Source of the DNA: Diphasiastrum complanatum
Lineage: Eukaryota > Streptophyta > Lycopodiopsida > Lycopodiales > Lycopodiaceae
Direction of reading: 5' to 3'
Assembly: GCA_029204225.1 (NCBI GenBank)
Contig: CM055102.1
Span: forward strand, 15,622,229 to 15,686,228
DNA: 64,000 nt
Shown here: piece after piece, positions 1 through 64,000 of the stretch
Layout: the number at the start of each line of letters is the position of its first letter
Position numbering within the stretch: the first letter of the stretch is position 1
The notes under the pieces: model-generated
Database searches by the model: none
Seen by the model: only the letters and a program-made list of their open reading frames with translations
Told to the model about the DNA's origin: nothing
Translations under genes and position numbers: made by a program

Positions 1-870
1 ATACGCCTATAAGGTGATGCCATTCGGATTAAAAAATTCGCCAACAGCCTTTCAAAAGGTGATGACTAAGATGTTTTATGATTATTTGGATAGATTTATA
101 AATAACTTTCTGGAGGATTTTTGCTTGTATGACGATGTTGATGATCACCTGGATTACTTGGAGAAATGCTTCCAGAGGTGCTATGAGTTTGGCATTAGTC
201 TGAATCCAGACAAGTGTACCTTTTGTGTGCAGTGAGGAGTCTTGTTGGGCCAGATCATCTCAAAGGAAGGACTATTAATTGATCCGGTAAAAACAAGAAC
301 ATGCGGTTTCCAAATATTGCGAAGGAGATGCAAACATTTCTAGGGATGACGGGCTATCATTGCCGATATATTTATGCATATGCAGACAACACTCAGATTG
401 TATATGAACTACTTTAGAAGGGGGAGGTTTACAAGGTAACCATTCGGCGGGGTATAAGGCATTCTAATAGATGCCTTGGTTAATGCACCAATTATGTGAC
501 CGCCGGATTGAAGTAAGCCATTCCATGTACATGCAGGCGCATCCCAGATTGCGGTGGGCTGTGTTTTGGTGCAACCAGACGAAGATAAGGGGTATGATCA
601 CCTGGTTTATTATGCGAGTAAGATGCTCATGTTTGCGGAAAAGTAGTAATATATTCGAAGTAATACCATTCGACTACGGAACAAGAAGCATTGAGTTTAA
701 TATTTGCTCTTCGCAAGTTTTGTCATTTTTTGCTAGATAATAGATTTGTCGTGTACATGGACCATTAGCCGCTATTATATTTGATTCATAAATCAGCGAT
801 TGCTAGTAGGATAGCACGTTGGTTGATATTGTTCCAGGAATTTAAATTTGATGTTTGAATCCGACTGGGC
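1..870 (+). pseudogene. Decayed Ty3/gypsy reverse transcriptase and RNase H
   Basis: This is the left-truncated remnant of a Ty3/gypsy pol gene that copied element RNA into DNA. Near the left edge the reading MPFGLKNSPTAFQKVM matches the conserved RT motif that precedes the catalytic loop. The expected loop (Y/F-x-DD) reads FLEDFCLYDD, so the aspartate pair is displaced or mutated. A typical RT tail with CFQRC and NPDKCTF follows to about 233, then a stop. From about 240 to 870 RNase H-like words appear in shifting frames between stops. It continues into integrase relics downstream, so both belong to one decayed element. The pol identity is secure; lineage is not resolved. It cannot be functional. 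Confidence 0.85.
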
Positions 871-2060
871 AGAGTGCATACCATGGTTGATCAATTGTCT
901 CGAATTGAGACAAGGGATACGGAGGAAGGGATTGAAGAGATGCCAGAAGCTCAACTTTTCAGCTCCAAATTACTGTATGATACATGGTATACTGATTTAT
1001 ATAATTTTCTAACACATGGAACGTTTCCTGGGCACTTTAAGAAGTCACAACGCTGCCAATTGATTTGGCGATCGCGTACTTTCCAAGTCATTGAGGGCCA
1101 GTTGTATAAACGCGGCCATGACCAAGTTTTGTGACGATGTGTTTAATCAAAAGATGTGCGGACTATTATTGATGAAGCATGTTCAGGATCTACAGGAGGA
1201 CATTTTTCCTCCGAAATCATAGTACAAAAAAAATACAAGTGGGCTTTTGGTGGCCAAGGCTTTGGAAAGACACTACGGCGTTTTGTCATAGTTGGGATGC
1301 TTGTCAGCGGCAAGGGCGGCCAATGCCAACGATGGATTATCCATTGGTACCCTTGCAACCAATAGAGTCGTTTCAGAGATGGGAATTAGATTGTATTCGA
1401 AAAATTAACCCACAATCTGCAAATGGTGGCATAAATACATTGTTGTAGCAATTGATTATGCTACAAAGTAGGCGGAAGCAAAAGCATTGCGAGATGTATC
1501 TGTTCCAGATTATTCACAAGATGTCGACTCCGTACTATCCACGTGGTAATGGCCAGGTTGAAGCCACCAACAAAACCCTCAAGACTATATTAGCAAAGTA
1601 GGTATTAGAAAAGGGGGGGTTGTGGCATGATTTTTTGTAGCCGGCATTGTGGGCTTATGGGACAACATACAAGGTTTCTACCTGTTACACACCATTTCAG
1701 TTAGTTTATGGGACATATGCTATTATGTCATACGAGTTTATTTTACCTACATTGCGTATACCAGCCGTGTATAATCTGGGGCATGATGAAGCATTGCGTG
1801 AACGCTTGCATGCACTTGAAAAAAGCTGGAAGAGCATAGAGGATATGCTTATTGGCAAAACTTGGTGATTAAACAGCATCAGGCTCGATGGTTCGATAAG
1901 CGCATACATGTCGATGGTTCGATAAGCGCATACATGAACGAGAATTAAAGAAGGGGCGATAATTTCTTGGCATTGTCTGCCAGGAATTCCCTTTGTGGTG
2001 AACAATAGCCAAGTGAAGGTATACCATCCTCGTGAAGGGAAATTTGACAATAATCGAGGA
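871..2060 (+). pseudogene. Decayed Ty3/gypsy integrase with linker
   Basis: This continues the gypsy pol relic to its left. DQLSRIE near 892 is a worn form of the RNase H-terminal ADxLSR signature. Around 1150-1340 a worn H2C2 zinc-binding region is seen in three frames, followed by a PMDYPLVPLQPIESFQRWELD-like start of the catalytic core (about 1327-1390). STPYYPRGNGQVEATNKTL (about 1525-1580) is the segment carrying the third catalytic residue (E), and TPFQLVYGTYA (about 1690) is the usual end of the core. Most of the core between these motifs is missing. Several frame changes and stops show it is dead. Tail sequence to about 2060 includes VYHPREGKF, which resembles the post-integrase region. 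Confidence 0.8.
1885..1936 (+). repeat. 26-bp tandem duplication
   Basis: Two perfect head-to-tail copies of a 26-bp unit (1885-1910 and 1911-1936, starting TCGATGGTTCGATAAGCGCA) sit inside the decayed integrase tail. It looks like a local slippage or repair duplication after the element lost function. Confidence 0.9.
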
Positions 2061-2600
2061 ACGATTTATTCTCTATTTGACATTTTGAAAGCGGGCATTA
2101 CGTTTAATCAGGGCCAACCTAAGGGGACATGAGTAGGGGATGGGATACAAGTTATCACTTTTGAATAGTGAAATATGATAAATAGCTGGCAATTGATCAA
2201 AAAGCATATGTGTCGATGGATGTGTATTCAAATCACTGTATACATAGTCATGACTGCTTCTACGATGGTTGTCGATAATCCAATTCTTGTTACAAGTTAG
2301 CAAGCATGTCAACCGTGGAGAATATGTTGCAATTATGTTGTGGTTTTGCGGTTTTACACGGATGTTGCGGATTGCGGTTGGGCGTGCGGTTCTACAAAAC
2401 CATTGTTATGGGTTATAGTGCAGTTGATTACCATTCCGGATTGCATTTAAGTACGCCAATGGGTCACAACTAGGATGGGTTTGCGGATTACTACAATTGT
2501 GTACAAGTATTCACGAGCAAGGTGATTCCACCAGGAGACCGACGACGATGGCAACAATTGGTAATGGCTCTAGATTCATTAAATGTTTAGAAGTCAGATG
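2061..2600. other. Unassigned stretch, no gene seen
   Basis: No convincing open reading frame or RNA gene. Between about 2330 and 2440 the plus strand is rich in G and T with repeated GCGGTT and GCGGATT words. It may be the 3' end of the gypsy relic on its left, but I see no LTR boundary. Confidence 0.4.
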
Positions 2601-2601
2601 C

Positions 2602-3850
2602 TGTGCAATTTAGGACTATTTGACAGTGTTGAGATTGGACCACCTTCAGCAATTGAATCCGAACAAAATCGTGGAGGAGGAAGCGTTAGAATTTCTTAAA
2701 AATGTCAGGAAGGAGACAGAGGAGAAGGGCACCACACAAGTGCAAAACGTGCTGATCGAGATTACTGAGCAATCGTTTGGTGACACCATGGGATCGGATT
2801 GCCAGTAAATTTCGATATACCAAATGTGTCTTCGGTACAAATGACATATTTCTTCCCTGAAGAGGCATTCAACAAGGAGCAAGGACAAAAATTAAGTGTC
2901 TACCAACCAGCTACACTAGGTGCCTTGGGGAGGTGGATGAATCAAGTAAAGTTTCGGATGACACACAGATTAGTACATTTCCGTCAAAAAATTTGCATTG
3001 ATTCAGGCTGCTTTGTGTTGATTCAGGCTGCTTTGTGAGACACCCATTCCATGGGGAAGGATTGCATGATACAAGCAATTCAAAAAGTGTTTGGATGACA
3101 CTACAAAATATAGTGAGTGGGGGGTTATGTGAGGCCTTTGGAGTTTTTTACTCCAACAAAACCTAGTTCAAGACACTGACCTGAGTAGTATTTTGTCACT
3201 ACCAAACGTACAAGGGGATGAGGCTGAGGTCCAATCTTACTCATACAGTTCGCAAACACAACAAAACCAATGCAGACTGAATGAGTTGACAGGCGATTCA
3301 GGTTCAGCAACAAGCTGATGGAGATTTGTACACGAATTTATCCCAAGGAATGGGGGACACTATGCAGGAACAGACCCATCAATTCCAGGATATGGACGTA
3401 ACAGCGGAGCACTCGAAATACCACGATGATGACAACATCCGGACATTTCTACACACCGCTAACGACTTTTCTCTAGGTCTACAGTCTGGAATGGAGTTTG
3501 TTAAAAGTTAGCAATGGCTGAAAGGGTAGGTATCGTATTGGCATACACTATATGTTCAATAAACAGAACGCTTAAAAATTGCCAAAGAAGAAGGGCCTAA
3601 AGTACGCCAGTGCCAAGCACAACTGCAGTAGAGAGAAGTACGCATAAGCGGGTGACAGGAACAGCTCAAAAGAAGGGATGAGGAGAATCAAGCACTGCAG
3701 CATCGGAATGCGCAATATTTTCAAAGAATAACGAAACTCCAGAGAGAAGCCGGTGGACTGCAAACATACAAAGATGTGATCGAATACGAGAGGGATTTAT
3801 TGCAAACTCCCGTATTGACAATGCGGGACTCAAAGAATGGACATTATATA
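2602..3850 (+). pseudogene. Unrecognised decayed coding relic with a coiled-coil-like end
   Basis: I do not recognise the protein. Open segments in changing plus-strand frames carry hydrophilic, Glu/Gln/Lys-rich sequence: 2620-2808 (62 residues with EEEALEFLKNVRKETEEKG), 3326-3511 (61 residues with DMDVTAEHSKYHDDDNIRT), and about 3660-3840, where RRDEENQALQHRNAQYFQRI has the heptad-like pattern of a coiled coil. Stops and frame changes separate the parts, so it reads as one old exon or an extra retroelement ORF that has decayed. It lies just right of the gypsy relic in the same orientation, so a gag or extra-ORF origin is possible. Function unknown. Confidence 0.4.
2998..3037 (+). repeat. 20-bp tandem duplication
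   Basis: Two perfect adjacent copies of TTGATTCAGGCTGCTTTGTG (2998-3017, 3018-3037) inside the decayed coding relic. Confidence 0.9.
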
Positions 3851-3981
3851 CTATACACCTATGCAATCTAGAACATCTTTCCCACTCCCTAATGCATTGT
3901 GCTCGGGTGTCCTTTGGATTTTGGGATCACCTCCAAGAGCATAATGTTCATCCAATTTTTTATCTCCTAGGAATCTGTCAT

Positions 3982-4071
3982 TCTCTCTCCTTTCTCCGAT
4001 GGAATTCACTTTCTCTCTTCTCTCTCCGGTGGAATGCACGTTCTCTCTCCTCTCTCCGGTGGAATGTGCAT
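3982..4071. repeat. 30-bp tandem repeat, three copies
   Basis: Three head-to-tail 30-bp units (3982-4011, 4012-4041, 4042-4071) share the core TCTCTC..TCTCCGGTGGAAT and differ at a few bases. Because the unit is a multiple of three, both strands stay open across it (minus strand gives repeats of the type STGERRE), but nothing else supports coding. A minisatellite is the simplest reading. Confidence 0.85.
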
Positions 4072-4136
4072 GTGCTATGTGGCATCCCGTCATTGGATGT
4101 CCACATCCACATTCCACCACAAACGTAAAAAGATTT

Positions 4137-4276
4137 GCGAAAAAAAAAAAAACGGCAAAAAATCGAGGAAAAAAAAAAAAAAAACTGGTTCACGCGTACG
4201 GCCGTACGGTATAAAAAAATAAAAATTAAAAAAAATTAAAAAAAATTAAAAAAAAAAAACAACAACAACAACAACG
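4137..4276. repeat. A-rich low-complexity tract
   Basis: Runs of A with interspersed T and G, including repeated AATTAAAAAA words at about 4217-4259, ending in (CAA)n at about 4259-4275. It could be the A-rich tail of a retroposed sequence, but no target duplication was found. Confidence 0.6.
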
Positions 4277-4313
4277 CACAATGGCATTACGTAGGGGAAG
4301 GTCCGAAGCCCTC

Positions 4314-4374
4314 GGGCCTTCCTTGCTGGTCGGGGCCTGCCCTAGGGCAAGGGCCCTCCCAGCAAGGAAGGCCC
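4314..4374. repeat. Perfect GC-rich inverted repeat (hairpin)
   Basis: GGGCCTTCCTTGCTGG at 4314-4329 is exactly reverse-complementary to 4359-4374, with a 29-bp GC-rich spacer that is itself nearly palindromic (GCCCTAGGGC). It is much more GC-rich than its surroundings and sits just after the A-rich/CAA tract. A small foldback or MITE remnant is plausible; no terminal duplication was identified. Confidence 0.75.
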
Positions 4375-4384
4375 TCAGGCAGGG

Positions 4385-7300
4385 CCTTCTCCCCCACTTG
4401 ATAATAATCACTAATAGGTGTTTGACTCATTCAACTATTATTCTAGCCATGAAATCACACCGCCTTTTTAAGTTCTTATTAAGAGGAGCATTAAAAAAAG
4501 CACCTATCCATACCCTGCACAAAAGAACTATGCGTTAAGAGACATATATAGTACCAGCTAGTTAGGTGATCAAGCACCCCCCTCACAAGACTTAGATGAC
4601 AAACAAAATGAGGAGGAAGAGATTGGAATGACGTACCATCATCCTTCAAGGATTGTACATATAGTGTTGTCTAGGCCATGACGACGTTGTTCTCTTTAAG
4701 CTTTTTGCTCTTCCAAAATGGACGTTAGATGATACAAAGGCACAAGCTTAATCTGAGTAGAATGTAAAAAATGAATTTTTTCAAAAGGTAACCATGTCAT
4801 AGAATTCAAAAATTGCTTTCCCTGCAATAGCGTGATGCCTTCATCGTTATTTTCAATTTTAAGTTGGTGTTGAAAATTGATATATTGGTGCTATGCAACA
4901 TTGTTCAGACATTCTGACGTAATCTCTAAAATCAAATGTGCATCATAATTTTTCTGTATTTTAACTTTATAAGAAAGCAACTAAACATTTGTTCAATTTG
5001 ATCATGAGTGTGACTCATCAATAAAAGTCCAATTTTGATTTTCTTGAAAATTTTCAAAGCAATGAACATAAAAAAAATATGCCAACAATTTGTTTTTTGT
5101 TTTCACGGGCAATATTATCAAGTTGCAAAAGTAAAGAATTTTAGGAAGACTATTACAAAATTCAACTATTATTTTATGAATTATGGTAATGGTCAAGTTT
5201 GAATCATTTTGAACATTGGAAATGAAATACACTCTAGATTGCAAAGTGCCATTGAATATAAGAGCTCCAACCAAATGAATTTACATGAAATTTTCTTCAT
5301 TTAAATTCTCTGGCACCCTCACAATATGTGGCAGTAGTGTTTCGTCCTGATCCATCCCATCGTAACAAAATCCAGATACTTTTGAAGAGACTCCAAACAT
5401 TTTCTTTTGTATTTAAAAAGCTTTTGTCTCTCCGTTGTTTGCGATTCTCTATGGACTTGGAGTGACTTTGTAATCTCCACTACAAAATACAAACAAAATT
5501 GATTTAATTAATTCAAAACATAAATAAAATTCAAAAACTAATGTAGGTGTAACATAATTATTAAAAATAATAAAATACAGGTTGTTAGATACTTTTTTTT
5601 TGCACGGTTTTAGCTTGTTCTTTGAGCACTCTCAACTACTCGTAAGTCGTACAAATAGACATTCTGATTTTTTTAGGAATTTTCACAAGATCGTTATCTC
5701 TTTTCCAAACTTTCACAAAATATGAATAACTCAAATGTGAAAACATTCTTAGACATGGCAAAATCTTTGTACATCAAAAATATTTTCAATTTTGTAAAAT
5801 TGTCTTGAAGGTGGAATGAATCAGATGAGCCTCTAGGAGGACTTGAGTTGCAAAGGTTCAAGAAAAAGTCCAATCTTGCTTTACATTGCATTAAGATGAA
5901 TGTAAACAATGAATTGATTAAAGAGATGGCTTCTTGTACCTCAACTAAGGAGTGAGAATAAGTGGTGAGAGTGCTCAAGAATACGTTCTTAAAGTGAAAT
6001 CACTTAACATGGAGCTAGACTCTATAGGTGACAAAATCGAAGATCATTAGGGCCCTTTTTAGACTCCAAAAGGGCCTCTTCACTAATCACGATAAGTGAA
6101 TATAGAGGATTTGGGAGCTTTTGAGCATGCACATTAATGAAATGTGTTAACCACGCTTTTCAAATTTAAGATGTTTGAAAAAATTGTTTGTCCCTAGACC
6201 GAAACCTTGCAACTAGAATCTTTTTGTAATCTCGTGTGGATATGAGCAAGTCTTGAATTTTCAATCACATGAATACCTTTGAAAGCATTATAACATACTT
6301 CAGTTATTCCCAAAAAATAAGAATAAATTTTCAAATCAAGAACATAGATACATTTTTTGTCCTTGAAAAAAAGTTTGATTGAATATGTCTGATTTCAATA
6401 TTGCTCAACTTCTGTAAACTGGAAATACAACCAATATTGTTTCACACTTTGCAAATTTCACGTGGTTTAAGCAATTATTTTGGACATTTTGTAATTGTAT
6501 AAATTTCTTGTAAATTTCTCCTAAATTTTTCACTGACCTTGGATTGTATTGTGCAGGAAGGACTTGCATCAGCTATTGGTAGGGAACCTATATTTAGCTA
6601 CATTGTGTCTTTTCTCTCTCCTCTTCTTGAATTTCATTAGAAGGTTCCGAGCTTTCAGAAATCTCTTCTCCGTTTAGAAAATGTGGGCCTTTTTTATTTT
6701 AGAAACATACATATGTTGGACCTCCTTGCACGTCTTAAGGGTTCAAAGAAACACTCGATTGATACATTGACTAGAACCGATAACCAAGTGCTTGCTTGAA
6801 TCTGAACTACTACTAATCTCAACTGAAGGAGAATAATACCTTATTTGAGTACAAGACTTAAAGATGAAAAAGATGTAGTAAAATGTTGACCAAATTGTTG
6901 AAAATCTGAGGTGTTTCATGATATGCAATAGAAGCTCTAATCTCCAAAAAAAAAATTATGTCAGTTTTGTGGTAGTAGAGGAGGAGGAACCAAGGATCAG
7001 GAGCTCTCCATACTTGTTAAAAAAAAAGGTAGATAAGAAATCCAAAGCTAAAACCTGTAATGTTTTCTAGTAAAGTGCTCAGATTGCTAAAAGAAAATAG
7101 AAAATACAAGCTGGTAGAATGCTATGTTGGTCATAGAAAGCTATGTTGATCATTGAAGGCTATTCTGGTCAAGATTCATATCTTAAAGATATGTTTTGAT
7201 GCATCAGAAAAAATGTAATCGAAAGTAGAGGGGAAAGCAAAGCATTGATACAATGAAAATGAAGTGCACGTGTCTTAAATATGCCAGAGTGTAGGGTAAG

Positions 7301-8120
7301 CCTGCCACACAACGAGCCTTCCCCCTGCTAAAGCCATGAGCCCTCTCTCTGGAGTCCTCTCAACGGCCAAGAGTGGCCTCGACTTACTTTCTAAGCTCGC
7401 CCCATCAAACTTGGCCTTAAAAAAAGTCGGCTTGCGGTTGGCCCTACCCCACACCATCGCCACCCTTAACATGGCCTTCGAGCTTGGCCCATTGGCATAG
7501 GCCTGATTGAAAAACCACGGACATTGTCCACTAAGTTAGGTATGAGCTAGTTCTAGGCCTTGCCAGATGAAAAACTAGCACTTAAGGAGCCCCCCGAAGC
7601 ATAACACACCTTTCCCAAGTAGCATCTAGCCTTCCCCACACTCACCCTACTTAAATTAGTGGATTCTAATTACTAATTGATGATAAATATTGCTCACATT
7701 TGTAAAGCCTAGATGGCATGATGACGTGACAATCCACTTGGAAACATGTTTAGATCTGTATTGTGCCTTACAACAACTAATATGGTGCTTTGTAGCTATA
7801 GTTACAACTTAGTAACTTACTAGTACAATCATTGATGATTGATCTATTTACCAAAACCTACGATCTATTTAATTTGATTTTTGAAGAATGACTTGAAAAG
7901 CAATCAAATTAGTTTTTTTTGGCAAATCAATACAATGACACAATAAGAGGCCACCTCTGGTAGTTCAAAATTATGTTGTGACCAACTACAATACAATTTC
8001 TTAGTAAGCAATAAATCACAATCTCAAACACTTCAAAAACATTTCGCAATAGTGGTAGATAAAGGAAAATATAGGGTTGAATTAGAAGCAAGTGATTAAC
8101 CATAATAAGTAATAAATAAA
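4385..8120. other. AT-rich intergenic DNA, no gene seen
   Basis: Only short open frames (below about 95 codons) without recognisable motifs, and no RNA gene. A slightly GC-richer patch lies at about 7280-7500. I see no diagnostic transposon domain. Confidence 0.5.
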
Positions 8121-8123
8121 AAA

Positions 8124-8215
8124 CTCAACAAACTTTCAAAAGAAAACATGTAAATAAGACATAATAGATTAAAAAAACCTCAACAAACTTTCAAAAGAAA
8201 ACATGTAAATAAGAC
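8124..8215. repeat. 37-bp direct repeat, 55-bp period
   Basis: The 37-bp sequence beginning CTCAACAAACTTTCAAAAGA occurs identically at 8124-8160 and 8179-8215, separated by 18 A/T-rich bases. It is a recent local duplication in non-coding DNA. Confidence 0.9.
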
Positions 8216-10606
8216 TTTGAAAAAAAAATTGTAAGAAAAAAAAAATTGACTAAAAATCATCACAAAACTACAAAAAGAACTTTATCATCATGACATAAAA
8301 AAAGATACCTTAGTTTTGATTAGTAGAAAATTAGATTGATTGGCATGCACACCCTCCCAAGATATGCCAATGGAAACATGTAGCTGGCCACTACTTGGAC
8401 AAAAATTCAATAAGAATAAAGTAACTACTTTGTAAGATTCGAATATATCCAAATTTAAAGATTTGAATTGAGAAGGTGACATCATTAAGATAGAGCTCAC
8501 AAAATCATACATCCAACAACATAAGAAAGAAATTATATAAGACATTATCTAGGCTTTAAAAGAATTATGATTCTCTTTGGTAGACCCAATTCTAACTAGA
8601 AAGCAAACAACAATCAGCAAGAAAAATATTAGAATAAAATAAAATCAAAACAAGGATCATAATACATAAAAAAAAGCATTACCAAGGGATAGATGAAATG
8701 TAAGATACTAGAAACAATGATACTATTTGCTTCTTTGCGGTGTTGGATGGGTATAACATGGTCCAATTATGACTAGCAAGTATCGATACATTTAGAGAAG
8801 TTGTCAACATTGAGACCCGTGGATAAGACATTGGCTAATAGCGTGTTGATACCCCATCGATAGCCGCCCTTGATACCTCTCCTACAAAGCCACCAAATCA
8901 TCAAATATAGAGATTTTTGCAAATATTCATAGATGACAAATAAATCAGTAAAAGAACATACCAAAAACCAATAGGTACTTTTGGCTTTAAAAAAGTCATT
9001 AAGTGGATTTTGTTTAAAGTTCAATACCAAGGACCATAACAAACTACACAAGGCTACAAGAGTGATTGATTGATTAATACAACTATCTATTGCAAAAATA
9101 TTCACAAGATCTTGATATAGAAAAGCCACAATATTGGATCCCACAATTAAAAGCAATCAAAAGCAAGATCAAACATTGAATTTCGACTCCACACGTGCGT
9201 GGTACGACCTCCATTATAGCCTATTATCAAAGATTAAGTCTAATCAAGTTTAGATAACAAAGCATTCATAAAAACTCAAGACAAATGTGTAAAAGACTCC
9301 AGATTGCCAATATACTCTCAAACATTATCTCCTCACTATGGAATGATAGACTATATGTACAATATGGCTTTTCTCCTCTCAAGTTAGGTGAAAATCCAGC
9401 ATGTAATAAGGAAGATGATTGACTATTTTTGCCCTAATTTGTCAATCTTACCGAACCCTAGAGTTTTGCCAAGTTGGTGACTAGGTAGATCAACTATCTC
9501 CATGATTCAGGAAATTTGGTCCTACAATTTAAAAATTATGACCAAACAAGCCTACCTAAATCTATGAATTATATTTAACCTATCTAGGGTAACCTACACA
9601 CGTGGCAACATGAGATTCACACATGTGGGATCCACCTATGTACAAATTTACATGGTTTAATTAGGCTAGATTTGCCAATTTTTAACAAGTTCTCACATAT
9701 TTGTCATTATAAAAACACAAGCCACCCAAGTCTGGTCTACTGTTCATATGTGATGCTAAATATTTTGTTAAGTTCATAACAAAGAAAATGGGATGATGTC
9801 TCAGCAGATAGACTGAAACGGTGAAATGCATGTTCTGTGGTGTCTGTGTCTGTGATCGCCCTTCTTTTTGCTGGAAGAAGAGATAGATCAATTGCAAGCA
9901 AATTCGAAAAATCCCAACTCACTAGCCAAGTTTCAAAGATTAAAGATAAAACAATTTTTGACAAAGAAATGTTTCACATTGAAAGAGAACTCCCACATTG
10001 TAAAAGAACTCATAAGATTCAAAATGACAAAATATAAGGAAATGAGGCCAATTAGTACTTGATTATGAAGTATTCTATACAAGACATCCGTATTATTCAC
10101 ATCAGCCACATTTATGTACAGACCATTAAGCACATGAATTAGTATGCCTACACTTTCAAACTAACTACAGAAGGAAAGCCATGTATTAATGGATATACAG
10201 AAATCCCAGACAACAATTTCAAGATGAAGCTGCCAGGTTGTCGAGAGCTCAACAAACTCATGCTACCCTTGTTGAAGGAGAGAGGGTTTGCCTTCACTGC
10301 AAAACTGCTGCAAAATAAAAAAATTTAAAGGTTAGAACTAAGAAAAACTACTCATTACCCAGTAAAAACCACTTTCCTGTCAATTTCTTGACAGTCTTGT
10401 GTTACAGCAAGATACTTACGGTTCAAAATGGCTCAAATTCAAGCTGGCAAGTAAAAGCTGGAAGATGCCAGGATGAATCTTGGATCATCATGTATTTGGC
10501 ATGCTCTTCCAACTAAATGAGAATGGACCACTGTACTAAAATAATACTTGTTGAAGAATGGAGAACTACATTGCACCAGCGCTTCACTGCACTTCGCTCC
10601 TACTGA
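8216..10606. other. Intergenic DNA and probable 3' flank of the Ariadne gene
   Basis: No gene recognised. The right part (about 10,150-10,606) lies immediately downstream of the proposed stop codon of the minus-strand Ariadne gene and probably holds its 3' untranslated region, but I could not fix a polyadenylation site. The longest open frame (8773-9156, minus, 127 codons) is hydrophobic, AT-rich and without a recognisable motif. Confidence 0.4.
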
Positions 10607-10908
10607 TTACTCTGCAGAGCTAGAAGTAGGAAAGAGATTCAGAGTCACGTCCCTCTCAGCATTGATAACATCCGGTCCCAAGTTTGTTGTCTGTCTATCT
10701 ACTAGTAATGAGTCCTCATATATATGTCTATCATGCAGCATCATCTTTTGAGCTGTAGGTTTATGGGAATCTGCTGCATTGATTCGATCTTCAAAGGGTC
10801 GTTTCAAATCCTTTCCCTTCCTAGGAGCAACTTCATTGTGATAGCTTGGTTTCACATCTCTAGCATTTTCTGCTGACTGAGTTGTTTCTGTGATTGAGAT
10901 CCTTTCAT
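10607..10908 (-). CDS. Ariadne-like gene, proposed last exon
   Basis: After a CTTGCTTCAG acceptor the two bases AT complete the phase-1 codon, and 99 further codons run to the TAA at 10607. The residues are polar and low in conservation, ending VTLNLFPTSSSAE. Phase agreement and the open frame support it, but a different last exon or an extra one inside the 1.4-kb intron is possible. Confidence 0.5.
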
Positions 10909-13900
10909 CTGAAGCAAGCACAAACACAGTATCACTCTCTTTCGCTCTCTCTCTCTCAGAAAAATGTATGTGCATTGTTCATTCCAAGAAACCAATTCTA
11001 AAATTACTCCAAGAGGAGTACAATCACACATTGTCCCGCTTTTCTGGACCAGTACATTCCCCATATTTGCACTTGACGGTTTTCAGAGTAATCACCTGCT
11101 TATTGCATGATCCAATATGCTACATTTCCTCTTTTCAGAAGCGTCAAATTTTCTGAAGTGTTACCAAGCAAAAGAAAAGTGGACACCTAGCTAAAGCAGA
11201 CATGCATCATTACCTTACCACATACCTTCTAGCAAATTAACATACCATGTGAATACTGAATGAGTCTCCAATTTCTGTATCACATGCTTAACTTGTAAGT
11301 GTTACGCGACAACTTTATTATGATATTGGCAAGACAACAGCAAGGCTGTAAACAGTGCCCATATGTTCCTCCTATGAAGGCTTGTGATTGGAACTTTGTA
11401 CAAATGATGATTATCTTGGCATCCGACTAGACGAGACATACATGAAAACTGCACTAAAAGTGGCCCATTAGAAAGGACAAAAGTATGTCAGAGTGGACAA
11501 GCGAAAAACTTTCAAGTTTCCACCCTGTTGACTGATGTGTTGCGCATCCAGCTACCTCCTTGTCTGAATAAAAGTAGACCGACTGACATTACTTTATACA
11601 AGCAATAGAAATAAGACAGCAACACGTTTGATCAGAATTTTCCATCTTCTAAGGACAGACTTTCAAACTATTACCAACCAAATGAAGCAGGTATTGCTTC
11701 ACGTTACCCTGAGTAAGATACATGAGGAATAATTGCAGTAACCGAAAGCACGGACACACTGTTCTATGAGAGCGAAAAGGATCTCTGCGAGGAAAAAAGT
11801 GCAATTCCAATCAAACTGATTTGACTCACCATGCAACAAGGAAACGACCTTACATTCATCAACATTTAGTCTAGGATAGTATCCCCAGAGCCCTACTCAA
11901 TCGCTCAATAATATTTATTGTGTTGGAATGTTCACACAACTACACTATGGCACGTTTATGCTACATAATACATTCCAACAAGAATAATAAAAAAGATCTA
12001 CTTCAATTTCCACAATTCTCTATTGCTGTTCACTTCTAGACTTCATTCTTAGTGAAAAGACCCATTCTTCAACACTGCCATGATCCTATGTGTGAAAATC
12101 TAAGCATTACGACCTAGGCACTACTGGTTTTTTCTTCCAAAAGAGGAAGACACAATTTCCAAAAACATTGTAATAAAGATTTCACTTTCTTTCTGACGCT
12201 AGTAACCTACAAGCCTTTTCAAATATATGCGCATCTAGAGAAAGTGATAGATATGGCTATAAGATGTACAAGATATAAAAGAAGTGTAAATACGATCATA
12301 ATTAGCAATCACTGTCAACTTACCCATCATGTTGCCAAGACTAGATTGTTCTACTGGAAAAACTGTATCATCTTCCAGTTGCTCACCAACATCCAAGGTG
12401 TCATCCATGTTGTCATTTGGGCATGTTATCACAGAAACCTTCTCTGGACCTGTAGAACTGTAGGGTGCAATATGATGTGTTGTGGTTAACAATGAGCTCA
12501 ATAATTCATTCTCAATCACATCGTACCTGCAGAAAAGTGGCTCAATTGTGATACAAAGTTCAACCTTACAAGTGACTGGATTAAAAAATCAAAATAAGGA
12601 CTAAACCATGAAATATAACCATAATACTGTACAGATGATGATGTTAAGAAATCTAAATATAGGCCAGCAATAATGCCCAACAAACCGTAGACTTAGAGAG
12701 ATAGCACCAAACAAATCCGCAAATAACTTGGAAGTGGAATGCTTACATCTTTCTACAACGATCATTTGTGATCCCTGTACATCCAATTACGGCCAAGCGT
12801 ATGTCAGATACCAAGTCATCATTGCTGAGTGTCTCAAACGGAGTCTCGATATGCTTTGATAAACGCTCAATATAACCTTCAAGCATTTGCTGTTGTCCTT
12901 CAAAAAGGTTCTGGTTTATTTCATTCTGTTTTGGGCAAATATCATCCTTAAACAGTTCATTTCCAAACATGTAGTATGCAAAAACATAGGAGTACTGAAG
13001 AGCCCTTCTGGCTCTGAAAAGGAGGTTTAGACCATTGGTAAGCCAGCTGTAATCTCTCGCTTCATGCTGAGTAGCTTCCAGCAAACTGATCTTTTCCTGA
13101 AGAGTTTCCCTCTGCTTTGTCTCACGCTTAAAAGAATCCTCATGAGATTTGTATCGAGAATAATAATGAATGTAGCGATTCAAGTCACGCTTAGCTCTAA
13201 CTACTTTTTCCCTATCTTCTTCATAGCGGCCACAACTATGTCCTTGAATGTGATTCCAAGTATGCGATCTACCCGTTGCTCCACCACACAACCAACTGAA
13301 AAAAGTAGAACAGAATTTCATGCAATAAATTAAACCTTTGCAAGTCCTATAATGAGTTTTTGATAATGAGCTTAACACCTTTCTCAATTTACTCGCTTTA
13401 TTGTTCATAGCATGTACCTAAACTGTCAAACATATTGTAAATCTCAGAGTCACGATGCTCAAATCTTTCGAGTCTGGTTTCTTATGTTTTTTTCCAAACA
13501 AGATTGCAGTCCATGAAACTTTGACCAACAAGAATATTCCTTTACAATATGGTAGGGCCCTGGACAAAAAGTTCACAAAAGAGTAGAGGAACTTACCAAA
13601 ATGATTGGCCACAGATGCATGAAACCAGATTGCAGCCACCATTCTTCTCAACTGGCTTTTGGCACTTGGGACATGGCTTTGTGTGAGCAGTCATCCAGTT
13701 AGTCGTCTCGGATCCATCGAGACATTTTCTGGTCCAAAGCTGCCACATGTGACAAGAACATGGAGAATGTGCTTGTTGTAAGCAGTTGTAACAGAACTGA
13801 TGTCCACAGATGCATTCAACCTCACAATAGGGCTCACACTCAATGCGAATAGCATTCCCACAATGAGGTATACGAGGACACCATTTCACATTAGAATTGT

Positions 13901-16900
13901 CTTCAATATAAGATTCCAAAAGAAAGCGTTGATAAAGCTGCTGTATCTTTGGATCTTTTGCACCAACAAGAGTCAAAACTTTGTCCTCATCACAAATGGC
14001 CCCACACTTGTCTGCCATGCACTTCAGTCGCCTACTTTGGCCATCTCGTATATTAATAATAAAATGTTGTGTCCAGCCTATGCCAAAACATACCCCATCA
14101 GCAATGTTTGAAATGTAAAAGTTTCAATATCAAGCTAGAAAATTCTCATCTTTCGATAACGTAAGTTCACAGGTTGATTGATTAATCATGTAGCATGAGC
14201 TGCAGAGTGAAAAAGTTTTTTGTGCCAGCAGGATACTTCTGCAATTATATGCTTTGACTTCAACCTGATTCTATAAGTAAAGCAACATCAACTTCAGATG
14301 GGTAAGAAAATCACAATCATTGCAAAAGCAGTGCCCACAATCCATCTGAGTAGAGTCCTCCTTTTCAATGTCCTCAAAACAAATGCCGCACGAAAGATTT
14401 TCTCCCAGTTCTGAAGGTTTCAGCTCTGAAGAAGAAGCGACCAGATATGGCACACCTGCTTCTAAAAACAACTTCTCTTTTCCCTTTTCAACATAATCAG
14501 CAAACAATCGCTCTTTATCCCAGCGATGTTGTATAAGCAACGTCCGTGCATGCTGCAACTTGATGTTTAGCATATCAGCTACTTTCTTCAGGTCCTCAAT
14601 CTGGAAACTCTTACAATGTCAGGTTATGATCTTTTATCATTCGGCCACTGATAAAATGTTAAATAGTGCTTCTAGGTCAAAACAGATGCAGTTACAAACC
14701 ACACGATATGGAAATTGACATCTACATTGATTATACGGACAGAGACATCTATTCAACGATAGATCCACACTTGTGCAATGTGTATAATCTGTCATTGGAT
14801 CCATCTAGGTTCAGCACTTGAACAGATCAACTATTATTGACGAGACATTTATTAGTCCATTGCACAATGTGGGCCTCTAGTCACTAGTGGTGGTAGCACA
14901 CAGTCCTAGCAATAACTCAAACCCTTTTGAGACTATCATAGGGCCTCTGGCTTCATTATCAGCTCTTTATTCTTTTTAAAGGTTTCATGCCTTTAATGTT
15001 TTCAAATACTTGGAAGAATCAGAGGATATTCATCAATAAACGTTATTCAAATATAGGCTGACAAGGTCCTTGTAAGTGCGCCTTGCATCCAGTGCATGAT
15101 TGATCATTGAAGCTTAAAGAGCTAGCTCCACATTCTCATAGAAACCTCAGTGGTTAATTATTTGTTAAAGCCATTGCTCAGACATTTGTTACTACTATTG
15201 AAGATCATTGCTCCACCGACCATCATTGTTCTACAGTGCTTGATCTGTACATTTGCAGTAGTCTCTCTCAATCTGTGTTTTTATTGAAAAGTTTTGCTCA
15301 TTGCTTGTTGTTGAAGCACTTTCCAGGTAGAGAGGGTTCAGTTTTCATAAACTTCATTTTCCAGTACGTCACCGATATTGTTGGGTTCAAGATCAGGGGT
15401 TTGGGAAAATCCCGATTCCTATCTTTGGCTGCAGTTTTCACCATGTATGTCAGAATTCCATTCTGATCATATATATGAGCTCCTGGAATCTTGTTGAAAG
15501 GCATATCGAGCTTTGTTGAAATCAGATTCCAAGAAGTAGTTTCTGAAGACTTCTTTTCTTTCAAACCTTTTGTTGCAAGTTTGAGACAATCTCTACGTAG
15601 TTGTCCTTCCTACAGGCTATCGATGAACAACACAACACATCATAGATGGAGAGTGCCAAGCAAAGATACACAAACTCATGATCCTGAAACATTCTCACGA
15701 TCCTACAGACTATCAGAAGAAATATAACAAGCGAACTGCACAAGCTTTATCAGTAATTGCTTTCTCAGTAAAAAGGCATATTATAATCAATATCATGCAT
15801 GCAAAGATGGCAAAGGAGACATGGGGCACCCTGAAAAAGATGTTGGTCCCGCCAAGCAAAGATGTACCAAATCACAAACATGATCACTACCTTGCGATTG
15901 AAATAGATGTTGGTCCCGCCAAGTAAAACAAGTATTGTAGCTCTTGATTGTCCAACTTTTCAGTATATTTATTTACGACACTTAGGCACAGTAAAACTAG
16001 AACTTGAACAAAATTAGAGCATGCAACATGTTGATTTTGATTAAAATTGGTGTTTTCGACAAATGCAACTAGTTTGTATGTTTTTTGAGATTGTCTTACA
16101 TGGTTTGTCCTTGAATACTATCGAGTCAAAGCATATGGTGCACTTGGCAACATTATTTTATTTTCACTTTGAAGCTTTTTCAACTTGCTAGCATCAAAAA
16201 ATTGAAATTTTGGTAGCACCATCACAGTCCCTTTGAGACTTCATTGTTTTATGCCTTCAACACAAATCCTCTTTTCACAACTTCAACATCTTGATTCACA
16301 ACACCAACAATGTAAGTTTGCAATTGTAGAATTCTCCTTACCACAACAATGGGGACATTGCCTTTCTAAGGTTAAGTTACGAGCCATATATTATGGACAA
16401 GAAAATTTAGGTTGACCACAGGTCCATTAATGTTATTATCTATTATTCTGTCATCTAGCTTGGGCACTTTGGACAATCAGTTAGTAATTCGACATTCATT
16501 AGTTTTTTGACAACTCATGGGCCTCTATTGGCCATACTCCAAGCCCATCAAGACTTAATAGGCATCACGGCCTCATTATATCATTGGTTGATTGATTCAA
16601 AGTAGCTCTTACCTTAAAATAAATTCAGCATAGCTTCAACTTAGCTTAAGCCTATAACAAATTTGTAAAGGAGATCATTGCTCCACAATAAGATAATACA
16701 ACTGATCGCCACAATAAGATTATGCAACTTGATCTACAACTGTAGTGCTCTCTCTATTTGTATTATATTGCAATGCTTTGCTCACAACTGATACTCGTGA
16801 AACATACAAGACCTTAGTCATGTATTTTTCAGGGATGAGGGTCCGGGCCGGACGTGGACTTTTCGCGTCCGCGTCCCGCGTCTGGACCCGGACGCGCCCG

Positions 16901-19900
16901 ACCCCTGGAAATGTCCACCTCGGATGCATCCCTTTTTTTTTTTAACACTAAAATACGCTAAAAAAAAAAAGGGTGCGACCGGGGTGGACGTGTCAGGACC
17001 CCGACGCACCCCTGGCCCGTCCGCGTCCCACGTCCAGCGTTCGGACGCACATTCGCGTCCGGATCACGCTACCTTAGATATAATAGTTGCAATTCGTTTC
17101 TGAAAAAACGTTTCGAAACGCATTTCAAAAAAAAAATATATTTAAATTTTTTTTTTTTAGTGGGCAATATGGGTATCATATTAAAGCATTTACTAAGGGC
17201 AATTCATTTATGTAGGTTGCCGAATGTTTCGGGTACAATGTGGTCCAGTTTGGGGGAAACCATGCCTGTTGGATTCTATCAAGGTTAAAAGTGTTCTATG
17301 GAAATGTGTTCCATTTCCTGTCAAATCACTGCATCGACAATGAGCAGTTACAATGCCAAGACCACCCTCCCCACCATCTATCCTCCTGCGTTTCTGAAAA
17401 AAAAAAATTCTGCGTTTCTGTCCTAAAATGATAGTATAACGTATATATATATTTCATAGATGCATCTGCATTCCGAAACACTACTTTTTTTTGTTGAAAT
17501 CCCAAAATAATACCAACTCTTTAAAAAACCTAGAAAATCTAAAAAAATTTACAATGTGATAAAACAGAATAGAAAAACACCAAAAAGCCTGACTCTTTTG
17601 AAAATAAAATTCAATGCACGTTTTGGACACCCTAATCCTATTTCTCATAACGAAACGTACAATTATGATATATCTAAAGGCCAGCAAGATACTCGATGCA
17701 AAATAACATTGATAGTAATCTATTGCTTTTTACGATTTGTATTTCAAACATAATAAAAAAAAAGTCATAACATCCTTAATCAATTTCAAGAAAATATATG
17801 AATTTTTCCAAAGAAATCATTACTATATTTTAAGTACTTAACACCACACCATTTTACCTGAGCAGCAATAAGAGAGTCATGTGTTACGACCTGTTCACAG
17901 CCAACAGCAACAACCAAAAAAAAATTCCATCATGGTGTCAGAAATAAATTTGTCAATAGATCATCACCTACTAACTTGATGTGTATTTGAAGATGCATAC
18001 GAAAAGCAAAACTACAACCAACCATTTTGAGTATCACAACATACAAAGGTCAAATCAATACAAAAGGAGAATTCGTGAACACAATGTTAGTGAGCACAAA
18101 GCGTGAGTAGAATTTTGTTCTGAATTTCTAGACTTTGTAAATGGTTGAAATCATGCTAATTCAACATAATGTTAAGAAACCTTTTGCAAACAATGTAAAA
18201 CTTGTAGCACAAGCGTCTTAATGATGTTGAAGATTAGAGCATGCAGGAATGCATTCACGACATGAGAGAGACGGAGAGAGAACACACATGCTTGTATTAG
18301 GGAAGTTGGACAATATTACATTGAGAGAGCTGAGAGAAGTGAAGTAACAACAGATCTGCTAGTCACCAGTCCTTTTTAAATGAGGATCAAACTTCATTGA
18401 TCAAATTACAAGGAGCATTGTGGCATATTTGGCCTCACCCCCTCATAAGCCTCATCTCATTGACAACTTACCTCTCCTTTGTAGACTGGCTTTCATGAAC
18501 CTGAGAGTTTTCATTTGATCCTCCATCTCCTGTTGAAGCACAAGTTATTTTGCTCTACTTCAAAAGTTGGTTGTCACTTTGGCATCAAGCCTGTCTATAG
18601 GGTCACTTGCAAAATCTTCCCACTCCTTCAAATGATGAACAAGTTGCAATCTGGTCTTGAACACCAGGAGCTCACAATGCTAAAAGGATTTCTTTTCTTT
18701 GAATGGATGAGTGACAAGGTGCATCACTTTCGCTCACATTTGGAAGTTGGACCATCTTGGAACAAGACTCATGTGGTCAGTCTTTACTTTACAACTGTGG
18801 AGTGGTTTGCTAAAATATTTCCCGCCACACGACAAGCTCCAACATCATCTCCAACAACATCCTTTTTCATATTGGGCCAGAAGAATTGCCTACGAAGAAG
18901 TTCATAGGTCTTTTGAATACTTGAGTGTCCCGCACTAGGGTTGTCATGACATTCATACAATATTTGGCGCCTAAAGTCCTCTTAAGTCGGGAACACATAT
19001 TCTATTTCTGTAAAGTAGATACTCATCCTGAATGGAATAGGAAGAACAGAGGCAAAGAAGCAGGGGACTTAAAGAGGTAGGCCCAAGGGCTCAGGCAAGA
19101 CTGGCCTCATGGCAAGTAACACAAACCTAGTTAGTAGGCAAGCCAAGCAGAGCAAGCAACCATAGAGGTCAGGGAGAGGCAAAGGACAACTGCATCCCGT
19201 ATTCGTATTCTTAGCAAAACAAAGGCTAGCAACTGACTTATGCTTTATGTCTCTACTTTGAGAGACTTGCACAATGGTTGGTACATTTGTGATTGATATT
19301 TCTGCATAGGTAAAAATGCATAATGCTACAAAAATCTCAATACGAAGGAGTAACTGATGTTGGGAAGAACATAATTGTTATACAAATCAATGAAGACATA
19401 ACCACAAAAGTGCATACATTCCATAGCTACGTGTAGGAGAAATGCAATAAGGAGATCTTGGACTAAGTGACAAGTCATCAATGCCCTCATCACTAACACG
19501 TTATGACCAAGTAAAATAAAGTTTGCAAAGAGTGTACGGCTTGCAGAAAAACCTGGATGCAAAATGTTGAGTGGTTTTCAATGTAGTCTTGGTTGGTTAG
19601 CACACAAAAGCATATAACTCTTGTAATGAAAGATTAGGTCGTTATATCTCAGCATAAAATGCTTTGCAATTTCTAATCTTACAAGCATTATAAGTACAAT
19701 TTCTACACTCATGTGAACCCACTAAAGTGCCTTGGCTGCGACGCATCCTTGGCCACACATTCGGGCAGGTGAGAGTCTAAGGAGAGGTAGAACATAGGAA
19801 GGTGTGGCCGAGGACAATTTTCTATGTGTCTGCAACATGTAAAAGAATGAATAAAATTATTCACATCGAGGTTTCATCTCTGAACAAACTCGAATGCAAT

Positions 19901-20540
19901 GGCATTTGATAGTTGCTTGGACCTTTTAAGTATCGTTTGCATACAGCATAAGGGAAAAACAATACCCTTCCTTCTGCCCTAATTGGATACTTAAAATGTG
20001 TGATTATATTAATCCTATTTACAATCCATGATTCTTAACCTAATTGAAGGTGAACACAATATTACAATCATGTAGTAATCTTTAAGAAAGAAACACCACA
20101 CTTAACGCCATGAGCTCATTGCAGCAAGAATACGTGAAGCTTGCCCGAGTGGTTAAAAGTGACCTTTCGACTCCCATTAATGGAAGCGGCACATGCAATC
20201 TAATAATGGAATTTCAGGTTCAAATAATGAAACAGAGACTCAAAATAGGCCGCAAAAAGGCTGCCAATGACAAAAATTGCACTTACGCAAGTGATTCTGG
20301 TCTCCCGACAGATTAAACAATTGCTCAAAATATTGGACAAGGCATAAAAACTTGTATCTCAAAACACATCCACTTTGTTTGGACAACGGATCTACCATAA
20401 CTGATACGTGAGAAGGGTAATATGATACTAACCTTTTCCGTTGAAACTCGCGCATCTAATTGCACAAAACCTTCCTCCTCATAGCCAACGAAGTCCTCGT
20501 TGCCACAGTCATTTTCTTCGTTATCAGAAGGACCACTCAT
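10607..20540 (-). CDS. Ariadne-like RBR E3 ubiquitin-protein ligase, seven-exon model
   Basis: RBR ligases take ubiquitin from an E2 onto a RING2 cysteine and pass it to the substrate. I joined seven minus-strand exons: 20433-20540, 17858-17890, 14315-14600, 13597-14077, 12747-13295, 12324-12526 and 10607-10908. Each junction has GT and AG ends and the phases agree, giving 653 codons. Predicted residues: acidic N-terminus 1-36; UBA-like segment about 48-90 with HARTLLIQHRW; RING1 from C118; IBR about 190-255; RING2 from C278, with the likely catalytic cysteine C291 in NGGCNLV; then an Ariadne helical region with RAKRDLNRYIHYYSRYKSH. It resembles plant ARI1/ARI2/ARI3-type proteins. The first and last exons are least certain. 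I see no C-terminal RanBP2 zinc finger, which some relatives have. The introns hold old retroelement pieces, yet the coding exons have no stops, so the gene appears live. Confidence 0.85.
10909..12323 (-). other. Proposed last intron of the Ariadne-like gene
   Basis: GT (12323-12322) to AG (10910-10909) on the minus strand. I see no coding sequence or transposon domain inside it. A further small exon cannot be excluded. Confidence 0.45.
12324..12526 (-). CDS. Ariadne-like gene, exon 6
   Basis: After CTGCAG it reads YDVIENELLSSL and HHIAPYSSTGPEK, which match the conserved (M)YECIENDLLGSL and NI(A/T)PYRS(K/N)GIE of plant ARI proteins. The second half is acidic and not conserved. It ends in phase 1 at GTAAGT. 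Confidence 0.9.
12747..13295 (-). CDS. Ariadne-like gene, exon 5 (RING2 end and Ariadne domain)
   Basis: After a TTTTTTCAG acceptor it completes the split codon and reads WLCGGATGRSHTW, HSCGRYEEDREK, RAKRDLNRYIHYYSRYKSH and AYYMFGNELFKDD, all hallmark words of plant Ariadne proteins. It ends within the methionine codon of RCRKM before GTAAGC. Confidence 0.95.
13597..14077 (-). CDS. Ariadne-like gene, exon 4 (RING1 end, IBR, RING2 start)
   Basis: It begins with the two bases that complete the split cysteine, then WTQHFIINIRDGQSRRLKC. The exon therefore reaches 59 bases upstream of the first methionine codon at 14018. It encodes IBR cysteines (VKWCPRIPHCGNAIR, CICGHQFCYNC, HSPCSC) and RING2 CPKCQKPVEKNGGCNLVSC, and ends in the cysteine codon of QSFC before GTAAGT. 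Confidence 0.95.
14315..14600 (-). CDS. Ariadne-like gene, exon 3 (UBA-like region and RING1 start)
   Basis: It opens after a TTTCCAG acceptor with IEDLKKVADMLNIK in phase 0 and ends within the cysteine codon of CFCNDC (phase 1). It carries HARTLLIQHRWDKERLF (UBA-like) and the RING1 ligands CGIC and MDCGHCFCND. Confidence 0.9.
15590..15930 (+). pseudogene. Ty1/copia gag fragment inside Ariadne intron 2
   Basis: The plus-strand reading YNKRTAQALSVIAF, IINIMHAKMAKETWGTLKKM (about 15,720-15,840) is the usual gag pattern of plant copia elements (alanine-rich helix, then AKEAWDTL). A preceding frame contains THHRWRVPSKDTQTHD. It is short, with stops, no LTRs seen, and antisense to the host gene. 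Confidence 0.65.
16835..17065. repeat. GC-rich foldback element in Ariadne intron 2
   Basis: About 230 bp far richer in GC than its surroundings, with repeated GTCCGCGTCC / GGACGCGGAC words. The two halves are imperfect inverted repeats around an A/T centre near 16,955: GCATCCC plus a T-run on the left faces an A-run plus GGGTGC on the right, and further out ATGTCCACC faces GGTGGACGT. It resembles a non-autonomous foldback or MITE-like insertion; flanking target duplications were not resolved. Confidence 0.6.
17858..17890 (-). CDS. Ariadne-like gene, exon 2 (33-nt microexon)
   Basis: Between a CAG acceptor and a GTAAAA donor lie 33 bases coding VVTHDSLIAAQ in phase 0. Plant ARI proteins carry a matching segment of the type VITKESLLAAQ directly before the (R/I)EDL start of the next exon, so this short exon joins the acidic N-terminus to the UBA-like region. 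Introns on either side are about 2.5 and 3.3 kb. Confidence 0.75.
18480..19050 (-). pseudogene. Ty3/gypsy integrase zinc-binding fragment inside Ariadne intron 1
   Basis: Read on the minus strand from about 19,020, the sequence gives FRRQILYECHDNPSAGHSSI, then QKTYELLRRQFFWPNM and a worn CRVxG. This is the HHCC zinc-binding domain that opens gypsy integrases. Downstream words such as TDHMSLVPRWSNFQM hold stops and frame changes. It is the same orientation as the host gene but not joined to any exon. Confidence 0.75.
20138..20232 (+). other. Possible tRNA-derived remnant (Ser/Leu-like boxes)
   Basis: GCCCGAGTGGTTAAAAGTG near 20,142 resembles the D-arm/A-box of a long-variable-arm tRNA (Leu or Ser), and AGGTTCAAATAATG near 20,215 resembles a B-box at the expected distance. 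The acceptor stem does not pair well, so an intact tRNA gene is unlikely. It may be a tRNA pseudogene or the head of a SINE. Confidence 0.3.
20433..20540 (-). CDS. Ariadne-like gene, exon 1 (start codon, acidic N-terminus)
   Basis: It starts at the ATG at 20540 and encodes 36 residues, MSGPSDNEENDCGNEDFVGY onward, ending VSTEK in phase 0 before a GTTAGT donor. Acidic N-termini of this kind are usual in Ariadne proteins. The assignment rests on phase, orientation and position next to a promoter-like region; the sequence itself is poorly conserved. Confidence 0.65.
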
Positions 20541-20840
20541 GGTTCTGTCCAGAAGCTTTTCCCAGGATCGTATAATGTCTGCCTACCAGTGACACAAAAC
20601 CGTGCGCATGGCAAGCACGGGATGAAACAATAATTTGCAAAAAAGCAGATCCAAACTTATTACAATAACTATCATAGAGGGATAGAGATTCCGCGAGCTT
20701 GAATTATGTATGTAGTGAGGGAGCAAACCGAGCTCGCAACCGAAGCGTTCGTCGACGAAACCCTTCCTTACGCAGAAGCAATAAAAAAGCTGATCGATTT
20801 CTTCTCCTCCTCTTCCACACGCCAGAGAAAAAAGCAGAAA

Positions 20841-20891
<51 letters not shown>

Positions 20892-20943
20892 GGGGGGGGG
20901 GGGCTTAAAAGAAGGGGAGGGAGAGGGTGAGAGCTTTTTAATC
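20541..20943 (-). promoter_or_regulatory. Probable 5' leader and proximal promoter of the Ariadne-like gene
   Basis: Lies directly upstream of the proposed start codon. It contains a (CT)n tract on the gene strand (20844-20886) next to a run of 13 C on that strand (20891-20903). CT-rich leaders are common in plant genes. I cannot place the transcription start. Confidence 0.45.
20844..20903. repeat. (GA)n tract followed by a 13-base G run
   Basis: Plus-strand (GA)n at 20844-20886, then a short GAGA spacer and 13 consecutive G (20891-20903), about 300 bp upstream of the Ariadne start codon. Confidence 0.95.
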
Positions 20944-21390
20944 CACCACTTGGATGTCTGCCACGTATTCGTAAGCCAGCTGTCGAATATCCAATCGTGG
21001 TCCATGTCACCGCATCTCCGTTTCAACGGTGGCGGTACATTTAAAATTTGCCCCGAGGGCGGGGAAGGCCCAAGGAGACGCTGGGGCACTTTCCCACTTG
21101 GATGCCTGCCACGTATCACGGCTGCCACTTGGCAGCTATCCAACGGTTCCTGGCGGCCCCTGCATGGTACGTTATTGCATTCCAAACTTTGTCACGAGGG
21201 GGCGGGGACTTAAAGACCGGGTTTCGGGGAGGCGCAGGGATCCCAGTTAGATGCTTGGCACGTATCAGATCTACCACGTGTCGAGTATCCAGTCGTCATT
21301 CATGGCTACGGCATGATACGTGTCATAAATCTAACGGTGAAAGAAATCTAACGGTGGCGATAGAATTCCAAATTGGCAACGAAGAGAGGA
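20944..21390. promoter_or_regulatory. Approximately 150-bp promoter-like module, about three diverged copies
   Basis: Three similar segments start near 20,945, 21,096 and 21,246. Each opens with a version of CACTTGGATGCCTGCCACGT, then about 30 bases on has (A)TATCCA(A)(T/C)CG; the first two share a GAGGGCGGGG block near their ends. The region is dense in ACGT cores (CCACGTATT, CCACGTATC, GCACGTATC, CCACGTGTC, TACGTGTC) and AACGG words. ACGT cores are known binding sites for plant bZIP and bHLH factors. It lies 0.4-0.85 kb upstream of the Ariadne-like gene, so a repeated regulatory module is plausible. Binding is inference. Confidence 0.5.
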
Positions 21391-23400
21391 CAGGCAGAAG
21401 GGTCGTTGGTCATTGAAAAGAATGTTAGAAGGCATCTCCTTTCTAATGTGGGCCTAAATAAATTAACCCATTCATTCATGGGCCACAATGCACACCTTTA
21501 ATATTATAGAAGTCTATTTTAGGTTATCTCCTATATAGGAGAATTCCATTTCCATACACAACCATCTCAGAATACTCCATTTCAAAAGAAATATTCTAAG
21601 AACATTTTCGTGAGAACGGAAAAAATGAATCGAGCGCACAATGGGAAATGGGCCCTTCTGCGTGGGTGCTTCACCCCCGAAGTGACACCATTTCTAATGT
21701 CTTTCTGATGCGAGTGATGCGGCCTCCTGCCTTGGCAGAATCCATGCATCTATTTTTTTTCCTTTTTTTTGCATGCACCTTTCAGGTGTGGTGCTTGGAC
21801 GACAAAAAAAAGTAAAGATTGGTCTCACATCCAGGCAAGTTTGCCTCGTCAGTCATGCCACCATCAAAGGGGCATCCACCTCAGCCTACCACCCTCGGCC
21901 AAAGGACCTTCCTCGCCTGGGGAAACAGCCTCTAAGGAAGACCTCCCACACCCCCCCACCACTTAACATTTTCTTTTGTTTTGATTTTTTATTTGCCTAG
22001 ATTGTTATGGGCATATTGTCATGCCCAAGTGACTATGGGCATAATGTTTTGATCAAACAAGTTCCAATATGTGTTTGTCTCATAATGCCTCGAATTAATG
22101 AGTTGTCAAAAAGCTAGAGGTTTTCACAAGGCGCAGCCACCCACAGAGTGTGTGCATAAGGCTTCCAGTAGATTAGGGCTTGGGGTAGTGGGGAAGTTCC
22201 ACTAAAGCAGCAGGATAGCTTTTTTATTGAGATAAAAATTTCCTAAAAAACCTTTGTTATCATAAATTTAGTCAAGTTTACATCAAATTGTTCATCTTTA
22301 TCTAGTTGTGTTTGCCACCCAAGTTGCAATCCATGCATGCATTAGTAATCTACCTGGGCCAAGGGCCCCTCTAGAATATAATTCAATCTATGACCAAGCT
22401 TTATGTGTTTGTTCAAGCCAAATTTGGGGAGGTCTTTGTAAACAAAGATCATAAATGTAATACTATACATATTCTTGTTATATTAGAAAAAAGAAACCTT
22501 TGTGTTAGGACACATTCACTTTTTCTTTTCTATCTACACTCTAGATGGTTCTCAAAGAGAATTGTTTAAGATACTTTACTAGTGATAAACGCCTCATGTT
22601 TTTTAATTTGAATTCAAATCTCCAAAGGCATTATTTTGGTACCAAAATTACAAACTTTTAAAAAAAAAACTTTTCTTTAACATCATTAAGTACCCAAACA
22701 AGGGGCATTTTGAGCCATTGCTCTCACCCTCATAATGCCCCCGCTTGGGGGCATATGAGCAAGCTTTTGGGGACTCCCAAAGAAGAGATGCTATGAACAT
22801 GTAAAAAGGCTATTAAATTTCAAATAGTAAAACCTTGGTAGCCTTTAAAACAAAACATGTTGGGTGAAAGGGAGATCCTTGCCACATCGACATAAGCTCA
22901 ACATCTTGCAGCCGAAGTGCTTCATGTCTTAGATTGGCCTACTAGCTATATGATATGTACATTTGTGCATGAAAGTATTATTATAAGTAGTTTGCTAGAT
23001 GCTTATTACAAGTTATAAGCCTGATCAAATATTGAACTGAAAATTATGTCTTCACAAGTTTTTTGTGACATAGTCCTGCTTAATTACCCTTGCATTATTA
23101 TGCAAAATTCTACATTTTACATACACAAAAATGCATAGCCACTCGACATGCTGCTATGATTTAAACATGTTCCTTGATGGAAACAAGAATAGCAACCTTT
23201 TATCTAACACAATTAATATGGGGGAGTTGTGTTCACATCCTTCAAAATAATGTGTTGTATAAAAGATAGAATGATAAGAAAATATGACTTAAGTCTTTAT
23301 ACTTGACAAATTGGCAACTAATGGACTCAAATGAATATGTTATCCATGTTTGGCCTTTTCACATGAAACTACCAACTAACATATACTCTCAACTATGTGA
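21391..23400. other. Intergenic DNA, no gene seen
   Basis: No recognisable domain. A possible TATA-like CTATATAGGAG lies near 21,532, and a GC-richer segment at about 21,780-21,960, but no gene follows. Confidence 0.45.
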
Positions 23401-25440
<2,040 letters not shown>

Positions 25441-25449
25441 CGATAACAT

Positions 25450-26080
25450 ATCTCAAATTTCAACATGAATGGAAGATCCGCATCTAACTCTAGCATCCAT
25501 TAACCCTAAGCATTAACACTACTCCATTAACCCTACGATCCACGATGAAGATAACTTACTCTTTTTCTCTCTCCCTTTCTCTCTCACAAAAAGTATAATA
25601 AAAATAAATCCCAAAAACATTCAGATCCAACAATCAGGAAACACAACAAAAGTATGAAAGATGGAGGAAAAGAGATAGAGAGCAAGGATATTCACAAATC
25701 CATTCCATAAGAGAACCAATTTGCTTGTATTGAAATGAGGATATGAACATGCCTTCCAACTCGAGTTTGGCACTATTTATAGTAAAGAGGACGACCCTGG
25801 CCTCAAAATCCTATTGGTCCATTTCTACCTCCCTAACTACTCAAACTTAAAAAAGAGTGGGAAACCATTCAAAAATTGGAGGGAACCAATTTGAATTTGA
25901 ATTTGAACCAATTTTGGTGGGAGTTCCAACTTTATTCACTAACTTGACATTTAGGCTTGCGACATTAAAAGTCCCGCAAAAAAGCCCTAAAGTCCTTTTA
26001 CTGACTTTCTAATTATCAAATAACTATGTGATTATTGGGTTGGACTTACACACGCAGGGTGCCAAATCCCTCTCTCTTAT
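25450..26080 (-). repeat. LTR-like copy of the minus-strand Asp-PBS gypsy element
   Basis: From about 25,455 the plus strand matches the LTR-like sequence that begins at 39,873 (shared CATGAATGGAAGATCC, CTAACTCTAGCATCCATTAA, a CT-rich box and GGAGGAAAAGAGATAGAGAG). This copy is longer and runs to about 26,080, where copia sequence begins. On the minus strand ACTATAAATAGTGCC (near 25,780) provides a TATA-like box. I read it as the 3' LTR of the minus-strand gypsy element whose primer site is at 39,851-39,868. The boundaries are approximate. Confidence 0.6.
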
Positions 26081-26099
26081 TAACTAGGGTTGCTTGAGT

Positions 26100-28474
26100 G
26101 GATGATTCTCCTCGGTGAATGACTGGGATCGTAGCATCATTGCGGTTGAACAATCGTGGGTCTATGCCCATGGACGGTAAGTGGAGTCGTTGGGATGGAC
26201 TCCGTTGTTTGAATAGTCGTAGGTCGTTGCCTAACGATGGAGAATGGAGCTGCTATGGCATGATCTTGCATTGGCTGGCTCTGATTGAAATCGTGATACT
26301 TGTCTTCAAGAAAGACAACGCCGCGACTAACTGAGATCTGGCCCGTAACAACATCGTATACACGATATGCTTTGTGTGATGTTGAATAGCCGATGAAGAT
26401 GTTTTTGCAACTTACTAGGTCCAGTTTTTTCCTCAGATCAGACGGTACTTGTGCATAGCAGAGACATCCGAAAACACGTAGGTGTTTCAAGCTTGGTTTG
26501 TAGCCGTAATAGGCTTCAAACGGTGTCTTGGAATCAACTGCTTTAGTGCTAGAGTACTTTTGCAGATAGTAGGCCGTAGAGATCACTTCTGTCCAGAAGG
26601 TTTGAGGCAAATGCGGGTTGACTGTCATGGATCGTGCAGCTTCCAACAGTGTGCGGTTCTTTCGTCTATCTACTCCATTCTGTTGTGGAGTGTAGCTTTG
26701 GTAAACTGATGGTGCATGCTATATGAAGATAGGTAGTCCTTCATTTCATTTGATAAGTACTCTCTCCCTGAATTAGACCGTAGGTCCTTGATTCTCTGAC
26801 CAGTCTGATTCTCAGCATATTGCTTGAATTCCTTGAAGCTATTGAATGCTTCTGACTTGTTTTTTATAAACATGACTCTGGTAAATCGGGTCATCAATGA
26901 ATGTCATAAAATGTAGAGCTTGACCCAAGGAGGGTACGCTCATAGGACCACATAAGTCACTATGTATCAGTGACAAAATGGACTTCGCCCTTTTGGCTTG
27001 TCCTCTTGGAAATCTAGTTCTAGATTGTTTCCCTAGTAAGCAACTTTCATAGACAGACTGATTGGCTGTAGTAACAACGTTTATATTCATGTTCTTGTCC
27101 ATTTTGTTATGATGCATATACAAGATTGAACGCATGTTTAGATGACCTAATCTTTGATGCCACAAACTAGCATCTGAACAACTAACAAAAAGTAAAAAAT
27201 TGTGACTTAGTATATACAAATTTTCTTCTCTGTAAGCAAAGTGGATTTCTTTTGAACTCTCATCTAAAATAGTGCATCAGCTGGCAGTGAACATGGCTCT
27301 ATAGCTCTGATTAGTGATCTTGCTAATAGACAATAGGTTCTTAGTAAAGTTGGTTACATAAAGTACACCATTAACCTGCCTATTGATGCCATCAGAGAAT
27401 TGTAGTTGAATAGAGCCTTGGCCTTCGACTTGATGTGAATTGGAGTCACCAAAGAAGATATACTTTGATTTTGTAGCTGTGAGTGTAGAGAAGAGGTCTT
27501 TGCATGGTGTCATGTGCTGAGAAGCACCTGAATCGAGATACCATTAATGGGCATCTCTACTGTGTTGATCTTGTACCATTAGCGCTTTATCATCATCTTG
27601 GGAACCTCTGACTATGTCAGAGTTGCCTTCTTGCTGCTGCTGCATCTTCTTCCTCACTTCATTGTGCTTGAGGACGCGACAGTCTTTGATGTCGTGATTG
27701 GTTCTTTTTCAGTATCTGCAAAATAACTTGGTCTTGGATGATGATTGATTGTGCTACTACTATTGTGATTGCGATGTTGTTGGCTGTTCTACCTTTGTCT
27801 TCTTATCCTTGAAGCCTTTATTCTTCTTGGATTGCTGCTTGTTTGAGTAGAGTGCCATGGATCTGGTACTCGTTGTTGTAGACAAGATTTTTCTCCTAAC
27901 TTCTTCTTGCAACATACTTGCTGTCAATTTTTGGAGAGACAACGCACGAGTATTGCTAAGAAGCAATACTAAATTGTCGTAGGAGGATGGTGAGAAGAGA
28001 CATGACAGAGTCTTTTTCAGAGATAGGCAAACCTGTTGCAGCCAGTTGGTTTAGCAACTGTTTGAACTCATTCAGATGGTCGCTTAGTGAGGTGCCTTCA
28101 CTCATTCTGAGTGTCAGTACCTTCTTCCTCAAGAAGAGACGAGTGAAAACATCTGAGGTCCCATAGATGCTTGTAAGTGTATCCCACGCTTCTTTGGAGG
28201 TGGTGTAGTTGGATACATGAGCGATTTGAGTGTTCTTCAGGTTTAGAGATACAATGGCAAGAGCCTTGCCATCCTTTGCTTCCCAAGCTGGAAGTTGTTT
28301 GGGTTTTGCCAGTTTGGCTATTGAACCGTTTACGTATTCCCAGAGCTCCTTCTCGATCAAGATCATCCTTATCTTGAACTTCCACATGTGAAAGTCATCT
28401 ACGTTGAATTTGTTGATGAGGCGGATCTCTGAGGTTAAACCTTCCATTGTGATCGAGTAGCAGAGATAAAACAC
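26100..28474 (-). pseudogene. Truncated Ty1/copia gag-protease-integrase, minus strand
   Basis: Read right to left. Gag from the ATG at 28,447 (MEGLTSEIRLINKFNVDDFH, then KEAWDTLTSIYGTS). A CCHC-like region near 27,690-27,740 has lost a cysteine, reading YRKRTNHDIKDC. Protease: LDSGASQHMTPC near 27,520 keeps the D-S-G-A active site, but a stop codon (TAA) lies just upstream of it. Pre-integrase: SLWHQRLGHLNMRS near 27,150. Integrase: LIHSDLCGPM (first D), DLRSNSGREYLS (second D changed to S) and a worn PQQNG segment where the third E is replaced, then PFEAYYGYKP and FGCLCYAQVP. The coding sequence stops before any RT, near the junction with the gypsy LTR. Stops and frameshifts make it non-functional. 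It differs in sequence from the complete copia element nearby, so it is another lineage. Confidence 0.85.
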
Positions 28475-28574
28475 AAATCAAATGAATCAGCTCTATAGAA
28501 CCAAAAATGCGTTAAGTTCTACTATAAGTGCTAGACTATAGTAATCCAGTAAACTTGTGCCTCTGATACCAATC

Positions 28575-29459
<885 letters not shown>

Positions 29460-29460
<1 letters not shown>

Positions 29461-29711
29461 AGACAGTTCGCCTGTCAGAACTGCATGTAAAAATGCATTT
29501 CTTCCCAAGTGTCGCCTGTCAGAAAATGCGCTGAAAAATGCAGTGTCACATTTTTCGCAAAAAGTCTTGCTTTTTCGAAAGTGCCTAAATGGCCCAAAAA
29601 CAACTTACAAAAGTGTCGCTTCTTAGGAAGGAAAAATAAAGCGACAGTGTCGGGTGTCAATTTTTTTGCCTGTGGAAAAACCTGAGTAAAAATGCAGACT
29701 GTGACGACAAT
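29460..29711. other. Left flank of the complete copia insertion (probably gypsy-derived)
   Basis: Non-coding, with repeated words (CGCCTGTCAGAA twice, near 29,469 and 29,514) and AAAAATGCA. Before the copia insertion it was continuous with 35,746 onward, just downstream of the gypsy protease reading frame, so it probably belongs to that gypsy element. Confidence 0.4.
29707..29711. repeat. Target-site duplication ACAAT, left copy
   Basis: ACAAT directly precedes the 5' LTR and is repeated directly after the 3' LTR (35,741-35,745), as expected for copia integration. Confidence 0.92.
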
Positions 29712-30361
29712 TGTGAAAGATTCAACTAGTTTCATCACATTTTGCAATATTTCCATATTTGGCATATTGAGGCCAAAACTTGTTTTAGACTTAGAGGTTG
29801 ACTTTTCAAAGTTCATTAGTCTAAATTTCATTTGAATAAACACTTTTTGAAAGTGTGGAAAAGATAGAATGCGAGTTTGAGTAGATTCAATTTGAATAAG
29901 TTGGGTACATTGAATCTAGACCCAAAATTGGTAGGGTTAGCATTTTGGTGGGAAAGCCAAGTGGCCAAATAGGGTTTGGACGTGTTATAAAAGGATGTAG
30001 CTCGTGGAGAGAGTCATCTTCTCTCTTCTCTATCTCATTTCATGCTTATACATGGTTCTCTTGGGTTCTACTATCCATTGGTGCACTATCTTGGTGATTG
30101 CTTGCAATTCTATGTGTAGAATGATCTATATTTGTTATTTTTGGATCCACACGTGTGAAATACAGTAGCTTGTTGGTTTTTTACGGACAGCAATAGTACA
30201 TAATCATTTCATTCAAGTTTGATCAAGTTCTATTAGTGTTTGCATCTCAAATTGTGTGTAGATGCTGATTTTTCTACATTGGTGAAATTGGTAGTGTATT
30301 TCTCTTTCTAACCAAAGATCATTCAAGCAGATTGGATCTTAAGGATCTGAAATCTTTCACA
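29712..30361 (+). repeat. 5' LTR of the complete copia element
   Basis: 650 bp, beginning TGTGAAAGAT and ending ATCTTTCACA (10-bp inverted ends). TATAAAAG at 29,986-29,993 is the likely promoter TATA box. Confidence 0.97.
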
Positions 30362-30373
30362 TGGTATCAGAGC
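30362..30373 (+). other. Primer-binding site (initiator tRNA-Met type)
   Basis: TGGTATCAGAGC directly follows the 5' LTR; it is the standard plant copia primer site. Confidence 0.95.
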
Positions 30374-30961
30374 TTGTGTTTCAGGTTATGAAGGAGGAAA
30401 TCATATCTATCAATGATTTGGTGAAGATATCAAGTCTAGAGCATGCTAGAGATGATTCTACACCAAAATCGGATTTTTTGCTTTTGTAGATTGGATCTTT
30501 TGTAGATCAAAACACTAAATAGGTCAATATACTTGTTCAATTCCGATTTTTGAATTCACATGCTAGATTTGGCCGATTTCTGGATCATTGGTTCAGCCTA
30601 AGTGGTGGCTTATAGATTGCATATCAAATTTTCAGCATTTGCATGTACATTTGGAATAGTCAATTTTTTGTGATTTTGTCAAAACCCTAATTTTGATTGG
30701 ATCTCTAGATAGTGAGGTTGCTGGACTTCATTTGAGTGTGTTTCAATCTTAGGAAGTGGCAAAAGTCATTAGATTGAGGATAGATCATAGGTTGGTCAAG
30801 ATTCCATGATTCTATGTGTTGATTTGCTTGGATAAGTGCTAGAAAGGAATTTGTGAGATAGTTTCAAATCTTGGTGATTTCTTTTGAAAGCATTTGTTGT
30901 TGTTCAAAGGAGTGCTTTGTGCATTGAAACAGGTTGAAAGAGAAGATCAGGTCATTGCTAC
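30374..30961 (+). other. Untranslated leader of the complete copia element
   Basis: 588 bp between the primer site and the gag start codon. No open frame of note; such leaders normally carry packaging and dimerisation signals, which I cannot locate. Confidence 0.7.
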
Positions 30962-32314
30962 ATGGCAACCTCAATTGGAGTCATGTTGGAAGCCAATGAT
31001 AGGCTTACCTCAAGTAACTATTCATTATGGAAAGTGAGGATAGAGTCACTTCTTGAGATGAATGATGTTTTGGATATTGTTGTAGGTGTGGAGGAGAGAC
31101 CAGCAACACAACAAGATCAATTGAGGTATGACAAGAGGGCCAAGAAGACTCTACACATGATAAAGATGAATGTTACCAATGAACTTCTCAAGGAAGTTGG
31201 TAAGTGCACATCATCTTTGGAAGCTTGGAATTCATTGAAGAAGCTTTACGAATCCAATTCTACTTCTAGAGTGTTGACTCTAAGAAGGCAAATCTTTTCT
31301 TGTTTGCAAAAGAATGAAGAAAGTCCAAGTACTTTTGTTTTGAGAATGAAAGCATTGAATGATGAGTTAGCTTGTATAGATGAAAGCATCAAGGAAGGAG
31401 AGCTTATTCAAGTGATTCTTAATGGCTTGTTGGATGCTCATGCTAACATTGTTCAAAGTATTGCTATTCAAAAGACTTTGCCAAGTTTGATGGATCTTCA
31501 AGAGATCTTGATCAATGAGGAATATAGGCTTCAAGCAAGAGGTGGATCTACATCGACACTTCAAAAGGATGCTATGTTCACAAAGGGCAAATTCAAGGGC
31601 AAAACCAAAAGCAAATGGTCTAAAGGGCAAGATCAAGTGGATGCTTCTTCAAGTGGCAAAAAGACGGATAGATCAAAGCTCAAGTGCTTCTATTGTGGCA
31701 TCAAAGGACACTTTGCAAGTGAGTGCTACAAGAAGAAGAGAGATCAAGGAGACAAGCAAGGTAATCCTACTCTTGATGAGGATGGTTTGGATGTGCAAGA
31801 TGCAAATGATGATGCTTTTGTGATGTCTTCATGTATGCTTGCTAATGATGGAGATCTAGATCCTTGGTGGATTGATAATGGAGCAAGTTCACACATGACC
31901 TTTCACAAAGAATACTTCACTTATTTGTTGGCATATGGAGATGACAAGAGGGTGATCTACACTACCAATGATGGTGAGTGTGCAATCAAAGGGATTGGCA
32001 CAATTCCTATTTCTCTCTCTACAAATAGGAATGTTCATTTGGAGAATGTCTTGTTTATTCCATCTATTACCAAGAATTTGCTTAGTGTGAGTCAAATGCT
32101 AAGTAAGGGCCTCAAGGTGGAGGTTGATGGAGATGCTTGTTTGATCAAAAGGAAGGATGTCTTGATTGGAAAAGGTAAAAGACAAGGGAAGTTGTTTAAA
32201 CTTGATGCTTGTGTTATTGCAATCAAGTTGGATGTGTTGCAAGGGAGTAAATTTCTATTCAAGAGGTTTGGCACAAAAAGATGGGACACCTCAACTTCAA
32301 GTCATTGGAGGTAA
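30962..32314 (+). CDS. Copia gag and protease reading frame
   Basis: 450 codons from the ATG at 30962. Residues 1-200 are a copia gag core (SSNYSLWKVRIESLLEMND near the start, then SLEAWNSLKKLYESNS). CFYCGIKGHFASEC (about 31,685-31,726) is a canonical CCHC zinc knuckle. The protease signature reads WWIDNGASSHMT at about 31,865-31,900: the normal D-(S/T)-G-A active site is D-N-G-A here, probably inactivating. The pre-integrase zone begins near 32,100. The frame then slips by one base: from about 32,269 the true continuation WHKKMGHLNFKS lies in another frame, so the last dozen or so codons of this frame are not element protein. Confidence 0.9.
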   Translation: MATSIGVMLEANDRLTSSNYSLWKVRIESLLEMNDVLDIVVGVEERPATQQDQLRYDKRAKKTLHMIKMNVTNELLKEVGKCTSSLEAWNSLKKLYESNSTSRVLTLRRQIFSCLQKNEESPSTFVLRMKALNDELACIDESIKEGELIQVILNGLLDAHANIVQSIAIQKTLPSLMDLQEILINEEYRLQARGGSTSTLQKDAMFTKGKFKGKTKSKWSKGQDQVDASSSGKKTDRSKLKCFYCGIKGHFASECYKKKRDQGDKQGNPTLDEDGLDVQDANDDAFVMSSCMLANDGDLDPWWIDNGASSHMTFHKEYFTYLLAYGDDKRVIYTTNDGECAIKGIGTIPISLSTNRNVHLENVLFIPSITKNLLSVSQMLSKGLKVEVDGDACLIKRKDVLIGKGKRQGKLFKLDACVIAIKLDVLQGSKFLFKRFGTKRWDTSTSSHWR

Positions 32315-33387
32315 TGGCAAGGAAGAAGGTTGTGATTGGTCTTCCAAGTTCCTTAAGTAATGACAAGCATGTTTGTGAGTCTTGTGCTTTGTCTAAGTCA
32401 CATAGACTACCTTATACTAGATCTATTTCTAGATCTACAAAGCCTTTTCAACTTGTACATTCGGATATTCATGGATTTACTACAATTAGCAATAGTGGAG
32501 CTAAGATGTATGTAGCATTTATTGATGATTTTAGTAGATTTTGTTGGATCTATCTACTAAAGATCAAGGATGAAGTGTATGATGTCTTTGTCAAGTTCAA
32601 GAATGCAAGGGAGAACCAATTTTCCACAAAGATCAAGTGCTTGAGAGGGGACAATGGTGGTGAGTACATATCTAACAAGTTCAAGGCCTTTTGTGATGAG
32701 CATGGGATCAAGAGGGAGTATACAACATCAAGGACCCCACAACAAAATGGATTGGCTGAAAGGAAGAATAGAACTTTATGTGAAAGTTCTAGAGCTATGA
32801 GATTAAGTGCTAATCTTGACAAACCATTTTGGGATCAAGCTTTGTTGTGTGCCAATTTCTTGTGCAATAGGTGGCCGAGTGCTATTTTGGATGGAAGGAC
32901 ACCTTTTGAGATGCTATTCAAGAGGAGGCCGAGTGTCAACTTTCTAAGAACCTTTGGATGCACATGCTATGTCAACATTACTCTTGATGATAGGACCAAG
33001 GAGGATCCATCTTCAAGAAGAGGTATTTTTGTTGGATATAGTGAGGTAAGTAAAGCCTACAAGGTTTACATTCCTTCTACTAACAAAGTGATTGTTGGTA
33101 GAGATGTCATTTTTTATGAGGAAAACATTCCAAAGGTGTCTTCAAGCATGATTTATGGTAAAGTAGATGGATCTAACATTCTTGATGTTGATGAGAAGGA
33201 TCCTACTTTGGATGGTGGTGATGATGGACCTTCATCGAGTCAAAAGCCAAGGAGAACATCAAGAGAAAGACAAGTACCTTCAAGGCTCACATATGATCAA
33301 AAGGGTAAGCAAGTAGTTTCTGGAAATTATGTTGCTTTCCTAACCTCTTTGGATGATCCTACAAGTGTATATCAAGCAAGGAAATAA
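32269..33387 (+). CDS. Copia integrase reading frame (frameshifted from gag-protease)
   Basis: The frame opens with WHKKMGHLN (pre-integrase histidines), then HVCESCALSKSHR (the two cysteines of the HHCC zinc domain). The catalytic core has HSDIHG (first D), RGDNGGEYIS (second D) and TPQQNGLAERKNRTL (the E), all intact. PFEMLFKRRP and TFGCTCYVNI mark its C-terminal part, followed by the RTSRERQVPSRLTYDQKGK linker. It inserts element cDNA into the host genome. A single-base frameshift separates it from gag-protease, and TAA at 33,385 ends it just before the start of RT. The first methionine is at 32281. Confidence 0.92.
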   Translation, partial: WHKKMGHLNFKSLEVMARKKVVIGLPSSLSNDKHVCESCALSKSHRLPYTRSISRSTKPFQLVHSDIHGFTTISNSGAKMYVAFIDDFSRFCWIYLLKIKDEVYDVFVKFKNARENQFSTKIKCLRGDNGGEYISNKFKAFCDEHGIKREYTTSRTPQQNGLAERKNRTLCESSRAMRLSANLDKPFWDQALLCANFLCNRWPSAILDGRTPFEMLFKRRPSVNFLRTFGCTCYVNITLDDRTKEDPSSRRGIFVGYSEVSKAYKVYIPSTNKVIVGRDVIFYEENIPKVSSSMIYGKVDGSNILDVDEKDPTLDGGDDGPSSSQKPRRTSRERQVPSRLTYDQKGKQVVSGNYVAFLTSLDDPTSVYQARK

Positions 33388-34510
33388 GAGAAGTGGATCC
33401 AAGCAATGGATCTTGAGTATCGATCTCTTATGAAGAGTGGAACATCTTTTGGAAGATCTTCTTGTGTACATGGAGCTATGCAAGTGGATGGATGTTATCT
33501 TAATGTAAAATCAAGTATTGGATCTGAAAAACAAAGTTTGTTCAATGACTTTGATGATCAAGTTGAAGATCAAGAAGTTGATCTCAAAGCGCTTCAACTA
33601 GTCAAAAGGGAAGGTGGCAATTTGGAGCTAGTCAAGTGCATCAAAGGAGAGGTAATTGGAAAAGGTGTTATGGATATGTTTTTGCAGCATATTGAAGACT
33701 CAAGTAAGGTCAAAGGAGCAGCAAGGAAGTGTTGTTCAAGTTTACTTTACTTGTTCTATCTCATGTTTGAGCAATTTCATGTGGATGTGTGCAAATTGTC
33801 AAAATATGGTAAAACTAGCTACATTGGTGAGCAATGTTTTGATGTTGGATTTGTACTAGCATTCTTGGCTGATTTTGCTGATGGAAATGAAGCTATTGGA
33901 GGTTCATTATGTCACTCATCCATGGCTAAGTTCTCAAGTGTTGAGCTACTGGGTGCCAATACTTGGAGATTGTCAATTTTTGGTGAATTCATAGTCATTT
34001 TCTTGGTGCTGAATTTGCATCATTTATGTACTCACCTACTCGGTTTATGGAGTCATGTGGTGCTGAATTTGCATCATTTATGTACTCACCTACTCATGGA
34101 TTTCCAAGGTTTGATGGTTTCTTGTGGCAAGATGAAGATGGAGGCTCATTCATGGAGTATCATGGTGGATACAAGGCAACAAAGGACAAAGGAGGAGAAG
34201 ACATGCAAGCAAAAGTTGATCACTCACATTTATTGTTTGTTTGCTGTATTTTTCCAGAGAGTTCAGAGCTGGAAGCATGGTGGAATCATTTCACTTACAT
34301 TCTATTTGATTCTTCATGTTCTAGTCACATTTTTACATGTAAAATTGATGTAAGAAATAGTGAAGCATCCCAAGTGGACACTATTCTCTATATCAATTAT
34401 GGTTGTTTCTATTTTGAGCATTACATGATCATTGAAAGGAGATCTATTCTTAGGAAGTAGATCATTCTTATGATGGATCAAAGTTCTATTGGCAAAAACT
34501 ATGCTAGGAG
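33388..34510 (+). other. Foreign module in place of copia RT
   Basis: After the stop, EKWIQAMDLEYRSLMKS (about 33,391-33,440) is the normal first stretch of copia RT. Then homology ends. The next 1 kb has no RT motif (no D-V-x-x-A-F-L, no Y-V-D-D). It stays open in one frame to 34,353 (ORF 33,406-34,353, 315 codons), with RKCCSSLLYLFYLMFEQF, VDVCKLSKYGKTSYI and FADGNEAIGG. RNase H sequence resumes at EHWKLGKRVLRY near 34,510. A diverged copy of the module exists on the minus strand at 40,172-40,870. A 54-bp tandem duplication near 34,005-34,110 shifts the frame here relative to that copy. I do not recognise the protein. Confidence 0.8.
34003..34112 (+). repeat. 54-bp tandem duplication within the foreign module
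   Basis: GGTGCTGAATTTGCATCATT and the bases following it (through TATGTACTCACCTACTC) occur twice with a 54-bp period near 34,005 and 34,059. Confidence 0.85.
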
Positions 34511-35095
34511 CATTGGAAACTAGGAAAGCGAGTTTTGAGGTACATCATTGGAACTCGAGATTTTGGCATATTGTATGAGGGATCATCAGCTAATCTTTTT
34601 GGATTTTCAGATTCGGACTATGCTGGAGATGTAATGGATAAGAAATCCATTAGTGCTTATTGTATTTTCATAGGTGATGGAGCTATATCATGGATGTCAA
34701 AGAAACAAGCCACTATCTCATTGTCATCTAGTGAGGCCGAGTACAAAGCTCTTACACATTGCACAAAGGAGATGGTATGGATCAAAAGGATGATCAAGGA
34801 TCTTCACTTGCTGGATTTTTCAGAGAGCCCAATCATCTTTTGTGACAATCAATCAGCCCAAATAATGGCATCCAATCCTATCTTTCATGCTAAGAGCAAG
34901 CATATTGAGATACAATATCATTTTGTGAGAGAGCAAGTCATTGCAAAGGAGGTGGAGCTTCAACATGTGTCTTCAAAGGAATGTGTAGTTGATATCTTCA
35001 CCAAAGCATTGGGAAAAGACTTGTTCATGAAGCATAGGACTTCACTTGGAGTATTATCAAAGTCTATGCTAAAACTAGTTGAAGAGGGAGTGTGA
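34507..35095 (+). CDS. Copia RNase H domain
   Basis: Starts at the RT/RNase H junction EHWKLGKRVLRYIIGTRDFG and continues with GFSDSDYAGD (first catalytic aspartate), SWMSKKQATISLSSSEAEYK (the glutamate region), IIFCDNQSAQIMASNPIFH (second aspartate) and KHIEIQYHFVRE. It ends with the usual copia tail (VDIFTKALGKDLF, then MLKLVEEGV) at the purine tract. It would degrade RNA in the RNA-DNA hybrid. Its sequence is intact although the RT to which it should be fused is absent. The open frame with its own methionine starts at 34,535. Confidence 0.93.
35081..35090 (+). other. Polypurine tract
   Basis: GAAGAGGGAG lies directly before the 3' LTR, the expected second-strand primer position. Confidence 0.9.
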
Positions 35096-35740
35096 AAGAT
35101 TCAACTAGTTTCATCACATTTTGCAATATTTCCATATTTGGCATATTGAGGCCAAAACTTGTTTTAGACTTAGAAATTGAATTTTCAAAGTTCATTAGTC
35201 TAAATTTCATTTGAATAAACACTTTTTGAACGTGTGGGAAAGATAGAATGCGAGTTTGAGTAGATTCAATTTGAATAAGTTGGGTACATTGAATCTAGAC
35301 CCAAAATTGGTTGGGTTTGCATTTTGGTGGGAAAGCCAAGTGGCCAAATAGGGTTTGGACCTGTTATAAAAGGATGTAACTCATGGAGAGAGTCATCTTC
35401 TCTCTTCTCTATCTCATTTCATGCTTATACATGGTTCTCTTGGGTTCTACTATCCATTGGTGCATTATCTTGGTGATTGCTTGCAATTCTATGTGTAGAA
35501 TGATCTATATTTGCTATTTTTGGATCCACACGTGTGAAATATAGTAGCTTGCTGGTTTTGTACGGACAGCAACAGTACATAATCATTTCATTCAAGTTTG
35601 ATCAAGTTCTATTAGTGTTTGCATCTCAAATTGTGTGTAGATGCTGATTTTTCTACATTGGTGAAATTCGTAGTGTGTTTCTCTTTCTAACCAAAGATCA
35701 TTCAAGTAGATTGGATCTTAAGAATCTGAAATCTTTCACA
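35091..35740 (+). repeat. 3' LTR of the complete copia element
   Basis: 650 bp, same ends as the 5' LTR (TGTGAAAGAT and ATCTTTCACA), with about 20 hand-counted substitutions and no length change relative to it. Confidence 0.97.
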
Positions 35741-35745
35741 ACAAT
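35741..35745. repeat. Target-site duplication ACAAT, right copy
   Basis: Matches 29,707-29,711 exactly. Confidence 0.92.
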
Positions 35746-35765
35746 TAGTTCAAATATGCAGATTG

Positions 35766-36896
35766 TTAAAAAGCTTGTTTCTTTGTCATTGGTCCTGTAA
35801 TCTTGTCTTCCTTCAATATAACTGCTTTTGGCGGTTTTATTGTTGGTTCATCAAGAATATCACGTACTCCAAATCTGGTAGGTTCCATGTGATTTAGAGT
35901 CTGCTCATCGGTAAGTTCTGCATTGTCATCATAAGTCAAGGCGTGACTCACATGAATGAGTTCATATTCAATCGGATTTGGTATGGGTTCCATTGATATC
36001 CAAGCCACATTCAGCACGTTCAATGGAAAAGTGATAGGTGTATCCAAAGTTCTATCCAGTAATAAAATCTTGCTCAAGTCGGACAGATTATCTTGTTGAC
36101 ACATATAGCCTGTTGTACAATCAACTGTTTCAAGAGATTGATTCCAGTTGACAGTATCGATTTGAGAGTCATAATGAGCTCCCCAATTTTTGACTGATCG
36201 GCCACAAGTGTGATCCGTTGTTGATGAATCGTTATCCCCTTTTTGGACTACTGGTTTGATAGTCCAAGTGATTGGATTGACTTTGACTGCACGTTCACGA
36301 TTCTCAAAAGTGAGTTGTTTGGTATCCCAGTTATGAATAAATTGCGCAACTCGTAACCATGGACGTCCTAGTAGGACTCGGTAGACATTCAGAGCGTCAG
36401 GTAAGTCCATTACTACAAAAGTAATGACAAACTGAATTCCAACAATTCTGACTGGTATATCTTCAACCATTCCTCGCGGATCAACTAGCTTAATGGCAAA
36501 AGCCGCAGGCTTAATCCTTGTAAGGCCCCACTTTGCACATAGCTTTGTTGAAATCAAGTTAACTCCCAAACTTCCATCTATCAGAGCTGCTTTTTTAGAA
36601 AATTGTCTATGTTGTATCGGTAGAGTAATATTCTTTTGCTCACTTTTCCTGGCCGCTCCGACATGGAGTAACTCATTAAATTCTTCAAATCCAACACAAA
36701 AAAGTGGTTTCTGATGGGCTTCTGGTTCGATCTGAGTTAACTTTTGCGCTAATACTTCTTTTGGCACCAACTTCAAAAATTCTCCTAATGTAATACTCAT
36801 CTTACTCGATAGAATATTCATGAGTATCTCTGTTTGTGGTGCTTCCAGTTCAGTCATCTTAAAAGGTTCTTCATGATGAGACAACTGAGTATTCAT
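35766..36896 (-). pseudogene. Ty3/gypsy protease region, minus strand
   Basis: A 376-codon frame on the minus strand. In the middle, AALIDGSLGVNLISTKLCAK has the retropepsin layout (hydrophobic pair, D-x-G-(A/S)-x-x-N), with IDGSLGVN where gypsy proteases usually have (V/I)D(S/T)GAxxN, so one active-site residue is altered. VLLGRPWLR further on is a conserved gypsy protease C-terminal motif. The rest is polar linker, ending at QAF near 35,766. It lies downstream of the gag relic in the same orientation. RT should follow but is not found; the complete copia element is inserted just beyond. Confidence 0.8.
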
Positions 36897-37003
36897 ATCT
36901 GTTCGTGGATTATTTGGCTACTGCACAGGTGAAGAATGGATTTCGGCTGCAGTTTTAGCGGCTTCAAGTTCCTCTTCTTATTGCAAATGTTTAATCCACT
37001 GCC

Positions 37004-38480
37004 TCATATCATGATATCTCCTCTTTTCGACATGGAGATTCGGATAGACTCCAGATGTTGTTGGTATATCAGTTGCTTCTGAACTCTAGTAACCACCATT
37101 AAGGGTATACTTGGTTCAGGTTGAACTGCTGGTCTTTGCTTGATTGTTATCAAATTTACAAGAGCTGTAGCTGGTGGTGGGTTCGGTCTTGCTGGACACT
37201 CCTTATAGCAATGCCCATAATCACAGTCTCTACAGAATGGTACAAATTTGTCTTTGTTTGGACATTCTTCAACTTTGTGATTTTCTCCACCAAAACATCC
37301 AAGCGGCACTATGGTCCAATTTCTAGATGCTTGTTGTTGCGCGGCAGCATAAATAGCATATTGTACTGAAGGACTGCTCTCATGATCATTATTGTAATTC
37401 CATTTGCTCGTTACCTCTGTAAGATTCTGGCTCCATCAGATTAGCAGGAGGAGCCAGTTGTGTCGGTCGGGCTGGTAAAGTTAGTCTCTCCGGATACCCA
37501 AGGGCATATTGATGAGGTTTGGTTGTAGGATCCTTTCCGTAATGGGGTTCCCAATATTCCATTTGGGCATATCGTTGCTGGATAATTTGAAGATTAAAAT
37601 GGCAATAAGCAATCTCATGATCAGGCGAATTGCACAGATGGCATACACTGAGTGTCATTTATTTTTTCAATTGTGGACATTCGTTCACTGTGTGATTGCC
37701 CATACAAATGGAACACCAGACATTTTCTTTGATAGGAAAAGTCTTAGCAAACTTCTCAGGTTCCTTGTTCACTTGTCCATGGAAATCTTTGAAGGCTTTG
37801 ATATTTTCGTCAAATTGCGGCTGCAACTTTTCCATTTGTATCTGCTTGTCCTTTCCAAGTTTCTCGAACTCATTGAGCGTCATCTCTACAGTAGCATTGA
37901 TATTTGTTGATGCGATAGTGGTGGATGTCGTAGTGGTCTGCCCTGTTGTATAAGACAACATACCAATATTCGGCTCATCATCTGAATCTTCATCCTCCTC
38001 TCGTATTGCATCGTCCATAGCATTTTGTAAAGTTGCATACTCATTGTGGCGTTTCAGCTCGCGTCTAATCCTTTTAGGAAGACCTGCCAGAAACCACATA
38101 ATCATGGCATCTTCAATAATCAGCTTGGGTACGCACTCAGATCTGAGGCGTTTAACTCATTCGACGTAGTCTTGTACCATTTTCAGCTTTTCCATTATAA
38201 TTTTACTTTAAAGTAGAAAAGGGTCTTCCATAAACTTCCAAGGTTTGAACCATGTGATAAGGGCTTATTTAACAGTTTCCCAATCTATACACTCAATTTC
38301 ATCTTGATTATAATACCAATCTTGTGCTGCATCCGTTAAGGCCATTGGAAATAGCTTAAGTTTATCTTGAGAAAAAACTTATTTATAGACTTCACAAGAT
38401 TCTACATAGATTTGGAGAAATCTAACTGGATCAGATAATTCATTTTACTAAGGTAGATCCAAACGGGGTGATCTCCTAAC
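37004..38480 (-). pseudogene. Ty3/gypsy gag with several zinc knuckles, minus strand
   Basis: Read right to left. FPMALTDAAQDWYYNQ and ALITWFKPWKF (about 38,230-38,360, with stops) are the retrotransposon gag core. IMWFLAGLPKRIRREL follows (about 38,040-38,105). Next come zinc-knuckle motifs: CSICMGNHTVNEC (about 37,680-37,720), CHLCNSPDHEIAYC (about 37,600-37,645), a degenerate CFGGENHKVEEC and CRDCDYGHCYKEC (about 37,190-37,300). The first, second and fourth keep all four ligands with C-x2-C-x3/4-H-x4-C spacing. Frameshifts and stops break it. It belongs with the protease relic to its left. Confidence 0.8.
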
Positions 38481-39850
38481 AATGATTGGATTGACTTCCT
38501 TAGGAGAAGCTCCAAGGTGCAAATTAAATCAATCAAACAATGAGATTGGATCTAGATTTTCAATCAAAATCTATCTCAATTCAGATCTGCAAAATTTCTT
38601 TCATTTGACAATAATCAGATTTCTGATTTTTGGAAAAAAAAAGTTTATGGTCAAGCGATTGACACATTTAAGAATGATGAATTCTCATAATAGAATCAAA
38701 TTGTAATAAAATTATTAAAAAATTTGACAGAGGCTTGATCTGAAAAATCAGAACCTAAAAATAGTATTGGCGAATGTTTCCTGGGCGAAGGCTCACTCGG
38801 CGAAGGTTCTTCAGTGTTATTTTAGATAAAAAAATCTCTGATCGAGTTATTTTTCAACAAATTTAGTAAAACTAACCTTCGCCGAACTCTCAGATAGTAA
38901 ATTTGACTCAGATAAAGCTAGGGTAGAACTGGCGAAGGTTCCTTATGCACAAAAGTATGATTTTTGTAGTTTGGCGAGGGTAAAAATAGAGATTTTTCTA
39001 GATTTTGAAAAAATTAACGTTCACCAAACTCAAAAATGATAACTTATTATAAATAGAATCCTCAAAAATTTCAACGAAGATTTCGACAAAAGTTACAAAT
39101 GTAATACTGCTACTTTTGCAAAAAAAAAAAAAATGACTTTTTTGACAAAAATTGAACAATATGACACGTGGCCTCTACTTATCGTTCGCCGAACTCAGAT
39201 TAATCAGACTGACACAGACTTTGGTGAAAGTTTTTGGCATTTATAAAAAGGTGTTAAATTCTTCAAAAAAATTTATCCTTTTCTAGATGAACAATCACTT
39301 TGACCTTTTATTTTTAGAGTTAATGTTCGCCGACCTGGCAGTAGATATATCTAAATCACACCTATGCACAGTGAATTAGACGAATGTTCTTTTTTTGTAA
39401 TTTTTTTTTAAGATTTTGGGTGTTTTTTGGTGTTTTCTGATGTTTCTGGAAATCTTTTGGGAAGGAATTTTCACCCTTCAAACTGAAGGTTTTGTGATCA
39501 AAACCGAAGATGCCTGCAACTCGGCGAACGTTTCCTGAATGAGGGTAAAATGTTATAGGTTATGATGACAATTTTTGTCTCCTTTTGACCAAGATTTGAT
39601 AGATTTGACCAATTTTTTGTGTTTTTTTTTAATTTCTTAGATCCAAATGGATCTTAAGAATGGTGATCTGGATAGCTATCTCTGTTCAACAATCAAATTA
39701 GATTTCAAATAAGAAGATCCACTCAAATCAAGCAAAATCACTTCCAAACTAACCCTAAAAGCAATTTTAACACTATTCATGCCACAGCAAGATGCCTAAT
39801 GCAAGCTAACCATCCAACAACCATGCTGCAAATTGAAAAATTGGCGTAGC
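38481..39850 (-). other. Untranslated leader of the minus-strand gypsy element
   Basis: No coding sequence. Between the gag core and the primer site, the segment 38,765-39,540 is studded with a short motif, GGCGAAGGTTC and its reverse complement, in both orientations (for example near 38,784, 38,799, 38,877, 38,931, 39,183, 39,328 and 39,521). Confidence 0.55.
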
Positions 39851-39868
39851 TCCCCGGCAACGGTGCCA
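39851..39868 (-). other. Gypsy primer-binding site (tRNA-Asp type)
   Basis: On the minus strand the sequence is TGGCACCGTTGCCGGGGA, differing at one base from the TGGCGCCGTTGCCGGGGA site known from plant Athila/Tat-lineage gypsy elements and described as tRNA-Asp type. It lies 4 bases from the start of the LTR-like repeat. Confidence 0.85.
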
Positions 39869-39872
39869 AAAT

Positions 39873-40172
39873 TGTGCATATTTCCGATTTCAGCATGAAT
39901 GGAAGATCCACATCTAACTCTAGCATCCATTAACCCTAAGCATTAACACTCCTCGATTAACCCTACGATCCACAATGAAGATAGCTTATTCTTTCTCTCT
40001 CTCCCTTTCTCTCTCACAAAAAGTATAATATAGATAAATCCCAACAACATTTAGATCCTACAATTAGCAAAACAACACAAGTATGAGAGATGGAGGAAAA
40101 GAGATAGAGAGCAAGTCTGCTTGTATTGAAAGGAGGATATGAACATGCCTTCCAAAATCGAGTTTGGCACTA
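39873..40172 (-). repeat. 5' LTR (partial) of the minus-strand gypsy element
   Basis: Starts TGTGCATA on the plus strand, just beyond the primer site, and matches 25,455-25,775. Similarity ends abruptly at GTTTGGCACTA near 40,172, where sequence of a second copia derivative begins, so the LTR is truncated. Confidence 0.75.
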
Positions 40173-40568
40173 CCATAAATGTGAGTGATGACCATTTGCT
40201 TGCTTGTCTCCTCCAATTTTGTCCTTTCTTGATATGTCTCCACCATAAAACTCCGTGAATGAGCCTCCATCTCCATCTTCCCACAAGATATCATCAACAC
40301 TTGATGACTTGGCCATGAATGAGTCACATAATGGACCTCCAATAGCTTCATTCCCATCAGCAAAACCAGCCAAAAATGCTAATACAACCCCAACTATAAG
40401 ATATTGCAAGACAATGTAGCTAGTTTGTCCATATCTTGACAATTTGCACACATCCACATAAAATAGCTCAAACATGAGATAGAACAAGTAAAGTAAACTT
40501 GAGCAACACTTCCTTGTTGCTCCTTTGACCTTACGTGAGTTTTCAATAAGCTGCAAAAACAGATCCAT
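40170..40568 (-). CDS. Module-encoded ORF, unrecognised (132 codons)
   Basis: This frame carries the conserved part of the module without the frameshift seen in the other copy. It starts MDLFLQLIENSRKVKGATRK, continues with CCSSLLYLFYLMFELFYVDV (a hydrophobic stretch that could cross a membrane), CKLSRYGQTSYI, a second hydrophobic stretch (GVVLAFLAGF), then ADGNEAIGG and an acidic/Gly-rich tail ending HHSHLW. Both copies keep these words although they differ at many positions. No known family is recognised, and expression is unproven. Confidence 0.4.
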   Translation of the reverse strand: MDLFLQLIENSRKVKGATRKCCSSLLYLFYLMFELFYVDVCKLSRYGQTSYIVLQYLIVGVVLAFLAGFADGNEAIGGPLCDSFMAKSSSVDDILWEDGDGGSFTEFYGGDISRKDKIGGDKQANGHHSHLW

Positions 40569-42344
40569 AACATCTTGCCAAGTAACCTTCCTTTGATGCT
40601 CTTGACTAGCTCCAAATTGCCACCTTTCCTTTTGTGTTGTTGAAACCCTTTGAGATCAACCTCTTGATCATCAACTTGACCATCAAAGTCATTGAACAAT
40701 TTTTTTTTTCCAGATCCATTACTTGCTTTTCAAGCATGAAAACCATGAGAACCAATATCCACTTGCATAGCATCATCTACACAAGAAGATTCTCCAAAAC
40801 AAGTGAGTAAAGCAAAGTGAGTCGCTTCCACTTGCTTACCTTTCTCTTGATCATCAAAGATATCAAATATATGAATATCTTCATACCTGAACCTCTAGAA
40901 ATACTCCCTCCCAAACATATGATCTAGATCTAACAAGACCTCATCAATGCTTGATCTCGAATTTCCACAAAGGTTAGTGAAAACAATGTCACCAATGTCA
41001 CCATCATAAATCAAAAGATAGATTCCAAACTTTCCATCCAACATGAAGTAGAGTAGGTGAAGATGAGTATCAAATCCAATAAATCTAGCCCTCTTGAGTC
41101 CATAACAAACCTCAATAAGCTCACCAGTGAGATCTCCCTTGCCTTACAGAAATTGCCTCTCGATTTGCTCCGTGTAGCCTTCTCCAACCAACCTTTTACC
41201 ATCTCAATCATGAGTGATCAATTCACAATCATAGAATCCTTTGAGTTGATGAAGAGATGTGAGATCCATGCCTTGGATCTTCCCAAGAACCAATCTTCCA
41301 TTGCTCTTTCCTTCATAAGACTCCCTCTTAATGATTGCATCATAAGAAGTAGAAACCTCAAAAACATTAGAAGCCATGAAAAAAATGATTAGTACCTTCA
41401 ACTTAAGGATGATTGAAGTACTCTCTTTTCTCAAACAAGAACTTCTACGCAATATTTTAGGTAATGAATCATATGATAATGATTCTTCCTCACTATCATT
41501 CACAATGAAATCATTCAAAGTACATCATACTTTGAACTCCTCACATACTTCTCTTCTTCTTGACTTGTGACTATCTCCCCTCACCAAGTCTCTTGATAGA
41601 ACCATTTGATCTACTCTTTGTATGAAGACATGTGACTCCACTTGCTGCAAAAATGACTTTCTTGGACTCATCACAAAAGAATGTAGAAGAACCATCTCCT
41701 TCATGAATGCACCTAGCAACATCTTTTTCCTTATGATCAAAGAAATCAAACTTTTCCAAGGAAGAACCTTCACCTCCATTGATGAAGTTAGCTCTTTCCT
41801 TACCTTTTGCATGCTTGCACTTGCCATGAAGAACCATTGAAACACCATCATTATCCTCAAGACTAGCCAACTTAGCACAAAGATGAACATCTCCAAGAAG
41901 CATATTAGATCTTGACCTAGATCTAGCATAATGAAGCTTTTTAGACTTTGCATAAGATCCACCAATCTTATTGATGCTAAAAGGTAACTTTGGAAAGTTG
42001 AGACCAATCCCCTTTTCCATTCCATCCTTTTTGTTAGCCATAACAAAAGCATCAAGCTTGAAAAGTCCACCTTGTCTATTGCCCCTAGCAACCAAGATTT
42101 CTTCTTTTGTAATGAAACAAGCATCACCACCAAACTTGATTCCACAATAAAAGCATTTCAACTTAGACTTATCTTTCTTTTTGCCAAAAGGGGAAGTCTC
42201 ACCTTGATCTTTCCCTTTAGACCACTTGCCTTTGCCTTTGTCTTTGAACTTGCCTTTGATGAACATAGCCTCCTCTTCATATTGAGATGTCGATGTAGAT
42301 ACACCTCCTCTTGATTGAAGCCTATATGTCAGACTTGGCCTCAA
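40173..42344 (-). mobile_element. Rearranged copia derivative carrying the same foreign module
   Basis: Read right to left. 41,571-42,344 is a 257-codon frame: gag C-terminus with KGKWSKGKDQ and half a zinc knuckle (CFYCGIK), then a deletion straight into the pre-integrase zone (FGGDACFITKEEILV) and a worn YARSRSRS segment. Unrecognised sequence follows to about 40,870, with no integrase core or RT. From about 40,870 to 40,173 it matches the foreign module of the complete element (DDQEVDLK, RKCCSSLLYLFYLMFELF, FADGNEAIGG, DGGSFTE). No LTR was found at either side; the left end abuts the gypsy LTR. Confidence 0.75.
41011..41570 (-). other. Unrecognised part of the foreign insert in the minus-strand copia derivative
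   Basis: Minus-strand frames of 104 codons (41,204-41,518, starting MNDFIVNDSEEESLSYDSLP) and 66 codons (41,011-41,211) follow one another. Across frames the text reads GKIQGMDLTSLHQLKGFYDC, FIGFDTHLHLLYFMLDGKFG and YLLIYDGDIGDIVF. It looks like former coding sequence, but it is neither copia nor gypsy pol and I do not recognise it. It has no counterpart in the complete element. Confidence 0.4.
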
Positions 42345-42969
42345 TTGTCTTATTCATCTTCTTCAAAGAATCAGCTTCGTTTATTAGAGTCCGAAGTTGT
42401 GTTTCGAGAGAACGATTTCGTTCGATCAGCTTCGTGTTGTCTGATTCGAGCGAATTGATCTTCTCATAGAATGCCTTTAGATTCTCTTGGCATCTCCTTT
42501 CTGAGTTAACAAACTCCATGGTAATCTTTTGATGGTACTTGTCCAACTCGTACACTTCAGCCACTAGATTTTTGGCTTTCTCTGTCATGGTTTGAAACCA
42601 CTAGGACTGGTTGTCTGGTTCATCTTCATCTTCAATAGGTGCCCCAGGTTCGCCTTCAGCAGCTGCTCGTGCTTTCTTTGATGTGTCAGACTGGGTTGGA
42701 TCATCATCAGAGGTGGATGCACTCTGCTACTTCTGAGATGTGGAAGCAGATGCTAACTTTGAAGATTCAGTAGCAGCAGCAGCAACTCCATCTGTATCCA
42801 TTGCCATGGCTGGAACTATATCTGGTTGGGATGGTGCAGCATCAATCTCCGTAGCAGTGGTAGCTGCCACTTCGACTGTTGGTGCAACATCTGGTGTAAC
42901 CGGAATAGGGACAGGTAGGATGCTGGAAAGATCAATTGGCTTGGGAGCCAACATCCTTCCCGTCAGCAT
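42322..42969 (-). pseudogene. Alanine-rich, coiled-coil relic (probable retroelement gag tail)
   Basis: Two minus-strand frames separated by a stop. 42,727-42,969 is Ala/Pro/Thr-rich (MLTGRMLAPKPIDLSSILPV, VEVAATTATEIDAAPS). 42,322-42,588 starts MTEKAKNLVAEVYELDKYHQ and carries a heptad-like segment, INSLESDNTKLIERNRSLET, typical of a coiled coil. The charged text between them includes SDTSKKARAAAEGEPGAP. Such proteins are often the C-terminal part of plant gypsy gag-like ORFs; the gag-like relic at 44.7 kb may be a partner, but this is on the opposite strand. Identity is tentative. Confidence 0.4.
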
Positions 42970-42984
42970 TGTTTCTCTTGCTCG

Positions 42985-44050
42985 GTCAAAATGTCAAAAT
43001 GGGCACCCAGGTATTGGTGCCGACCATTTCTCTTCTGAAAAACTGCTAAAAAAATCCTCTTGGCCGGTTTCTAGTGGCCAACACTCTTCAAGGATACGCA
43101 CAATTACACTGAGGCTTGTGATGTCTGCCAACGCACAAAACGCTTTCAAAAAACAAACTACATGCCTTTACACCCTGTGATCCAGCTTTCCAGAAATGGA
43201 AAATTGATTATGTTGGGCCTATTAGTCCTGCTGCTCGACACACACAATCTCGTTACATCATAGTAGCTACGGACTACTGCACCAAATGGGCTAAAGCAAG
43301 AGCTGTTCGCAATGCTGACGGTCATTCCACCGTCAAATTTCTCTTTGAACAGGTTATAGTTTGGTTCGGATGTCCTCTAGAGCTTATCAGTGATAGGGGA
43401 ACACATTTTCTTAACTCTGTCATAGCAAATCTTCTTTCCAAATTTTTTGTGATACATCGCAAAAGTTTCCCATACTATCCATGCTGCAATGGCCAGACAG
43501 AATCCACCAATAAAATCCTATGTGGCATTCTCACCAAAACCGTCGAATCCAGCCGATTTGATTGGGAACTCAAACTCCATGCTGCTCTTTGGGCTTATCG
43601 CACTACCACGAAGTGAGCTACATGCTTAACCCCCTTCCAGCTCACATATGGTCAAGAAGCCGTTATGCCTGTGGAATTCCATATTCCCTCCCTTCGAGTA
43701 GCCTACAACCTTGAGCTCGATACTCCTCAGAATCTAGCAAATAGGTTATTCCATCTGAAGCAACTCTGTGAAACACGACGGATTAGCATCCATGCTCAAC
43801 AAGTCCACAAACGACGACAAAAAGCATGGCATGATCGATCATTGAATCTTAGAAATTTCCAGGTGGGCGATAAGGTCTTGCTATACCAGGCCAAACCCTT
43901 CAAAGGTAAACTGAAATTTTCAGGCCAAGGACCTTGTGTCATAAAAAAAATCTTTGCCTCTGGATATTTCAACTCCAAACCCTTCAAGGCGATGTCCTCG
44001 ACATTGTGGTCAATGGAAGTCGATTGCGGAAGTACAACGGACCTTGCTTT
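42985..44050 (+). pseudogene. Ty3/gypsy integrase, nearly complete
   Basis: GHPGIGADHFSSEKLLKK near 43,010 and EACDVCQRTKRFQKTNYMPL near 43,115 are the zinc-binding domain (HHCC), in shifted frames. The core follows: KIDYVGPIS with the first D near 43,208, LISDRGTHFLNS with the second D near 43,390, and YYPCCNGQTESTNKIL with the E near 43,500. A TGA stop lies in AYRTTTK*AT near 43,616. From 43,665 the frame reads MPVEFHIPSLRVAYNLELDT to 44,207, including VGDKVLLYQAKPFKGKLKF, the post-core GPF/Y-like region. It is less decayed than the gypsy relic at the left edge and is a different copy. Confidence 0.9.
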
Positions 44051-44744
44051 TATCTTGATATGTATTAGCTGCTTTTTCTCTACTGTTTATTTTTTTCTTC
44101 TCTCTTTTTATTATTTGTATGCCATTTTGACAACATTTTTTTGCTGTGATTTGTTGTTCCACCCATCAAGATACTATCTGATCAGGTATACCAATAGTCT
44201 TCTCTGAGAAAACCACAAAAGTCATTAGTTTCAGACAAAAGGTTTCACATCATCTCAGATAAAATTCGTCTGATCCCTTTCTTACAGAGAACGATTCATT
44301 TTTTGCTCCGCGAATTTTGTCTCAGAAGAAAAATGTCAAAAAATCAAAAAAATGGAGTTTTCTTCATCGGACATCCATGCTCAGAATTCACCGACAATTC
44401 ACAGAAGCTCAAATTGATCCTCACAATTTCTCTATTCCCTCCACGAATTCTGATTAGATACATTTTTGCACTATCAGACATTTTCTCTCTTTTGGCAAAC
44501 ACAAATCACTTACAAGAATTCACGGGCCCCCGGAATGATGCCTCGAAATTTGCGATCATCATTACCAAATCGTGGACAATGAGGATGATTTCTAGGTGAA
44601 GTTGTGAATTCCTGCCCAAAAAAAGTCTATATATAGGTCTCCACCCTCTCTCCACGAGTTCATTTTAAATTGCTGCTCTCGAGTTCATGCCAAATTCTTT
44701 CAAAATTTTCAAAATTCTCAGAGCAATCTCAAATCACTACTGCC
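44051..44744 (+). promoter_or_regulatory. Probable retroelement LTR/promoter with TATA box
   Basis: No coding sequence. CTATATATAG near 44,626 followed by a CT-rich leader (CCACCCTCTCTCCACGAG) and an ATG in a CCATGG context at 44,745 looks like a promoter and 5' leader, probably in an LTR following the gypsy integrase. Confidence 0.4.
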
Positions 44745-45779
44745 ATGGCTTCCCGTGATTCCTCACTGAGCTTGCATTGCCGTAAAACCCCCTTGTCCTT
44801 ATTCAAGGGATATAATCATGATCTCTCTTAAGAATTACACCGAGCAGCTCACACTGGCCAAGGATATCCTCACCAATCTTGGCTTTGATGTAACACTTTT
44901 CAGGGACCAGCAGAGCGAGAGCCTCATCTGAGCAGCCTACTCGACCTATTCGGATGAGTTCCAAATTTTCTGGCTTACAACCAAGACTGGCAATTATTCT
45001 ATTATCAACATCTCTCCGGGGGATCTTAAGAGTGTCAACTTTCCTAATCTCGGAGAGACAATCCATGGCAAGGGCACCAACTATGATGCCAAGTACTTCA
45101 CCAAGTTTTTGACAAACGAGGGCAAAACCATTTTCCAAACCAATTACGAGATCGCTATCCGACTCATCATGGATCCCCATCTACGGGCCGCCTCAGAGAT
45201 CATCGTCACCATGGCTGCAATACATACCACCAAGATGGATCGCATCCCACTGAGCGATCTCTTCTCTCTAACCCTCACCATGGACGACCCCACTCAAAAT
45301 TATAAGTGTGATGAGAAGGTAGCGGGGAAGCTGTGCGGAGCCCTAAAAGCCGGCAAATTAACTACCAAATGTGGATTAATCCTCCACATGTTGGTCACCA
45401 AGTCTCACCAGCCCCACCTACTAATAAGCAGAAAGGGAAGGCAGTCAGCACCGAAGCAGCTGTCCCACATGACATTCTATCTAGCGACATCGGGGTAGAA
45501 TATGCTAAATCCGGAGGGAGCCTTAAACCATCTCAGGTCCCAAAGGAGGTCCTAGAGCAGCAAGCGGCCTTACTTCATCAGGCCCAACAACGCCGACAAG
45601 TAGTAGTAGCAGCAGCAGGCAGCTTCGGAATGGCAAGCACTTCTGGCTCTGATCCTATGGGCGTGATTCCGTCCACACAAGCAATCTCCTCTCCATCACT
45701 TGCTCTCACAATCCCACCACCACCCCCACCATTTACCGTCACCTCCACATCCTCACTAACTCTCAACACGGGCTTCCCT

Positions 45780-45780
<1 letters not shown>
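44745..45780 (+). pseudogene. Gag-like or unknown retroelement ORF, decayed
   Basis: It starts at the ATG at 44,745 (MASRDSSLSLHCRKTPLSLF) and soon hits a stop. 45,109-45,498 stays open (129 codons) with NYEIAIRLIMDPHLRAASEI and DRIPLSDLFSLTLTMDDP. A neighbouring frame, 45,333 to about 45,780, is Gln/Ala- then Pro/Ser-rich (VLEQQAALLHQAQQRRQ, LTIPPPPPPFTVTSTSS) before it runs into an (AG)n tract. The layout suits the variable gag-like ORF that opens some plant gypsy elements. The homology is not certain. Confidence 0.4.
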
Positions 45781-46712
<932 letters not shown>

Positions 46713-48931
46713 TAATTGTCAAACACAATACTTGATCATATGTCTATGTTCAACCACTAGGTTAAGTGCACCAGATAACCTTAGTAACTAGGAATACATA
46801 GCAGATCCACACAAGATTAATCGTGCTCATATGAAAAAACTCTCACTATGACCCAGTACATAAACACATATATCCTTATCTGGCAGATTCCTCCAAAATC
46901 CACATATGTTACTCACATATCTCACTGAGAATCTTGTAACTCAGCTACAGAAGTTTCTATTTCTCTTGAGTAAATAACATATCTAGGAAATATCTGAAGT
47001 GAATAATTCCACATCATAAGTTTTCCAACCATCATACTTTTATCAACAAAATTTTTTCTATCATTCAACCTACTTCAGACTTTAGTGTGCAAACCAAGAC
47101 TAGGCTGGCTTATACAGACATCTTTGGACAAAAGGTTCAAATTAAAGCGTTATTCCACTGATCCAATCCATAACTAAATGGTACTTGGTAGTATCTTAAT
47201 TCAATCTTTACCATTACTTCCCATATTCATGAATATCTCACAACTCAAAAATCTCCAAATCTCATCTAGTTCCAGATTATTCAAAATAATCACTAGAGAT
47301 ATCCTCTATTCACACATGATAGTTCCACCAATGCACACAAACTGGATTCCATAAAAGAAATCTATGCAACTGGTTGATCCCATGATAGACTGATTCCTAT
47401 CATTTTCTTCTCCCCCTTTTAAAAGAAATTTCACAATTTTGATTAAAGAGTTCCCAGGAGACAACGTATAAGATATCAAAGATTCGAAAAAGTCAGTAAT
47501 GAGTATTCAATACTAACCAGAATTTTTTCTTAAAATCATAAAATATCTTATCCCGAGTGATAGAAACATTACTCTCAATAATCAACTATCAAATAGAGAT
47601 AATAAAATTTGGGCTCAGGAAGTCTAAATTCCACTTAATCAATTGGAAACATCAATTGATTCTGAGCTATATTCACCAACCTAAAATGGAAGCATGAATT
47701 CATATAACTTAAACAATCCTTCAGAACCAATTTCTACACTGGAAGGAATTATATGAATCTTAGTCCAATTGTCTCGTATATAAGAAATTTCTAAAAAGTA
47801 GAGGTTTAAAATTAGTAGAGAAATAGCTTTTAAGGATTTTCGATTTGGAATTCATGAGATACCACTGAGGGATCCGAATCTATATCTCATAACCTCTCCA
47901 AATACCATAAATAGGCTCTACCAATGGTTTCAAGTGTTAGCATTATCGTTAATGTAAATACTAGCCACTGGCCTACAGATCATTTTCACACAAGAATTTT
48001 CTCTTTGAAATCACTGATGTCCCATACCACCAGTTTTCTCTCCAAGAAAGTCCTTTGCTTTTAGATCCAACCTTCGAAAAATCAAAAGACTATCTGACCA
48101 TCCTATACCTAATATAGGATCCGATCTTCAAAAAAATCTTTAACCACATCATCTGATAATCCAGAGATCTCATAACTTCATCTGGATTTCCAATACTAGA
48201 TATGCACATATCTATTCCACCAAGTATTGGAGTACCCCCAAATTTGTTCCAAATGAATTGCAAAAATCTATTAACAAAATTGTGATTTAACAAAAATCTG
48301 CGCATGGCTTTACCATCACATAAACAACCCATCTAGCTGGTACTATCCATCCCGAATTCCTACCATCTGAGAGTTACAACTCTTAGGAATAAGGTTCATT
48401 ACAATACAAATGTGAACCAAGTGTCATTCTTGTTCCATGTAACAATTTTCCATAACAAAATAGGGTCAACTCATAGTCCTATAAATATTCAAAATAAATT
48501 CAATTTAATAAATTCAAAAAATCGGTGTTATGCAATTTCCTTACAGGGATACTCAATCAACCCAAATTACACAACACTATCACATTTACCTACTCAGGTG
48601 CCTCATTTTCTTCCTCCCTTAGATTTTTCGGTCACCCGAAAATTCTTTTAGCGAAGGTCCCTGAAAATTCCATTGACACAAGTAAATGCTATGTACTTAT
48701 CTTTTGACCACGCCAGTTCATTTTCATTACTTTGTTAAAATTGCCAAACTCAATGAAAAATCAATAAAATCTGGTTCCGGGTATTCTTTACTATATTCGA
48801 TACACTTATTTTTTAAATCGAATATAGAACTACCTCCTAAAAATTACGACCTTATTCCATTTATTCACTTTCACAAGTATCTAAAAAGCTTTAGTTTCCA
48901 CTATCCTAAAAATCAAAATGATTGAATATAC
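46713..48931. other. AT-rich DNA, no gene seen
   Basis: No coding domain. About 46,720-46,790, reverse-complemented, resembles about 51,140-51,185 (GGTGCACTTAACCTAGTGG against GGTGCACTTAACTTAGTCGG, then ATGATCAAGTATTG), so at least part of it is retroelement-related and shared with the region right of the RT fragment. Confidence 0.45.
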
Positions 48932-49695
48932 ATGAAGGACAATGTGCAGGAATCTCAAGAGCTTATTCATCAAGGAGGAGTCTCTTCATCAAATATTGAT
49001 CAAGATGAAGACTTGTTGGGGCCAAGATCTCAAGAGAAGCCGAGTCTACCAAAGACTCCAAGAAGATCAACCCGAGAGAGATCCGAGCCTAGAAGACTCA
49101 CCTACTTGGAAAAAGGCAAACAAGTGGAGGATTCAAGTTCTCCACATGCTTTTCACACCTCCATTGAAGAACCATCAAGTGTGGAGAAATCTCTTCAATC
49201 AAAGGATTGGATCAAAGCTATGGAGGCAGAGTATGAAGCTTTGATGCAGAATGAGACTTGGCAACTTGTAGATCCACCTAATGACAAGCATGTCATTGGA
49301 TGCAAGTGGGTCTATAGAATCAAGCTCAATAATGATGGATCAATCAATAAGTTCAAAGCAAGGCTTTGTGCTAAAGGCTATGCCCAAATCAAAGGCATAG
49401 GTTATGAAGAAACCTTTGTTCCCGTAGCAAAGATGGTAACCATTAGAATTCTCATTACTATTTGTTGCTTTTATGATTGAAAAATGCTTCAACTTGATGT
49501 TTCCAATGCCTTCTTAAATGGTTACTTAGAAGAAGAAATATATATGCATCAACCTCCAGGTTTTGTTGTGAATGGCAAAGGATCAAAAGTATGCTTACTT
49601 TTGAAAAGTCTTTATGGCTTGAAACAAGCTCCAAGGGCTTGGTATGAGAGGTTGAACACTTATCTTCTTTCTATTGGTTTCAAGATTAGTTCATA
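48932..49695 (+). pseudogene. Ty1/copia linker and N-terminal RT fragment
   Basis: The linker RRSTRERSEPRRLTYLEKGK parallels RRTSRERQVPSRLTYDQKGK in the complete element, so they are related. Real RT sequence follows: KDWIKAMEAEYEALMQNETW, IGCKWVYRIKLNNDGSINKF, KARLCAKGYAQIKGIGYEET, then a TGA stop at about 49,478, and [20 protein letters not shown], with [19 protein letters not shown] to about 49,690. The first catalytic aspartate (LDVSNAF) is present. Sequence ends before the YVDD box. It shows what the RT of this family should look like and is absent from the complete copy. Confidence 0.9.
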
Positions 49696-51447
49696 TAGTT
49701 AGAATTAAAGTAGAATCATTGTGTTACTGCATTGTGGGTCCTATCACAAGCAAGTCGACGGGACACATGTCCCGCCAATGGCAACCTGGGTCATGCATGG
49801 GTTGCTTGAGTGAACAACTATATGTACAATGTAATCTCATTTTCAGAAATACAATTGCTATGTGAGCTTGCTGTGGAGAGTGTTTTCTGTCTGTGTTACT
49901 GTGTAGCATGATCTGTGTTCCTGTGCAAAGCAAATTCTAAGTTGGTATTAGAGCCGTACAGGGAGTGTACACAGTACAACATCGTTGTTGAAGAGAGCTT
50001 CGGGAGAACTGTCTTCTAAGAGTTCAGGGTTTACGGCAGGTTGAAGACAGAAAGAGAAGAAAAAATCTGGTGAAAAATTGACAATTTTGAAGCCAGTTGA
50101 AAATTGAAACCGGGTTTGGGGTTACAGTTTTTTATACATAACTGGTGATTTCTTCGCTGTTTGTGCACCGTTTTGGATGCCGTAAGGACAAGAAGGAAGC
50201 TAATTACATTGTCAACCAGCCATGGAGAGATTTTGAGGTTTATGTCAGAGATTTGCCTCCAGACAGTTAACCTAGCAGATTTGCGGTAAAAGGTGAAAAA
50301 AGCCACTTTGTCAAGTTGAGCTAAAATCACCATTTCTCCACGAAATTTCATGAGTGAACACTCTACAGACTTGGTATCAGTAGGGCGACCCTGCTCCAGG
50401 CCTCAGATTGTGCTCAAATCGATCCGTAAGTGAGTTAGATCAAGCAAAAATGAACTTGGGGAGGCGCACCATTGGATGGAGTCTGAAGGGTTATTGAAGA
50501 GGGGCCTGAAGAAATGAAGTGCATTTTGGCCTTCAACTTCATGAAAAATTTTCATTCTGAAATTGGAGCTGGGTCCCTTTAGGGTTTCCTGGGGGGGCGA
50601 CGAGACTTATTTGCATGCATGAAGTTTTTATTTAACTTCTCTCTTTTGTTTTTCCAAACATGAAATGGATGCATGTGAATGTGGGAGGCCTGACCCTGTT
50701 GATTGCATGTCTATCGGTTAGTTCAGTGAGTTGTGCTGACAGTAGCCTTGTGGTTGCAAAAAATATGAAATTAATGCAATGGCTATTCGTAACATTTTTA
50801 TGGTTACGTAGGCTGGATCTTTGGATGTCTTTGCAAAAATCAATGCAATGGTCGATTCGGGAATAAGTTTTTTGTGAGTCTACCTGAATTGACAGATGAG
50901 AATTGAGTTATCTATTCTCCTGAGCTTAACCGGGAGAATCTTTAAAAAATAATTTTATTATTCTAACTGTTATGTCTATGTCATTGGATCCATGGATTTA
51001 GGATTGGCAATAAAATACTATTCTTCATGGTAATTTTTTCTCCAGGCAAGTACCCTATAATGGAAATTTGATTTCCTGGTATTGTGCTTTTTATCGGTTT
51101 AACTCTATAGTAGAAATATTACTAGGATTATTTGGTGCACTTAACTTAGTCGGTGAACATAAATATACGATCAAGTATTGTTGAGATAGATACTTGCAAA
51201 ATTAACAGATCTTTTTGTGGAAGGTTTACTGGTTAACTTATAAATGATTTAGATGAGGATCTAAATGTGGTGTTGAACTAGTATAATTGAATTCAGCACC
51301 TATACATTTGAGATTCCTGAATCATTGGCAATTAACTTGAGTAGTTTATTACTCCAAGATGAAGTTAATTGGTAAAACGATTAGTGTGATAGGATTCACC
51401 AGAAATTGATGGTTTTGAATTATATTGCTTGTAAGACGCATGATTAG
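49696..51447 (+). other. Retroelement-like non-coding DNA with primer-site-like sequences
   Basis: TTGGTATTAGAGC at 49,942-49,954 differs by one base from the copia primer site and follows sequence with LTR-like features. A second look-alike, TTGGTATCAGTAGGG, lies near 50,371. No gene found; a 68-codon frame at 50,660-50,866 has no motif. Confidence 0.4.
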
Positions 51448-51860
51448 TGTGAGAGATTTCAACTAGTTTAGTCATATTAGCTACATTTGTTTATTTGGCA
51501 TTTGAGGCCAATTTCATATTAGACTTAGAGTTTGACTTTTCAAAGTTATATTGGTCTAAAAGCATTTGAATAAACACTTTTGAAAAGTGTGGGAATTCAT
51601 ATTACACGAGTTTTAGTAGATTAAAATTTGAGTAGTAGAGAAATTGAATCTAGTCACAATAATAGTAGGGTTTTCTATTATGGAGGGAATTTAGGTTTGG
51701 ACATGTAATAAAAGGATGTATCTCATGGGAAGAGATACAGTTCTCTCTCTCTTATCTCATTCATGCTTATACATGGTTCTCTTGGGTTTTACTATCCATT
51801 GGGGCACTATACTTGTGATATCTTGCAATTTTGTGTGTAGCTATTATCATTTTGGTATGC
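51448..51860 (+). repeat. Diverged copia LTR (same family as the complete element)
   Basis: It starts TGTGAGAGATTTCAACTAGT and stays alignable with the LTR at 29,712, including GAATAAACACTTTTGAAAAG, ATAAAAGGATGTATCTCATG (the TATA region) and TGCTTATACATGGTTCTCTT. Many substitutions and indels show it is older. Similarity fades near 51,860. It may be a truncated solo or 3' LTR. Confidence 0.8.
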
Positions 51861-53935
51861 TTTTTGTCTTTAGTTACCAGTGGCATATAGAACTTGAATA
51901 TCTAGCACTTCTGTTAAAGAATCTGGTTTGAAAATTATTATTAAAATCCAATATTTTTTGGAGGGAAAGATTTTGGAATGATTCTCTATTTTCTTGAGTT
52001 ATGTTGGATATATACTCCAGTATCTTGTAATGATTAGGTATTTTGGATTCAAGTGAGTTATGATTGACGAATCATACGAATCTAAATATTTATGATTAAT
52101 GGATCATAAATATATACTTAATTGTTGTCAGCGAATTATAAGGAATTGTGATGATTCTTAAGTGTGATTTTTAATTCTTGATCTATTAAATGAGTTAGGA
52201 ATTTAGATCAAAGTTTTGAATATCTTTACTCTAGTATGTTATTTGAAACATAGTTTGGTGAGTAGCAACCTAGTGCGTCAACCTTGTTGGCCCACAAAAA
52301 GACATGTGACAAATTTTCTTGGACATCTTTTTTAGGATCGTCTTTAAATTTTCGCTCAACCATTCACTCACAAGTATTATGATGAGAATGTTTTAAAGCA
52401 CAAATCTCAAGTCATTAATATTTTAATATTCATAATACTCTAGAAAGAGAGGACCTTGATCTTACACCAACTCAGATTGGCATTCAAACCTTGTGATGAC
52501 ATCTTGCTTAAAAAATTCAGTTCGATTATCTTAAGTGATGCCACTTGGAGCATGGGATTTTGGCCATTTTGTGTCATGTTCAGTTGCAACCCCCCCAATG
52601 TAAGTGTTGTTTGACATCATGATATCAATGTTAAACTTATCACATGATGAACAAAAATTTCATACTCCTCTTCCTTGTGTCGAGCCAATACACATCCCCG
52701 TGCATACTATGTTTAATTCAAAGAAATTAGGCTATGATAAGTTTGCCAAACATAGCTTAATGTTCTTATGTGACCTAGACATTCTTTTTCAAAGTTTTCT
52801 ACAAGACTCTACTCATCTCACTTGTCCCAAAAACATATCCTTGGCAACTCCAAGAACACATTTGCTTGGATTGAAAGTGTTGCCAATTATGACTCTTTAA
52901 TGGGCAATTTCCCACCATCATTAGGTGTTCGTCTCGTGTGTTGTATAACATTTCTTCCAAGAAACTCTTCATAAACTTATCAAGATATTCTTAAAAAGCA
53001 CATGACATGACGTTCTAAAAGATAGTTGTACTATTAAAGAGCCCAGAAGGTATTATTTGAGGTCATGCACAATCATATTAGAATTAGGATGATAGCATGA
53101 GAACTTGTGTGTGTGTGTGTGTGTGTGTGTGTTGTGTAAGTTGCAAAATAAGTGAGTTTTCAAAAGATGAAAGCAAACATTTTTGTGGGTTGGAGGAAGG
53201 CCCTAGTCCAAGTGCCTTTTTCCTTAACCACTACATTGGGTCTTCTTTTGGAAGTTTCTAGAAGAATGGATTGTATACTAAAATATTCACCTAGACAATC
53301 AATTTAAGTGGCTATCACATAGCAAATGGACCTTTAGCACCTCCAGTACAAGATATGCAACTTCTCAAAGTTGCTCCATAAGGCCAATACCAAAGATTTT
53401 AGGAGCAATCATGTGGAATTTGACGAGAAACAACCCTACCTAGGCATTCACTCAAGTACTGAGATAGCTATTATTTGGACTCATATGAGATTTATTAACT
53501 CTAGTACATTAAAGGCATGCACCTCCAAGTTGTTGGTGCCTTCATAGTCGAGTTAATATTAGGGTTAAAAAAGTTGGTGCCCATTGACTTCATACCCAAG
53601 TTGATATTGGGGCTAAAAAGGCATTTAAGTCGGTGCAAGGCCAACTTTTACTTTTTCTTTTTGACTTCACCCACATGTGGCCTCGGAGTTTGACCTTGGG
53701 TGGTCAATCTAAGTGTTCACATGGAGAACTTGAAGACCACTGATTTGAATAAACAACCATCATGCTTATGCAAATTATGCTATATTTGAAAGTAGCTCCA
53801 AAATTCAAACCCAAAAGGAACTATTGGGCATTAATGCTACATGCCAGGCCTATTTCAGAACGAATAATGTGTAAAATAGGCTTTCCTGACTCCATGACCT
53901 AAATGTCTTAATCTACGACTGCCTTTACCCCTGTG
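51861..53935. other. Intergenic DNA, no gene seen
   Basis: No recognisable domain. A (GT)n tract lies at 53,106-53,131. The longest open frame, 52,604-52,900, has no motif. Confidence 0.5.
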
Positions 53936-53939
53936 ACTC

Positions 53940-54500
53940 TGCCTAGCGCCACGTGGAAGCGAGTGATTGGGGGTGATTGAATTTATAGGCAGTACGTGGT
54001 CACCGGTTGGTTAAGTTGGTAAGTGGTCATGCGTCCATTAGACCAATGGTCACCTGCCTTTTGCAGAATCCTAGCTGAGGCCCTAGGGGGCTGCGTCCTA
54101 AGGTCGACAACTTGATTAAAGGCGCTCACCGTTGGATCTTCTGATGAGCGTTCAGATCTCGTCATGCTACCAGGATCGACTGCTGGATGGGCTCCACGTG
54201 GAAGTGTGCCACGTGGCTGATATCTAAGTGGGTTATCAGTTGGCCAGGTTGGGTCTGACGGTTCTGACCGTCCTGACGAGTATTAAATGTGTCCTGCGCA
54301 CTTCATTAAAACATTCGCGTCAGCGCAATAAATAGCGTTAGCCAACCTGGAGCTCCGGTCTCCCGGTCACTTATACCGGTTGCAGCCGGCGGCACGATGC
54401 TCTCCACGTAGATTACCCGTGATGCCGGTGGTCGATACCGGCTGACAGCTGTTACCGGGCGTCGACTTTCAAGGATTCAAAGAATCACAGGAACCACGAT
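53940..54500 (+). promoter_or_regulatory. G-box-rich, GC-richer promoter-like region
   Basis: CCACGTGG occurs near 53,950, 54,191 and 54,210, and CCACGTAG near 54,404. CCGTTGGATC near 54,130 is the complement of GATCCAACGG, a word also seen in the module upstream of the Ariadne gene. ACCGG words cluster at 54,300-54,460. This looks like a promoter region for a plus-strand transcript starting near 54.75 kb; no binding data. Confidence 0.4.
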
Positions 54501-54739
54501 CGAGGCTTAATTAAAAATTACGACTCAGTTAACCCAGCTTAAGATACGGTTAACCTTAGCTTAACGCTTAACACCATCGTTTAGGACGTTAGACGAGTCA
54601 GATAAGGGGTTTAATGAAGGATTAGTCTTGATCTGGCTTTAGCCGTCACTTAAGCGCGTACTTGAAAATTTTAATCCTGTTTAATCCCGCTTACGTGAAG
54701 GCTTTTGGGGATTAATCCGTATGGATTAGTGGTAATTGT

Positions 54740-54960
54740 GATTAACGTGCTTCGTCTCGCCTTGTCTCTCGCCCTTGTCGTCTCCCCGAAACGATTCCTC
54801 GTCTTTTTTCGTTTACCCCGCGCTTTTTGCCGAGAGTTTTGTTCGATCCTGAAGTTTTTGTCTCTCGTTTCTCGTCCTCGTCGGACCTCCATCGATCGAT
54901 CGATGCTGTAATCCATCTTTTTCTCTGTTTCTGTGCCTCCAGCTTCATTTATTATTGCAT
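54740..54960 (+). promoter_or_regulatory. Pyrimidine-rich leader-like segment
   Basis: A TC-rich plus-strand stretch (CTCGCCTTGTCTCTCGCCCT, CGTTTCTCGTCCTCGTC) resembles the 5' leader of a plant gene. It could be the first, non-coding exon of the leucine-zipper gene at 62 kb or of an unseen non-coding transcript. No coding exon was found next to it. Confidence 0.3.
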
Positions 54961-57900
54961 ATCGATGTCTGCACCAGATTATGGCGCTTTATGACGAAGA
55001 TATCTGATCTGAATCGGCTCTTTTGCTCATGCTTGCTACAATTGCGTCATGGCGGCAGATTCTTGCTCAAGCTGGTTTTCTATCAACACTTGCTTCACTA
55101 ATACACTCATGTATTGGATGTGTCCAGTCATTCTGGTCGTGTGGTGATGGTAGCAATCATGTTGCCTTTTGGACTCTGCTGCTGTATTTCTGATTTGAGT
55201 AACCGCAGCTGCATTCTGACGTTATCTGCTTCGAATATGTTCGTTCGTCAATGATTCAACGGGTGCTTGATGCTGGCATGTACCTCGGAGCTGCCGTAAC
55301 GAGTAATTCTTCTTCTCTTTTACGCTCAATTATTTTACAGTGAAGCTTGCCAGTGTTTTGTTCTTCCACATTGGAGTCTGAATGTTCTTTACGGTCGACG
55401 TTAGGCAGTGCAGAATAAACTTGTTATCTCCGACACAAGCCTGCAAGTGAAAGAAATAGTATAACTGTCACTTCTGCAAACCAAGCCTCGGGTTACAGGA
55501 TGAAGAAGGCCGCATCAGGTATGCCTGCTGATAAGGGTTTAATGTTTATCTCTAGACATTGCCGCCCGAGCTTCATTTCAATGTACACTTATTCATACTC
55601 ATCTTTAGCTAAACATATATTTAGCAGCCTAGAAGCTACAATGAAATAATGTCTGTGCTGAGCAAGCTATTGTTCATCCGTTTACAGCAGCAACAGCGAA
55701 CTAGGAGATGTTGCTTTGTGGTAACGCTTTTATGTTTAAGACTGTTCCCTTCTCTTGGACGGCATGCTGTATGTTCCACAATTATTTTGCCATTTTCTAC
55801 TGTGGCTCTATATTGTGACGATGCTTGCTGCGGATATTGCAAATTTTTTGAGGCTGTTTACAAGTCGCGTTAGATGCTCCTTGTTGAAGCCAGCGGAGCT
55901 GGACCGTATCAGATAGCTGTCAGTAGCGCTCGTTAGATGTCAGCTATTGTATGCAGTAAGCCTTAGCAATATAGCTCTTTTGTGGCATCAAGCTGTACAA
56001 TTTGCGTGCCACTTGTTCCATTGTTTCGAGTATTTCCACTACTTGAAAATATGATGGAATTAGCATGAATTAGCACCAGAGCAGCTGCTTTGTTAGCATG
56101 CAATTATTGGATAGCAAGAACATGTTATATAGGGATTGCTGGGAGCTTTACCAAAGATGAGCTTACTCTACGTTTCTATAGCAGGTTCAATGAGGTTTGA
56201 GTGAGCAACCAGCACCCAAGCCTGGACGCGTTTGTTCATATAGTATCTTGTTTGGAATCGTCTATCGCGTTTAGATGTATTTTGTTTGGCGTTTTGATGT
56301 ACTGACTCAAGACTTCAATTTTGCCCTTTGGTAAACAGTCTGGATGAGTCTGGATTGTTTATTATTCCAATTCTTTTCTCCTACAGAGATAGTAATTCTT
56401 TAAAAACCGTGTGTACTTAAGGATAATATACATAGAATAATTAGAACAAATTACATGATCTATTGGAGGACTATCTTTGCTTACTCGTACCCTGTTCTGA
56501 AAGTTCTGCATTCACATGACATGAAATACTGTTATGATGAATCTTAGAAAAGTGTAGGCTCAAAATCAAAATCGTATGTGCCATAGGTTTTGTTTCCAAC
56601 TTCAAAGTTCATAAATCAAATTGCACTTCGAAATATTGGGGCGGATATATTTTTAACTTTGTGTTTTGGCTATGATCAAACAGACAGGTCTGAGATTGAG
56701 TTGAATCAAAGGATTTGGAATCATAACTTTGTGATGAAGTACTGATGTGGATGTGATGGAGGAAAGTTCAATCTTGTTTCAACATGGAGCATGAAATTTT
56801 TCCAGAGAATGAGTCAATCGAATTTCCACTTCCTTCCTGCAATATAAGGGGACGGGTTGGGAATTGCAAAAAATCTGCTATTGGCAATGGACATTGGAGG
56901 TCACTGAGGTGATGCAGGATTTACTTATATTTGTTACTTTTGAATGATGAAGCACCTATGGATAGAAAGTTAAGAATGTATTGATTTTTTGTTTGCTTCA
57001 ATAAAGGTTACGTGTTTATGGTTAAAATGTTTGTTTTACAAAGCTTAGATTGTTAAAAGATTGGGATGTACATTTAAAGAAAAATCTTGTTTGTCATTAT
57101 TGCTTTTAAGAAACTATATTCATGTTTATCAAATTTTAATGGTGAGTTGCTTTGCTATTTTGTGACATGCATGAAATTTCTCCAGGAACCATCTTATAGT
57201 GAGATATGCCTTGGAGCTGGAATTTGGTGTTGAAATATCTTCTGTTACTCACTTCCGTCCATTGGGTTGATTGTGAACGATTCATGCTTGAACTTCTCAA
57301 ATTCTCAAAAGACAATCTTCTTATACGGAAGTGTAGATGTGGTTGAGATTGTCTGAAGTTTCAAACCATGCCTTCAATTACATTGCTTCATATGAAATAG
57401 GCACGAAATTCCTACAGACAACGAACTTAGAGTTAGCACATGTTAATTTTCTACAGAAAACAACCTGCTCCTTCCAAAATTGGTGCGCCTGTTCCATACT
57501 GGCCCGACTTGCCCAGTGAACTAAAATTACCACTGTTCTGAAAGTATGTATTGCCCTGTGAATACATAACCACTGGTTATGCCAAGTGGCATGGAACGTA
57601 AGTGGCTAGGCTTCTCTAAAAGTACTTCTGCCGTCGAGGAGATCAGTCGTTAAAAAGAAAGGAGTCATTGGACTGTATTGCAAGAAGGTACATAGTTCCA
57701 GACTCCAGCCACAGAATGAGATAGGAGGGGTTGCCAATACTTGAGCATCTGCAGGATTGCCGATTGGATGTAGTACTAGATAGCTGGCACAGAACTTGTC
57801 TCTGGATACAATCTAGTTCCATGTCACAGAGCAAAGGAAGTTAATATCCTGGTCAGGCCGAGCATTAGCAAGTATAGGCACATTGGAAGTTGTGGCTGGT

Positions 57901-59600
57901 TCTGGAGCAACATTGCACTCGTCTCGATTTACCTCCAAGGGCTCCTTAAGCTCCTTCATTCGTCAGCACCAAGATTCTTTGTCCAGCCATATGCTGTTGT
58001 GGAGCACCCATGCTCGTCTCATGCCCGCTCAACACGTGCATCTGGCGAGTGATCCTTTGAGTTGCTGCTTTTAAAGTTGAGGTTTGTGGTGTGGAACAAA
58101 CTCTGCTGTGGGTGGCCTCCAAGCATCTTGACTGGTAGCAATCAATGCCTCCCTGAATACCTCTTTGCCAAGAACACCACAAGGGATGTGCACGGAGAAG
58201 AATGTCACTTACGGCTCATGTGGCAGTCTTGCTGTGACTTTCTGAGTGCCTGTGCTGGACAGGCTGATGTGGTAAAACTCTAGAGGTGCTTGCATGTGAA
58301 TATGAGGCCTCTACTCCTGGGCCCTTTCCTGCCTGTCTCACTCTCTTCTGCATGTGTTCCCCCTCATCCTCTCCTCTAACACTACCAATTTGAACTCCAG
58401 CTGTGCATGAACATGACTTGTAGGGCCCAATCATCTGGTGGGTTGTCACCAATGGTGCTACTGATGTGGGAGTGTCCAAGATAGCCTGGAGAACCCCCAA
58501 TTCATGGCAGGAGGAAGTAAGCATGATGGAGCTGGTGTTTGAGAATATCAAATACACTAAGCTGCCTGCTGCTTGAGGGCCCTGGCATAGCGTGCCTGCT
58601 GCCAGGAACTGATGTTAACAGCCTGCATGCTAAATGATGTCCCCATGGTGGTTTGTTTCGCTAGTGGATGACACTGAGCCTGTGTGTGTGCTTCTTGCGG
58701 TCCCTGCCTGATACCAATATCCAAATGTTCTAGTGGGTCCCAAGGGTACTGGCTTGCTACCAGTTGGTCCTTACCCAACATCAAATGTTCTGCATCCTGC
58801 AACTTGTGCCCTGCTGCTGAAGAAATGAGTAATTTGACACTCAACAATTCAGTTCATTCAACTTCAATCTGCAAGCACAATTCACTGCCTACTGTCAGGC
58901 AATCAGGCCTTACAATTTGAAATTAATGACTTCTTATTTTTGGTCAGTAGATTTGAGAACATCTTCCCACAATGAAGGCAGCCCTTCCTGCGTGCACCCA
59001 AGTTGGCATATCAACACTCTTCAGATCAATCAACTCCATCTCTAAATATAGGCTATCTGCTTCTTGCAACATGATGGATGACACTGTTGGTAATCCCAAA
59101 ATGAACTGTCGTAGATGTAGAAAAAAGAAATCAGTAAACCGCCCAAACAGACACCACAAGCAAGCAAACCTACAAGCAGAGGTGCACAATCACGCGTTAG
59201 GTCCTACGCCTTAATAAAACCCTCACAATAGCCAATGCCAGAAGAAAGAAATGCACAGAAACTCCAAAATGCAGTATATGGGGGTTTGCGTTTTACTCAC
59301 CCAACCAATTGAAAGTGTGGTCCTACAACTGCTTAGAACCCAGAAACAAATAATCATGGCAACATACACAGAAATTGGTTAATGTAAGCCTAATTACAAG
59401 CAAATTCACTTCTAAAAAAATGTGCTGAAAACAAAAATATGCACACAAATTTATTCCTCACTGGCGATAGCCTTCGAAAATTCACCCAAATTTTCACTTG
59501 ATTGACGAGAAATAGGTTTCTATGATACATCATTGATGAAGATTGCCTAGAAAAGTGAAAAATTGTCACCTTTGTCTTTTTGCACACCACGAACTTTCTC
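54961..59600. other. No gene recognised (possible intron or intergenic)
   Basis: Moderate AT content, no transposon or protein domain. On the minus strand 57,946-58,847 holds three successive open frames (78, 113 and 96 codons), rich in Gln, Ser and His, that I cannot assign. Confidence 0.4.
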
Positions 59601-59614
59601 TAAAGTTTGGGAAA

Positions 59615-59618
<4 letters not shown>

Positions 59619-59667
<49 letters not shown>
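59619..59667. repeat. (CT)n microsatellite
   Basis: About 49 bp of plus-strand (CT)n, followed at 59,708-59,767 by two approximate 30-bp copies beginning GATGCTGCAGATTG. Confidence 0.95.
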
Positions 59668-59669
<2 letters not shown>

Positions 59670-60961
59670 TCCTCTCTCAGGCCGCCAGCAATGGTGCCCT
59701 AGCTGAGCGATGCTGCAGATTGCTGGCCCTGCTGCTACGATGCTGCAGATTGGTCCTGGCCCTGCCTGTTGTCAGCAGATTGCCCGTACAGTCTGGTGCG
59801 CTGCTGCAGGCCCTGTGGCCCTGCATTCTGCCTTTCCAATGATCCTTCCATCATCACTAGTCGCTGTGTTGAACTGCTATGATTTTGGATGAAAACCTCC
59901 AGTACGTTAGCAAAGGTTTGGATACAGCTTGGCGTACCAAGAAAGACGTTAATATCGTCTTACTCTTCACTACGCCTATGTGAGATGTGCTACGACGCCG
60001 ATCTAAACTAAGAGATACTAAGATCCAGACGAAGATCTTACGTACAAGTTGTGGAATGGAAAAACGGCCCTTCATGAAGCGAAAGGATACAGCAGACACA
60101 TGAATCACAGAGATGGTAACATTCATTTTGTTGAGACCAAGCAAAAAACTATTATTGAGAGTGTAGCTTCGATTGAGTTAGAGTAGAGTTTACAGTTCTA
60201 CATGTAAATGGTCTCCGTACCATATAATCCTGGACTAAAACTCTCTTGTTTTTTTTGCAAAACTATTTAAGAAGTTAAGAACCAACCAAAACACCAAAAA
60301 CAAAAATAGATGCCAGGTCCATTCCTATACTTTGCCGGCTTTCCTGAATACTGAAATTAGGGTTCTATTGTCCATCAAAATTAATTTGGACATATAATCA
60401 GTTTTTTTGCAATTTTCACAAGCTTTTAGACATTGTCGTTGGCATGTATAGTGTGATATAGGTCATGATTCAAGAATCATGGATGCTGGTCACGTTGGCC
60501 TTTCGTCACTTTCACTAGAAACTAGGGATGCAATCTCATCAATTTTTCGACAATTTCACGGGAAACTATATATGCAATTTCATTGGCTTTCTGGTGTAGG
60601 GTTTAGGATGCCAGTTTCATTGGCAACTTCATTGGCTTCCTAGTTTTAAGGACTTTTACTCTTAGGGGCTTGCCCCACTTTATCCGTTTGCCAAATTTGA
60701 TATTAGTTGCCCCACTTTTCCAGTTCACAATATGTAGCAAAAAACGGGCATGTATAGTGCATAGCACTGGCCAAAAATAGGGCTTGTACAATACACAGTA
60801 TCAGGCCATTTTTTGGGACATGAAAAAATTACTTCTAAATCCCCCCCAAAAAACCCGGCATTTTGAACTTCATATTGCAAAAGAAAAAAAAAGTGCATTC
60901 CGGACTTATCAATATTTACATTCATAGCCAACTGACATGCTGCATAGTTCCATCAAGTGTA

Positions 60962-61042
60962 CTGATGACATGACACCAATGTTCTATTTTGATACAGCGC
61001 CCCTTCAGATGAGACAAATTTTGCAAGCTGGGATTTATCACC
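60962..61042 (+). repeat. 81-bp direct duplication, left copy
   Basis: Begins CTGATGACATGACACCAATG and matches 61,783-61,863 at 80 of 81 positions. It stays open on the plus strand (DDMTPMFYFDTAPLQMRQIL). Confidence 0.95.
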
Positions 61043-61600
61043 AGGGTGCCCTGCGCAGGGTCAATCATGGCATTCATGAAGTATCTTACGACAAAGATCC
61101 TTCACGTCTGGCACGAAACTCTACTATTTCTCAGTAACATACCATCCTTCACGGTGTATGTAAGATATGTACTGGTGTGTGCCTCTACGGAAGCGACAAC
61201 CTCGACTGACTCTTCTGTTTGGTCGACTACCTTGCGTGCATTAGGCCACACACGTTGACAATGCGGGTCCTTTTCTTGAACCTTCTTAATCTCCTCCATG
61301 AGACCACTGTCAACCATAGTAAAGCTCATCTGATGCAGTATACGAGATAGTGCATCAGCGACCACATTTTCCTTCCCTCTTCGGAAGCGAGTGCGGATGG
61401 ACTTCTCCAGCTCACTTGCTGGGTCACATCTAGGCTGTAATGAAAATGCATGTGCACTAGGGGATGCAAAAGTAAATGAAGCTTCTTGTGGTTTATTAGT
61501 GAGTGTGCTTATTTGATTATTATCAACATAAGAATCAAAACTGGAATCAACATTCACATAACACAACCAGAAATACTGAATCTCGATTCTCTATGTTTGC
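61043..61600 (-). pseudogene. Ty3/gypsy RNase H tail and integrase start, minus strand
   Basis: Minus-strand frame 61,102-61,566 (154 codons) contains RRGKENVVADALSRILHQMS, the classic RNase H-terminal signature, then EKDPHCQRVWPNARKVVDQT and YTVKDGMLLRNSRV. Continuing left in another frame are VPDVKDLCRKILHECHD and PCAGHP, the start of the integrase zinc domain, cut off exactly at the 81-bp duplication. It is a fragment, not a compl­ete element. Confidence 0.85.
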
Positions 61601-61782
61601 ATACAGGTAACAAGAGGACCCTCAACAGATGGTCTCTCCCCCTTTAAGACATGAGACATATCCTCATGCCCAAACTTATACACGTGACTTAAAATCTATA
61701 GCGGGCTGCTTACTTGCATGCCACCGCTTACCAAGTACAATATCAAACTTAGCTAGTTTAGTAATTTCAAAATCTAACTTAG

Positions 61783-61863
61783 CTGATGACATGACACCAA
61801 TGTTCTATTTTGATACAGCGCCCCTTCAGATGAGACAAATTCTGCAAGCTGGGATTTATCACC
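61783..61863 (+). repeat. 81-bp direct duplication, right copy
   Basis: Second copy, one base different from 60,962-61,042. It lies about 140 bp upstream of the first recognised exon of the leucine-zipper gene. Confidence 0.95.
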
Positions 61864-62000
61864 TCATTCACTATCTCGATTATCAGAGGTTAGTGATATT
61901 TATGGTTCTTTTCTTGCAAATGCCTGGGCCCTGTAGTGGTGATTTTTCAAGTACCTGCTTCCTTTGGTCATGGAAACTATATTTGGTCTTGACTGCGCAG

Positions 62001-62084
62001 GAGTGGAAACAGAAACTCAGAAACAAGAATTTTGAGGAGAGAAGTCATGCTTTGCATCGTCGACGAGCAGCGCTTGAGCAGGAT
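62001..62084 (+). CDS. Leucine-zipper gene, exon (28 codons)
   Basis: Acceptor CTGCGCAG, donor GTAAGT. Encodes EWKQKLRNKNFEERSHALHR and RRAALEQD, a basic coiled-coil start. The frame is also open upstream to 61,629, but that stretch includes the duplicated 81-bp block and is probably not coding. Confidence 0.65.
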
Positions 62085-64000
62085 GTAAGTACCATCCTTA
62101 AGTATGAATGCATAGGAAAGTTACATTTGTAGAGGAGTTTGATGGGGCTATGGGTTGTGTTGACGTCATTCCCACATTTAGATATTTGTATTCATTATGT
62201 TGCTTCTAGTCTCTGTCCAGTAGTTGCTAGCCACTCCTGACCTAGATGGCTCTTTCTCTAGTCTTGGAATAAGATCCATTTTTTCATAACGTTTGATTGA
62301 GAAAGTATTCACGAACATTCTAGTTGCAGGATTGACTTGATTTAATCCATGAACATGCCAGACTGCTCTATTGTATTGGTGCTGGTTTATGATCTGCGTC
62401 CATACTGCAGGTTGCAGAGCTGCGGTTACGGCTAGAGAATGAGAAAGCAGTACGAGATACTCTGCAACGGGCATCTGAGCCACCATCAAGTGCTCTCTCT
62501 CCTCTCCATCACCATGTCAATCCGCAGGTACTTGACATGTTAATGGTTATATTTCTTAGAAATGCATTCCTGTAACATATTAATAGGACTTTAATTTGAT
62601 AATCTCTTGAATGCTCAACTAAAATGATTTTTGGTGGAATGCATCATATATACGTGGCAACCAGAAATGAGTTGTGTCATCCCCGTTGCAAAAGCCATTG
62701 CAGTAAAATATCTGAATGCTCAAACGTTTATATGCAGTATATTGACGATCATTTTGTAGAATAGAGACAATATATATCCACCCAATGGCTGTCTATACTC
62801 ATCTCTTTGAAAGACAGGCTCTTTTGCCTCTTTTGATGCCAGAAGCTGATCATGGTACTCCAAAATCCCTGTTTTCTATTAGCTTCCGTGTGTCAATTAT
62901 CAATAGATAATAGCACCAGTGAACTCTACAAACATTTCTAAATTGTGCTCATTATGGAATTACTTTTTGTGATATCAGTGCCGTGCAGCAATCTGGAAGC
63001 CTCACTACACGACAACCTATTGGACTGCCTTAAAGGACAGTTGTCATTAACCTGTGGCTTAGTACGAAGAGTCTATTTAGTACGTTAAATAGCATTAGGA
63101 TCATTTTTTGCATCTGCAAGAGTTTTGTCTTCTGTCCCTATGGTAGAACTGAGCTCTTAAGAGTGTTAAGTCTGGTAGACTTGTTGCTGTTTGTATTGCA
63201 GATGTCTATGTTGTATTGTCTGAACAAAGTTGCCACCTAGACCACACAAAACACCTGGCTTGATAAAATAAATATGGCCTGTATGATATTCCATACATGT
63301 GGAACTTTGGTTACTGTCAAGTTTGGTATTACATTATGAAACACACAAGAATTCAAAAAAACTACTCTGTATTACATGAAGAAATACCATGTTACAAAAG
63401 TTTAATGAGTACCCTCCAATAGTTGATTAACGAAGATCAAACTTGAAAGGTTATTCGTATATGGTAATTAGCATTATCAAATACAGGGTGTTTAAACTCA
63501 GCATAGTGTTGCAGCGGATTGCGATTCGCTGCAACAGTGGTCCATACAACAGAATGCTGTCCGGATCGCTATATATATATTTTTAAAACTGTTTTTGTAA
63601 AAACAAAAATACCACGGAATACACTAAAAGAAGTCCTAAATAGCAGCAGAAATCTTGGACAATAATACACATTTGCTTTTTGGAAATAAATCCAACGAAC
63701 AAAAAATTAGTGCACCTGTAGGTGGATTTGCTGGATTTCCTATTGAGCTTGTGCTTATTGCTGGAAGTGTGTGCTATAGTGAGCAGGTTGTTTGGAATGC
63801 AAACACATTCCAAAGATTACAAGAGAATGTTGCATTGCATATTGTCTACAATGCTGTTTTTTGCAGGCAACGGAGCTCGTCACAGAAATAGCAACCTTGG
63901 AAGGAGAAGTTGTGCGACTAGAACAGCATGTCCTTTTTCTCTACAGGAAAGTCTTTGACCAACGCAGCAGTAAAATTGACTTACCAAATCATCCGAATAC
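62001..64000 (+). CDS. Leucine-zipper (MIP1-type) / probable DUF547 protein, 5' part, runs off window
   Basis: Three plus-strand exons in phase 0: 62001-62084, 62411-62527 and 63867 onward, with AG acceptors and, for the first two, GTAAGT and GTACTT donors. They encode EWKQKLRNKNFEERSHALHR, ALEQD, then VAELRLRLENEKAVRDTLQR, a Ser/Pro-rich spacer, and ATELVTEIATLEGEVVRLEQ with HVLFLYRKVFDQRS. This is the pattern of the N-terminal leucine zipper of plant ternary-complex-factor MIP1-like proteins, which usually carry DUF547 further on. The coiled coil should mediate protein pairing; the C-terminal half is beyond the edge. The start codon and upstream exon were not found, and a small exon between 62,528 and 63,866 is possible. 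Confidence 0.65.
62411..62527 (+). CDS. Leucine-zipper gene, exon (39 codons)
   Basis: Acceptor CATACTGCAG, donor GTACTT. Encodes VAELRLRLENEKAVRDTLQR, then a Ser/Pro/His spacer ending HHHVNPQ. Confidence 0.7.
62528..63866 (+). other. Intron of the leucine-zipper gene
   Basis: Starts GTACTT and ends TTTTTTGCAG. No exon recognised within it, but a very short one could be missed. Confidence 0.5.
63867..64000 (+). CDS. Leucine-zipper gene, exon cut by window edge
   Basis: After a TTTTTTGCAG acceptor it encodes ATELVTEIATLEGEVVRLEQ and HVLFLYRKVFDQRSSKIDLP and continues past 64,000. This glutamate/leucine heptad segment (E-I-x-x-L-E-x-E-V-x-x-L-E) is the best conserved part of the family. Confidence 0.75.

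Follow-up and report, generated by a model that had tools for sequence, protein, structure and literature searches.

A Copia subfamily of Diphasiastrum complanatum in which the reverse transcriptase is replaced by a stretch that appears to derive from a second, non-autonomous Copia family

The window, which is the whole 64-kb stretch of Diphasiastrum complanatum DNA analysed here, was found to contain a Copia element at 29712-35740 with the TSD ACAAT on both sides. In the following, A denotes the module-bearing subfamily to which the window copy belongs, A+ its RT-bearing sibling form and B a second non-autonomous Copia family, and the L-numbered loci are sequences fetched from the same genome as the window. 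The features of the element, and two related stretches of the window, are as follows.

29712..30361, plus strand: 5' LTR of 650 bp, 96.9% identical to the 3' LTR without gaps; TSD ACAAT at 29707-29711
30362..30373, plus strand: PBS TGGTATCAGAGC, read from the sequence and identical in the family B copy L058
30962..32314, plus strand: gag - zinc knuckle - protease ORF, with DNGA instead of DSGA and in the wrong frame after approximately 32260
32281..33387, plus strand: integrase ORF with DDE residues and an SH3-like domain (Pfam rve 1.2e-12, SH3_retrovirus 5.1e-27), ending in TAA at 33385-33387
33388..33445, plus strand: N-terminal stub of RT, 58 bases with 91% identity to L056, the RT-bearing sibling
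33446..34504, plus strand: module replacing RT (approximately 1.06 kb), the C-terminal half and 3' tail of family B ORF X
33945..34104, plus strand: copy-specific stretch within the module, with a 51-bp tandem duplication, net 4 bp shorter, module frame broken
34505..35090, plus strand: putative RNase H and pol C-terminus in a frame different from that of the module, 97% identical to the RNase H of L056 and ending in the PPT GAAGAGGGAG
35091..35740, plus strand: 3' LTR, 96.9% identical to the 5' LTR; TSD ACAAT at 35741-35745
40172..42353, minus strand: decayed family B copy (gag end, protease tail, N-terminal part of X, module), organised like L016/L030
48926..49699, plus strand: piece of an RT-bearing Copia family, R, that is more distantly related (Pfam RVT_2 2.9e-18 and 4e-22)

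Copia sequence was found to break off at 33445 (EKWIQAMDLEYRSLMKSGT), inside the first RT residues, and to resume at approximately 34507 (EHWKLGKRVLRY), at the start of RNase H. The ORF at 30962..32314 matched Retrotran_gag_2 (1.6e-23), zf-CCHC and Pol_BBD in Pfam. The segment at approximately 34507-35090 gave no Pfam match and is taken by us to be RNase H from its motifs and from its alignment to RT-bearing relatives; the residues of the integrase catalytic triad were likewise presumed from motifs. The longest open stretch of the module was 321 codons, in frame with the RT stub, compared to a maximum of 166 codons in 2,000 sequences simulated from the dinucleotide content of the module. In Pfam, no RVT_2 match was obtained in the two long forward frames of the module.

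When the 1.74-Gb genome was queried with the module, 4,236 first-look candidates were obtained, and the best 40 of these, which were scored, showed 95-100% identity, all but one being full-length or at most 3 bases short. Twenty module loci were fetched with flanks; because they were drawn from the best 40 matches to the module, a choice that also biases comparisons of indels or identity from one segment to another, the share of rearranged members in the whole LTR family is shown only by the pattern counts given below. In all 20 loci integrase, complete or partial, is followed by the RT stub, the module and RNase H, of which at least a portion remains; some 5' LTR is kept in 16 and some 3' LTR in 18 of them. 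When the window copy was included, the 5' junction was present in 21/21 copies and the 3' junction in 20/21, the exception being L029, in which just the end of RNase H remains. With at most 3 mismatches allowed, a pattern of 38 bases spanning the A 5' junction occurred at 1,860 genome sites (952 + 908) compared to 0 for the reversed-pattern control. Of the 9 rows that have both LTRs in full, 7 showed exact TSDs; when L012 and L013 are counted as a single insertion, this makes 6 of 8. The LTR distance in rows of this kind was 0.008-0.035. A single frame of at least 330 aa spanned the module in 13/21 copies, and a frame of 999-1,176 aa ran from gag or protease into the module in six rows, that is, in five insertions (L012/L013, L020, L021, L025 and L028). 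Flank sequence was common to three pairs of loci lying on different contigs or at different places, on both sides for L012/L013 and on one side for L010/L017 and L016/L018. This suggests uncollapsed haplotypes, segmental duplicates or insertion into a common repeat, so the fetched loci possibly represent as few as 17 independent insertions plus that of the window.

The LTRs of the window element have the TG...CA ends and the TSD of Ty1/copia elements, and its order departs from the Ty1/copia order gag - PR - IN - RT - RNase H in that RT is missing; the element is a Ty1/copia member by descent that is structurally incomplete. Subfamily A is non-autonomous in the sense that an essential enzyme is missing and insertion has nevertheless been repeated, none of the 20 loci having room for RT. 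LARDs have a non-coding internal region and TR-GAGs code for gag only. Neither A, which codes for gag, protease, integrase, module and RNase H, nor B, which codes for gag, protease and X, is of these types.

The window copy is damaged. Its gag-protease and integrase lie in different frames because one base, present in 18/18 other copies with an alignable protease segment, is missing. The protease motif reads DNGA, and S was found at that position in 17/17 other readable copies; none of the 4 other A copies aligned at 33385-33387 has the TAA. Between 33945 and 34104, where the window copy has its tandem duplication, the 20 fetched loci carry a different sequence that is 4 bp longer. The difference breaks the module frame of the window copy, and its identity to these loci in this stretch was 84-87% compared to 95-100% for the adjoining module segments. 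Either gene conversion or replication slippage could account for this peculiarity. The triad residues were present in the window copy and in every covering copy (20/20, 19/19 and 19/19). Other A copies bear lesions of their own. The LTR distance of the window copy was 0.0315, and its age would be approximately 1.2 million years if the plant substitution rate of 1.3e-8 quoted in the accessible part of PMC9744471 applies here.

A preliminary description of this locus had reported an open, non-RT module in place of RT at 33388..34510. The absence of RT was borne out by Pfam and by alignment to the sibling L056, the coordinates proved correct to within about 60 bp, and the module was indeed open. 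The LTRs, PBS, gag, integrase and RNase H that had been listed were all found, and the triad that had been called apparently intact was present. The completeness claimed for the element did not hold for the window copy, given its frame breaks, DNGA and TAA.

Several other repeats were observed in the window. A repeat pair at 25447-25775 and 39877-40172 (82% identity) appears to represent the LTRs of an old minus-strand Gypsy-like element, one of which is adjoined by the PBS-like TTGGCACCGTTGCCGGGGA; ORFs at 38105-35766, which we take from their motifs to be gag/protease-like, would belong to the same element. The window Copia copy seems, from this arrangement, to be nested in it, and the family B copy that is cut at 40172 by an LTR of the same element is older. 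On the minus strand, at 26140-28477, lie remnants of another Copia family (gag, protease with DSGA, integrase and SH3), with approximately 31% amino acid identity to the window element in integrase. Long (CT)n/(GA)n arrays at 29060-29260 and 46476-46645 yield meaningless ORFs of alternating residues, and the second array directly adjoins a 64-bp fragment of an A-family LTR. At 51446-51840 lies a partial LTR with 77% identity to that of the A family, and no pol sequence was recognised directly beside it.

RT-bearing relatives were found with a pattern made of the RT catalytic box and the RNase H start at the right distance, which occurred at 1,448 + 1,470 sites genome-wide (control 0), and three RT-bearing elements, L055, L056 and L057, were fetched in part. 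L056 was 97.2%, 95.2% and 97.1% identical to the window copy in LTR, integrase and RNase H, respectively, and has RT where the window copy has the module. The order IN - RT - RNase H was seen in L056, of which the 3' part, without gag, was fetched; its integrase and RT frames are broken. The PPT is the same in A and L056, and the A+ PBS lies outside the fetched part. The A+ 5' junction, with at most 3 mismatches, was found at 1,910 sites (949 + 961; control 0), a pattern that may include other RT-bearing families. A+ is thus known from one fetched copy, which lacks its 5' half, and from pattern counts. The 1,860 A junctions compared to 1,910 A+ junctions indicate that the LTR family has two forms and that these are about equally common.

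L055 and L057 represent sister families, with 72% DNA identity in integrase, and L055 keeps an open integrase-RT-RNase H frame of 885 aa. The sister family of L055 (C1:20797380-20800700) dominated the 100 sites listed for the RT-RNase H pattern, all of them on one contig, with near-identical sequences, which suggests that a recent burst may have occurred. For the family R fragment, the other 39 of the 40 scored genome matches were 96-98% identical; in the integrase of family R, amino acid identity was 43-49% in the main matched pieces of seven loci and 36% in shorter ones (L031, the window's copy, included).

A minus-strand copy of the module was found in the window at 40804-40172, preceded by a further 1.2 kb of unrecognised sequence and a gag fragment and truncated at 40172 by a Gypsy-like LTR. 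This copy belongs to family B, which is known from L016/L030 and 15 further loci (L040-L054), L039 being the L030 copy; with ORF X as query, 4,882 first-look candidates were obtained genome-wide. The order in family B is LTR (78-81% identical to that of A), UTR, gag, protease and a long ORF X that runs to the usual pol C-terminus, followed by PPT and LTR. Alignment of L030 and L052 showed that integrase is missing from both and that RNase H is reduced to its last 27-39 bp; a search for RT in L030 gave no match, and integrase and RNase H motifs were not found in any of the 16 family B rows. In family B, ORF X stands in place of integrase, RT and RNase H. L052 has an unbroken frame of 812 aa, 774 aa of which are X, and L047/L048 one of 794 aa, while most other family B rows are broken; judging from identical ORF layout, L040, L047/L048 and L053/L054 are probable duplicates among the 16 rows. 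L042, L047 and L048 are variants in which X is 58 residues shorter, in frame, within the module part. L058 and L052 together form one B copy whose two LTRs are 98.3% identical over 589 bp. The PPT was common to A, A+ and B, and the PBS to A and B.

Identity of the module to three copies of family B was 81-88%, depending on the segment. The alignment over both ends of the module comprised A (five copies), A+ (one copy) and B (five rows). In it, A agreed with A+ up to GGAACAT and with B from there, and A, A+ and B all have ACAT (33442-33445, the last four nucleotides of the stub in the window); on the 3' side, A agreed with B up to AAAACTATGC and with A+ from GGAGCATTGG. In gag-protease, A and B differed by dS 0.73-1.50 and dN 0.23-0.36, with dN/dS 0.23-0.33 (12 comparisons), a ratio that reflects both lineages, mostly before recombination. 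In the module (197-355 codons), dS was 0.09-0.20, dN 0.13-0.19 and dN/dS 0.89-1.48 (16 comparisons; 8 of the 24 module rows, from L025 and L016, were dropped because only 29-35 codons aligned, the start motif having been missed). These A-B comparisons, like the stop test and the within-B comparison given below, were limited to copies with open frames. The dS of the module, far below that of gag, indicates that the common ancestor of the module is much younger, as recombination predicts.

By these findings the module is the C-terminal half of ORF X plus the 3' tail of X, and A is a recombinant. Our overall reading, to which we give a probability of approximately 0.85, is that A is a non-autonomous Copia subfamily that arose once by recombination between A+ and B, is supplied with RT in trans, and carries part of a rearranged ORF that holds degenerate pol pieces.

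The origin of X was pursued in family B. X was found to hold three degenerate pol pieces. One corresponds to the N-terminus of integrase, the second to the fingers and palm of RT, with YVDD altered to YDGDIGDI, and the third to an integrase-RT linker; the linker follows the RT piece, so the pol order is rearranged. With the whole ORF, the profile E value was 1.7e-6 compared to 0.26 for the reversed control. The best single-piece blastp E values of X were 5e-4 to 0.009 compared to 0.05 for reversed X, and those of its RT-like stretch against five RT sequences were 7.5e-4 to 0.12. Windowed z-scores of X against pol were not relied on alone because reversed X gave 2/132 above 4, with a maximum of 8.0. 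When the module of L028 (358 aa) was compared to this pol profile and these pol sequences, no match was obtained. The window module had no significant match in Pfam or PDB, PDB matches being at chance level only, and for X and its pieces all Pfam matches were below the cut-offs and PDB matches again at chance level. An IMG/VR match of the module (contig L001, 36% over 48 residues) was taken as chance, and the integrase had no match among viral contigs. Structure prediction for the module from four window sequences gave pLDDT 38.9 and pTM 0.28, with no fold. In protein alignment, the second module frame of the window scored z 6.2 against gag-protease.

In oligonucleotide style, the sense strand of the module parts shared with B scored +0.07, +0.11 and +0.02 per base, on a scale on which held-out Copia segments scored -0.003 to +0.11 and 300 background 500-mers, in-sample, at most -0.016; the stretch private to the window copy scored -0.055. 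The B-shared sense strand thus resembles the element's own coding DNA, whereas the antisense strand and the other Copia and Gypsy ORFs of the window do not. Taken together, X is best described as a probable rearranged ORF of this Copia clade, in which degenerate pieces of integrase and RT are joined to a C-terminal part for which no kin was detected.

Selection on the module was compared to that on gag and integrase. Within A (18-21 copies), no segment showed a clear third-position excess; shared gag variants came nearest (13/3/14; p 0.025, one of 12 tests), a hint, no more, of selection on the gag frame of the kind that a semi-autonomous element supplying gag would show, and shared module variants were 12/11/9 and 3/4/6. 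Between A and B, module codons 1-300 contained 0 stops compared to 5.2-6.7 expected under random placement (P 0.0005-0.004) and fewer synonymous changes than random (P <0.00025 to 0.05), in 12 comparisons that share one history and with a stop result inflated by the choice of open-frame copies; a single gag control showed the opposite pattern, an excess of synonymous changes. For the last approximately 53 module codons, which the stop test omitted, the A-B ratio was 0.39-0.49 in 4/4 comparisons, a result that counts against diversification. Within B, X of L039 compared to four copies gave 0.53-0.74 for the C-terminal half and 0.77-1.03 for the N-terminal half, and the former speaks for mild constraint and against a diversifying reading. 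Ratios of 0.15-0.16 for integrase of A against L055 and of 0.17 for RT of L056 against L055 are those of usual constraint. In contrast, integrase of three A copies against L056 gave 0.69-1.29 on few changes, and no constraint is therefore visible since the split of A and A+.

Between A and B, the module frame is open with no constraint on its amino acids, while those of gag are constrained. Both founders seem to have had this frame open, whether it served to make a protein or simply to be translated.

The simplest account of A, in line with the recombination described for Onsen in the accessible part of PMC5668417, would be two template switches in a single founding event, during reverse transcription within a particle that had packaged an A+ RNA together with a B RNA. 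The first switch would have led from A+ to B RNA at ACAT just inside RT and the second from B back to A+ at the start of RNase H, leaving the C-terminal half of B's ORF X in place of RT. Because B gag is 70-87% identical, by segment, to that of A, co-packaging of A+ and B is assumed. A DNA-level switch before amplification, by gene conversion or unequal exchange, could have had the same result, and sequence alone cannot tell the two apart. The better-preserved copies of A would produce Gag-PR-IN-X in one frame, followed by RNase H in another. Since A has no RT and has nevertheless inserted many times with TSDs, it needs RT supplied in trans, for which A+ or a sister family like that of L055 would be the natural and most likely source, given that A and A+ agree in LTR and PPT. 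A has spread to about the copy number of A+.

It is quite possible, if short of probable, that the module is untranslated or meaningless filler, its open frame left over from its origin and the RNAs of the element copied in trans. The lack of a clear third-position excess within A outside the shared gag variants, the A-B module dN/dS of 0.89-1.48 and the integrase of A, which against L056 is likewise without visible constraint, are what such filler would give. The absence of stops between A and B, weakened as it is by the choice of intact copies, and the within-B ratios of 0.53-0.74 argue against it. A bolder proposal, which we regard as unlikely, is that X is a new fast-evolving plant Copia protein, built from rearranged integrase/RT pieces and an unrecognised C-terminal domain, that parasitic elements would make as a Gag-PR-(IN-)X polyprotein, keep in frame, drive to change and find worth passing between families by recombination. 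A 'fast-evolving element protein' had been offered in the preliminary description, and it gains loose support from the divergence of the A and B modules without stops and loses some from the same within-B ratios.

That the module is a decayed or hyper-diverged reverse transcriptase is improbable. Degenerate RT fingers/palm, an integrase stretch and a linker are indeed found in X, with the whole-ORF profile match given above, but the RT-like stretch lies upstream of the linker and outside the module, the L028 module had no pol match and the window module frames no RVT_2, and the RT of the sibling is normally constrained against L055. Decay of an RT, which had been named earlier as an outcome that would overturn the idea of an unrelated module, was thus undetectable in the module itself and visible only as the degenerate palm upstream. 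Still less probable is transduction of a captured host gene fragment by the retrotransposon. Gene capture is known for plant elements, and the module has a long open frame and no significant Pfam or PDB match. Its sequence, however, recurs in family B as the C-terminal half of a longer ORF, its B-shared parts score positively for the element's own style, and the upstream part of X holds integrase- and RT-derived stretches; the earlier suggestion of host origin gave way to a source in another Copia family of the same genome, with a sense strand mostly of element style. Chance insertion of unrelated DNA into a single copy is refuted by the common junctions and the genome-wide count. On the collection of copies that had been proposed, the pattern counts gave about equal numbers for the module and RT forms, and none of the 20 fetched loci had the segment in addition to a normal RT.

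Onsen of Arabidopsis is a Copia element, and in soybean LTR swapping between autonomous and non-autonomous elements has reportedly been described (Du et al. 2010); there LTRs were exchanged, whereas here the pol interior was. The mosaic LTR elements of Onsen are attributed, in the accessible part of PMC5668417, to reverse transcription of two co-packaged RNAs. Like these, A is a mosaic element, for which the same mechanism is proposed; the Onsen recombinants described there join members of one family, whereas A joins an RT-bearing and an RT-less family at a 4-nt microhomology, with loss of RT. Among Gypsy elements of einkorn wheat, RLG_Quinta is described in the available text of PMC11302176 as keeping gag and an ORF part of unknown function (DUF1), lacking RT and integrase, and having PBS and LTR ends in common with the RT-bearing RLG_Cereba. 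As in that pair, a non-autonomous element with gag and an unrecognised ORF stands here beside an RT-bearing partner. Unlike Quinta, a Gypsy element without integrase, A is a Copia element that keeps integrase and RNase H and misses only RT, and one ORF is here common to two non-autonomous families through recombination.

In the wheat Gypsy variants of RLG_Sabrina, coding regions are replaced by differing sequences, several of which encode proteins without homology, and these variants have high copy numbers and are probably mobilised by an autonomous partner, as far as the accessible part of PMC9744471 describes them. Replacement of a coding part, high copy number and mobilisation by a partner, the last of which is here inferred, are shared with A. 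In Sabrina, Gag-Pro was replaced in elements already without RT and integrase, whereas here RT alone was replaced and gag, protease and integrase stay. Replacement of a coding part by unrelated ORFs is thus already known for wheat Gypsy non-autonomous elements, from the accessible parts of PMC9744471 and PMC11302176. In the literature searched, largely papers outside subscription, no Copia family was found that keeps gag, protease, integrase and RNase H with RT swapped for a stretch of another family, which is weak evidence of novelty.

These findings indicate that a parasitic retrotransposon subfamily can arise in one step, by swapping its RT for a stretch of a family that is already parasitic. 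The product equals its RT-bearing siblings in copy number (1,860 compared to 1,910 junctions), and the loss of RT alone, with integrase and RNase H kept, departs from the usual picture of gag-only derivatives. ORF X, shared by A and B and open there without amino acid constraint, offers a tractable test of whether unassigned ORFs in non-autonomous plant elements encode proteins that have a role or translated filler. If X were a fast-evolving protein, it might act, for instance, in competition for the helper's particles, in interference with the helper or in escape from a host factor.
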